64,000 nucleotides of DNA from Tetrahymena thermophila SB210. Its lineage: Eukaryota > Ciliophora > Oligohymenophorea > Hymenostomatida > Tetrahymenidae. The stretch covers positions 454,584 through 518,583 of the forward strand of contig NW_002476226.1 of assembly GCF_000189635.1 (NCBI RefSeq). The letters are read 5' to 3'. The notes beneath the pieces were generated by a model. It saw nothing but the letters and a program-made list of their open reading frames with translations, was not told the origin of the DNA and ran no database searches. A program made the translations under genes and the position numbers. The number at the start of each line of letters is the position of its first letter. The stretch's first letter is position 1. Below are positions 1-64,000 of this stretch, one piece after another.

Positions 1-766
1 AAACAATATGCTTTATTAATAATATATTAATATATACTATTTTGTGAGAGTTAAGACTAAGTAATAATTAAATGTGCGCTGAAAAAACAGTCTACTAAGT
101 GAGATTATGTATAATTTTTAAAAGTTTAAGTGATAGAGTAAATTTTATCTTAGGAGAATTTACCTGAATTGTATTGTAATAAAATAATTGAAGAAAATTC
201 TAAATATCTTGCATATAATTAGTCATTTAATTCCATTTTATAATTTCAAATTACAAATATCAAATTTTAATACTCAAATTCTTCACACTTTTAATTTTGG
301 TTGATGTCAATATAAAATTATTAATAAAAAATAAACTTTATTAAATTCTTTGATTAATTAGATATTTTTCTAAACTATTTTTTTATAATTAAATTATTTT
401 AATTTAGAAAATGTGAAACCTAAACATGAAACAGAAGCAAATAAATTTCTTTTAATCAATTAATAATTAAAATTAATAAAAGTCTTTTAAACCTCACAAA
501 ACCAACAATAAATTATAATAAATAAATAAATAAAATAACTCATTTTTTTCTATTTTAATTTTATTATTCAAAATATAAATGAAAAACAACATCACTTATT
601 TTAAATTTTTTATTTGGCTTGGAAGGCCTTATTTTTAATTTTTATTACTTCTCCTTCTACTTAATTAATTGTAGGAATAATAAATTATCTAAAAAAATAA
701 TTAAAAGTAAAGAGTCATAAATTAGCTTTTTTTCACTTTGACACAAAAACAATTTTTCAGTAAGCA
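1..766. other. AT-rich upstream sequence
   Basis: No open frame with coding character is visible here under the ciliate code. It is the left edge of the window and 5' flank of the EF-hand gene that starts at 767. It probably holds that gene's promoter and leader, but I see no recognisable motif. Confidence 0.5.
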
Positions 767-1808
767 ATGCCTTAAAATACTTCTGTAACTACACCATCAA
801 ATAACCAACCTAAATAAAGTATTGCAGTAGTTTCAATTAAGAAAAGGTAATATTTTATATCTAATAAAGTAGATTGATAAGCAAGGTAATATTTTGTTTT
901 TTTGTAATAGGAATTCAGGAGTTATGACAGATCCAGAAGTAATAAACGTTCTTAAAGAAATGAAAATAGAAAAGAATGAAATAGAAATTTTAAGAGTTTA
1001 ATTTCTGAAATTTGATGATAAAAATATAGGGGCAATTTAATATTATGAGATAGATGACATATTTTCAAGTAACTAAACACCATTTTTTTTACGCTTTTTT
1101 ATTTTGCTTTGATTATGTTTAGCATTTTATAACAATTTTTTTATAAAATAAAATAAAGACTTCGACTTTAAATTTAATTCTAAAGAAATCAAAAAGAGAG
1201 TTGGAGCAGAGTGTGATAAAAATAAATGGAAAAGAGTCACTTTTCCTCAGCTTTGCTAAATCTTTCTAACAATCTAAAAACAAGAAAAAGATGAGCAAGA
1301 ATAAGAAGATTTAGAATACAGTAATTAATTACTTCTATTTTAATATATAAAAGCAATCTTGACTTATTAATGAATTTGGTTTATTTATTAATTTGCTTTA
1401 TAAAATTTATTGAAAAAAAGTTGACGCATTTGTTGCTATGGGTGGAAACCCAGATAAAACAGGAGTTATTAAAAAGGAAAAGTTAATCGATGTGATCAAA
1501 AACGAGTTCGAATTGACTATTGATATAGAAGAACTGATTGAAAAGAGTTTGGCAAACTGCGAAGATCTAAACTTTTAAGACTTTTGTTAAATGTTTGAAT
1601 CGGGTGGTGAAGAAATAAAATCAAAGGTTTCTCTAATATCAGTATGCTTAACAATTTTATTACAAAATGAATATAAATATATATTTTTTGCTTAATTTAG
1701 GAAGTATCAGAGAGAAGATAAACAACTACTAATCTTAGCCAATCTAACTTCAATGTAAGATACAAAGATTTTGTAAAATGGGACTAGAAGATGGAAGATA
1801 GATTTTGA
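767..1808 (+). CDS. EF-hand (calmodulin-superfamily) protein, probably axonemal
   Basis: Five exons: 767-846, 911-1068, 1159-1320, 1421-1626 and 1701-1808; all introns are GT...AG and phases match. With TAA/TAG as Gln the product is 237 aa, ending at TGA 1806-1808. The middle of the protein (about residues 134-195) carries the block DAFVAMGGNPDKTG followed by a helix and ELTIDIEEL. This resembles degenerate EF-hand pairs in calmodulin-like proteins of cilia and flagella. The first half has a hand-like DDKNIGA segment. Canonical calcium ligands are only partly kept, so binding by every hand is doubtful. Location in the axoneme is inference from family resemblance. No neighbour lies within 8 kb downstream. 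Confidence in the gene structure is higher than in the role. Confidence 0.75.
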
Positions 1809-1990
1809 AAGAAAATAAATAAAGCTGAATTCAGCAAATCAAGATAGACAAATAGATAGATACATGATGTTTCTATTTAATTTTAAAATTAAATAATGTT
1901 TGTAATAAATTTAATTCTATTATATTTATTAAAATAAAAAAGATTTGTATAAAAGATTTCCTTATTAGTATAATATAAAGATCTACTTCT

Positions 1991-2016
1991 ATTTATTTAT
2001 TTATTTATTTATTTTT
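1991..2016. repeat. (ATTT)n microsatellite
   Basis: About six tandem ATTT units lie in the desert downstream of the EF-hand gene. Confidence 0.8.
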
Positions 2017-5000
2017 AATTCTATGTTTTACTTAAAAAATATAAATAAAAATTTAATTTTATTAAATTGATTTTAATTTTTAAGAGAAAAGAACTTTAAG
2101 TTATTATTTTAAAAAAAACTACTTAATTAATACAAAAAATATAATTTTGTTTTTTTTTCAAGAGGCTAAATTAATATAAATTTAGTGTAAATCTGCCTTC
2201 TGTCTATAATAAACTAATCTATCAGAAAAATTAAAGTAAGCGAACAATAAGAATGGTATTAATTGCTTTATTTCTGATTGGTTATATAATTTGTCAGAGA
2301 TAAAATATAAAAATAAATTTTTATTTTTGATAAATTAGTTTTAATTAAAAACAAAACTAAATAAAAACTATTAATTTATAATATAAGCCTATCATTTTTT
2401 TTTTATTTATTAAAATCTGTTTCCCAAAAATATTTGTGGAACAATTACTTTTATATATAAATAAATAGTACTATAAATTAAGAATAACTAAAATCAATTC
2501 ACTCTTACCATTTTCATTGCCAAGAATAGATAAAAAGTATTTATTGACTTATTTTCTAGATCTAACTAGTTTTATTAGGCTAACAACACTTTAGTTAAAA
2601 TACTCATTTTTAATATAACAAAAGTTTTGTAAGTAAATTTTAGGTTATATAATATTTCTAAATAAGTTTTTGCTTCAAAACATTTATTTACACTGTTTAT
2701 AATCAACCAACAATAAATAAATTTTGAACAAAAAAAATTAAATGTAATGAATGTTTTTATTCAATCAAAATTTCACTTCTAATTTGATTTTCTCATTATT
2801 TTTAATTGGATATTTGAATTTGTGGAGAGGGGAAAATCAAATTAAAAAAATTATTTGTTACATTTACACTGTTTGAATGACTAATCATTTATAAAAATTT
2901 TTTTGAGCCTAATCATTTTAATAAGTTTAATAGTTTTAATCAAATATTAATGAGATAATATTTTTTGTTTACATATAATTATTTATTTATGATCTAAATA
3001 TTTTATGTATTTTTAAGTCATAAAGCTATATCATTTAAGTAAAGAGAATTTTTAATTAGTGTAAAAGCTATATTTTGAGAAATCTAAAATACGAAACCTT
3101 TGTCTATCTATCAATATATTTTATTTTTCATTTTATGTAATATGAACACAGTAATATTTTCTTCTAAATCAATTGAACAGAATGTATTAAAAAAATTATC
3201 AAGAGTTGCTAAAAAATTTAATTACAAGTGAAAAAAATTTTTTCTCATAAATTAAATTGTTTTGATTATATATGTAAACCATATAGTTAGTAATAAAGCT
3301 TCTTTATACGAGTCTATTAACACTCTTTATTGACTATGTATGCAAAGTAATTAAGAATTCAAATGAGGTAAGCAATAAGAATGTCATAAAAGCAATTTTA
3401 GATTTTGTTTTAAAATTGGTGAAAATATGATCTTTTATATAAGTTATCAACAACTCAAAATGAAATAAGTAAAAAAAGGCACAAAACAAAACCTGTGCTT
3501 TTTTTACTTCAAATTATAGAAACCATAAGCAGCATTAAATGATTTTTTACTTTCAGAAAATATTATTTCATTTTAATTTGCTTTAGCATTTTTTTAATAA
3601 AAAAATGTAAATCAAAAAGAGCAAGAGTTATTAAGCATTTAGGTAGTAAGATTTATTTTTTAAGTAACTTTTTTTAGAAAGTGAGTCTATAACAAAAAGT
3701 TAGATTTTAGTATTTTCAGAATTAAAAAAGTAATAATATGTAATCATACATGTATTTCAGTACTTTTGTTTTACGTCTTACTTTCTATTTTAATTAATCA
3801 GCCAACCAATTAATCAAAGTGAATAAAATATCTATTTAATCAAATAAAAATCCTTACAGACAAATTTTTTTGAGAGTGATTCCAACTATAACTAAGAAAT
3901 CAAGTATTTTTATTCCTTCAGTATTTTAATTTTATATACTAAATTTATTTTTTGTATATATCAACTGTAAAAGTGTAATTTCTAATAAAATTTTTTCTTA
4001 CATCATAAGTCTTTATTTACTTAAGCTGCTCTATAAAATTTATAATTAAAATTTGTTTGCCATTAAATAGAGATTGTAAATTTTTCTATCGTTAATAGTA
4101 AATAGATAATTTTAATTTAATGCAATTAGATAATTTGTAATTATACTTTTTATTTCAAAAACACATACATGTATAGTTGCTTTTTAAATCTCTTTTTAAA
4201 CTAAAAACAATAATATCAATTTAGGAAAGTACTAACTATGAAAGGATATTATATTGTTGATTAGGCTTTCCATGAAATAATATACATTTAATATGTAGGT
4301 TGAAAAAGATAAACATTTTTTAAAAATTTATTGAATTTCATTAACTTTTGGTGTTTATTAAATTTATTATAAATAAATATTTTAGGTTGCACAGTTAATT
4401 TTTAATAAAATGTGCAAATTAATTAATTATTAATTAATTGTTACAAGTATTTTTTTTACAAGAGCTATGTATGTAGTTGAGCAGAAAATAATTAACTAAT
4501 TTATTACATTACATAAATAATATGTAAACTAGTTTGCTTTTTGAGAAAGTTTTATTTTAAACTTAAATTTTATTTTGTTACTGAAAAAAATATTTCACTG
4601 CTCTAGTTAAATTAAGCGCTCACTTTTTGCTAAAGTGGATAAAGGGGAGTTGTTGTTATAGATTTGTTTTAATAGAAAGATTTGTAAGAAGATATTTTTG
4701 ATGTTATTCAATTTTTGTAATTATATTTTTTGCAGTCCAATTCCGATAGCCCTTACAATTCTTTGATATTACAAATCATCTAATTCCAAAATATTGTATT
4801 TTAATTTACTTTGAGAGAGGTGGCTTTAGTCAACAAAAATTAATGATGTTGATTAGAGATTAATTCAATATTTTTTAGTCATAAATAACTTTTGAGATTA
4901 AATAAAGAAAAATACCTACCTCTATACCTACCCCACTTCACTAATTTATTTATTTATTCAATTAATTAATTAAATAATTAATATTTTAATTTTCTATGAT

Positions 5001-6692
5001 GGTTTTTATTAATTCTTGTATTAATAAATAAAACAAATCAAATACTTTCTTTCATAAATTATGTGCAGAAATTAACCCTACATTATAAATTTCTTATAAT
5101 TATTCTTGGCACGCTGCATCCGTAATATCAACAAAAAAGAATTAACCCACCTTGACTTAATTTTTTATATTATAATCTATTTTTATAACTATTTTATATT
5201 TTAATATTTGATGTGAAAGTCATTAGACACATCTTTGCCTTTTAGACTTAAGATATGTTGATGGCAATAAAATGCATCCATTAAGAATTTAGTAATACCA
5301 GGCGAAATATTTCTAAAGAAACTTTTGATTTGATAGTTAATATATTTATAAACATTAGTAATGAATGTGTATTTAATAAAGAAACGTTGTTTTGTATCAA
5401 CTAAAATGCTGTTCTACCTCTCTATTATTCTCAAAAAGAAAAATTAAAGCTCATATTATTGTACTAGGTACTGATTAAAAGAAACTCTTATAAAAATTTT
5501 TGAATGAAAAGTGACAGTTTAGACACTAACAAATGGCAAAAATGTCAAAATAGCCAGAACTATTTAAATTGCAATGCCCAGATGTAAAAGAATCGTATTC
5601 TGTTAATATTTTGAAATGGTTTATAATAATTTGAATAGTTTTTAATTCAAACCCCCACCAAAGAAACCATTAAGAATATTTATTTTCTTCAGCTTTTTAT
5701 TTACATAATAGGTTTATAACTTTGTGAATTATGAAGATTTTATCAAATAATTAACTTTGTGGTTGTTTCGAGAAGCGGATTCAAACTGAAAATATATTTA
5801 ATCTAATTGATAAATTTTACATTGTATTCATGGTGAATTCATGTTTTTATTATAATTAAAAATAATAAAAACAGAGGGAAAAAATTTGCGATACAAGCAG
5901 ATTTTTTAATTAAATTATCAAATCTAACAAAATTTAACAATAAAGGCGTAAGAAGATTAATTTTTTTTCAAAGACTAATTGAATATTTTACTTTACATAT
6001 TTTAAATGTACTAATTAATATCTTTCTTTTGAAGTAATTAGTTTTTATTATACATCTATTAGTAAAGCAACATTTGTTATAGCAAACTGAGCTTAATATC
6101 CTCTATTTTTTGGTATTTCATGTTCCTTTACAACAAACCTTTCTCTTCTCCAAATGCTTACATGTTTTTACCCAAATTAGAAATCCTTGCTAGTTAATTT
6201 ATCTTACATATAACAATAAATTTGATAAAACTGTAAATGTACACTAAATTTGTGTGGTTGAAAATTTAGCTTATAAAATATGTTTAAATGTTAAAAAAGA
6301 TTGGTTTTGCGCATAAAAAGAATTTTAAAATTTTTTATTGATAATCAAAGTCTGACAAAAGAAAGAAAGCACAGCTAAGATTTTTAATTATTTGTTTGAT
6401 TAGAGAAAAGTCTTTTTTTAAATTAAAGCATAAAAATTATATGAATTATTTATTAGCCATAAAGCTAAATACCAATAAAAAATCATTAAGACTGTTAGAA
6501 AAAATATTGATTAATGCGCGTCGTCAAATAAAAGGAAAATTGACGTCAATAAAAAATAGACTTGGTAAAGTAAGAATGAGTTAGTTATATGAATTGTTAT
6601 TTTAAAACTAATTGCATTTCTCTTACAAACAGAGATGTATTCTTTTAAGAAATGTTATTATAAATAATTTATTTGATATGACAGGCATAGAA

Positions 6693-6710
6693 GATAGATA
6701 GATAGATAGA
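6693..6710. repeat. (GATA)n microsatellite
   Basis: Four to five tandem GATA units, followed by imperfect copies. Confidence 0.75.
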
Positions 6711-8959
6711 TTAATAAATAGATAGAATTAATTATTGATTGATTATCTTACTTTTTTTTTACACAAGTGATCTCTAATTTGTTAATAACTATTAAATTAG
6801 TTTGCGTATTAACTTCTTTATTAAATTATTGATAAAATTAACTAAATTTATAGTTTTTTCGAAAAAAAAATATATAATTTTACTATTTAATTATCTTTTA
6901 ACGCCTGTCATAACTTTATACATTGGAAAAACAAGTTTCTTGTAAATAAGTTTCAATAATATTCATATAAACGCCTTCTTTTGATTGCTATACTTGTACT
7001 AAGCAACAACGTATAGAACCTTGAAGAGATAAAGACGTTTGTAAAAACTAAAATTATCTATTTATAAATAATTTTATAAAAAACATTATAAATTTTGTAC
7101 TGGTCCGATTTTAAGGGAAAAACCTTTAAGAAACACAAAAAACTCAAATAATTTTGAACTAACTAAATTTAATACAGCCGTTGCCAGCAATCAGAGTCTA
7201 CTGCTTAGCAATTAGCTTCAAATTTACAAAAAAGTTAAAATTAATATTATATGTGTGATTCGAAAGCAGGAGAAGTACATTTTATCATATTTATTATTTT
7301 GCTAATAAAGCATCCTAGCCAACTTTAAAATTTAGGAAAAAATTCCTTACACAAATTTATATAACTAACATGCAGCAAAATGTTAGTTAATTTTTTATAG
7401 TATGTATTCAGCGAAAAAATTTCACCGAATATTATTTCATCTTTTAGTAACAATTATTATTCCAAATACCTCATCTATATAAATACATCAACCTCAAGAA
7501 TGCTTTATTTTACTTAAAATTAGCACACTTTCCTTTTGCCATGTTTGAAATTAATCCAATAATATTTAGGTATTTGTAAAATATGATTTAAAACTAAACT
7601 GTATAAAGTTATTATATCTTTTTAGTTTTTCAATTACGAAGTTTGTACTAGTGAGGAGAAACACTTACCGCTTAAAAGTTAATTTCACGCTTTCATTTTA
7701 TAGAAAAATGTACGAATTTTATTACCACAATTTATACAATAATTTAACTTTCATTAAAAGTATAGTTAAAATGATAAATTACTGTACTTTTGGATAAAAT
7801 CTAGAAGAATGGTTCTAGAAACGTCCGAGATTGTATTGGTTATATCAAAGTATTAAATCTTATTTAGTAAGTATATCTTCAAGTACAAACAAATCAGTAA
7901 ATCAGAAAAAAACAAATTCTTTTCTTTATTTATATTGGCTCTCTTTTTCTTAATTTGTTTAAATCAAAATGAACAAATTTCATTTGAGGAGATATGTTAA
8001 AACATTTGCAAGAAAAATTATTTATATATTCCAATACAAATCATATTCTTTTGATAAAATATCTTAATTCATTCTTTTAGTTTTAAATTTGAACATATTT
8101 GAATTATTTATTTCTTTAGATACAAAAATGAATGAAAACTTTTATTAAACAATCAATCTATCGCTGATTGAATAAATAACGGTTGATTTTTTGTTTCAAG
8201 TAGTGTGTTCGAAAGAAAGAATCTCAAAAAAATAATAAAAGAGCTTAATTGAGAGCCATTTAGTTTGATATAAAAAATATTTTTATTAAACCCCCTTTAG
8301 AAAGATATAGACACAAATCACTTAAGTGATTAATATAAAATGGATGATAGTCTTTAAACAAAAATATTAATTTACAGAAAGTTGATTGCGCTCATGAAAC
8401 AAGTCGGATAATAGACAAGATTAAATAAATTTCATGATGATGTAATTTCGATCTCCTAGTTTCTTACAATAAAAGATTTATAATACCACAGAATATTTTT
8501 TCCCAAATAAGGATTATTATAATTAATTTGGATGACTATTAAGCAGATTCATCCAAATAAACAAGAAATTGTAATTATTATAATCATGCATCTGGTGAGA
8601 AAAGTAAAAAATATAAAGATCTTTGCTTAGTAAATAAAAAATTAAAATCTAAGAGGTTTCCCATTATTAAATTACTAATAAGACAAAACTGCAAAAACAT
8701 GGAGATAGAATTAATTTGGCTTTTTAGCAAATTTTGTGTTTCAATATTAAATTTGCTAAATAGAAAATACTTCATTCATTCACTCACTCACACATATCAA
8801 TTAACATTTAATAAATAATTTTAAATGGTAATTTATTAGACGAAATTGAAAATAGAAAGATTAGTTGATGAATTGGTCCCCCACAAAAATAAATAAAATG
8901 TGCTAATGAAATTATAATTATTATAAATAGGCATGGTTAGTCTTTAAAAGTATTTGTAT

Positions 8960-8984
8960 ATTTATTTATTTATTTATTTATTTT
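8960..8984. repeat. (TTTA)n microsatellite
   Basis: About six tandem TTTA units. Confidence 0.75.
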
Positions 8985-9022
8985 AGTTTGAAACTAAATT
9001 TCTTCTTAAACAACCAAACAGC

Positions 9023-9058
9023 GATTGATTGATTGATTAATTAATTAATTAATTAATC
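9023..9058. repeat. (GATT)n/(AATT)n compound microsatellite
   Basis: About four GATT units pass directly into about five AATT units, so the array changes unit partway along. Confidence 0.75.
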
Positions 9059-10238
9059 AACTGAGATATTAAGACTACTTAATAAAATCTATTTATTAAT
9101 CAAAATCTGCAAAAGAACCCCTAGGATTATTTTTAAATCCAGAGATTAATTGCTATTCTGATGGTACATAATAAAAAGGATTCTTTTTTTTCTGTTATGA
9201 TTAGTATTTATCATATATCATATTTCAATAGAAACTGACTGAACCATTCCCAACTAATTGCAAAACTGCCTATAAGTAGATTGATAATTTAAATACCCTA
9301 TAGTGATTTTCGCCAAAAATTTTCACATTATCTTTCGATTCATGTTTATTCTCATGTTGTTTAGTCAATTTTTTGTTTAATAAGTTAATGTGGCTAAATT
9401 CAGCCGTAAGTCGCACTGGATTTATTTTGCAGACCTTTTCTGTTAAATTTTTATTCCTTAGGTACTCAAAAATATGATATTTGCTTTAATCAAAATTAGG
9501 CTAATACAAAAATATGTTTGCTAGAACAGAGAGAGATTTAGTTGTTTAGTAATGATGAAATCAAAAATTGGTTCATTTGTTTTGCTTGTATTTATATACA
9601 AAAAGCATGATCTTAATTAATTCGTGCTTTACAATTTTTTTGTGGTTATTATAGTTATACCAATAAGCATTATTTGAATACACCAGAATCAAATTACAAA
9701 TCTAGGCTTACTTTGAATATTAATAATACAATTTAAAGAAGTCTTTTATAAATTTTACTATTTTTTGAATTGTTAATGTGCTAAATACATTTTAGAATGA
9801 ATTATACGTCATTTCATCTTATGAAGTTTACTTATACATCATCAAGAATGACTTTTGATAAGACTTACGACATCCAAAATTAATTGGGGATAATTTATAA
9901 ATTATTGAAAATTTGGCTGTATGCTACTTTATTTGCCAACACTTTTTTGTAGCTTTCTTAATTAAATCCTCTTTTTTAGATTGTTTGGTTTTTGGTCACT
10001 TTAATGTTTTATTAATATTAGATCAATCAAATTATATTGAATTAACACTCAAAATATATAATCAAGATTCCTCACTTTATCTTTCCTATAAATTACCAAA
10101 CTTTATCTTCAACATAAATATAAAAATTAATTAACAAAAAAAAATAAATAAAAATCAATCCCCACAAAAAAAGGTCTTTACCTTAATACTACATACAAAA
10201 ATCAAAAAAAACCTAATACTAACCTCCCTTCACTAAAA

Positions 10239-11191
10239 ATGAGACTCATCCCTGACATGGAAAGATTTGGTTATCTTGACAGAAACGATTCTGACTGCCT
10301 TGATACCCTTGACGCTAAGAGAAGATACAAGAGAATCTCTACCTTCAAGCGTAACTAACTCCTTGAAAAGATCTTCTTTGAAAACAAAAAAATTAAAATC
10401 GTAATTATTTCTTTCTTTCCTTATTAAAAGCTCATTTCAGCTTTATACTTTTGTTAGTTAAAATCTTTGCAAGAGTTTCTTGTTAAAATTAATTTTTTTG
10501 CTTTTTTTAGAAAATATTCAGCTTAAAAATCCCTTTAATTCTTCACTTGATAATTTATTAAATATCGTATAACGCGAAGATAAGCAAAATTTAATGAAGT
10601 TGTAAGCTTTAAATAAAAAGTAAAAAAATTAATTATCAAAAGCTAAGAAAAAAAACAAACAAACAAACAAAAAACCAATCTTTTGAATATTTACTTTCAA
10701 AAAAAGCACTAAAAAAACTAACAAACACCTCTTAAATCAAAAAATTTGTCTTTTCAATATCTAAATATATCTTTTAAAATAAATAGGCTGCCTAAGAATT
10801 GAATATTAATTACTCATCTGCCAAGACTATTTTACACTTATACAGAAAGAAGGCCAAGAAAATCGGTAACTAAAATGCTGCCCGTCTTAGTGAAAACACC
10901 AGATGTGGAGTCAGACCCTTACCAGTAGTAAATGGATCTAATTCTAACTAAATGGAAATTGTCATTTCATAAGGTGGTCGCACTACATGCAACATCTCTT
11001 TGGCTTCCAGCTTCTAAGTAGTTGCAGTTACCAAGAAAACTGAAAGTGAAATGTAATAAGAAGAAAGTGAATTCGATTAATCCACTTACTAATTACAAAG
11101 CATTTGTCCTCAATCTCAAATTGAAGTTTAATAATTACAAGCTCTCTTCGATTTGTCAAGCGAAAGCAATTACAGCGCTATGAGCTTATGA
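10239..11191 (+). CDS. Small helix-turn-helix protein with strong codon bias
   Basis: Two exons, 10239-10400 and 10787-11191, separated by a long 386-nt intron in phase 0; 188 aa, stop TGA 11189-11191. Residues about 38-76 form a predicted helix-turn-helix: a basic start (FKRNQLLEKIF), a second helix with AAQELN, then INYSSAKTILHLYRKK as recognition helix. This pattern recurs in short ciliate proteins and suggests DNA binding. The C-terminal half is Gln/Ser-rich with no other domain. Codon use differs clearly from the neighbours: CTT, ATC, AAG and GCC are preferred and GC is higher, as in highly expressed Tetrahymena genes. The role is unknown; transcriptional regulator is an inference. It stands alone between two deserts. 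Confidence 0.8.
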
Positions 11192-12099
11192 GAAAGTTGA
11201 TAACTTCTAGAAATTATAGAATAAAACAGCTAATTAATTAGATTATATTTCCGACTTTTCAATTCAACAAATACATAAAAATATAACATAACAAACAATA
11301 AAATTTCTTAATTATATAATAAAAAATTCCTCTAAACATAATATAAAACACACACAGTCAAAACCTATAATCTTCTTTCCTCTAATTCGTTCTTAACTCA
11401 TTTAGAATAATAAGTATTATGATTAAATTTGCTTTTAAATACTCAACACTGCAATTAAGTCACTGTCTTTACTTAAGTACAAACTAACTTTAGAAATGTA
11501 ACAGTTTCTAAAGCATAATGAATAAAATGTAGATGAACGATATTAGTTGAAGAGATCTTCCGTTTTGACCATTCATTCCTTCCTCATTGAGAGTAGGATA
11601 ATGGACTTTAAGGCTTCAAAAAGCAGCTTTAAAATACAGAACTTACTCTCTTAATTCATAACAATTTACAAGGATAAAAAATAATAAAAACAATTAATTT
11701 ATATAATAACCTCCTTTTAAATCATTTATTATTTGCCTTGATAAAAACACATAAAAAAACAAAAATAATTCTTATATAATTATAAATATCTACATCTTTA
11801 TTGTCTTCTTCTTCTCTTTGTATACAGTATCAATTTCTCATTGTTTCTACAATCAAATCAAATCAAATTAAATCAAATCTTTTATTTTAACATGCTTTCT
11901 GCATATAATTAACAATTGTAATATAATATTTTCATTCAATTAATTAATTGCTATCTAAATAAATGAAATTTATGCATGATGAATAAAAAATAAAGTATAA
12001 ATAGATTTATTGCTAACTTTCTAATATTTTAAAATATTTGTTTGAAATCGAACAAGCTGTTTGTTAAAAATCAGTATATCTCCAGTATTAGATGAAAAC

Positions 12100-12117
12100 G
12101 TGTGATTCAAATCACAC
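12100..12117. repeat. Perfect 18-nt inverted repeat
   Basis: Arms GTGTGATT and AATCACAC flank a 2-nt centre. It could be a protein-binding palindrome or chance. No gene is within 900 bp. Confidence 0.6.
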
Positions 12118-12239
12118 TAAACATGATGCTAAAATAATTAGGATAATTTTAACAAATATTTATTTAAACAGATAAAATTTTAAAATCATCCCCTTTTTAT
12201 TGTGTCTTAATTTTTAAGAAAATTTAGATTTTTTATAAA

Positions 12240-12257
12240 GCGAAATTATAATTTCGC
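12240..12257. repeat. Perfect 18-nt inverted repeat
   Basis: Arms GCGAAATT and AATTTCGC flank an AT centre, 123 bp from the palindrome at 12100. The two are unrelated in sequence but equal in size. Confidence 0.6.
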
Positions 12258-15200
12258 ACTATATCATATTAGAACCTTAGAAAAATTAGTACTAGACTGA
12301 TACAATGTTTAAAAGAGTAATTAATATTTGTTAAGTATAACATCTAATTCCTTCTATCTCTCTCCAGCTTATTTGAATGATTAATTAGACTTTTAATAGA
12401 TAGTATAAATTATTCTAAACATGTTATTCTACTGGCAAAAAAGAATATTATATTTAAAAATAACGATATATTTTAATTTAAATGCATAATAATAGTTTAT
12501 TTAAATTATAAAATAGAAACTTTTTATGTTTTAGGGTAAACAAAAATTTAAAAGATTTTTGAGTATTTCTTCATTAAATATCTAAATAAGTGTAAAAAAA
12601 AATACATCAAAACTGCTTTAAAAAAAGATTTCCCTCTCAAATAAAGATTCAATTCGAGTGAGTTTAGATATTTTTCTACTCCTATTACAAAATTTAATAT
12701 ACTTATTAGTTGTTTACGCAAACAAGATACAATTTAAATAAAATTTAAAACCTAAGATAAATAATATTTTGGATCTAGATAAAAGTATTTGGTTTTAGTT
12801 TTCATCTTTTTCATATTAAAATACTTTATGGCTAACAGCCAAATTAAAATTTTTGCTAAAGTTTTAAAGGTTTTCCCTATCATCCAATTATTAAAGTGCT
12901 GATTATCCATAAAATATATTAAATTCTGAAAACAACTTGCATAAAATATGGAACGTAGGTAAATGACACACTTTGATTTCTAATTTGAGTAAGTTGGGAT
13001 TTTAAAATTTTGAAGTTAATAAAATAGAAGAAAATATTGGAAATACTTAATAGTTATTTTTGAAAATTAATTTTTGAGTGATTGATTTAGAAAGATTCAA
13101 ATCCTTTATTTCCACTAACCTGCATAATATAGGGATTATTAATTAACACATAATGTGCTGAATCAATCAATAATACAATAAATTATATTTTTAATTGGAA
13201 GGACAGATTATAGATCTAACTTTTCTCCCGTTAAAATCTCATACCAATTACTTAATTTTTTTCTAATGTTGTCATTTTGACTATGTTTGCTTATTTGCCT
13301 TAAATTTTTTCTATTTCACTAGTGCTTTCATTGCCATTTTGCCTTCCAAACAATCTAAGAAAAGCATGAGAAATTATTCAATAGCTTTAAAACCTTTTAT
13401 TTTTTAAATTCGATGTGTTACTTCTTTAAGAAAGAAGAGGAGGAAATCAGTGGAAATAAATAATTCGTCTATAAGATAGATATTGGTATTTCAAATTTAT
13501 AAATTTTCAAACAATTTATTACCTATACTTAAAAGATATTTAAGTTTCTTTTATTGTTTCAAAAATATCTTCAAAGAGATTTTGATGATAAATTAAATCC
13601 AAAATATGATGGGAAAAAATCAAATAAGTAATAAAAAATTTTGGTATTAAGTAATTATTAGGCAATTATTCTAAAATGATTGATTACTTGTTTTCATTAA
13701 AAGACTTTTTTACTTTCTATGATTATTTATTTATAAATACACCTTAAAAGTTTTTTAAGTTACAACATTAAATAAAGGTTTACTCTGTAACCTTCTATCT
13801 CTTTTTCTGAAATATCAATTTGAGAATAATTGTTACTTTTATTCTTTTTTTAGAATCCAATAATTTTTAATTGCACATTATCAGATCTAAATTTTTTAAA
13901 TAGATTTAATATTAATCTTTCTTATGAAAATTTTCTAAATTGAAGAGGTTTTTCCATAAAAAGTTTCTAATAAATATACATTAACTATAAGAAAAAAATA
14001 TAATTTCCTTTTTCTTCTCTGATATTGTCTTTATCAATACCTTCTTTACCTTAATTTATGCAGTTTTATTATATTATTAAAAAACCTTTACTAAAAAATA
14101 TAATTATAACTTTTCAACATATTGTTAAATTTTAAATTGCTTAGAAATGAAAAGCTTTTTTAAGTATTACCCAAAGTACAAAGATATTCCAATATGTTAG
14201 ATATCCTAAAATAAGAAGGAAACAATCAAAAAATATCTTAAGAAATTAAACAGTAAACAAATATTTGACTTAAAGAAAAAAAAAATTACACTTGTAAGAA
14301 ATAACATCAAAGTAAATTAATAGTTTCGTTTGTTTTTGTCATTTCGATCATCAATTAATTTTCCACAAATTTGTTACAGGCGAATTTAGAGTTCATTTAC
14401 TTTCTTATTAATTGAATATGGATTTCAAACATAATTAAAAAAGATTATAATAAATTAAAAACGTGAGGTAAATTTTACCTAAATTGAATAGCTTAACTTC
14501 AAATATCATTTATGAAAACATCAACACCTAATCACAGGCTATTAATGCAATATCATTTAATTAGCTATTACTATATGTTTCAATTAAACTCGCAATATAA
14601 GTGATTATAACCTCAATTCATTTTTTTTAGGTTACAATTTATTTAATTTTGATGATGCATCTATTTTCATAAATTTTTTTAAAAAAATTTATTTAATATT
14701 AATAGAAGAGTTAAGTATGATTTTAAGCTTTTAAATACAAACAAACAAAATATTTTATAATCATTTATGTTTTAATATTTTAATTACTATAATATAAGTT
14801 TTAAAAATAAATAAGATGCCAAATAAATTAAAAAAATTAAAAACTTTATTCTTAAAAAATTTTTTTCTATAATAAATTTATTAAGTGCTAAAACAAAAAT
14901 CATTTTTAAACATTTCTTAAAAATTATGTAAATTATTTTATCATAAAATATTCAAGCAATAATCATTAAGTTAAATGAACTTTTCTTGCTATATTATTTT
15001 TTAAAATTTTATTTTTAGTTTATTTTTTATTTTTTCAAACATAATTTTAAATACTAAATTTATGTTGTCAATACTTATTAAAAATGATATTATGTAATTA
15101 GAATTTTGTAAAACAATATTTATTTGAATAAATAAAGATTAGTTTTTTTAAAATTAATTTATTTAAATAGATATTTAGCAAAGATTATAAGATATTTAAT

Positions 15201-15309
15201 TGTTGATAATTGTAAAAACTGTAAAAGCGATAAATATATTATGCAATCAAATAAATAAACTAAATCTAATTAGAGTATTTAAATTTCCATTTTAAAAAAT
15301 AAAATAAAA

Positions 15310-17645
15310 TCAATTTGATGGCTTATAAGCTTGCTCAAATAGCTGGCAAACATCACCTTCAGAAGAATTCAAAATTATTAGATTGTATCCTAACTTTTAG
15401 AAGTAATCAATCTTAGATTAGGTACTTAGATTGAATTTAACTTCAGTAGAATTTTCTTCTACTAAATAGCTATTGTATTTTAAGATGAAAACAACATCTT
15501 TCTCATTGAGTATAAAATTGGTGTAAAATCCGTCAACTATTTTTAAAATAACTGTTAAATATATTTTTTATTTTTAATCATAAATTACCGAATTGAGATT
15601 ATTTGTGGCTGATATTTTTTTACTCTAAATAATTCTTAAGTTAAATTTCTTCCTAAATTTGTATGGGGTTTTCTTTTAATGTAAAGCTTTTAGATTGCTT
15701 TCCTAAGTTTTGTTCAAAGAGAGCTAATGTTTCTTAGCTCATTAAATTCTAATAGGCCTTATAAGAGCATCTAATTAGATTTAAGTAAAAGGATTCTTAA
15801 TTATGGTCTATTCTTTAAAAGATTTATTCCCAAACATCTTTTTCAAAGTACTAAATTCTATAAAACACAATTGCTAGGTAATCAATATACTTATAACGGA
15901 ATTTTATGTCACTAGAGAAGATACTCTCTATCAAATATTTGCTAATGTTATCCTTAGTAATGATGCCTAAATTTGCAGCACATAAGAGTAAGCAAGAAAC
16001 ATACTTGTCAAATTAATGAATCTTTTCAGTCTGTATATTATTGATGCTAGACTAAATGCTTTTAATAATAAAGAAGATAAAATTTAATTAATATAAAATT
16101 ATAAAATTTTACTATTCTTTTATCTTAGGGGTTACAATCGAACTCTTACCAAGAGAGTATAAAATGTTTGTTTTTATTTAGTTAGAATGCTCACGTTCTA
16201 AATTTTTTTCAAGAAGCTTGCAGTACTTCATATTTTCCTCTTTGTTTTTGATGAAAGTTTCACTGCTCATTATGTAAAAGTATACAAATTCTAAATTAAG
16301 TTCTTTTTAAAGGTCACCTTCTAAAGCATCTAAGCACATCTTTACAATTTCATCTAAAACTTATTGATTTTAAATTATAAAGTTCTTTTGCTAAAATGTT
16401 GCATGTGAAGCTGCCTATTTTTATAAATTTAATATTTATTTAGATATACTTTAAAATATTAAAAAAAAAGGAGTTTTTACAATTTTGCAAATTCCTTTTC
16501 AAATTTATTTTTATTAGTAAAAAATTATACATTAAATCTCCAAAATTAGTTTTAATGAGAATATCATGTACAATAAATAAAATAAGTATCAAATATTAAC
16601 TTTTCTATATCAATTAAATGTATAAAAAAATAATTTACCTATATCAAATTCAAAGCATCATACTTTGAAATAGTTTAGTTTTAGTCTAACTTAACTTAGG
16701 ATAAAACTTTACAATATTTATCAAAAGCATCCTACTTATTGAAAGTCTATGTAAAGTTGTAATATTTAGAAGCAAACAATATATCATTTATGTCATAAGA
16801 ATCTTTAGAGTAGAACTAAACAGATTCTAACACTTATTAAAAATATGTTGGAATAAATTCCTTAACATAGTCCAAATATTATTTCTAGTTATTGCCAAAA
16901 TTAATAATATTCAATACAAACATTAATTTTTGTATAGCAGTAGATGAACTAGTTGATTCGTTTTAATCTATGCTCTAATAAAACTTCAAGTATTAGCTAT
17001 ACAAATACTTATATTTCTTTTAAATTTACTTGTTGTTAACATTTAATGTAAGAGCAGTAGCTAATGAGAAGTTAAATACAAACTAGTCTAAATTTTTCAC
17101 TTCATATTTAATAATTAGATTTTCGAAATCTTTTTCGGAGAAAAACTCGTTGAAAAATTTCATATGCTAAATGTAGCATTTAGCAAGAGCAAAACTCATA
17201 ATGTTGAATCTATTCTTTATGCTTTCTCTGCGGTAAAGGTCAATATCATAACGGCTAGCTGAGATTTTTCTGGCATCAGCATCTTATAATAAAGTATTTA
17301 AGAACTAATCGAGGTCCTTTTGCTAATTTAAAATTGAAAATAATTAATAACAATTAATAAGTAAGTAAGTAACTTGCTTAAAACTCCATTTATTTAAAAG
17401 AATATTCAAGTAATATAGTATTTAATTGCTATTTAAATTACCTAAATGGAATTTTTTTGTGAACCACCATGCTATTTACCTTGGTTTTTATTTTATCCTT
17501 TTCTTTACTATTGCTATTATTTTTACTAATTCTAAGTTTCTTCTTACTAAGGTTGTTGAGTTGAACAAAAAGTGAATGCAAACTTTTAGTTTAACAGCTA
17601 CACAGATGTTATGTTTTTGTTAAATAAGTTAAAATATTTTAGCAT
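15310..17645 (-). CDS. Mitochondrially targeted RAP-like protein
   Basis: Five exons on the minus strand: 17645-17442, 17322-16639, 16414-16136, 16051-15589 and 15551-15310; every phase matches. 623 aa with stop TGA at 15312-15310. The N-terminus (MLKYFNLFNKN..., about 35 residues, no acidic residues) looks like a mitochondrial presequence and is followed by a Gln-rich linker. The body is helical and leucine/lysine-rich, like the helical repeats of FASTK/OPR-type proteins. The last ~80 residues have alternating strands, then K-DYFQKLGYNLIILN, which resembles the end of a RAP domain, found in organellar RNA-processing factors. Mitochondrial RNA metabolism is therefore the likely role, but the RAP call is by eye. 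It is divergently arranged with the gene at 18226. Confidence 0.75.
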
Positions 17646-18225
17646 TTGTTGGATTATATCTTATTCTAAACTTAATCTACTTTTTATCCTTATTTTATGT
17701 AATTATTTATATCCCAATAAATTTTTGATATATTTTATGAATTAATTATTTTTTCTTGAGTCAATAAGATATGTTAAGAAAATTCTAAAGAATAACTTTA
17801 GTAGTATTGAAAAAAAACAATCATAAATAAATATAGTTAGATTGCGAACTATTAAGAAGATTTTATTTACAAATTTGATTTTATAATAGAAATTAAAAAT
17901 AATAAATTTTTTTAACCAATTAATTTATTTGGATTGTCTGTTCAATCATATTAAATAGACTTAATTTCTGATCAAATGCTAAGTTAAAAGAATTTAATTA
18001 AATATAATAAAAATCACTATTATTTGAATCAAGCCTCATAGAAATTAATCGTGATATCTTGTTATAGACAATTCAAATTATATTCTATTTATTCTGATAG
18101 GTTAATATTTTAAAATCTTAATTAGGATATAAGATAGGCAGCTTTGTCTTAGAAATATAATTAAATTAAATCTTTAACAAAAAGTATTCAATTAAATATT
18201 TAAACACTTTTAAAAGGACAAAATC
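17646..18225. other. Divergent intergenic region
   Basis: AT-rich spacer between two gene starts facing away from each other (15310-17645 minus and 18226-18609 plus). It probably holds both promoters; no motif is recognised. Confidence 0.45.
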
Positions 18226-18609
18226 ATGAGCAGCATCAACGTTAAAAAAATCAACATATCGTACAATAATAATCTTTACTAAATAGCCTAGATTCCTAAA
18301 TCACTTGGATGTTTGTTTGAGCTAATCCATAAATAAATATTAAAAACAAATGAACTCCATTAGATTTAGATTAAGTAAGAAAATAATAAAGTAATAGAGA
18401 ATGAATATTAGTACATTAGTTTGATTTATGATTCTATTGATCAGCTTAATCTTATTATTAATGCATTTCCTATTACCTTAAAGCCAATTTAAAAATCATA
18501 AGATACCTTCAAAATAAAATCTTAAAACTAATAATCTTTGAACAAAAACTAATAATAAATAATCAACAGCCCTTCATTCTTAAAAAATATATTTTACAAA
18601 TTTATCTGA
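18226..18609 (+). CDS. Hypothetical 127-aa protein
   Basis: A single open frame of 128 codons from ATG 18226 to TGA 18607-18609 when TAA/TAG are Gln. Residues 4-85 alternate strand-like and helix-like segments (VKKINISYNN..., LGCLFELIHKQI, YISLIYDS, LNLIINAF). That is a small alpha/beta fold, faintly like a PB1 or other ubiquitin-like fold, which I cannot confirm. The C-terminal 40 residues are Gln/Asn/Lys-rich. No homolog is recognised. The preceding AT-rich leader and neighbouring genes give no clue to function. Confidence 0.6.
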
Positions 18610-19608
18610 AAACTAACTTAATATCTAATCAAATATATATCTTAATTAATCAATATAATTTTAAATCAATGTAAATAATTTTATACTTTTTGTTTTTAAA
18701 AAAATAGCCACAAAAATTAATTATTATTAATATCTTATTCTACTTTCATTTTCATATTTTTCTTAAAAATCATTGAAAAAAACTAATATTATTGTTATAA
18801 ATTTTTATTTAAATAAATTTACATATTTTAAAATGTCTTTAAAATTATATAAAATTTTACTTAAGTATTATTTAAATTAGTATTATTTATTTGTTAAAAA
18901 TCACTCAAAATATCTAATAATACGAATAAAATACTAAAATATAAAATTATTAAAAATGAACAATTTTAAACATAAATAAAACATTAAACAATGTATTTCC
19001 TTAATAATTAAGATCATCTCCTTTCATAAAGATATTGCTATTTTGGTTTGTATGGTTGATAAAATTAAAATTTTAACAATTAATATCCTGGTTTCTTAAT
19101 TAAAGAAGTAGAGTATTTATTAATTCATATATTTTTTACTATTTTGAAATAATAAAAAAATAATATTTCATAAAAATTAACCGATTATTAATAAATAATA
19201 AGAATTTTACTAAAATAAAATAAATAATTTAGATTAAAATTCTGAAAAAAATTAAATTTACAAATAGTTATAAAATTAAATATTTTTCACTTTTAACTTA
19301 AAAGACTTTCTAATAATTTTTTCTTTAATACTTAATTTAAATAGAGTTTATACTAAAATTATACTAATAATATATTATACTATATTAACCCTTTAGTTTC
19401 ATACTTATAATTAATTATGTTAAAAGCATTTTTTGAGTATATATCAATAATTGTTCTAAGTATAATTTATAGTAATCAGCATTTTTGAATATTCATAATT
19501 AAGAAATAAGCAACTATTTCGAAAATTAAATGGAGAATTTTAAATTTCTAATTTGAATAAAATACTAATATTTAAAAATAAAGCATATTAAATAACATTA
19601 AATCTTAC
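18610..19608. other. AT-rich intergenic region
   Basis: About 1 kb between convergent genes (18226-18609 plus, 19609-21078 minus). Very AT-rich; nothing recognised. It should contain both 3' ends. Confidence 0.45.
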
Positions 19609-21078
19609 TCAATAGTACAAATCTTAATAAATGTGATTAGGAAAATAATCTAGGTATTTTTAAATTAATTTATCAAAAGCTGCTTTATTTGCTAATGCCT
19701 TTTTCTTTTCTAATTCGATTTATGATTAGTAAGTACTTTTGAATTTTAAATTTATTATTGTTGGTTACTAAATACTCTCAAAATCTATATATTTTTGGAA
19801 GATGATGTTTGCATTTTCCTTAAAATTTAAGCTAAAAAATGTACTTTTACTATTTTAAATTAATACTAAGAATGATTTTGCTAGTTTTATTTGCTATTGA
19901 TCTTCCAAAAAGCTAGCTGCAAAGAAAAGCTTACAGACCTCAGCTTGAATTTCTAATCTTTAGAAATTTGAAGTATTATTATTTTACAACAATTATTTTT
20001 AAAAATTGCTTGTGAAATTAAATTGAAGCTTTTATAAATTTTTTTAAATATTTTTGATGAAATAACTAAGTTAATCAACTTCGTTTAGACAAACACTAAT
20101 TTTTTGAATGGTAGGTATTTATGTTATGGTGTTAGTAATTTCATTAGTTAAAGGAAAGGAATTAATTGATAAAGTAGTTAATTAGCTATTTGGTGAAATC
20201 AAATTTTAAAAAAAATAAGGATTAATGACTCTATCAAAACGTACTTTGAATTTCTATACTTAATCGTGAAGTAAAATTTCATCAAATGAAAAGGTATTTT
20301 CCTTACTTTAAATATAAATATTTTTGATAGTAATTTTACTTAAACTATAATTTTTACTAATGCTTTAAACTAATAATTTGGCAGAATCTAAGCTATCTAT
20401 TTGCAATAAGTTTATTTTTAATTTACGTATATTACTCTAAAAAAATAGTTTTTATATCAAATTTTCATTTAATTTCTAAGAAAACTTCAGGTTTTTTATC
20501 TTTAATGTGTTAAATGATAGGCTATTAATTGCTTTAAAAAGGTTTTGAAATTAGTTGATAAGGTTTGTGTTCAATAATATTTATTTGAACTTTAGCACAT
20601 CAAAATTCTTTCTAATTTAGCTCATGAAGCTAAGTATGACTTTATAGTATACCATATCTAAAATGGAGACTTGTAAGCGATTTATGTTTTAGTTCTTGTG
20701 AAATAGATCTAATGTACTCTGCAACATAATTCCATAGTGAGGACAGTTCAGTGACTTAAGATTCGGACTATTATGCAGTTAAGAATACAGCTCTGAATAA
20801 TCTTTGCTCTCTAAATCATTATTAGATAAAAAATTAAAGTGAAATTTTTCTAGCCTCAAATTTTTCGAAAGCTAAGCAAATATTTCATAAATATTTTTTT
20901 TGCTAAAATTTTAGCATTCACTAAGTGACCATACAATTTATCTATTGTTTAAGGCTGCAGATTTCATTTTTTATATAATATCTTGAGTAAATTCATACTT
21001 ATAGAAAGCAAGGAGCTTTGTCTCTTCTCCCTCAATGAGAGCGATAACTTCTTCACTGCTTTTGTTGTTTGTAATCAT
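19609..21078 (-). CDS. Leucine-rich-repeat-like hypothetical protein
   Basis: A single uninterrupted minus-strand frame, ATG 21078-21076 to TGA 19611-19609; 489 aa. The sequence has a recurring rhythm of L-x-x-L-x-I/F-x-N/S segments (for example LRLEKFHFNFLSNN, LKSLNC, IRKLKINLLQIDSL, LTTLSINSF). This is typical of the large, degenerate ciliate leucine-rich-repeat family. It has no signal peptide or membrane segment. The C-terminus is basic and Gln-rich, with an LEKKKALANKAA helix near residue 455. Function is unknown; a protein-interaction scaffold is a guess. The tRNA-Ser gene starts 150 bp upstream on the opposite strand. Confidence 0.75.
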
Positions 21079-21227
21079 ATGGTAATTTACTTTTATGTTT
21101 AGCATTATTAATTATGTTATTTCAAAATTGCAAATATATTATTGTCTTAACTATATTTTTCTAATATTTAATTTCTCAATGAATTTTTCAAAAAAAGTAT
21201 TCCAAAAGGATTTATATTTATCAATAA

Positions 21228-21308
21228 GACAATTTGTCCGAGTGGTTAAGGAGGAAGACTAGAAATCTTTTGGGTTTACCCGCGCAGGTTCGAATCCTGC
21301 AGTTGTCG
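21228..21308 (+). tRNA. tRNA-Ser (anticodon AGA)
   Basis: An 81-nt class II tRNA. The acceptor stem GACAATT pairs with AGTTGTC (21301-21307). The D-arm has GGTTAAGG; the anticodon stem GAAGA/TCTTT closes the loop CTAGAAA, with anticodon AGA at 21261-21263. A long variable arm follows, as expected for serine, and the T-arm contains the B box GGTTCGAATCC at 21288-21298. Discriminator G at 21308. No intron. It reads UCU (and, if A34 is modified to inosine, UCC/UCA). A 15-T run ends transcription. Confidence 0.95.
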
Positions 21309-21323
21309 TTTTTTTTTTTTTTT
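21309..21323 (+). terminator. RNA polymerase III oligo-T terminator
   Basis: Fifteen consecutive T residues immediately follow the tRNA-Ser discriminator base. Confidence 0.9.
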
Positions 21324-21441
21324 CCTTTCTCTACTATTATTTAGTTAAATAAATTCAACATCAAATTACAATAAAATCTTTACAATAAAAAGTAAATTTA
21401 ATAAATTTTATAAATTTGAAGATATTAAATTTCTAAAAAAA

Positions 21442-22371
21442 ATGAACGAGTTTAGGATGAAAAAAAAATGTAAAATTCCAAATCAGGTAAAATCAAAAGA
21501 AATCTAAATATAAATGTAGCTTTAAAATTTTGAATTAAAGTACAATTTAATAATTTTATTTTTTAATCAGTGACTCTAGACTAATCTTACTAAATGATTA
21601 AAAACCCTATAATCCAACTTTTATTAAAGAGGGACAATAAGTAAATAATTTTTAAATCTTTTAAAACGTGCTGATTTTAAGTAAAATAAAGAAATTATAT
21701 CAAATATATGAAATCAGCAGAAAAAAAGAATATGAATAAATTTTGAATCAAGCTTAAGATCAAACTATTGTAATTATATGATTGATGTTAACTTAATTTA
21801 AATTTTAACATTTTACTTTGAATTAATAGAAAAGTTAGGTTCCCAAGTCTCAGTACTGTTGTATCTGTAAAATTAAATTTGAGGACTATTATTAAGTAAA
21901 TAATATTAAATAACTTATTAACTTTTTTAAATTTAATACCATTATTGTAAGCATATAGAAGAAGATTTACATAGATAAAAGCTGATAAATAATGAATTTT
22001 ATAAGTAAATCCTTGATTTTGGTGATCATATTTATTTTAAAGAAAATGATGAAACATAACATGATATTTCAATTCAACCAGATTCCAAGTAAATTGTGGT
22101 TTAAAATGATTAAAATTTGCTATTCGATAAAAATGAATTTGCAAATGATAAATAACAGCTTGGAAATGAAACAATTAGAATCATAGATGATGATAAATAT
22201 TTAGAAATTCAAAAATGGTAGTTAATATTTATGAAATTAAAAAAAATTTTTTTTAATACTTACTTTTATATTTATAGGAATCAAATCAATTCATAGATAG
22301 CAACTTTCAATAAATAATTTAAAAATATTTTAAAATAAGCTTAGACTTTAGTTAAAAGCAAATTTAAATGA
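21442..22371 (+). CDS. DBF4-type zinc-finger protein (Cdc7 kinase regulator-like)
   Basis: Five exons: 21442-21515, 21571-21640, 21830-21895, 21952-22217 and 22278-22371, all phases consistent; 189 aa, stop 22369-22371. Exons 3-4 encode a C-x2-C...H-x5-H finger (YCCICKIKFEDYY, then HIEEDLH) that matches the DBF4 motif C finger in spacing and residues (FED before the first His). Exon 2 (SRLILLNDQKPYNPTFIK) resembles DBF4 motif M. DBF4 activates Cdc7 kinase to fire replication origins in the nucleus. The usual N-terminal BRCT-like motif is absent and the protein is much shorter than yeast or animal DBF4. Exon 1 is the least certain; it relies on a GTAG donor, which exon 4 also uses. Confidence 0.7.
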
Positions 22372-22735
22372 TAATAAATTTAGATAGATGACATGAAAGC
22401 TTAATATGATTATAAAATTGAAAATAAAAATTAAAATAATAATTATCTATTGTTTTTCTTTAAAATGAAATTATTTTAATTTTCTTAAATCTATTTTGGT
22501 TGTATTTATTTTCTACTTTAATGCAATTACTTCCTAAGTTTATATAATTTTAGATAGACACTGTTTCTATTATTAATTTTTTAGCGATTATTCTTTCTGA
22601 AATTATCTATTTATTTAATGCTATTGATTCAAGAAATATTATTTATTTATTACTTAAATTGATTAATAAAGTTATTTATATTACTTAGGATATTAGGTCT
22701 ATTAAAAATTAAATCTCTTAAAGTATTATAATCAT
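22372..22735. other. Short AT-rich intergenic spacer
   Basis: 364 bp between two same-strand genes; nothing recognised beyond A/T runs. Confidence 0.4.
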
Positions 22736-23602
22736 ATGTCTACAACTCCTAGCACTTAAGCTCAATCTCCTGCGACTCCTGCTAGTAGCAGTGGTATTAG
22801 TACTCCAGCTACTGATTCGTCTAAATAGACAACTGAAAGCGCATTGAATTCATTTAAAATGGAAATGCAAAAAGTTTTAACAAAAAATATTAAAAAAAAG
22901 AAAATTGAAGTTAATGAATAGCTAGATAGACTTCTTAATGAGCGCTTTTAAAACCCTTTCGATGTTTTAATGTTAGATATGGAGGCCACTGATGAAGAAA
23001 TAAAAAATTAACATAGATAATTTGCAGTAAAATTGCATCCTGATAGATGTTCAGATCCAAGAGCAAAAGATGCATTCTTTATTGTAGATAAAGCTTATAA
23101 AACTCTTTGTGATCCTGAAAAGAGAAAAATTTATACTCGTATTATGAAGGAAGCCAAAGAAAGAACTGTTTTTGAAAGAGAAAAAGAAAATAAAAAGCGT
23201 CTTAAAAGTGGATTATCTGAATTACCAGAAGATACTTTTGAAGGAATGTATAGAGAAAACTTGAAAAAAATATTTGATGAAATAGAAGAGAGAAAAATTC
23301 ACCATGCAAAATTGTAAGCTTCGTAAATCATAGCAAAATAAGAGGAAATAGAAGCTAAAAAAATGATGGAGCAATATAGAGTTTTAAATGAAGAAGAATG
23401 GGAAGCTACTAGAGAAACAAGAGTATCCAATTGGAGAAACTTTTCTTCCAAAAAAGCAGTAATTGGATCTAAAAAAAGTGATAAAAGTATTAAACCTCCT
23501 CCTACTAAGATGGAAGAAAGACCTGCTTCAGCTGCTAAAATAGATCCTACATCAGGAAAACCTATAGGAATAAATGAAGATTATAAAAAGAATTGGAGGT
23601 GA
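22736..23602 (+). CDS. DNAJC8: DNAJC8/SPF31-like splicing co-chaperone
   Basis: A single exon of 289 codons, ATG 22736 to TGA 23600-23602; 288 aa. After a Ser/Thr/Pro-rich start, residues ~73-135 form a J domain: NPFDVLML, TDEEIK, then the HPD triad at 101-103, followed by AFFIVDKAYKTL. Downstream is the DNAJC8-specific region: a long charged helix, then EEWEATRETRVSNWRNF and a KPPPTKMEERP tail, as in human DNAJC8 and fission yeast spf31. These proteins are found with spliceosomes. Length is close to the human protein. Fourteen in-frame TAA/TAG codons must be read as Gln. Another spliceosomal gene, SPF27-like, lies 4.3 kb downstream. Confidence 0.92.
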
Positions 23603-24067
23603 AGAAGATAAAAGCACAACTATGTAATAAATTTAATAGAAGATTTTTATATAAATAAAATAAATAAATTATTGTCACAAATAACTTGCGTTAAAACTAT
23701 GTATAGGAATAATTGTATATAAATATAGAATTCATCAACAAGACTATAAGAAATATAAAACATATTTAACTAAACCTTCTATTAGATTAGTATAGCTTTG
23801 TTAAAAAAAATAATATATTAATTAAAGCTGTTAAAAATCGTTACTGTTAATGGGTATGCTTATTTTTTTATTAAAAATCGAAAAAATCAAAAGAAAATAT
23901 TTTTTAGAAAAAATTATCCATAAAAATTTGAAGATATTAGCAAATTAATTTACATATTTGATATCTACTTTAACTGATGCAAAATAAAAAAAATGTTTTT
24001 GGTATATATTAATTAAATTAACAATCAAAAGGTATTAATTAGTATAGCCTTATTATCATCATCATCA
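23603..24067. other. Convergent intergenic region
   Basis: 465 bp between two converging 3' ends. AT-rich; nothing recognised apart from the (ATC)n run abutting the minus-strand stop. Confidence 0.4.
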
Positions 24068-26477
24068 TCATCTGTTTATCTAATCTAAGAAGTTATATGT
24101 TGAAATATTAAACTTAACTTTATTATGGTGTATTAAAGTGTTTTCCATTTTTTATTTGTAAGAATTAGTGATAGTAACTGATTCTTTTAGATTAGGAATA
24201 GATTATGACCTATGGAAGTAATTAGAATCAAATTTATTAGCCGTATTTTAATTTTATATTTTGCTTAATTGAGGTTGAATATCCTAAATTCGTTCTTATG
24301 ATTTTTATTTATTACGTAGCTACTTTTATTACATTTAGTAAAATGGATTTTACATCTATTTTTCTTGCTAGATATATTCGTTTCTTTGCTTTTTTGCAAG
24401 GAATTCTTTCAAAACTCGATCGTTATCATTTTGCCCAAATAGTATTCTAATTAAATAATTAATTTTTTAATAAAAATACTTAAATAAATAATTTAGTTAC
24501 TTTATTATGTCTTAAAAAACCTCTTCTTTTATTTATTTTGTGTTAATCAGTTCTATTAAGCGATTTATTTCTTATCTTTTAAGAACTGTTAACTGAGATT
24601 TAAATTCTTTAATTTTCTTATCTATTGCAAAAAAGTCTTATTTTTTGTCTAAGATTTCTTCTTGAAAGAAAAGTTTATCAGTTCCAAGCATATTATTAGA
24701 TTAAGACATGAAAGTTTTTTGTAAAAGAGTTGGTTTTCTAATCTAATAATAATGATTGTAAGTAATACTTTGCTTGTTTGAGCTAATTTCACTTAAATTT
24801 CCACCTAATCCTTCATTTGATATTTCTTCATCAATGTCAGGTATCTGAAACGATATTTTTCCATTTAAGTTACTCTTTGATAAAGATGGTATATGTTATT
24901 AAATATAATTTTACAAGAGAAATATTACTTCTGATTCGCCTTAGAATAGAGGTATTTGTTGCATGGATACTATCTTTTCATTGAGCAGGGGTATACTGCA
25001 TATCTATTCTGCTAATTCTCTTAAAACTTAATTGACATTTTCACTTTCTTGATTATACTTAGTAAAAATTGAGGGTTTTTTTTCTTCTATCTATTAAATT
25101 TCAAATAATATCTTCCCAGTCTCAATAATATAATCTATAGATATATCATCTAAACATTTAGGGAATTTCTAAGTAGGTACTGGCTCATCTATTGTTATAA
25201 ATCCTCTCACAATATAGCTCAAGTTCTAAGTTGTTCTTGATAAAAATAAATTTATTTATTTTGTATTACAACTCAAAAATATTCATTATTTACAAAAAAG
25301 TTTTAAGGTGAACTGTGCATAAATCAATAAACATATCTCTCAATTAAGTTTTGCATTTCACATAATTTTCTTTAATTTCTTATGATTTGTTTTTTAAATA
25401 CTCGTATTATTATTAGAGGACTAACAAAATATTTTAAAGCTATTAAATTGTGTCATTGTACTCATCCACTTCCTTTTGTTTCATATCTTTTAATTTCTAA
25501 GAATGTTTATTAGTCAATATTGTTTAAAAAATTTAATTTTTAAATTACCTCCACATAACCAATGAAAACATCATCAAATTTTAGCTTATCTTTTATTTGA
25601 TGTAAATTAAATTTGCTTGCATCGCCTTTTTTTCTTTCCTAAAAATATCCAACGACTAGGTTTCTCTCAAGCCTTTCGTATTTAGAAAGAATTATCTATT
25701 GATTTTATCAATTCAAATTAGGTTTTAAATATTTATATTGATTTTATTTTAAATTATTTTTACCTTAACATTGAAAATTGATAACTTGTGCTGTAGATCA
25801 TATATATAATCCCTTACTTATTTCTTTGATTTTTTGATAACTTTTGTATTATACTACAGCTGATACATTTTTTATAAAATCTTTCTCTCACAATTAACAT
25901 AATCTAATTTTTCAGTTTCAATTCTTTTCATCTCTTCTGAGAAATCAAATATTTTTTTGGGCTCTTTTTCAACAGATATAACTTTCTTTTTAATATCATT
26001 TATGTTCAAAGCACTGCTTGTAATTGTCATTTAAAGATTTTTAAAATTCTTTAAAGTATTATCAATTCTAGGCTATTCTTAGATCAATCTATTTTAGTCA
26101 AGCTACTTTTCTTAATTATAGATTTTTTAAAATTTATTAAGCACTATTTAACCAATAACCACTTTGTTTTTATCATTTTTAAAAAACTAGTAGTTTTATA
26201 TAGACTGAGCTTAGGAGAATAACATTTGGTTTGATCTGTTAAGCAGACTGCTCCTCCTACTAACATTCGGAGAAGATCCACCAAGTGATTACATAGATTA
26301 AATTTTTGATTGACTTGTAGTACTCTTATCTTCTACTTTGAAATTTATAGCACTGGTATTGAATATTTAGCTCCTATTGCCATCTAATTGTTTACAAAAA
26401 AAAAATAAGTAAACAATTTTAATAAAAATAAGAATTATTAAAGCAAAAATTATAACAAATTTATAACCATTTTACAT
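24068..26477 (-). CDS. Coiled-coil hypothetical protein
   Basis: Proposed exons: 26477-26468, 26383-25764, 25695-25549, 25496-25294, 25235-24501 and 24446-24068; 697 aa. Phases agree throughout. The 10-nt first exon is the weakest part: it uses a GTTATA donor, and translation could instead start at 26294. The 54-nt last intron could also be read through, because its length is a multiple of three. The N-terminus is Ser-rich (SSPNVSRRSSLLNRS). Residues ~130-330 and ~480-590 are long Lys/Glu/Gln-rich helices, probably coiled coils. No catalytic domain is recognised; a cytoskeletal or basal-body scaffold is a guess. The stop is followed in frame by four further TGA codons. Confidence 0.7.
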
Positions 26478-27907
26478 AATATTGTTGATAATGTCTATTT
26501 TTATCAACGGATCTGTTTTTTCTATCAAAGTTGATGGATAAACTAATTTTTTTCTCTCTATATAATTGTTTTCTCTTAGCTTTTTTTGTGTATTTATTTT
26601 CCAAATATCTAAATTATTTACATGGTTTAGCTCTAAATCAATATTTTGATTTTATTAATCTATTTTATTATGAGAAATATTTTATAATTTGCTCAAATTT
26701 GACTAGCTTCTTTTATTTTTAACATTTATTTGAGAAGAGTTAAACGTAATATTGGAAAACGAATCCTCTTTCGAGTCAAAAGTTTTCATAATGTTTTTTT
26801 TACTTTTTTTGTAATTAAGTTGAATTAATTAATTTATCAGACAAAATATATTGATGGATATAATATTTTTGCTTCACTATTTAGCCAAAAAAAAATTAAG
26901 AAATAATTAAAAATATTTTTCAAAACTTTAAAAATATTAAATTATTTTTTTACTTTACAATTTTATTTTTATAAATAAATATTTTATTTAAAAATATTTT
27001 TCATGAAATTCAAAAGTTAAAATGCTCTTCATGGCAGTCAAATCTAACTCCTTCCCTGGGTTATTTCATTGAGCTTACTTAAACAGAATTTATTAAATTT
27101 GAAGGGCCACATATAACTAAATAAAACTATATCTACATGCAATTTTATTGCAAATATTTAATAAAATATTAATAACTATTATAGAGAATAAATTTATTTA
27201 AATTGAGGTGCAAACAAGCATAAAGAACAGTAAAAAATGCAGAAAAATTTAAAATATTTTTTTTATATAAATTATTTTTAGATATTTCCAGTAATTTTAT
27301 TTCTTATGAGTATCTTTAAAAGAAGCATTTAGAATTTAAACTCAATGATTTAAAAATTATAAATGAATACTATAGAGTTTTTAAATCGAGATGTCAATCA
27401 ACATAATAAACTAGAATAAATGTTGAAAAATATATATATATTTATAAACTAAATTTAATTTGTTTAGAATTTTTAGTAAATTATAAAAATTTTATTTTCA
27501 ATAAATATCTATTAAAGAATAGTTTTAATCTTTAAAGTAAATATAAAATAGGTTTACTAATAATTTTATTTTGAAGATTTAAAAATAGTAAATAAACATA
27601 ATAAAGTATAAATAAATTATAATCAAAATTTCAACATAAATAGTTATGAATAAATATATCATAAGTTTAAGCATATTTAATATTGAAAATAAAGTTTATT
27701 TAAAATATTTTTCCTTTATTTTTTTGTAATATTATTTTTAGTTAATATAATATTTTGTATGAAGTTTGTTTAATTCATTTAATTAATAATACAATAACTT
27801 TTTTATAATAAACGAAGATTTTATAAATATTAATAAAATATTGTCTAATTAATTATTAAGAAAGATCTCTGTAAAAAGAAAAGTTAATAAAAATTGAATT
27901 TTTAAAA
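26478..27907. other. AT-rich intergenic region
   Basis: 1.4 kb between divergent genes. No coding frame. A GC-richer patch at about 27020-27110 stands out from its surroundings but matches no RNA family I know. Confidence 0.4.
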
Positions 27908-28570
27908 ATGCTTAGTCTCACTTCATCGGATATACCGTTAGTTTATAAAAATAGTTTAGCAAAATTAGTTACAAGCCTTCCCTATGTAGATGCAGAAGCA
28001 GATGATAATATTAAGATCAAAGTTCAAAGACTTATCAAATAAGAAATGGCTTTGATGGAAAAATAAGATTATTTATAAGATTTACCAATGCCAAAAACTC
28101 ATTTATATGATTCACCATTAATTTAAGAAGAACTTTAAAGAGTTAAAAATATGTAGCTTTTAGAAGAACCTTAACTACTTTAACTTCCTAACCTCGATTT
28201 AGATATTGCAGAAGCTAGTTAGTTAAAAGAATTCAATGATATTGCTAGCAAAATTAATTAATATAATAATATTAAATAAGTTAACTTAGAATTAATGCTT
28301 AAATATGGTCCTGAAGCTCACAAAATATTTATAGAATATTAAAAAAATTTTAAAAATGAATTAAGTAGCATGAACGAAAAGTTAAAAGCCTAAATTGAAG
28401 AAGTTAATTCAAAAAGAAAATTTGATTAAAGTAATACAAATGATAAATTAAGCAACTATCAATATAAAATTGGAAATTTGTTAAGAAGAAATGAAGAACT
28501 TGAAATAGAATGCCAAAAAATTGAGCATGAAGTTCTCACTTTACGTAAAAAATAGCTTAAATTAAATTGA
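27908..28570 (+). CDS. BCAS2: SPF27/BCAS2-like pre-mRNA splicing factor
   Basis: A single exon of 221 codons, ATG 27908 to TGA 28568-28570; 220 aa, close to human BCAS2 (225). Landmarks match the family: an N-terminal VTSLPYVDAEAD segment, then QRLIKQEM, the hydrophobic-charged middle, and NLELMLKYGPEAHKIF, equivalent to the conserved NLELMSQHGCNAWKVY block of BCAS2. A long C-terminal coiled coil (about residues 130-215) follows. SPF27 is a core subunit of the Prp19/NineTeen complex that activates the spliceosome. The identification rests on motif order and spacing. Neighbours are unrelated except the DNAJC8-like gene upstream. Confidence 0.88.
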
Positions 28571-28870
28571 TAACCCGAATATTTTAAGTAAAGGATTAAC
28601 TGTAAAGTTATTAAAGTTCATTTTTAAATACTTTTAAAATTATGGTTTGCTCATTTGTATATTTTATTTATGATTGGAAATTAAAAATGTTCGAAAAAAA
28701 TAATTTTTATATAATTTAAACAATTAAATAAATAAATTAATTAATTTAAAAAACAAACACACTTATCGTATTCTTAATTAATTTATATAATCAGTCATTT
28801 TTTATTTTCAATAAACTATTTAAAAATCAAATTTATAATTTTGAAAAGAAAGCTAAAAAATATTTTAGAG

Positions 28871-29026
28871 ATGAATAGATATGAATTATAGCAGTATTAT
28901 CAAAAACAAATTTGTTTAAAGTAGATTGAAAAACTAAATATTTACTAAGTTACAAACAATTTAAGAGTTGTGTAAAAATACTATGGATTAGAAAGCACTT
29001 AGAAAAACTTCAAAATATTTTTATGA
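28871..29026 (+). CDS. Possible 51-aa small protein
   Basis: ATG 28871 to TGA 29024-29026, 52 codons, 300 bp downstream of the SPF27-like gene. Composition (Tyr/Gln-rich, amphipathic, YYQKQICLKQIEKLNIYQ) is more protein-like than surrounding sequence. A chance frame of this length is quite possible in this code. No homolog recognised. Confidence 0.25.
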
Positions 29027-29181
29027 AAAAATACATCATTTTTGTTTTACTTTAATATCTATAAATATAAATTAAATGTATTTATTTATTTATATATTTA
29101 TTTATTTATTATTTTTATAATTAAATTTAATAGTTATAAAATTTTAGTTCTGTTTATTTTTTATGATTTGTTATAATAGAT

Positions 29182-32100
29182 TCATTATTCTTACTTTTTA
29201 TTAGTTTCTTACTTTAAAGAAAGCTAATTAATTTATTAATATTCTGTAATTAATTGCTTTATTTCGAAGCTCTGTGTTGTGTTAAATTTATATTCTCTGC
29301 TAGGCGATTCAAATATTAAGTGAATGAGCTTAGGAAATACTTTTGTTGCCTTTAGTTCTTCATATTTAAATTAAAATATTTACTCTTTAAATTCAGGCCC
29401 TAATACATAAATCATATTATGTTTAATTCCAAGCCATACATTTTCTTTAAGATGCTAATTATCTCTAAGTGTATCCTTGTAAGTATTAACATAAAATTGA
29501 GTTACTCCAAATAACTTATTTTATTTAATTGCATTTATAACTACTAACTATGTTAGCTTTAACTTTGATTCCAATATTTATCTGGAAGTATATTTAGATA
29601 TGTCAACTATATTAGACTCAGGATTAGGCTAACTTTCTATTTTTGGAGATTTTTGATTACTTTATGTTAGTAGTTTGCTTTTCAATAGGTCGACTTTATT
29701 TAAAATTGATTGATTTTTCTCTTTTATTTTATCAATTTCATCATTAATCTATAGAAGGGTTTAAGATATTCCTATTATCCAAAAAGTTTCTTCTTTTGAA
29801 TTGAAAATGATATCAGGAAGTATTTCTTTCAGGGTATTTATAGGAAATTCCTAGCTGTTTCCTGAAATGCAACTTTCTTTGTTTTTAAAAATTTTTTCTG
29901 CTTATTATGGGTATTTTATTAAGATATAGAGAGCTGAAAAGAGAACATAATTCTTGAAGGAGAGTTTATATCTTTGCTGTTGAATGTTTTCAAAAATCTA
30001 AAAGCAAATTAAATTCAACCTGACAGGATCGTTTCTAATATCATATTCTTCTTATTAAGGCGAGAGCCACAAATATTTTTTAAAGACAATTGTATATCTC
30101 TCGCTAAAGTTAGAAACAAATCTCTTGAAAGTTCTCATGATGAAATTTTCATTTTTACAAATCTCTGATGTATATTTCCAAAGAGGAGTATTCCCTTCTG
30201 CTTAGGAATCATTAGCTTCAGGGTTTGGTGTATCATCATTTTAACTTTCTTGTGTATTATCTTAAATTTAATTCTAACCACTTGCTTATAAGCTTTAAAG
30301 TAATTATTGGTTATTTGCTAATATAATATCTTATCTACTAGCTCTATTTCCATTAGTAACAAGTACTGCATTGTTTTCTAAGCTATTTTAGTGGGGAAAT
30401 AGCATTTTAAATAATAATTCATCATCATCTAAAACTCTAAAATTTCCTTTTGAATCTTTTAGAAATATTCTGTAATCAAGATAGGATTTTAATTTGATTC
30501 TTTTTGCAATGCTAGCACAAATCTAAAAGCAGCGACTTTGAGAATTGATTTCCACTTCTTACTTGGAGCCATCTAAAAATTCAACATCAATTAAACATCT
30601 TTCATTTTAGCTCAGAGATTCAGAGTTATAGTAAGTAATAATAGAGGCTCTTTAATTCTTGCTTTTCCTAAAAAGTTTAAGCATTTCTGATGACGAAAGT
30701 GTTCCAATAGCTGCTAAGCTATTACTTTTTGACTTTTGCCTAGTTTAAAATTCTTAACCTAAAGTGCTTATTCTCTTTTCTGAACTTTATTAGTTTGGAT
30801 CTAATTTTTATTCTTCTTAATTGTTTATCTCTTCATCTTCTTAAAGTTTGCCATTATCCTCCATATTTTCATTTTCTTTTTATTCATCAGAGTCAGAATT
30901 AGAGTCAAAGTCAAGCAATTTTTACATGTTTTTGTCTCCCTCTTCTATGTTAGTTTTGTAAGGAAGGTCATAAAAATCACTAGGCAGACCTAAATCATTC
31001 AGTATTTCAGGCATTATAGATGACTCTTTAATTTTTTTCATGGTAAGAATCTACAAATTATTTTTATTTTTAATTAGATAAAGCAGCAAATATACCAAAA
31101 TAAATAATAAAATAATATAAAAAATGTATTCAAAAAAATATTTAATTCTAAAAAAAACTAAAAAGCAAAGAAATCTATCCACCTTCTTTAGAAAACTCTC
31201 GAAGTGTACCTTTCTTTCTTCAATTATTTTTGTTCTATGACTATTTAACCACGTCAGTCTTGTGCTGAAATGATCAATTTAGATGTCTTTTATATGATTC
31301 TTTATCTTTTTTTCTAAATTAGAAAGTTATCTGTATCTAACCCATATTTTTAGTGTGATGTTTAATATTTTTATTTCAGCCACATAAACTGTAAATTTTT
31401 GTATTTTAGTTGTGTTCCACTCTTCAGTTCCTAAGATATTTACTTCGATGTTATCTAAGTCATTATCCATTTTATCTTTACGTAGATTATTTATAATTTT
31501 ATCTATCTAGCTAATCAGGGTTTACTTTTTCTTTTCATCTTCAGCCATAAATGTTAAGGTATTGTTTGTTCCACTTATTTTAAAAAGATGAGTGAAATAC
31601 TTCATATCTTCCACGGGTTTAACTTTACTAGTGTGATTTAGGTAAAGCCATGTTAATGGTTTAGTAGACTCTTCATCGATTCCTTCTTAAACCAATATTA
31701 AATCGTTAAGGAAAGAAACAACACAACTTTTTTCTCCATCTTTGATCAAATATAATCTTTCTTCACTAATTTTTTATTTAAAATAGATTTAAATTTTGTT
31801 TATTATTATAAATATTTACAATTTAAATTCTCTCTTATTCTCTATAATGTTTAGCTAAAAATTTCTAAAAGTTTGAGATAATTCGCAAATTTTCTGATTA
31901 TCCAAATACTTTTGAATTTATGAGTTGATTTATTAGTTAACCTAAGTGAATTATTGCAAGCATTTTTAAGTCCAAATATAATCCTTATGATCTGTTGGTG
32001 TTTTTTCCAATAAAGTCTTGAATAAAAGCTCGTATCTAGGTATTCTTTATACAGGCAGGATCAGTAAACTGCTTATATTATCATTTTCGCTTTCAAATTA

Positions 32101-32694
32101 CTTTAAATAATCTCTGATATCTTTTCTTCCTTCCTTAAGTTTCTCCAAATATTACATAGAAACTTCAAAATTTTACATGTAATCTACATAGATTTTGAAA
32201 TAAGGAATCGTTACTTATATATATTTATCAAATACTTCCTGATTATATAAAGTAACTGGATATTTTTTATTGTTAAATGTGTAAAAGCTATAAACAGTAT
32301 CCGATCTTACTTTAATATATTCTAAAAAATCTTAGTTAAGCTCTAAAATTTGTTAAATATTACTAAATATTTTTTAAATATCTTGTTCATTATTTAAAAT
32401 ATTCATCATTTAACTCTTAAGAGTATTTTAAATGATCTATAATTTCGATGTATAAGTTTTTTCAGTGGCTACTAATTCTTTTATGATATTGATTCTTGTT
32501 TTAGCTTTTTTAAGATTTTTTTGATATTTATTTTTGTAATGCTTTATTATGAAAACTTTTGCAATTTTAGCAAATGCCTTCTCTCTTGCATCAGCTATGT
32601 TAACAACTTCTTTTTCTTCACCCTCGGGTTTTTCTGAAAAAGAATCAACAACTTATTATATGTCACTTCCTTAGTTGTTTGGATTATCTTCCAT
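29182..32694 (-). CDS. RhoGEF with PX and FERM modules (DH-PH-PX-FERM)
   Basis: Three exons: 32694-31820, 31765-31183 and 31050-29182; 1108 aa, stop 29184-29182. Residues ~68-265 are a DH (RhoGEF) domain: INIIKELVATEKTY (CR1) and LLILPVQRIPRYELLFK at ~210-226 (CR3). A PH-like segment follows at ~285-390. A PX-like domain lies at ~400-505, with RYRQLSNLEKKI and WLNSHRTKIIEERKVHFESFL. After an acidic linker, residues ~637-707 look like FERM F1 (DVEFLDGSKQEVEI), ~755-950 like F2 (DPVRLNLICFQIFENI) and ~985-1090 like F3 (ENVWLGIKHNMIYVLG). DH-PH would activate Rho-family GTPases; PX and FERM bind phosphoinositides and membrane proteins. Animal FARPs carry FERM before DH. The 54-nt first intron is in frame and AT-rich; the 132-nt second intron also happens to stay open. 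Confidence 0.82.
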
Positions 32695-33222
32695 TAAACT
32701 AAAACCAATCGATTATTCTAAAATTAACTTTTATAAAACAAATTTAACAAATTGGATTTTGTGATATTATTTGTTTGTCAATTCAATTAATCTTTTTATC
32801 TCTATTAGATTTCAATTTTTTTCTATCTTGACCAAAAATTTTTTCTTATCAAAAAAAATCAGAAATGACTTATCATGAAAGCTATTGATAATTAGATATT
32901 TGCATCAAATGTTTAAAAAAATAATTCGAAGGAGTAAGAGCTATTTTAAACAGCTTTTTCTATGGACAAAAATTACTTTTCTTGTAATTATTATAACAAA
33001 TTAGTTCAATAAAAATTTTATCTTTGACTTATTACTATGATCAAAAATTAAAGCAAATAAACTCAATTTCATATTTTTATTTTTTACTTCAAAATAAATG
33101 TAATATAAACATATGAATATTAATCTAATTTTAAGCTAAAGCTTGATTATTTTAATAATTTGTTATCCATTTTCAACTTTGTCTTTTTTAAATATTCTTA
33201 TCCTCAAAATAGTATAAAAAAT
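32695..33222. other. AT-rich intergenic region
   Basis: 528 bp upstream of the RhoGEF gene; nothing recognised. Confidence 0.4.
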
Positions 33223-33586
33223 ATGCTTATGTAATATTAGGAATAATAAAATTTTAAGGTAAGTATTTAATTTTAAATATTAAATTAGATTTCTTTGATA
33301 ATAAAAAATAATCTTAATATATCAATAATATTTTTAAAATATAAAATTTAAATTACTAATTTCTAAGTTTAATAATGAAAAATTTTAGCTAGTCGAAAGA
33401 TACTATAAAATAATTCTAAATATTTATATTATTGATTTTGATGCTAAAATAATGAAATTGAATGATTTTATAATGGATCTTATAATTAGTACAAATAATG
33501 CTAGAAATTAATTGAATTATATCATGTATCCTTAAAATATTAGATAAGATAAAACTTTTAATCTGATTACCATATAATAATTATGA
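33223..33586 (+). CDS. Possible 77-aa two-exon mini-gene (copy 1 of a tandem duplication)
   Basis: Exon 33223-33258, a GTAAGT donor, a 130-nt AT-rich intron and exon 33389-33586 give a phase-consistent 77-aa product, stop 33584-33586. The second exon is lysine/isoleucine-rich (IILNIYIIDFDAKIMKLNDF). No homolog is recognised. Support comes mainly from the splice-like structure and from a related sequence about 480 bp downstream. It may be a decayed gene or gene fragment rather than a working gene. Confidence 0.3.
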
Positions 33587-33693
33587 ATCTATAAAGCTTT
33601 AAAATTATTAATAGAAGTGTAAATTTATTTCTCCTAGTTTATATTTCACTTTCCGTCTTAATTTTGATTAATCCTCTTTTCATCAAAAAAATT

Positions 33694-34115
33694 ATGAAAA
33701 ATAAGCTAATTTAATATCAAGAATAAATAATTTTAAGGTAAGTATCTAATAATGGAGATTAATTTAGTTTTATTTCATAATAAAAATTAATCTTAAGAAC
33801 TGTAAATATGTCATCTATATCTCAAAATCTCACATAGAAGCTTTTAATCTCTAAATAAAAAATTTTTTAAATTAATTAAACGAAAGATATTTTAAAAATA
33901 ATTTTGAATATTTATATTTTAGATTGTGATATCAAAACATTAAGATTGAAAGATAAAATAAATAATCTTAAAATAAGTACAAACTAAGCTAGAAATTAAT
34001 AGAAATCTTACAAATATCCTTAAAATATGAAATAATTTCTATTCACATAAGCATTTGATAATTATCGAACTCTTAAGCTCTATAATGTTTATTAGGCACT
34101 TTTATCTAACCTATT
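33694..34115 (+). pseudogene. Degenerate second copy of the mini-gene
   Basis: It has an ATG at 33694, exon-like wording and the same GTAAGTAT donor as copy 1. The region equivalent to copy 1's TTTTAG acceptor (33383-33388) reads TTTTTTAAATTAATTAAAC, so no matching acceptor is left. The downstream frame corresponding to copy 1 is still open and similar (ILNIYILDCDIKTLRLKDK). Probably a decaying paralogue. Confidence 0.3.
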
Positions 34116-35349
34116 TAATTTTTTAATCTTAAGGATATTCTAAAATTACTAAAAAAAATATTCTCAATTATAAATTTAATAATTTTTAAATTAATTTAAA
34201 TTAAACTTTTTTAATAAATAATTAAAAATTTTTAAGTATTAAACCATATTTACTTAGATAATTCATTCATTTTCCTTTAGATTAATTAATTTCTAAGTTT
34301 ATTTTAACTTAATTATACTCATCATAGCTTTTCAATAATAAAATATCTATTAGTATTAAATACATATTCCTTAAATTAAATAATAAAAATATAAATGGCA
34401 ATTCTTATTTTTTAAAAGATAAGTTTATTTATTAATTTTAATTGAAATTTTTAATAAAATAAAATTTATTTTAAAATAACTTATGAAAAGATATATTTTA
34501 AAGATGCTAATAATTAAAGTATATAAAAAAAATAAATATTTAATAATTAAATATATTTGATCTTTTTTTTAATGCAAGTATGTTTTGGTTAGAGTTACAG
34601 TTAAAAGTAGGAATAAATATACATTTCTATCATATCCTAAAATTAAAAGTAAAGTATTTTATGATTTCTAAATTATTAAATCTTTCTTTTGAGTAACTTT
34701 TTTTCTATATGCTTATGTTATTTCTAATTATCCTTTGGTAATAAGTTGAGTTCTTGAATTATTAGTATTTATTTTTTTTTAGCTTTTAATAAAAATAGCT
34801 CAACTAAATTATATAAAAATTTTTTCAAACTGTAAGATTTACTAGTTTTTACTGATTAATAAATTTATTAATCAAAATATTTATTATTCTATAAATATAT
34901 TTTTTAATATAAAAATTATAATAAGATGAGATATAATTTGAAACAATAGCATTCATTTTTTGTAATTTTGCTAATTTTTTAGAAGAAATAATTTTTCTTT
35001 TAATTATTAGCTTGTATATATTGATTGTTGGAAACCACAAATTTATACAATAAAAAATCTTTTTTAGATAATAGATTATGTATCTATCTATCTTTTTGTT
35101 TAGCTTTATTATTACTATCAAATAATTGGTCAAATAATGATTTCTGGATTGTTTGAAATTTTATTCAGCAAATTTAATAAAAAGTAAAGCAAGCAATAAA
35201 TAAAAATAAAAAATTAAAAGAATATTAAGAGTTTTATAAATTAACATTAAACAACTTTTCACAAATAATATTAAAAGTTAAAAAAATTTTGTAAATTATT
35301 AATAAATTAAGAAAAAATTGCTTAGCAAGTCAATAATAAAATCAGTGAA
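34116..35349. other. Very AT-rich intergenic region
   Basis: No credible coding frame; long open stretches here are low-complexity and G-poor. The minus-strand frame 34849-35133 was judged chance. Confidence 0.4.
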
Positions 35350-36973
35350 ATGGCAACTAAATTATTCAAAACTATTAAAAAAAAAGCAGGCCGCTTACAG
35401 GATATTGTTAGTGTCCTCCAAAAATTAGAAGAAAAGAAATATATAGAACGTCTCTCTAAAATCTTTGAAGAGATTTTCTATGAAGAGCAAAAGTTCACAA
35501 TCACAGGTAATCTATCAACAATTTGAACGATTTTATGAATTAATTAGCCAGTTCGTTTTTAAAAGCAAAAAAAAACAAAATATTATTAATGAAAGCTAGT
35601 TCATGATAATGAATAGTTCTAAAATATTATTTAAATAAATTATTAAAAGAGCTTTAAAGGATTATGAGTAGTAAGCCAGCTAATAAGTACCTTGATTTGG
35701 ATGAGCAATTTAAGCAAAATACTTAGCTTTTTAAAGCTAATTTTGAAGCAATCAACTCTATATTAAGTAAGCATTTTTATTTTTATGGCAATATTTATAT
35801 TAGCCTGATTTTAGTTCAGTTCAAGCAAAAATTACAACTAAACCTTTTAGATAAACTGTTTATTTTTATGTTTAACTATTGGTTTATTTTTTTATCACTA
35901 ATATTTGCAAACCTTTTTTTAGAGTATTTCAATTATTTATAATCCACTTCCAATAATTTATTAATTATTATATTTAAAAATAGTTAATGAAGTATGGGAT
36001 AATATCACAGCTACCTTCAGTAAGCCTAATGAAGGAAAGTAATAAGTTTACTAAGATGATGAATTTTAAGATAGAGGACGCCCTTAAACATCTGCTTAGC
36101 ATCAATATAGCATAGCAGAAGATTAATAGCATTAACAACAACAATAATACTAAACAGTTGAAAGTGTTGCTAATGAAAATGAATAACACCAAATATATTA
36201 AACTGCTCAGTCATATGAATAGCAACATGCAGTTTCTAGCGGCAATAATAATAATAATAGCAATACACTTAATAATGACTCAAAGATACTTAACAAAGTT
36301 GGATTAGCCAAAAGCTAGTTAATTAACAATAGTTCATATTCTATGAATACAAGTTATTCCCAACAAAATCATAATGAAAATTGGGTCAGAACAAATATGA
36401 AAAAAAGAAATTCAAGTCGTTCCTAAGAAAATTTAAAGTTATCTTAAACTGGAAATGTAAATGATAGCTAATATGCTAAAAGAATGAACTCTATGAATAA
36501 TTCTACCTTTTAAAATAAAACAAACACTTCAATTATAGATATAAAGAAAGCTGCTGAGAAAAAGCTTAATAGCACAAATCTCTCTATTTCAAGCGTAAAG
36601 TCTCTATCCTAATCAAAGCTAGGAATGCCTCCTCCATTCGTAAGATAAATATTAAATTATTATTTTTTAAACTAAACCTTGTTATTTTAATTAGTCTGAA
36701 TTCCCAGAATAAAAAAACCCACTTTCAACAAGTTTCTCAAGAGCCCCAAGAAAACTCCTTGATAAAGAATTAAGCTAATCTCCAGGACCCTCTGATTATC
36801 GTGTTGAAAAGGCAGATAAACTAACAAGAAAATAATCACCAAAAGCCTCATTTGGTAATACAATTAGGACAAATTTCGTTGATGAAAAGCATCGTATAGA
36901 ATCATGTGCATAAACTCCTGGGCCATAGTATAATGTTAGCTAAACTAATATATATAAGCCTATGAAAAAATGA
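35350..36973 (+). CDS. STPGR (sperm-tail PG-rich) repeat ciliary protein
   Basis: Four exons: 35350-35506, 35650-35766, 35984-36639 and 36695-36973; 402 aa, stop 36971-36973. The first ~95 residues are helical and basic (MATKLFKTIKKKAGRLQDIV...). A long Asn/Gln/Ser-rich linker follows. The last exon has two PG-containing repeats, SQSPGPSDYRV and AQTPGPQYNV, each in the SPGP-x-Y form of STPGR/SHIPPO repeats, with SFSRAPRK- and SFGN-type segments between. Such repeats occur in microtubule-inner and other axonemal proteins (ODF3, STPG families). A ciliary location is inferred from that. The large low-complexity linker is ordinary for ciliates. Confidence 0.75.
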
Positions 36974-38034
36974 TTCATCCAAAATAAATATCTTTAATAT
37001 ATTTTTTTATCAAGAAATAAAACTACCAAATTACAATTAAGTATTCTGTTTGTCTATTTTTGTATATTAATTCTACCTTTTACTCTAACTTTGTTAATTT
37101 ATTTTAAAATAAATTATAATTGCTTTCTATTTTTTTAAATAAGCTTTAATGTAAATTACAATCAGACACTTCTCTTTTTTATTTTTCAAGTCTAAAATTG
37201 AAAAAAAATTTAATTTAGTTTAATTTCATTAATATATTTTGCTATTTTAGAAAACTCGATTTTTTTTAGAGTCTAGTCTGTATTTATTAAAATACAATCA
37301 AAATAATTCATTTAATAAATTAATTAATTTCAAGCCAATAAATAACTTTTACAATAAAACAATTATTTAAAATTTATTCGAATGATAAGGATTAATAGAA
37401 AAAATAAATATTGTTTGATTTGTTTTAAAAATTAGTAGTTTTATTATTAACCTTCTTTAATATAATATTTTAAAACTTGTAAATTTTATTTTAGATAGAT
37501 TATTTACAAAATAAAATTTAACGTTAAAAATTGGTAGTTTGCATTTAATAAAATTAATGGTAAGCCTATATCTTTAATTTAATTAATGTTTTATTGATAA
37601 TTAATTAAAGCAGTTTATAATATTTCAACAGATTTAATGAAATAATTGGATAAAAACTCAGAAAAAAAAAAAATTAAGATTGGTCTGAAATATATTTGCA
37701 TGCATTACAATATATCTTTCTGAAAAAATATTTAATACTTTATGATTGATTGATTGGAAATGCTAGAGAATCAACTCAAATATTTAATTTATAAATTTAA
37801 GAGTTAGATTGAATGATTAAGGCTAATCATTATAAAATTATTAAACCAAATCAATAAATTAAAGAAGAATAACTTCAACTTAAATTAAAGAGTACCTACC
37901 TAAAAGCTTTATAGATTAGATAAATAAATATATATACATAAATATATATATTATAGTTTAAATTAAGTATAAATTTGTTTACAAGAAGATTCAAATATAA
38001 ATTAAAGGTTATTCAAGCAAAGAGTAAATAGTTT
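36974..38034. other. AT-rich intergenic region
   Basis: 1.06 kb between two plus-strand genes; no feature recognised. It should hold the kinesin gene's promoter. Confidence 0.4.
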
Positions 38035-41000
38035 ATGAATACAAGAATTCAGGTTGGAATACGCTTGCGTCCATTCCTTGATACAGAAATTGGGAAAGGT
38101 TATTAAAATTCAAAGATAAAAGTAGATAAATCTTAGGGAAAGATTAGCGTTTTCGATAACCACAGCAACAATAATAGAGTTTTTGAATTTGATCACATCT
38201 TTGATTAACAAACTACCTAGAATTAAGTCTATGAAGAGTGTAAGGTCACTGAAATGGTGGCTAGAGTTTTAGATGGTTTTCATTCAACTATATTTGCATA
38301 TGGATAAACAGGATCTGGTAAAACTTACACAATGGAAGGTAAGCACGAAAGCGGAAATTATGTATCTGACGAGATGAAAGGTATTGTTGCTAGAGCCTTT
38401 GAGGATCTATTTACTATGATACCTAAACTTAAATCATAAACAAATAAGGATTATAATGTTACTTGTAGCTTTCTTTAGATTTACAACGAAAAAATTTACG
38501 ATTTGTTGAGTCATCATTCTTAATTTGCAAAAAATAGTGATGTCAACAATACAGTAAATGCTAATTAATAAGGAGTAGCTGCTGCTGCAGCAGCAGGTAT
38601 TGCTCCTTAAGGATTAAAACTAAGATGGAATGCTAGAGAACAATTTTAAGTAGAGAATTTATTTGTGTTTGATATTAAAAATCCTAAAGAAGCTTAACAT
38701 TATTTTTTGCAAGGAGTTAAAAATCGTATAACAGCACAACATAAGCTAAATATGACTTCTTCTCGTTCTCATACTATTTTTACAATTACTGTGTAAACAT
38801 ACTCCTAGTAAGGAGCTCATGAAACAACATCAAAATTACAGTTGGTTGATTTAGCAGGTAGTGAGCGTATTTCTTTAACTGGAACTGAAGGAAAAATGGC
38901 TAAGGAATCAATTGATATAAATAAGTCTCTCTTTACACTTCGTTAAGTTATAACAGCTTTATCAGAGATAAATTAAAACACAAATAACAATAATGCATTT
39001 AATTCCACATAACCTATAGGGTAGACTGCATAGGGCTAAACATTAAGCACATAGCTACAGCAGACTTAGCAATTAGACTAAAATACAAAAATCCAACATA
39101 TTCCATATCGTGATAGCAAATTGACTAGTTTACTCAAATAAAGTATAGGTGGTAATTGCTATTGTTTGATGATGGCTTGCATAGTACCTAATGATGCTTT
39201 TTCAGATGAAAATATTTCGACTTTATTTTATGCTTCGAAAGCAACTTACATCAAAAACTAACCTGTTAAAAATGAAGATCCAAACAAGTTGATCTTAGCT
39301 GAAGTTAACAAATAAAATATTAATTTAAGGTCTGAGTTAGAGAAAGCAAACTCTCACATTGCATTTTTAACAGCAGCTCTAGAAAAGTCTGAGAAGAATA
39401 ATGCTATACTAAAATAAAGGAATGCAGAATTACTCAAATAGCTTGAAGAAAAACCAGGAAGTGCTAATTAACCTAAAATAGACTCAGAAGTAAAAGATTT
39501 CAATCAAACAGCAACTTCATTTTAAGTTGGTGGTGGGTTATCAGAATAATTTATGAAAGAATAAATTCATTTTTAATAATAGTAAGAATAATTTAAGCTA
39601 TAGCAACAAGCTTAAATTCAGCAATAAAAGCAATTTGAATAATAAATGATGATGAAATTCTCCTAAAATGGATAAAAGCAAAATGAATAAGATCCTAGCG
39701 ATGCTTCGACAGCTTTTAATTAAGCTCACAATTACGAATCTATCAGATAGAGCATACCCTTTACAAATACATAATATTAAAAGTAATAAACAGGTATTGG
39801 GTTTGTGAGACACTCTGTAGACACTCCAACAAATTCAAATGCTATTAAAAATCAATAATATAATACTAGCTAGTAATAAACTTAAGCTAACAATGAAAAC
39901 AAGCTTTACTACACATAGATGGATTATGATAACTTTAGTGACAGACTAATTGAATCAATAACTCTTGTCAGACAGCTCCTCGAAAGTAACAAAGAACTTC
40001 GCTAATAAACTGATGATTATAAATAAAAGGCACAATCTTGTGAAAGAGAATTATCTGATTTAACAGCTGAAAACTAAGAACTTAGAGAGTAGCTTGAATA
40101 ATTTACATCATAAAAAGGAATTAAGGTAACTAGAAACAATTCTTCATCTAAAGAAAATCGTAAAAATTTGACAAGAAGAAATACAGCAAACGATGAAGAG
40201 AAAGAATATAATCAAGATCTTAGTGAAAACGATTAAGTCTAATAAAATTTATAATTATAAAATTAAGAAAGTGATGCATAGAAATAATAAAAGCATGCTA
40301 TTGGTGGCAGCATTCCTCCGAGATATCCTAAAAAGAAAAAAACGGACAATAACTAATACACAGACGATTAAGATATATAGGACATATAGGAGCTGGTCCA
40401 CGAAGAAAATTTAGATACTTAATAAGCTGATATGAGCATAAGCAGTCTTCAAAGAAATGTAAATAAAACACAAACACAACAATCATAAAGAGGTAAAAAC
40501 AACAATAATGATGTTTAGAATAACAATAGCTATCATAATTAAACTAAAAATGAATTAATCCAAGAAATTCTAGAGCTTCGTCATAACTAGTTGATTTTAG
40601 AAAAGAAAATAAAATCATATGATGCTGATAGAAACTAAATAAAATCTTCATAAGGGCAAGCTAATATATCTGCAGGAAATAATAATATTGTCAATTCTGG
40701 AATATCTTCAAATAGTGCAGGTAAAAACTAGTAATAAATGACTCCTAATAGTAAGTAAAATTATGTTTTTTATAGTAGCAATAAGAAGAGAGGATCTTCT
40801 CAAAATTAATAATAATTACCAAAATCTAACAACAAAAGCTTGTCTATGTAACTCTAAGATGATTTCGCTCCTTCATAAACTCTCCACTCAACACCCATGA
40901 CAGCAACAAGCAGCTTGAGTGGCACAAAAGGAGTAAATTATTTAAATAGAACATAGTAAGAATTTAATATAAACAATTCAAATCATCCTTCATCTACAAC

Positions 41001-41700
41001 AGCAGCTTAAAATGCTCAACATTCAAGCTTAGATGTAAATAATGCAGCTTTATATACTAACAAGTAAGGGATGGATTCGATACCTACTAATTTTGGAAGA
41101 TATACCTACTATTAGCAAAATTTTCATAATTTAGATAAGCTTTAATAACAATAAATGATTAAATTTTAACAACCTTAGAATTAAGCAAATTAACAAGAGA
41201 ATTATAAATTCCTCTCAACTGGAAGAAATACTCTTTCAAATATATCTAGTTAATATTAAGATTTTACAAATGAATCACCTATAATACAATCTAATGACCA
41301 AAACTAAAAAAGAGTACCTAGCTAAGGAGCTCCTTCTGTAAAATCTAAGAGATCCAATAGTTTAACAAAGAATCAGATTAATCTATTAAATAATAACAAT
41401 AATAACTAAATAAATAATAGTAACAATAATTAAAAAGGAACTTATGATTTTTATCAAGGAAATATAGGTAAGGAGTAAATAATTATAGGAAACCCAAATA
41501 CTGGAATAACATATACAAAGATTAAAAATGCTTATCCCAACAGTGGTAATAGCAATGGCAGTAATCCTGCAGCAATTTTAAACTCATCTAGCAATGATGA
41601 AAATTCAAATAAATTAAAAAACACTCAGCTAACTCAAGATTAAAATAAATTAAAAGGAAAAAGTGGCACATCTGCAAAAATAAATGTAGTTAATAATTGA
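38035..41700 (+). CDS. Kinesin-like protein with N-terminal motor
   Basis: A single exon of 1222 codons, ATG 38035 to TGA 41698-41700; 1221 aa. The motor spans residues ~4-400: VGIRLRPF at the start, P-loop GQTGSGKT at 90-97, switch [10 protein letters not shown] near 239, switch II DLAGSER near 272, then [13 protein letters not shown]. It moves on microtubules using ATP, and the N-terminal motor position predicts plus-end motion. A coiled coil follows (~405-465), then a long Gln/Asn/Ser-rich tail with a second coiled coil near 640-690. The motor has two insertions: an Asn/Ala-rich one before [12 protein letters not shown] and a Gln-rich one before HIPYRD. I cannot assign a kinesin subfamily with confidence. 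Confidence 0.93.
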
Positions 41701-42382
41701 AAAATAAGAAAGAATTTCAGTAATTAGAATGAAATGAATATAATTTTATTCTTATAAAAACATATCCAAATATTTTCAATCTTCAATTTTTATTTTATTT
41801 CAGCAACAAACAATTTAACATTTTGAAATTACTAATAATAAATAAGCTAATATTTTATGTAAAATAAAAAATTTTATTAATTTTTATCCATTTTATAAAT
41901 AATAAGTAAAAATTATCCTTCCTAAATACTTTTTAAATGTTTAATGCTATATATTATAGAGTAATTAAATCCATTCTGTTAATTAAATTTACTTTAAAAG
42001 TACTTTTAATGTTTATTGTTTGTTTGTTTGTTTGTTTGTTTGTTTGTTTGTTGGATTAGTTTTATTAAAATAATAATTTAAATTTTCATAAAATAATATT
42101 TTTTTTTTTTTTGATTTTTATTCAAAATATATTTTTTTAAATATGAGTTAGTTATTTCAATGTTGAAATATATGTTTAAAATTCCATATTTTAATAAATT
42201 TACCTTTTAAATTAAAAAATTAATATCTCTATTTATAGAAATCTTAAATAGTACTCTTTTGTTTATTTATTAAATTTTAATAATCCAAAACCACTCAAAA
42301 AAAAAAAAAAAAAATTAAGCAAGGCCTACTTTATTTTTAAAAATTTTGAAAAACTTATTTTCCATTTTATTATAAACAGAGT
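41701..42382. other. AT-rich intergenic region
   Basis: Between two plus-strand genes. Contains a TTTG microsatellite and homopolymer T and A runs; otherwise nothing recognised. Confidence 0.4.
42017..42052. repeat. (TTTG)n microsatellite
   Basis: About eight to nine perfect TTTG units, 300 bp downstream of the kinesin stop. Confidence 0.85.
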
Positions 42383-43163
42383 ATGAAAACAAATTAGCTT
42401 TGTCAAATTGATATTCCTAAAAATTAATATTCAATTAATGCGCCATCAAACTAACACTATAATTATAAATATCTAAAGGAAAAAATTCTACCTGGCCTTA
42501 CTCCTATAAACTCTCCTGATTTATCACCTTAGATATCATTAAATTAGATAGAAGATCCAGCATTTGCAAATATTAAAATGCTAAAAATTGATTAAGAAAG
42601 TAAGAATAATTTTTCTATGAACTAATTTTCTCAATTAAGATATGGCAGCAGAGTTATACATAAAGAACAACATAAGGCTGAGTTTGATAATCTAAATAAT
42701 TGTGAGGTTCTGCTAACTATTATAAAAAATTTATACAAAATATTCAACACCCTTAAAATAATAGGCAGAAAACGATGAGAAAGAGTAATAAACAGGTATT
42801 GTACATGTTTCTAATTACCATAAAAAATAAACTGAAGCCAAAAAATCAGAAGACCTTGCTTCAGAGCTATAAGGATTTGAATAAGAAGTGTATGGTACAA
42901 GCAACAAATCTACTGAATCAAAATTTAGTGTTTTACAAAAATTTAGTACAACCAATAATAATAAATTAGAATTTCAAGACAATTCTTTAGAGTTTTACAA
43001 TATGTAAATTATCTTATCTTTTTTTTACACATAAAGTTTATGGAAATTAAATTAAGTTGAATTTTATTAAACTATGACAAATAATAATTAATCATAATTT
43101 ACCAATAATTTAATAGATTTAGGATTTAATTAATAGCTATGCTATGATAATGTTTTATTGTGA
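42383..43163 (+). CDS. Hypothetical 240-aa protein
   Basis: Two exons, 42383-42706 and 42765-43163, joined across a 58-nt intron (GTTCTG...ATAATAG); the frame shifts at exactly this point, which supports splicing. The first exon carries a Pro-rich stretch (PGLTPINSPDLSPQ), then a charged segment. The second is Glu/Lys/Ser/Asn-rich. No domain, signal peptide or membrane segment is visible. The 3' end is uncertain: a further short intron starting near 42998 could move the stop to about 43076. No homolog recognised. Confidence 0.55.
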
Positions 43164-43363
43164 TTTAAAAAATAATAAATATTTATCTAAAAGCTGGGTT
43201 ACTTTTAAATAATTTGTTGAAAATTTAATATATTTTTTTTAAAAGTTGATTTTATTTTTATTTTGGAGTGATAAAAATAAATTTGAAAAAACATTAATCA
43301 AAAAAAATAATTTTAAAGTTTTTTTATCTAAAAAATAGAAATGAAACCTAAAAGAAAAAAGTT

Positions 43364-44332
43364 ATGGAATTAAAAAGTATTATTGCTTAAAAAATAGAAA
43401 CAAACACTTTATAACAGAAAATATTCAAAAAATTTGATAATTTTACTATTTTAAAATTTTTGAATGCAAGAGATGGATCGATAAAGGATGGTTGCTAGAT
43501 GTTTATAGATTTTTTATAATGGAGAATAGATAATTAAGTTGAAAATATTAACGTAATTAAAAATAAAGTATTTTATTTTACTAATTAAATTTATTTATTA
43601 GGAATTTTAGTTTTAGGAGTACGATTAAGTTTAGAATGTTTACCCTCACGGATTCCATGGGTATGATAATGAAGGAAGACCAATTTGGATTGAAAATTTA
43701 GGAAAGTTAAAATTAAAAGAGTTGATGAAAATAACGAATGAAGAAAGGTTGAAAAAATACTTTATTTAAAATTTTGAGTATCTAGTAAATGAAGTATTTC
43801 CTGCTTGTAGTAAAATGTTTTAAAAGCCAATTTACTAATATATCATAATACTTGATATGAAAGATCACAATTTAAGCTTGAATGATCTTAAAAGTTTTTT
43901 GAATATGACATCGAATATCACAAAAAATAACTATCCAGAAATACTATATAAGTAAATTAATATATTAAACCAGTAAAAAAATAAGATATATTTTAAAAAA
44001 ATAAATATAAAGAATGTACATTGTTAATACAAGCTCTTTGTTTTCTTTTCTTTGGAAAGGTGTCAAATATATTTTGAATGAAAAAACAAGACTCAAAGTT
44101 GAGATTTTAAGTAATTAATTTTTAAAATCTGTAAATGGAAAGGTAAAATTAGTAATAAGTCTTCATTAATGATTGTAATTTTTTAAGATTAAAATAGAAA
44201 ACATTCCTTTGTTTTTAGGTGGATCTTGCTAACACTGTGTCTAGATACAAAAGGAAATAGATAAAAATTAAAAGTATTTATCTAAAAAGATATGTAGCTT
44301 GTAATCAAATTGAAATATTTTTATTTAATTGA
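43364..44332 (+). CDS. Sec14-like CRAL-TRIO lipid-binding protein
   Basis: Four exons: 43364-43552, 43602-43951, 44013-44142 and 44219-44332, phases consistent; 260 aa, stop 44330-44332. Residues ~30-60 form the CRAL-TRIO N helix region (ILKFLNARDGSIKDG, MFIDFLQWR). The CRAL-TRIO fold then gives VYPHGFHGYDNEGRPIWIENL, ERLKKYFIQNFEYL, YIIILDMKDHNLSL, NYPEILYKMYIVNTSSLFSFLWKGV and LNEKTRLKVEIL in the expected order. Sec14 proteins bind and transfer phosphatidylinositol and related lipids between membranes. The protein is at the short end of the family, and the usual C-terminal LP-x-EYGG segment is not evident, so exon 4 may be incomplete. No membrane segment. Confidence 0.85.
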
Positions 44333-44752
44333 TAAAAAAGAATAAATTAAATGTGCATTAATTTTATTTATTCATAGACAAATCATTATAAAATTGATAC
44401 AGAAATAAAATACTTTTCTTTTTTATATATTAAGTATGTGTAAAACTTGTTCCAAAAACTCAATTTAGAATAATTTTTAAAGTCACTTTTATTAAATTAA
44501 ACTCTTTGTATTTATTTTTAATGTGGAATCAATAAAAATAGTGTTTAGCTGGCTTACCCACATCAGGAAATAAAAATAAATGTACACTAATTTTATTTTG
44601 GTGAAAATACATCTCTTCTCATCATTAAAAACACATTTTATTAGTGATAGAAAAATCTTAGAGGAAGAGGAAAAATTATTATTATAAAAATTTAATCAAA
44701 AATAAAATCTAAATAAATCAACAAAGGAAAATAAAAATAATTAGTTAAGCTG
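44333..44752. other. Short AT-rich intergenic region
   Basis: 420 bp between two plus-strand genes; nothing recognised. Confidence 0.4.
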
Positions 44753-45721
44753 ATGTCAAAAAAATTTTTGTCAAAGACTAATCTCAATTATGCAATTGAT
44801 GTGTAATTAGGATTAGAAAATCCTTTAAACAGATTCAAAGAGATTAACGATAGTCAGAAGGAAGAGTATGAGAAGGAATTTTAGGAATTTTACGAGAATG
44901 ACTTAAAAACTGGTTTCTATATTCATTAAGATTAGGAAGATGATGAAGATGAAGAAAAAGATGCAAATTAAGATAACGAAGATAATTAAGTAGAAAAAGA
45001 ACTTGTGTAATTCTACAATTACAACTTACAAAACGAATGGTGGCATATTGATGAAGAAAACAATAATTAAATTGTTCTCTTCAACTCAAATGGCAACGTT
45101 ATTCCACAATTAGATTAAAGTAAGGCAAAAGACTTTTTCAAACTTATTCAGTAGCAAAACATGATTAAGTTGCTTCAAGAATTTTACAAAAAGTATGATT
45201 ACGTACTCATTATGATCTACAGTAGCAAAAAAGGAAGTGATTAAATTTTAGATACTATTTCAAGCAAAATTTCTAAATCTTCTAAAAGCTAAGTTTCATC
45301 AAAGAAGACACATTATACTTAGATTGATGAAGAAAAAACTGACTTCAAAAGAATTAGCATTTTTGTTTCAAAGTTTGATTTTACAGATGATGAAGAAAGT
45401 ATGAAGAATAAAGCATATACTTTTGATGAATTGGAAAAATTATTGAAGGAATACGAAAAGAACAACGATGTTTTAATTTTCCCTGTGATAGTAAAAGAAG
45501 AAATTAAAGATATTATTGTTGAAGACTTTGATGAAAAGCTCGCTGAAAAGATTTATTCTTATTGTCAATAGCACAGATATGAGTGTCTTTATGACTCAGA
45601 ATCAGAAAATGAAGCTAATTAAGATGATGACGATGATGAAGAAGAAGAAGAGGGTGCTGAAGAATCTTCTGATGAAGAAGATAGCAAACCTTAAGATATA
45701 TACGTCTAAAAAACTGAATGA
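44753..45721 (+). CDS. Acidic hypothetical protein
   Basis: A single exon of 323 codons, ATG 44753 to TGA 45719-45721; 322 aa. Two strongly acidic patches flank a mixed alpha/beta middle: one around residues 63-85 (DEEDDEDEEKDA type) and one near 285-308 with runs of Asp and Glu. Between them are FYNYNLQNEWWHIDE, IVLFNSNGNVIPQ, YVLIMIYSSKK and ISIFVSKFDFTDDEE, which look like strands of a folded domain. No family is recognised. Acidic tracts of this kind are common in histone chaperones and nucleolar proteins, but that is only a hint. Confidence 0.75.
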
Positions 45722-47108
45722 TAATCAATAAAACTTTGCTTCTTTTTTTTTTACTCTCTTTTAGAAATAATTATATCATCTCTACATATATATAATAGAA
45801 CAACAATAAGCAAAATTATAATAAATAAATAAATAATTTAATGGCAACAAATGATCTAGTAAATAAGTACTTTAATCAACATCACTAACTTTTATAAATG
45901 GCTTGATTTGTCATTAAAAATTAAATAAAAGGAATATAATAAAATACATAATAATTTCAATTAATCTCCTCTAATAATTCCGATCTTCTAATCATTTATC
46001 TGTCTATTAATCAATCAATCTAGGAGTTGAGGAATGCCTTTCCCTCTAAAAAATATTAAATTATATTAATAAATATATAAAGGACTGTGTGTCCCACATA
46101 TTATTAAATGAAGAATTTAAAGTGTGAAACCATATTCCAAAAAAGTAAAAAATTAAGTATTAAAGTTTAACTTTAAGTGGCATTTATTAAATGCTAAAGA
46201 TATTGATAATGTTAATTTAAATTTGCTGACCTAAAAATATTAAATAAGTGTAGAAAAACGGATCTGTTTATCTTCATTTATTATTAACATTTTTAGAGAA
46301 TCTATTCAATAAATTTTTTATTGAGTGAGTAACTATTATCAATATTTATTGTACAAATATTTCAAATATTTCTTCTGCTTTTGCTAAATTTAATGTAAAA
46401 TAAAATTCTAAAAGCAGACCACTCTCATTCTTTCATTCATTCATCTTCTTCATCCTAATTTAGTTAAAGTCTATCCTATAAGGATTATAAATATCTAAAA
46501 ATTATATTTATTGTGATTGTATTGTATTGTATTCACAAAGACTTTTTGCTTTTTCTGTTTGTTGCACCATTTTATTTGAATAAACTATTTTTTTTATTTT
46601 ATTTTTTCCAGTATTATTTTTTTCTTCTTCTGAAATTTAAATTTTCTTTTTTAAGGATTTATTTATTTATTGTTCGTAAAGATTAAAAATTTCAAATAAT
46701 TTCATTTTGAAAATACTTTAATAATGACATGCTTATCAGCTAATATCTAGGCTACCAAAGTTTTCCTGATCGAGTAATATTTATTCTATTTTTATATTTA
46801 ACTTTCGCTTGATTTTTGAAAGTTTAATTATGCACTTTGACAGATGAAATAAAAAAACAGGATACGAAAGAAATAATATAATATTTGATAAGGTGAACGA
46901 ATGCTTTCATTAAATAGATAAATAGCTAGTATTTTTTGTAGGTATTCTAAAAACCTATTAACCGCGAATTGGTTAAAATTTTGCTTTTTTAATATTTATA
47001 TCTTTGAAGAGGTAATTTGCTTTTTTATATTAATTCAAAATATTAAAAATATTCAATAGAGTGCAATTAATTTTACACTAATAATTAGCTGAAGACCAAT
47101 CAATTAGA
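45722..47108. other. AT-rich intergenic region
   Basis: 1.4 kb between two plus-strand genes. No sustained frame; a 22-codon frame at 45841 was dismissed. It probably contains the promoter of the importin-like gene. Confidence 0.4.
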
Positions 47109-49112
47109 ATGAATATCTTTACAAACAATAACATTTAATGGAATTTAAATGCAAATTAAAATAATAACTAGAACCTTTTTCTCACTACTATGACAGAGAG
47201 CTATATTATTTCAAGTAAAGGTAAAGGACAAGAGGAGTATATGTAATCAGAAGAAGCAATGTGTGTCTCTGAGCTTAAAAAAAAACGTATGTAAGAGCAA
47301 TAAAAATCAAAGCGCAAAGCACTAATATAAAACTTGAGGAAAAAGGCCTACGAGGAAGATCATTCTACTTATCAAGGAATGGAATAATCATAACAATAAG
47401 TTAATTCATAAATGGTATTTTCATAAAATAATTAGTAAATTGCTGAATAACAATTAATTTCATTGGATGATATATCTAATGTTGCAAATAGTGGGTACTC
47501 CGCAAGCAATCCAGAAGACCCAAGCTAATCACTCGCTAATGATTTTAACTTTGTAATGACTTAAAATGGAATGATAAGTGATGTAATTATAAACAATAAC
47601 TCAAATCATAATTCTGGTAAATTTGAAGAGGGTGAAGGCGGGATGATATTTAACCAAAATAAAACAACATGCTCTCCTTAAGATATTATATAGTTGATAC
47701 AGATTGTCTACAAAGGGGAGATTAAATTATCTTATAAAGAGTCAAGATTGCTTAAATAAGAATTAAATTTGCTTCGTAAAAATTTGGCGAGCATAAATAA
47801 TGGAATGAATAATAGCGACTACAGCAATAATCAAATGTGCTCATCAAATATTAATATTATGGAGTATGGAGATGAAATTTAGAACATTTAGCAAAATTAA
47901 TAAAATGAAATATAAAAGAAAAAAATAAAAGAAGCAGAACTCTTTAATAACGACATTGAAAAGATGATTTAAGTTTTCTAAGGGATGATTTATATTGTTT
48001 AAAATAAAGAGAAATTCAGTATGGATGTAGTGTATGAATGCATATGGACTCTTTCAAATTATTCTTCTACTGAAGAGATGCGTAATGAGATACTATTAAT
48101 TTACGAAAATAATGCAGAAGTCCTCTTAAATTTTGTTAATCACTGTGTTCGTATGGTAGATCAATAGCAAGCTAGTATCCTTCTTACAAAAGTTATATTA
48201 ATCATTGGAAATATTTCTTTGGAGTCTTACGAGTTTTGCTAAAGAATTTTAATGTATTAATAAAACTAGCTCCTGACTAATATTCAGAACACTATATTAT
48301 ATCTCCCAAACAGCCAATTAGTTGCCGAAACAATGTGGCTTTTGAATATCTTTTATAAAACATAGAAGTTTTACTATCAAAATGAAAATATTTCAAAAAA
48401 TATTGCTTTTCTTTTGAATAGATTTAAGTCTCATCCAAGGGTTGTTTAAGAGCTTCTTTGGTATCTCATAACTCTATCTTAAGATGGTGATAGCTAATTT
48501 CATATGCTTTATTTTGATGAAAATGTTATAATCCGTTTATTAACAGTATTATTGATATCTACCCACAATGGAAATACAATTGCTTGCCTAACTTTACTTT
48601 CTAATGCTTTGGCAATGTTACCATAAGAAAGAACTGAATTCATTACAACCTTGGTTACTGAAAGTGTTATACAAGTAAATAATTAAGTAAATCTTGATAT
48701 TGTAATTAGTAAATGTGTTTAATATAATCCTAATTAAAAGAATGTGCTTTTCCTTGCACTCAATAAATGTATCTAAACAAATATAATTGAGATATAAAGA
48801 GAAACTTTTGTATTTATTTCTAATCTAGTTGTTCTATTTCCTCTTTACGTTGCTTAATTGCCTGCACTAATAAATATTTTGATTTCAATATTTTAAAATG
48901 GACAAGAATAGCTATTTGTGGATCTATGCTACATATTTTCAAATTTATTTATTTAGCTTCCATAAAGCAATTTGCTTGCCTAATAGCATCCTCAATTAAT
49001 TCCTCTTCTTTAGGCTATACTTAGTAATGAAAATATATAGAAGCAATATTCATAACAAATTGGATTCATATTTTAGCATTTTGCAAATTATTTGCAATCT
49101 ACAAAATTATGA
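47109..49112 (+). CDS. Importin-alpha-like nuclear import adaptor
   Basis: A single exon of 668 codons, ATG 47109 to TGA 49110-49112; 667 aa. Residues ~55-85 are very basic (ELKKKRMQEQQKSKRKALIQNLRKKAYEED), which fits an importin-beta-binding domain. From ~275 onward come armadillo-type helical repeats. The blocks VYECIWTLSNYSS and AETMWLLNIF match the importin-alpha ECAWALTNI pattern that places the NLS-binding Trp/Asn ladder. It would carry NLS cargo to importin-beta. It is longer than typical importin alpha (~530 aa) because of an Asn/Gln-rich insert between the basic region and the repeats. The repeats are divergent, so a related ARM protein is possible. Confidence 0.75.
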
Positions 49113-50363
49113 AACAAAAAAACAAAAAAAGTATGAGAACAAAAAGAAAATACTTAATTAATTTATAATAAAAAAATATATTTTGTTTGAAAAATTAATA
49201 CTAACTTATCAAAATATTTATATAAATTTATTTTGTTACTATCCAATAAACTAAATAAGTAAATGCATCAATCAATCAATATTGAACTACATTTTACCTT
49301 TTTGCAATTATTTATTCAATTAATTATTCTAATAAAAATATATTTTACTTCATAATTAATATCCATTCAAATAAATATATTATTGTAATTATATTTTACT
49401 CTTTTGAGCAAAATAATTTTATTTCTTACTTCATATTTTAAAAGCTATTTCATAAATTTTAGGAATATTCCATATGATATATAGAATTGAATTAATTTTT
49501 TTTAGCTATTCAAAATAAATTTTTTATAAACTGCAAATAAAACTAAAGTAATTCAAAATATTTTATTCGTACAAACATATAACAAAGATTACACAAAGTT
49601 TACAATTATTTATGAAAAAAATTATTTTTTAAGTTTCAGAATCAAATATAAGTCTTCCTTAAGCTTTTCCTAGCTTTATACTATATAGCCTCAAAGGACA
49701 AAAGTTAATGATGTGAGTCCCAATAATCTAAATTTAACATCCCAACCAATCAATCTACTGGCTAGCCACCCAATTTATCTTACGTATTAAAAGTATTCAA
49801 ATTGTAATCCAAACAAGAATCCTTTCCTTAATTGTACTAATATAAATTACCAAAAATTCATTTTATTTTTAGTTATGTTGCTTTATTTATTTAACTTGAT
49901 AGATATATTGCAAGTTTGCTTAGAAAAAGCTTTGATTATTATTTTTTAAATTTAATTTAATAATAAATAAATAAGTATTGTATCTATACATTGATTTATT
50001 TTTACAAAAAATAGAATAAACAAACAAATGAAAATTTGCCTGCTGATAAACCTTAAATATGTTGCACCAATTGTGTTTTCATTTAAAGATTTAAATAATT
50101 TATTCAAACCATGAACATTCTAAAAAAAGTCTTATTTGATTATATTAACATTTTAAATTAAGCTTCGTAAAATAAATAACATTTTTCATTAAGAATTTAA
50201 AATAAAAAATATTTGATAGTTAACATTTTGTTAATATTTAAGCTATTTATTTATTTTACTAGATTATATAATAGTAATAAATTTTTTACCATATTTTTAA
50301 TATATTTTCAATAAGTTTTGTGCCATAAGCAACTTTTCATATAAAGATATTTTTTAAAGAGTT
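49113..50363. other. Intergenic region with a GC-richer island
   Basis: 1.25 kb between two converging 3' ends. Mostly A/T, but ~49620-49870 is richer in G/C and open in several frames on both strands; the best complete frame is listed separately. Confidence 0.4.
49691..49861 (-). CDS. Possible 56-aa small protein
   Basis: ATG 49861-49859 to TGA 49693-49691, 57 codons. The product is aromatic and basic (MNFWQFILVQLRKGF..., RQIGWLASRLIGWDVKF). It competes with open frames on the other strand over the same GC-richer island, so the coding strand is unclear. It could instead be a gene relic. Confidence 0.2.
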
Positions 50364-52461
50364 TCATTGAGTATTTGTTTGTGTTGAAGTTGTGGATTGA
50401 TAAACATTTGCTTTTCTCCAATCAAAGCATATTCCAATATTTTCCTTGCAGAACTTGTTGGTTACAGGGGCAGCATTGATACCTCTTTCTATCATCAAGT
50501 CTTCCATAAAACTTAATCTTCTTGCTAAGTCACTCATGTCGATACTGCTATCACTTGGGGTACTGTGATTACCAGTCCAAAGTCTTTCAGCAAGGGCACT
50601 AGATCTAACCCAAAGGTAAACATCTAAGGTAGAATCAGTGTTAACTTCACCCCATAAAGTGGTTTCAGCACCGAGAATTCTTGAACGATCAATTTCAACA
50701 GGAGAAATGTTGACTTGGTAAATGTTTAACCAAGTAGTGAAATTTCCGAAGAAGTTACCCCAAATAAAGTTAATGCCAGAGTTTATGTATAAGAAATCTT
50801 CAGGACTCAAAATAACTTTGTTAGGTAAATTTTGAATAACATTGTAAGTGTAGGATTAACCCCAGAATTAAATGATATCTTCAGGAGCGGGAGGGATATG
50901 TTAAACTTCGTTAGCCCAGTAAATTTTAGTTCTATTAGCCTAGATTGATTATTTTTATCTATTTCTGTAGTAGACTTAAAGTTGATTATAATCTGAAATA
51001 TTATTCTAAGACATGAACTATTTAATTGAAGGTCTTTAATCCCAACATGATCCAAAAACTTCATCTCCACCCATATGAATATATCTAAATATGAAAATTA
51101 AAAAAGATCAATAATCAAGCAGATAAAAGACATAAATTAATTATATTTATTTTTAATAGAATCCATTTTTAGTTTACAACTTAATATTTTGTAAAATTTT
51201 AATGATCTGATCTCGAGCATTAAAAGTGTAAATTTAACAAGTATTATCTAGCAATTAGTTTTCATGAAATAGATAAGCCTAATGCGAATTAATTAATTAA
51301 AATTTACTCTCCCAAATATTAAAAAAGGACTAAAATTGATTTTTTTTAGATGATTTTTTTACGATACTTGTAAATTTATTCATTAATAAATATATAAATA
51401 AAATAAATATGATTTAGCTTACTAATCTTGGAAGAGTTCTTAGATATCCTTGAAAATGAGATCATTAGCTTCATAAGTCAAGTCCAAGGTTGGGTCAAGT
51501 TAGTTATTATAATGTTCACCACCTGGGCAAGCAATAGTAATGTTAGAGTATTTTTCTGATCTACCCCATGATCTGACATGACCAGGAGAGTCAACCTATT
51601 TAGGATTTCAATTAAAAATTAGTTTTTTATATTCATACTTATTCAAATTAGATTTAGAATCCAAGCAATTTAATTCTATTTCTTGATTTGGAATGTAAAT
51701 TAAAAAATAATTACTTCAGGAATAACTCTTACACCACTTTAGGCAGCATAATCAATAATTTCTTGAACATCAGACTTAGAATATCTGTATCTAGCGCCAT
51801 ATGATCCAAAGTTTGACATTTCGGGAATTGATTCAAGTTCGATAGGGAAAGACTCATCGTCAGTAATATGCCAGTGGAGCACGTTCATTTTATTGTACAT
51901 CATGGCATCTATAGTTCTCAAAATAGAAGATTTTTTTAAGTAATTTCTGGCAGAATCAATCATAACACCTCTGTATCCATATGAAGGGGCATCTTAAATT
52001 TAAATAGGGAGATGAGATAAAGATACTTCATCAGAGTTTTATCTCAATAATTAAGACAAGGTTTCAAGAGCGCGTAAGAATCCAAAATAGGTGTTAGCAC
52101 TAATAGAAATAGTTTTATTGACTGAGGCTTCTAAATTATAGCTTTCATCATCTGTTCCAAACTCTCCGAATTTAATATCAGTGTTATTTACTTTAATAGT
52201 AAAACTGAAATCTGAAGCGCGAAGATTACATTAGACTGAGTCTTTGGTCTAGAAAATTTTTTGAGCATAGAATTATATCTTGGTACGCATAGCAGATGTT
52301 AAATTATTTTAAGTAAGAGCTGCGTTGAAATCGCATACTGAAAAAGGTAATGTATCAGTACCATTTATTATTTATTTAGGGAGAGGCCATAATTTAATAG
52401 CTTCAACTTATGCAACAAGCACAAGTGCTAAAACTAAAACAATTGCTGTGTTACGAGACAT
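50364..52461 (-). CDS. Secreted/lysosomal beta-N-acetylhexosaminidase (GH20)
   Basis: Three exons: 52461-51715, 51595-51423 and 51084-50364; 546 aa, stop 50366-50364. Residues 1-21 (MSRNTAIVLVLALVLVAQVEA) are a signal peptide. The N-terminal GH20b-type domain leads into the barrel with RGVMIDSARNY, LHWHITDDESFPIE, VDSPGH and the catalytic pair in HMGGDEV, Asp314-Glu315. Trp/Asp-rich blocks near the C-terminus (ILGAETTLWGE, RSSALAERLW) complete the fold. It removes terminal GlcNAc/GalNAc from glycans by substrate-assisted catalysis, in lysosomes or outside the cell. Several N-x-S/T sites fit secretion. The length is standard. Codon use is biased (TTC, GGT, AGA), suggesting good expression. Confidence 0.95.
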
Positions 52462-52960
52462 CAAATACTTTTTTTAATACTAATTTTTTTATTATAAATT
52501 AATTGTTTAATCCAAACAAAATCAAACAATTTATAGTTTCTATCACTAACAAAATTTTTTGATTAAATAATTGTTTTTTTTATTAGTAAATGGCTAAATA
52601 TTAATTATTCATAAGATTTTTTCACAAGTAGTATTTATCAAATGTAAAAGAAGTAATATAAGTTAATATTTATTCATGATTTAATTAATTTATCATTTGT
52701 AACCAACCTTATTTATTTTTATACTTTAATCAATCTTAGAAATTTTAAAGTTGTTATTCCAAAAACAAATCAATTTTTAAATAATTTTTAAAAATAAAAA
52801 TAAATCTAAAATAAATTTATCAGAAAAAATTACTTCATAATTGAAAATTAAATTGCTTATTTGAAATTAATATTTTGCTTCTTTGGGAAAAATAATAAAA
52901 AATTAATTAAAATAATAATTTTTGTTTCAAATTTGTGAGTAGGTTTGTAGATTTGTAGGT

Positions 52961-52978
52961 AGATAGATAGATAGATAG
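52961..52978. repeat. (AGAT)n microsatellite
   Basis: Four to five perfect units, 500 bp upstream of the hexosaminidase start. Confidence 0.75.
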
Positions 52979-53104
52979 TTTTAAATAAAAATATAAAAAA
53001 ATAAACAAATTGATGATTATTAAATCAGTTTGTAATAGAAACGTTTCTTTAGATTGTAATAGATTCAAATATAGATAGGTAGATAGATATATAGTTAATG
53101 ATAG

Positions 53105-53142
53105 TTTTTTTTCTTTTCTTTTTCTTTTTTCTTTTTTTTTTC
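53105..53142. repeat. Polypyrimidine (T-rich CTTT) tract
   Basis: 38 nt made only of T and C, in TTTTC-like units. Confidence 0.75.
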
Positions 53143-53406
53143 TGAAAGAATGGATAAATGAGTGAATTAATTAATTTATTAATTTACTGACTGAAATACA
53201 ATAAAATTTTTGAGCGTAAAATGTATTTTTTTGATTTATATATGAATGAATGAATTAATGAATGAATGGAAGAAGGATTGAAGAAGATTTTTGTTAGTTT
53301 GTTTAAAGTAATAATTCAAATCAATAAATATATTTTCGCTTAATTTTATCAAGTAAATTTTAATTATTGTATTTATTTTTAGTGAAAATTCTGGTTTGGA
53401 TCATTT

Positions 53407-56400
53407 TCAAGAGAGACTAGGGAAATCTTAGTCATTTAAATAAGGTTTGCCTCCTCTGTTATTTTAGTTATTTTTAATGTAGTTATCGTTACTGTTGTTA
53501 CTCATGCTGTTGCTAGGGTTGTGCTTTCCTTATTAGTTTCTATGGTTGTACATTTAGTTATTATTATTTTGAGGATTGTTAGCTTGGTTTGTTCTATTAT
53601 TATTATAATCTGGGTTGTTGTATCCTCCTTAGTTTTAATTTCTTTGGTAGTCATTTCTGTAGTTATTGTTATTTTATGCCATACCGTTGTAGCCATTATT
53701 TTAATTTTAGTAAACGTGAGCACCTCCAGCCTTATAATTCTGACCCACGTTTGTTGAATTATTTTTTCTATGATTTTACTAATTATTGTTAACCATTCCT
53801 TAAACACCGTCTTGAGCATACTAATTAGAATTTCTATTATTGTTATTCATATTACCTTAACTAAGTTATTATTTGTTTTGCTTTTTGCCTAAGTGGTATT
53901 AAGATAGTTATTCAATTTGTAAGAATTACTATTGCTATAATTATTGTTGTTATTGCTATCTTTATAACTATTATAAAATATATTTATTAGCATGTGAGTC
54001 ATTAGGATTATACTACTGGTATTACTAATTATTTAAATTTCCTTATTTGCCTTACTATTATTGCTAGTATTGTAGTTATTGCATTAGTAAATTTATTTAA
54101 TTAAAACTCTGCTATTGCTATTGCTGCTATTATTATTAAATTATCTATTATTACTGCTACTGTTAGAATTGTTATTATTATTACTGTTGCTATTGTTGTT
54201 GATGTTGCATCATTTATTAGCTTCTGTAAAAAGAAGCAATCTAAGGATTCTTAAGCAAATTTTACATGTTTTGCATCAATTATTGCTATTATTACTAAGT
54301 ATTAGCAACATTCTGTCCTCCTTATCCTTGTTATGCGTACTACATTTAAAGAGCCAAGAGTTGCTACTATACTTTTGGGTCTATTCTAACTTATTAGTTT
54401 ACTTATTACCCTTGTAAAAGCTAGTTTTGTTATTGTTATTGTTGCTATTACAACAAATACATTTACTACCACTCATTTTTGCTTTGTTCTTGTTAAATCA
54501 AATCTTTTACATGATTTACATATATTTTAGTGTAGAGTGTTAAATCTTTGTATTTAATCCAGTACAAACTTCTACTGTGAGCTACTTCTGTAGCTGCAAA
54601 ATGTTCTTTCCAACTGTCCATCTATATCGAGTTATAAGGACCTTATTTTTCACCTTTCATGTCCTTATAAACCCAAATAGGTTCTTAGGGGTTTACTTGT
54701 AATAGATAAGCACAAGCTTAGAAGTAATTTCCTTTTTCTTCTTCTTGGTAAGACATTAATTCAGCTATCTTTTCAATTTCTTTTCTCTCTTTTTCTTTTC
54801 TTTTTTCTTCTTATTCTCTGCGTTCTTAGTCTGTAGTTCCTTAAAAGAGTGCTTCATAAACCTTTTATTTTATGTCTTCAGGATCTGCTTAATTAACTAT
54901 TAACTTTTCAAGTTGGCTCTTTTCTTCGTCGGATTCTTCTTTATTTTTATCTTAGAAATTGTCATCATCTTCTTCCTCTTGCTCATTTTATTCTTGTTCA
55001 TCATCTGAATTCTTGTATAAGTAACTATTTACATCTTACTTTGGCATTTTACCAAATATATTAGTAAAGTTTTCATCTTCATAATCCATATTTAAGAATT
55101 GATTATCAAAGCCTCCAAACCCTCCAATTGATGTAATGGGTTTTTGGTTACCATTCTAATTATGATTTGAATCCATATCATACTTCTAATTGTTATTAAA
55201 TTCTTCTGCTTTTTAGTTATTATCTCTTAAGGTTTGAAGGAAGGTAGCCTTGGGTCCGATGCTGCTTATTTCTTATTAGCTTTGTTCTACCTATTTTTGT
55301 TGAATTTGCTTGCTGTTATCAGGATAGTAAGGCTCGTCTTACTTTGTATTAAAAGTTTCATCATTATCCTCATCTTCATCATCTTCGAGGTCATCTTCAT
55401 CATCATCTGCATCTTCAAAAGCATTAGCAATAACAGTTTTATTATTTATTTAACGGGCTTAAGTAGTATTGTCTTTAGGTTATACAGAGGTTTCGCCAAA
55501 GGCCTCCAAATTTTTATCATCGTCATCTTCATCTTCATCATCACCATTTTACAATTCTTCTTATTGGTTTTTTTGCTCTTCTTCGAATTTGATGAGCTGT
55601 CTTTCGAACTCTTTCTTCTTCTCATTTTCTTTGGCTAATCTCTCTAGTTTCATATCTATATCTTCGTATTCTAAATCATAGTCAGCTTCTTGTTTTTATG
55701 CTTAGTCATTTTGCTAATTAGAGCCACTTAATAGACCAGATAACATGTCATTATTATTGCTATTATTATTGCTTTAAATTGAAGCTATAAATAAACTTAA
55801 AGCATCTCCTTAATTTTCTGTGCTCTATTATTGCTATTATTGTTATTGTTGTTATTATTACAAAAATAAATCTAATCCATTTGTAACCTATTCAGGTTAT
55901 TTTTATTTCTATTGTTATTACTGTCTTTGGAATTACTTTGAATTGTTGCTGTCTTAATCTTTGTTTCTTTTGTTGTTTTTATCTTTCATTTCTTGTGCAT
56001 ACTTTTCCTTATCAAATGATTTAAATTCGAAATTAAACTGTTATTCGTCTACTTCCCAATTAGGTTCTTCTTCTGAATCGCTTTAATTCTTTTATTCATT
56101 TTAGACAGTAGGTTGCTCTACAGCAGGTTAAGCAAAGGTTTACAAGGCATCAGTTGGCTTTTTAACAACCTTTTCGAATGCCTCTGCAACATTAAAGCTA
56201 TCACAGTAAGACTTATCAGTAAAAATAGGTGCCAAATGCTCACGGACAAATATCTAAGGGAATTGAGTGTGCAAGCCTTTAAGCCAATCCTAATTTAATT
56301 CAAATCCATTTCTACGACTGAGGCTATAATCGTTGTAAATTTAAATGAATTTGTTCTTTCCAAGTCCCTTCTTTCTTGTGGTATTGCTCAAGTCATCTTT

Positions 56401-56643
56401 GAAAGCTCCTCCTGAGCGAGGTCCTCCAATATTCCTTAGAATTCCCTATCCTTCTTCATTATTTCTTCCTTCTTCCTTCTTTAGATAACTAGTTGGGTTA
56501 TTTCCTCTACCTTTATAACTGGAATAAGGCTAGCTATTGTACTCTGATCTGCCTTAGTTACTAGAGGGACCAGTTCCGTTACTCTAAGTATTTCCTATTT
56601 ACTGGTTGGGTTTTTTCAATCCTTTATCTTGTTTGTTGCTCAT
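53407..56643 (-). CDS. GYF-domain protein with acidic and Gln/Asn-rich regions
   Basis: A single exon of 1079 codons, ATG 56643-56641 to TGA 53409-53407; 1078 aa. Residues ~656-705 form a GYF domain: IWVYKDMKGEKQGPYNSIQM then DSWKEHF, with the W-x-Y, QGP and M-x-x-W signatures. GYF domains bind proline-rich peptides and occur in translation-repression (GIGYF) and spliceosomal (CD2BP2) proteins. The N-terminal ~150 residues are Gly/Arg/Ser-rich and end in a folded-looking segment. Acidic blocks and poly-Gln runs precede the GYF domain. The C-terminal 350 residues are Gln/Asn-rich and end in DFPSLS. A GIGYF-like mRNA regulator is the best guess, but no clear eIF4E-binding motif is visible. Apparent frames on the plus strand here are shadows of these low-complexity codons. 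Confidence 0.88.
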
Positions 56644-57818
56644 TAAATCCTTTATCTTTAAATTTGCAAGGAGATCTACGTTCTTTACTTTGTTAATTTA
56701 AATTTTTCAAAAAGATTCGTAAACAATCTCCTAGAGTTTTCACAATAACTATGTGTTTATGTTTGAGTCAGAATAATTTTCTGAATAACTACTATTCTCC
56801 TTTCCCTAAAAAGGACTTAAAATATATGAAACTAGCCTTAAAGCCTTGCTAATGTAAATTAAATGTTTCCTATTAGTTTTTTGCAATGTTTTTGTATATT
56901 TTTCAATACCTTCTCTTTATTTTCTTCTATTATTTTATTAAGACTCTTTTCTTTTCTTTCTTATTTTAATATAATAAACTTCTCAATACAAATTTTATAA
57001 AACACTCGATTCATTTCCACTTATAATTACCTCTTTAAATATTTTCTGTTTCCCTCTTCTCTTCATCCTCCTCTTCAAGATTATTTGATTCCAAAATACA
57101 AAAATTCATCGCAATTTATTTCTTTCCTCTCATATTATTTAAAATTAATAATATAAGTAAAAACTTTTCTAGATGCTTTTTCTTCATATACTATTCTTTT
57201 AATCTTTTAATCGAATCTCAAGCTAAGAATTTTATTTATTTATTTTTTTTTTGTTTCTTTGTTTGTTTTTTATTTTTTTTCATCATACTTTAATGAAATC
57301 TTAACTTTTTCCTCTCTTTTAGTTTGCAAATAATTGTTTTATAGTCAACCAGTCACTCATTATTCGAAAAATTTCATTAAATATAAATTCACATTTTTAA
57401 AGTAAATTAAAGTGTGTTATGCAAATACTAAAAAATATTATTTTTCTAAAATTTTTATTATTAAATTGTTAAAAAAATATATCTAAATAACCTAAATATA
57501 ATTTAACTAAAATTTTTAGAATTTATATTTACAAACAAAATATATAATATAAACTTATCTAAAAATTATTTTTCATGAAAAAAAATTTAATAAAAATAAA
57601 TGTATGCTTTTCAAATTTTTTATAAGAAATTATTTTTATAATATTGTTTATAATTATAATTTTATTTTTAATTAGGATTTATTTTATTTTTTGCTTAAGT
57701 TTTTTTCTTTGATGTGCTTTAGGTTTATTCTTATATGTGATTAAGTTTTATTTTTGCTTGATTTTAAGTTTTTTTCTTGCTTATTTTAGGTATTTGTTTA
57801 TTTAGTTTTTTTCTTATT
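56644..57818. other. AT-rich intergenic region with degenerate repeats
   Basis: Upstream of the GYF gene, probably with its promoter and 5' leader. The last part enters the repeats at ~57650-57900. No other feature recognised. Confidence 0.4.
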
Positions 57819-57900
57819 TCAGTTTAAGTTTTCTCTTTGCTTAGTTAAGTTTTAATCTTTTATGTGTTAAAGATTTAATCTTGCTTTTGTTTGAGTTTTC
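57650..57900. repeat. Degenerate direct repeats of a ~20-30 nt T-rich unit
   Basis: Eight or so imperfect copies of a unit like (T)AAGTTTTTTTCTTTGCTTA recur, for example at ~57680, 57735, 57765, 57800, 57825, 57840 and 57885. Unit length varies. Confidence 0.6.
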
Positions 57901-58313
57901 TTAAACTGCTTTATTTATTTATTGTTGTTATTTTTATTTTTTATTATTTATTTTATATTTTTTTTCTTTCTTTCTTTTTTAAGTCTCAAAGTCTCCATAT
58001 TTTTCAGCTGTTGTTTTAAAAAATACTTTTTATAAATTATTAGAAAGAAAATTTGTTTGAGAATCAGATGTGCTAAATTTTAAGGCTTGACATTATTTAA
58101 ATGCGGTGGGTCAATCGAATTTCCGATGAGAATATTTTAAAACTAGAAATGTTTGAAATTGCCAACAAAAACACCTGTAATAAAATTGGCCATTTTCTAA
58201 TCAAAATATCTCAATTACATAATGGTTATCTTCTTTAGCTGCTTTTTTAATGCAAAATACTATCTTATCACATTAAAATTGCAGCTAGCTGGTTGAAAAA
58301 CTTTGATATCCAT
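57819..58313 (-). CDS. Possible 164-aa protein or dispersed-repeat relic
   Basis: An open minus-strand frame of 165 codons, ATG 58313-58311 to TGA 57821-57819. The first ~100 residues come from a GC-richer island and look protein-like (MDIKVFQPASCNF, MANFITGVFVGNFKHF). The last ~65 are lysine-rich and come from the degenerate repeats. A chance frame this long is not very rare with a single stop codon. The island may belong to a dispersed repeat family rather than a gene. No function can be proposed. Confidence 0.25.
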
Positions 58314-60252
58314 TATGATTTTAACCTCAAAAACTAAACTTGAACCACCTCCCTAACAGAGCTTTGTCTGATCTCAATTTTTTGAATTATTTTGTTTTTT
58401 ATTTTTATTTTTCTTTTTAATTAATTATTTAAATTTCAAATAATTTTTTCCTCTTTTTTTGAATTACTTTGGATCTTTGAAAATTAATTTTCTTATCTAA
58501 AAAATTCTTTTATTAATATTTAATTTTATATTCTTAATTCAAAAAGATAGATAATTCACATTATTTTTATTGATATACTATATATAATAAAGAAAATAAT
58601 TTTTAATATTCTTGCTTTTATTTGTTAGATTTATCATAAAATATGATAATATGATATACAATAAAGTTAATTTCTTTATGAATTTTTATTATTAGGTTGA
58701 TATAAAACAAAAAACATATTTAATAAATTTGTATAAAAAATTAAAAGTTATTAAAAATACAAAAAACAAAAAATAAAAAAGAAAGAACTGCTGCGTAATT
58801 GAATTTTATAATGTTGGAGAAATCAAAGTTTTTATATTCACTTTTAATAAAAATGCACACACTTCATCCAGGACAGTTTTTTAAAAAAAATAAAACTCAA
58901 ACATTTATAAAATTCAATTATGACAAGCCATTTTCACTTAAAAATGATATAAAAAATATATCGGTGAATTGCCATTATCAATAAAATTAAAAAAACTAAA
59001 TTAATTCCTTTTCTTCCTAATACAATTAATATAATTTAAAAATCTAAAAAATTGATGATAAATCGTTGAGCTTAATAAAAATTAATTTTAAAAATAAAAT
59101 ATTTAAACATATTAATAGAATTAAAATTCCTATAAAATCATAAAAGTAAAATAAAGAAGAGCAGAATAGAAAAAATTAAGATCAGAAAGAAAATAAATAA
59201 AGAAAAAAGAAGAAAAATATCAAAAAGCTAATAATAAATAAATTAAATTAATAATAAAAAATAATTTGAAATTCAAAAAAATATACTAATGAATGTTGGA
59301 GATAGCTTTAAGTTATTACTATTTTTTGTTTTAAAGGTATTAATTTCATGCATATCAATAAAAATTTTAATTTTTAAATGATAAATAAAATTTTATAAAA
59401 TTTCATTTCTTTTTAATTTTGTTAATTTAAAAATAAAAACATTTTAATATTATTATATTGAATTGTGTAAATAAAGGTAATAAATATATCTTTTTATCCT
59501 AATTCCTCATTTTTAAATGAAGAGTATTTTACTGAGGAATTATATATATTACCTTTCATTTATCTTTCTAGTTTATAAATGACCAGTAAAGGAGGGATGA
59601 GTGCAAGAAATTTATGTCTTTTATATTAACTAAAAATGTAATATTTTAGAAGTTATAAAATTAATACTACAAATTCAGTAAGTTTAGTTAAATTATACAT
59701 AAATAGCTAACATAAATAAAATAGTTTAACAATAGAAATTAAATTAATATTTAGTTTAATTATAAGGTTTTATTAAATTCAATTAAAGTTTTAAAAAAAT
59801 ATACCATGCTATTAATTTGGTTTTATCAAATTGATTATTTTATATTTAATATAATCCAAATTTAATTTTTATTTGTAAATTAATTAGTTTTTAATTAGAT
59901 TTTTAATAATTTTTTTTCCAGAGTATTTGATAATTTGAGCTGAAGTATCATAACAAATATATATATTTATATAAATATGTTTAACTTAGATCATTAGTTG
60001 TTTATTTTCTTTAAAAGTATATTTTTAGTTTTTTTTGAAGAATAGAGTGATTTGATTTTCGTTAAAAATTAATTTTTTGTAAGCTTTTTAGATATTTGAT
60101 TGATTTTATAAAATAAAAATAAATTTAAAATAGATTAAAACATTAAAGAGAAAGTATTAATTAAGTTTACAAATGAAGATTTTATAAGTATTTATACAAT
60201 TCCTAAAATTATTAATAAATATTGTTCTAATATTTTATATAAATATGTTTTA
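58314..60252. other. 1.9 kb AT-rich intergenic region
   Basis: No coding frame with support; the standard-code frame 58799-58984 is short and uncorroborated. A G-rich patch near 59585-59605 is isolated. Confidence 0.4.
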
Positions 60253-61591
60253 TCAATTAACTCCCCAGAATCTTTTGAATAAGGCTAAATAAGTAGGCTT
60301 AATAGCGTTTTCCTATTTGTAATTTTAAAAATGACTTAAGTAAATAAAAATTTTAAAAATAATAACAAAAAAATGCTAAAAAAATAACTACCTCCATTTG
60401 ATAGAAATAATTAATAATTCCCATAGCAAAGGCAAATACTAAAAGTTCACCACCAGGGATAGGGGCAACTAATCTTCTTCTCTTTAACCAGTTCCAAAGA
60501 GTTTCGAAGAAACGAGGCATAATGAAAAGGGCAATTTCAGATCTTCTGTTTTCAGGTTCCAATGTTACTGAGAAACCAGCTATAAATGCTGAAATAGCAG
60601 GGTTCCATCCTTTGTTTATATAAAAGCATGTTTAATTTTTGTATAAATTATAAAAAAAAAATTGTTTACCATCAATACGTCTTCTCCAGTTTTTAGTCTT
60701 GCATAAGAAGTATTTTAACACAGCTACATAACTTCCCATAAAACATAAAGATTTTATATAGTTATACAAAGCATGTCTAATAGTGGCAATAGGTCTAATA
60801 TATTAATAGAAAACAAATTAATAAATTAATTTATTGGTTGTACCAATTTTTTTATTTTTAAAATAATTTAAATTTTCTATTTTAAAAGTGTTTTTTTCTC
60901 TTTAAAAAGAATGCTAGATGTTAAACAGATGATTTAATGATAAGCAAATGAAGAATGAATTACTCCTTGATTAATTTCTTGCGTTTAAATATGAGCAAAG
61001 GAATCAAATGAATAGGAATATAATATTTATATGAATTCTTGATGACAGTTACAAATCTAAGTAATGCTTCTTAGAGGCAGGTTCCTTCATGAAAGTCTTT
61101 GCATTCTAAAAAACCACCTATGATAGATATTAAAAATATTTGCTGTTTAATATTGATCTGTAGAGATAAAACGAATTACCATTAATAATTTACTACTATA
61201 GCTCTTCGCTAATAATTTTTCCTCCCCTATTTTATAATTTTAAAATACTGAGTTATTAATTTGTGATATCAGGAAACAAAATACATTATCAAATGCTTTT
61301 CTACAGTATTTTCTTCGCAGATAAACTTTGTAAATTTTTACAAATTTTGATGATAATATTGATAATAATTAATTGAAATTTAATTACGCTTGAATTAAAT
61401 CTATCTATGTTAGTCAACTAAATTATTGTTTGGATATAATTTTTTTATAAATGATGAAATTAATTCAAAACATTATTTTCAGTATACCCAAAAGAATAAA
61501 AATTTCTATTAGATATTCTTCTAACTTTCTTAAACTGAAATCTACAAAACTATTTCCAAAACTTGCCTATGATTTATCCAAAGTCTGTCAT
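60253..61591 (-). CDS. TMEM135-like multi-pass membrane protein
   Basis: Seven exons: 61591-61388, 61325-61285, 61247-61180, 61117-60964, 60794-60670, 60609-60392 and 60312-60253; 289 aa with all phases matching. A 54-nt AT-rich stretch inside exon 1 may be a further in-frame intron. The order ECKDFHEGTC, RFVTVIKNSY, IPIHLIPLL, KEPIATIRHALY, NPAISAFIAGFSVTLEP, ENRRSEIALFIMPRFFETLW, LLVFAFAMGIINYFYQM and the tail ALFKRFWGVN follows the TMEM135/Tim17-like membrane family. TMEM135 acts at peroxisomes and mitochondria in lipid balance. Several hydrophobic segments fit a multi-pass protein. Exons 1-3 are less secure than 4-7. One intron is only 37 nt. Confidence 0.78.
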
Positions 61592-62208
61592 TTAGTTTAA
61601 TAATTTAAATGGAATGACTTAATCTAACAAAAACCTGAGTAAATAACTTAAACATAAAAAAAATCATTACATTTTCACAAATGTTATCATAACTTGTAAG
61701 ATATATGTATCCTGTTTAATTTATATTTAAGCAAATTGCAACCCTCTACTATATTGATATATTTGGAACCTTTGCTTTATTCTTCTTCATATTTTGCTTT
61801 GAAGAATAAAAGAATTTTATCATTCCAAAATTAAAAAAGAGATAGTTGTTCAATTTTAACTATAAGTGATGCTATTTATAATTTTTTAATTATAAATGAT
61901 GTATTAAAAATATAAAATGCTCTTCAAACATAACATAGAGGTTATTTGCAAAAAATTTAAACATAAATTAATTATGCTACATAAAGTAGATAGTATTTGT
62001 TATTTTATTGACTTAGTTAATAAAAAAATCTATAAATAACTTACAGTACATTATTAAAAATTTAAATCATTCTACTCCTCATAATTACGAAAGTAACTTT
62101 TAGGTTTAACTTTTTAATTTGCTTTCCATATTTAGTTTGATGATAAGATCATTTCTTTTTTAAACAAATATTTTAACTATTTTTAGTCAAAATTATTAAT
62201 TGAAAATT
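61592..62208. other. AT-rich intergenic region
   Basis: 617 bp between two minus-strand genes; nothing recognised. Confidence 0.4.
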
Positions 62209-62850
62209 TCATTTGTATTAAGTTATTTTGCAATTCATAATCTTAATATTTCTTTAAGGAGTTCCATCGTTTTCACTTGCAGTGTAAAATAAATATTTTA
62301 GAAGATCTAAATTCTAATAAACAACTCCAAAGACATGCCATAGTGATTGCCTTCCATCAAAAGAAGCTTTCTTTAAAAATATTGTATATTCACTACCAAC
62401 GTGCCCATTTTCTTCAAGTCTCTCTTAAGCAAGAGCACCAATTTCAGTTTCATAATCATTTATTTCGCTATAATAAGACCCTCCAAATATTGTAATATTT
62501 CCTCTCCAGTTATTCCTTTCTGAGAAATAATCTCCAAACTACATATGAGTATCATAAATTTTATATATTGGTTTGTTTGTAAATGAAAATTTATTCTCAA
62601 TATCAGTTAAATTCAATTTAAAAATATTCTCTAAGTTTTTATGCTCCTTTCTAGATTCACATTATGATAAAAAATTCATAACTGCTTTTGGTGCTTCATG
62701 CCCATATAATCCAATAGCTAAATCTCCTCTATTTTGCCCGTCAACATAAACAGTTAAATTAGCTCTGTGTGTAAAATTATACGGTAATCCATTTATATCC
62801 TCAAATAGATTTAAAATTATTGCTAACAAAAATATAATTTTCTACATCAT
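62209..62850 (-). CDS. Divergent secreted cyclophilin-type PPIase
   Basis: A single exon of 214 codons, ATG 62850-62848 to TGA 62211-62209; 213 aa. Residues 1-~23 (MMQKIIFLLAIILNLFEDINGLP) are a signal peptide. The cyclophilin fold follows: NLTVYVDGQNRGDLAIGLYGHEAPKAVMNF, MQFGDYFSERN, IFGGSYYSEIN, EIGALAQ, GSEYTIFLKK, HVFGVVYQNLDLLKYL and a final strand. Catalytic positions are altered: the QGGD loop reads MQFGD, GSQFFI reads GSEYTIF, and the usual FHR arginine is not apparent. Prolyl isomerase activity is therefore doubtful, and a chaperone or binding role in the secretory path is likely. It is the last gene before the telomere, about 0.95 kb away. An adjacent ATG gives one-residue start ambiguity. 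Confidence 0.85.
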
Positions 62851-63797
62851 CAAATTTTTTATTTTATTAATTAAATTTTAAAACATATCTTATTATTTAA
62901 ATGAATTCGAAAATTAGAATCTTAAAAGTAAGAGTCTAGTAGATTTTTGCTAGTTAAATAAATAAATAATCAATTTTTAAACAATTATAACAAAATTAAT
63001 CAATTAAAATAAGCTGTATTTTACTTATAAAAAAAATAGTTTTACTATTTAATATAAAAGAGTTTTTTTAAAAGTTAATTGTATTTAAATTAATTAAATC
63101 GATTAAAATAGTATTTGGTAGGAAAAATTATGTATCTCTATTAAAATAATCAGAAATAAATATTTTAAAGGGAATACCTTCATTAAATAAGATATCTAAT
63201 AATATTATCTAAATTGGTAAAAATTTTTTTTTTCTCACAATAATATTTAAAATTCAATAAAAAATGGTTAATATAATTTATTGATTATGTCATTATATTT
63301 TTGGTATAAATTTATTTTAAATATTGATAGCTTTTAAATGACTTGAATCATTTTTGAAATAAAAAATTTGACTCTTAATCTTGCAATAAATTAATTCTTC
63401 TTTTTTTATATTCTAAAATATAAATTTTATTATTAATTTTAATTAAAAAATTTATTAAATTTTCATAATACCAACATATATTCAATAATATTTATGAAAT
63501 AAAATTCTAAATATATCAATTTGATATTGGAAATACAAAAAATAAAATATATTTTGGCTTAAATGTGTAAAAATAATTTGCATAAATATTTGTTTTTAGT
63601 TTATTGAAAGTTTTTTGCAATAACTCTTTACCATCTTTTGTTTTCTTTAATAAGAATATGATTGTAATGGTATTCTGAAAATTTTTAATTTCAAAATTAA
63701 AGTGAGAAAGCTATAAACTTTCATAAGCCAATATTTGACATTAATAAAAAAATTATAATTTAAATGTAATAAACATTTATTTTGCTTAATGAAACTC
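62851..63797. other. Subtelomeric AT-rich region
   Basis: 947 bp between the last gene start and the telomere. No gene, tRNA or subtelomeric repeat array seen. It presumably contains the cyclophilin promoter. Confidence 0.5.
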
Positions 63798-64000
63798 GGG
63801 GTTGGGGTTGGGGTTGGGGTTGGGGTTGGGGTTGGGGTTGGGGTTGGGGTTGGGGTTGGGGTTGGGGTTGGGGTTGGGGTTGGGGTTGGGGTTGGGGTTG
63901 GGGTTGGGGTTGGGGTTGGGGTTGGGGTTGGGGTTGGGGTTGGGGTTGGGGTTGGGGTTGGGGTTGGGGTTGGGGTTGGGGTTGGGGTTGGGGTTGGGGT
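63798..64000 (+). repeat. Telomere, (GGGGTT)n
   Basis: About 34 uninterrupted GGGGTT units reach the window end, G-rich strand running 5' to 3' toward the end as expected of a right telomere. This is the Tetrahymena/Glaucoma hexamer. The join to AT-rich sequence is abrupt, with no degenerate repeats, which is typical of telomere addition at a macronuclear chromosome-breakage site. Confidence 0.98.

Follow-up and report, generated by a model that had tools for sequence, protein, structure and literature searches.

A predicted ciliate Rho exchange factor with PX and FERM-like modules, and a second gene of the same layout in its genome

The 64-kb stretch of ciliate DNA analysed here (the window) carries a minus-strand gene whose single product is predicted to follow the order DH-PH-PX-acidic linker-FERM, and the same order recurs in a further gene, located on a different contig of this genome. 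The initial annotation had read this order, within one gene, from sequence motifs; the motifs it quoted for the DH, PX and FERM blocks are present in the translation, and its order agrees with that of the second gene, although the PH domain is weak. We consider it probable that the product serves the ciliate as a guanine nucleotide exchange factor (GEF) of the Dbl type, switching on a Rac-type GTPase at particular membranes. As predicted, the architecture places DH-PH, PX and FERM in a succession for which neither FARP nor SNX proteins offer a precedent, and an old duplication has left it intact, so such cells may have their own way of activating Rho switches at selected membranes. No publication on a DH-PH-PX-FERM protein was found by title and abstract opening; prior mention is possible, for example in the RhoGEF architecture survey of Fort and Blangy (2017), which is cited for RhoGEF families in the available part of a Dictyostelium review (PMC8305917).

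Gene model and chromosomal setting

The window is the last stretch of contig C278, in a genome of 101 Mb and 445 contigs. Because a long (GGGGTT)n telomere run (63798-63995) closes both window and contig, the gene lies about 31 kb from the end of a macronuclear chromosome. We take the telomere, the low GC of the window (about 0.18-0.30) and the use of TAA and TAG for glutamine to fit the macronuclear chromosome of a Tetrahymena-like ciliate. A code-6 open frame runs along the minus strand from 32811 to 29182, and the gene model initially annotated within it, with a start ATG at 32694, a stop TGA at 29184-29182 and two introns, proved exact (Table 1). The 71 in-frame TAA/TAG codons (58 + 13) are read as glutamine, and the single TGA stands at the gene end.

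Base composition separates the introns (GC 0.07 and 0.15) and flanks (0.14 and 0.19) from the exon pieces examined (0.24-0.31), and removal of intron 2 raises the Pfam PX match from 23.9 to 32.0 bits. The 5' end of intron 2, GTGGAT, differs from the GTA start shared by intron 1 and the linker intron of the second gene. As both introns are multiples of three and contain no in-frame TGA, the frame stays open without splicing (1170 aa), and an unspliced mRNA would be read through with inserts in PH and PX. Escape of such stop-free introns of 3n length from stop-based quality control is an idea from work on Paramecium; introns 1 and 2 of this gene should likewise escape it. Elsewhere in the window, an open frame of 1295 aa on the plus strand (37813-41697) contains a kinesin motor domain (302.6 bits), and one of 1099 aa on the minus strand (53410-56706) partially matches GYF (28.6 bits against a cut-off of 25.7).

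Table 1. Features of the predicted RhoGEF gene, in window coordinates
Feature	Position	Strand	Remarks
Whole gene, ATG to TGA	29182..32694	-	3 exons, 1108 aa spliced; ciliate code, TAA/TAG = Q
Exon 1	31820..32694	-	
Intron 1	31766..31819	-	54 nt, GC 0.07, GTAAAT...TTAG; absent from second gene, gap-free alignment at junction
Exon 2	31183..31765	-	
Intron 2	31051..31182	-	132 nt, GC 0.15, GTGGAT...TGTAG, inside PX; absent from second gene, gap-free alignment at junction
Exon 3	29182..31050	-	End of PX, acidic linker and whole FERM region in a single open frame
DH (RhoGEF) domain	31924..32487	-	aa 70-257; Pfam RhoGEF
PH domain (putative)	31477..31842	-	About aa 285-388, bounds by eye; split by intron 1; weak by sequence
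PX domain	30982..31455	-	Spans about aa 396-509, interrupted by intron 2; aa 430-499 matched by Pfam
Linker	30613..30960	-	aa 517-632; GC 0.29, coding-like; no in-frame TGA
F1 lobe (predicted)	30400..30594	-	RA_2 match aa 639-703
N/Q-rich insert between F1 and F2	30124..30384	-	aa 709-795; largely missing from second gene
F2 lobe (predicted)	29716..30039	-	aa 824-931; FERM_M / DdMyo7_FERM matches
F3 lobe (predicted)	29221..29556	-	IRS/PTB match aa 1014-1093; talin F3 match of two-gene profile

DH and PH domains

A Pfam scan of the spliced protein, with eight families up to E 10, returned RhoGEF at 123.7 bits (E 1.3e-35), well over its cut-off of 27.6. When the single protein was compared with the PDB, its DH matched intersectin (53.8 bits), FARP2 (48.7 bits, after two intersectin chains) and PREX1 (41.8 bits), and a DH profile built from both genes matched the DH structures of intersectin, PREX, FGD6, FARP2 and others. 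E78, K226 and N257, aligned with intersectin, are kept in both genes; these we take to be the CR1 glutamate, the CR3 lysine and the last-helix asparagine, that is, GTPase-contact or catalytic positions. The adjoining PH segment scored 13.9 bits when cut out, below the Pfam cut-off of 25.1, and its counterpart in the second gene gave no Pfam match up to E 1; the PH assignment is weakly supported, by position, by PDB alignments running from DH into PH, and by conservation.

Retention of the three presumed contact positions in both genes, together with the presence of Rac partners in the genome, makes it unlikely that the protein is a pseudo-GEF, in which the DH-PH fold is kept, exchange is lost and the molecule serves as a phosphoinositide or partner adaptor within a Rac complex. 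That alternative could appeal to the roughly 27 extra residues early in the DH domain of the second gene, and to FARP1/2, whose DH-PH-PH structures are described as autoinhibited and for which a pseudo-GEF role is raised in the accessible text of PMC6041286.

PX domain and linker

The PX match of the spliced protein (32.0 bits) also passes its Pfam cut-off (21.6), and the two-gene PX profile matches the PX structures of CISK, nischarin, SNX16 and SNX27 in the PDB (E 3.1e-4 to 0.0031). R435, Y436 and R476 are kept in both genes and align with the conserved R-Y and R of CISK and nischarin PX, while the loop lysine occurs as LPK in the second gene and the window protein has only R461 nearby. This pattern (R-Y ... 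K ... R, comprising R435/Y436, the loop lysine and R476) is presumably the phosphoinositide pocket of PX domains, the residues of which appear to be largely kept. The initial annotation's idea of a protein sensing phosphoinositides twice is a possibility to which the PX may contribute through these residues. The linker that follows is acidic in its first half (19 D/E and 6 K/R among 58 residues) and basic in its second (4 D/E and 10 K/R among 58 residues).

FERM region

Profile searches bore out the initial annotation with respect to RhoGEF and PX, both over their cut-offs, but not for PH or for any FERM model, all of which stayed below cut-off in the window protein. The sub-threshold FERM-related matches nevertheless fall in F1-F2-F3 order: RA_2 (aa 639-703, 23.2 bits against a cut-off of 27) and Ras_bdg_2 (aa 644-725, 19.4 against 27) at F1, DdMyo7_FERM (aa 824-921, 23.3 against 27) and FERM_M (aa 826-931, 19.3 against 23.8) at F2, and IRS/PTB (aa 1014-1093, 17.8 against 22) and PH_SLA1 (aa 1016-1093, 16.8 against 27) at F3. 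Searched against the PDB, the two-gene FERM profile matches talin-1 with E 4.8e-4 for the whole chain, with an F3 stretch (E 0.026 alone) and a collinear F2 stretch below threshold, and myosin-VIIb at F1 with E 0.013. By eye, the F2 lobe has a DPV-L-L--Q pattern in common with talin. Five of nine shuffled versions of the FERM region were scanned and none gave a FERM-type Pfam match up to E 0.1, the one match being to an unrelated family (PCNA_C, E 0.026).

Structure prediction, which had been proposed as a check on the domain assignments, was uninformative. AlphaFold2 run without relatives modelled the FERM region with pLDDT 36.6, F1 following the strand-helix order of ubiquitin-like folds and F3 containing strands, whereas the F3 piece modelled separately was all-helical at pLDDT 62, the other four models reaching 37.6-43.9. 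An all-helical model does not correspond to a PTB fold and, taken literally, would count against a PTB-like F3; we give both predictions little weight.

It seems to us improbable that the 3' part of the gene encodes no FERM, comprising instead an unrelated RA-like domain, a helical region and a PH/PTB-like domain in chance order. Such a view accords with lobes that each fall below cut-off in the window protein, with the uninformative predictions and all-helical F3 model, and with a weak hhalign result for the two RhoGEF FERMs against three of the genome's four other FERM tails (probability 3%, E 0.014; two versus three sequences, contig C437 left out). It fits poorly with the F1-F2-F3 order found in both genes, the RA_2 match over cut-off in the second, the shared F2 pattern, talin matches that span F2 and F3 in order, and the shuffled controls.

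A second gene with the same layout

The whole-genome RhoGEF search located the second DH on another contig (C169:609130-609738), in a gene whose predicted order, DH-PH-PX-acidic linker-FERM, is that of the window gene. In this predicted model, of which the start codon is uncertain, DH-PH-PX occupies one frame and F1-F2-F3 another, the two being joined by a predicted 110-nt intron inside the acidic linker. RhoGEF (138 bits), PX (29.5 bits, cut-off 21.6) and RA_2 (28.8 bits, cut-off 27) pass their Pfam cut-offs in the second protein, while IRS (16.8 bits), RA (16.8 bits) and FERM_M (11.1 bits) fall below theirs. Identity between the two proteins is only 35% overall (39% in DH-PH, 44% in PX and 31% in FERM), so the duplication looks old, and maintenance of the order through an old duplication argues against both a gene-model error and two genes meeting at the linker. 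Queries of the genome with DH-PH and with FERM each found these two genes only, the FERM query detecting close relatives alone, as it missed the genome's myosin-type FERM tails.

Separate genes for a DH-PH-PX GEF and a FERM protein, kept apart by a stop or promoter missed in the linker, are highly improbable, for although the linker shows little similarity and FERM gives weaker matches than DH and PX do, the linker has no in-frame TGA and an exon-like GC (0.29 versus 0.14 and 0.19 in the flanks), the second gene repeats the order, its two frames connected through a single predicted intron in an acidic linker of its own, and the FERM query, within its reach of close relatives, finds just the two RhoGEF genes.

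Just before the DH of the second gene (locus L003) lies a relaxed IQ-like stretch, IQSYGKMILQRKKY, which is degenerate in the window protein; calmodulin control is possible, and Pfam gives no match there.

Comparison with known domain architectures

Like the window protein as predicted, FARP1 and FARP2 hold DH-PH and FERM in one protein over a long linker, and the DH of FARP2 ranks high among the PDB matches of the window protein (48.7 bits). The initial annotation set the protein apart from FARP by its C-terminal FERM and its PX, and this distinction holds: FARP has an N-terminal FERM and two PH domains, and PX goes unmentioned, in the portion of PMC6041286 available. The 30 PDB matches listed for the FERM profile built from both genes (E up to 10) include none to a FARP FERM. 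A rearranged FARP was rejected as a description of the protein, with which domain order and PX disagree.

SNX17, SNX27 and SNX31 have a PX followed by a FERM toward the C-terminal end, and the SNX27 PX matches the two-gene PX profile (E 0.0031 in the PDB search). Since these animal proteins also place PX before FERM, the window protein is better described as a PX-FERM-like tail carrying a DH-PH head than as FARP in rearranged form. The sorting nexins, one of which (SNX27) is called metazoan-specific in the text seen of PMC8083963, lack DH-PH, whereas the window protein has a DH, and about 120 aa separate its PX from its FERM. Among the 30 PDB matches listed there is no SNX FERM, talin and myosin VII leading, and the Pfam SNX17-27-31 FERM model found no match in a scan of both proteins. 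A tail of SNX17/27 type was also set aside: the order agrees, but the FERM matches talin and myosin and no SNX.

Proteins of the FGD family have the layout DH-PH-FYVE-PH. They resemble the window protein, as read here, in pairing a DH-PH head with a phosphoinositide reader, and the FGD6 DH matches our profile; they differ in that the reader is FYVE instead of PX and in lacking FERM. A 2010 survey found RhoGEF strongly associated with FYVE and seldom co-occurring with PX, and listed RhoGEF and FERM_M both among the PX-associated domains; in the part of that survey available, all three domains together are not described (PMC2837644).

Other FERM tails occur in the same genome on contigs C60 (MyTH4-FERM, beside a myosin motor), C437 (MyTH4-FERM), C129 and C112; FERM_M is over cut-off in three of the four scanned, unlike in the window protein, and RA_2 also matches. 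Tetrahymena myosins with FERM or MyTH4 domains have been described before, in the section available of PMC2375034, which agrees with these tails. The tails share with the RhoGEF pair FERM matches of the myosin VII/talin kind and differ in being motor tails where a motor is seen (C60 only). Derivation of the RhoGEF FERM from these tails is unsupported by the hhalign probability of 3%, a comparison of low power with two against three sequences. The F1 lobe of the C437 tail (L051:2581-4032) matches the SNX17-27-31 F1 FERM model below cut-off (20.6 bits against 26.7) and RA_2 at 40.8 bits.

Rho signalling genes of the genome

Most knowledge of Rho circuits comes from animals, fungi, plants and amoebae, groups in which the many GEFs make it hard to tie one GEF to one membrane. 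Naegleria, for instance, is credited with 21 RhoGEFs and 25 RhoGAPs in the available text of PMC6881465. According to the accessible part of PMC7600811, sub-clades of alveolates lack Rho genes; an older table, in the accessible part of PMC2651865, has Rac present in every eukaryote group but Apicomplexa and Kinetoplastida, so Racs in a ciliate would not be new in themselves. What is new, as far as found, is that this ciliate has just two DH GEFs, both with PX-FERM tails, which if true would offer a tractable case of how membrane identity steers Rac.

At least two DH places, the window gene and the C169 gene, were returned by the whole-genome RhoGEF search, with no addition when E was allowed to reach 10; the search ran exon by exon and control genomes gave no match, so that its sensitivity is unmeasured and its counts are lower bounds. 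Recall was likewise partial for the companion domains: the 32 places listed for PX do not include the window gene's own intron-split PX, and the FERM_M search, with a single place, overlooked the FERMs of both RhoGEF genes as well as the tails on C129 and C112. A Rac protein query listed 30 places, two of them with Rho-like exons, the remainder being taken as other, unclassified small GTPases. The Rac-type gene on C130 is 78% identical to Rac over residues 57-96 and that on C199 65% over residues 56-95; the best PDB match of each is Rac1 (228.8 and 167.6 bits, respectively), and both products, with exons joined by eye, have a Ras family Pfam match and a CaaX-like tail. Each of these loci (L041, C130:311700-315200; L042, C199:460400-463900) has several short introns, apparently at the same places by eye. 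A further Rho candidate on C198, with the exact string DTAGQEDYE, was rejected by eye, its frames being those of a Ras/Rap-type GTPase without the Rho insert; this locus (L040, C198:342500-346000) combines the Rho-like string with a CNLI tail.

At least one RhoGAP place over cut-off was found (C13, 46.7 bits), with one more below it. The DOCK-type GEF model PF20421 had no match in the genome, a result without meaning because the model found nothing in its controls. Pattern searches for relatives gave 514 matches in viral contigs and 578 in contigs of prokaryote genomes, none confirmed, ciliates not being expected in either set. A bolder reading, possible but tentative, is that the DH-PH-PX-FERM pair is ciliate-specific and supplies all Dbl-type GEF input to a Rho circuit of very few members (two Racs and about one RhoGAP), such that all Dbl-driven Rac activation would be read through a membrane code of PI3P type and FERM type.

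Proposed role

Because E78, K226 and N257 of the DH and R435, Y436 and R476 of the PX are kept, we propose a Rac GEF placed by its PX and FERM modules, for which we infer exchange, lipid, partner and membrane alike. The DH would load GTP onto one or both of the Racs encoded on C130 and C199, while the PX, perhaps with the PH, would dock the protein on phosphoinositide-marked endomembranes, most likely through PI3P; the endosome, phagosome or feeding-vacuole surface are candidate membranes, a guess from the PX. On its flexible tether, the FERM may bind the tail of a membrane protein or another GTPase, and could either localise the GEF or fold back and hold it off until bound, as a form of autoinhibition. 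In SNX27 the PX serves for PI3P, the FERM F1 lobe for Ras and F3 for NPxY cargo, according to the available part of PMC8083963, and in FARP the FERM is assigned to membrane and receptor binding and the DH-PH-PH unit is autoinhibited, according to that of PMC6041286.
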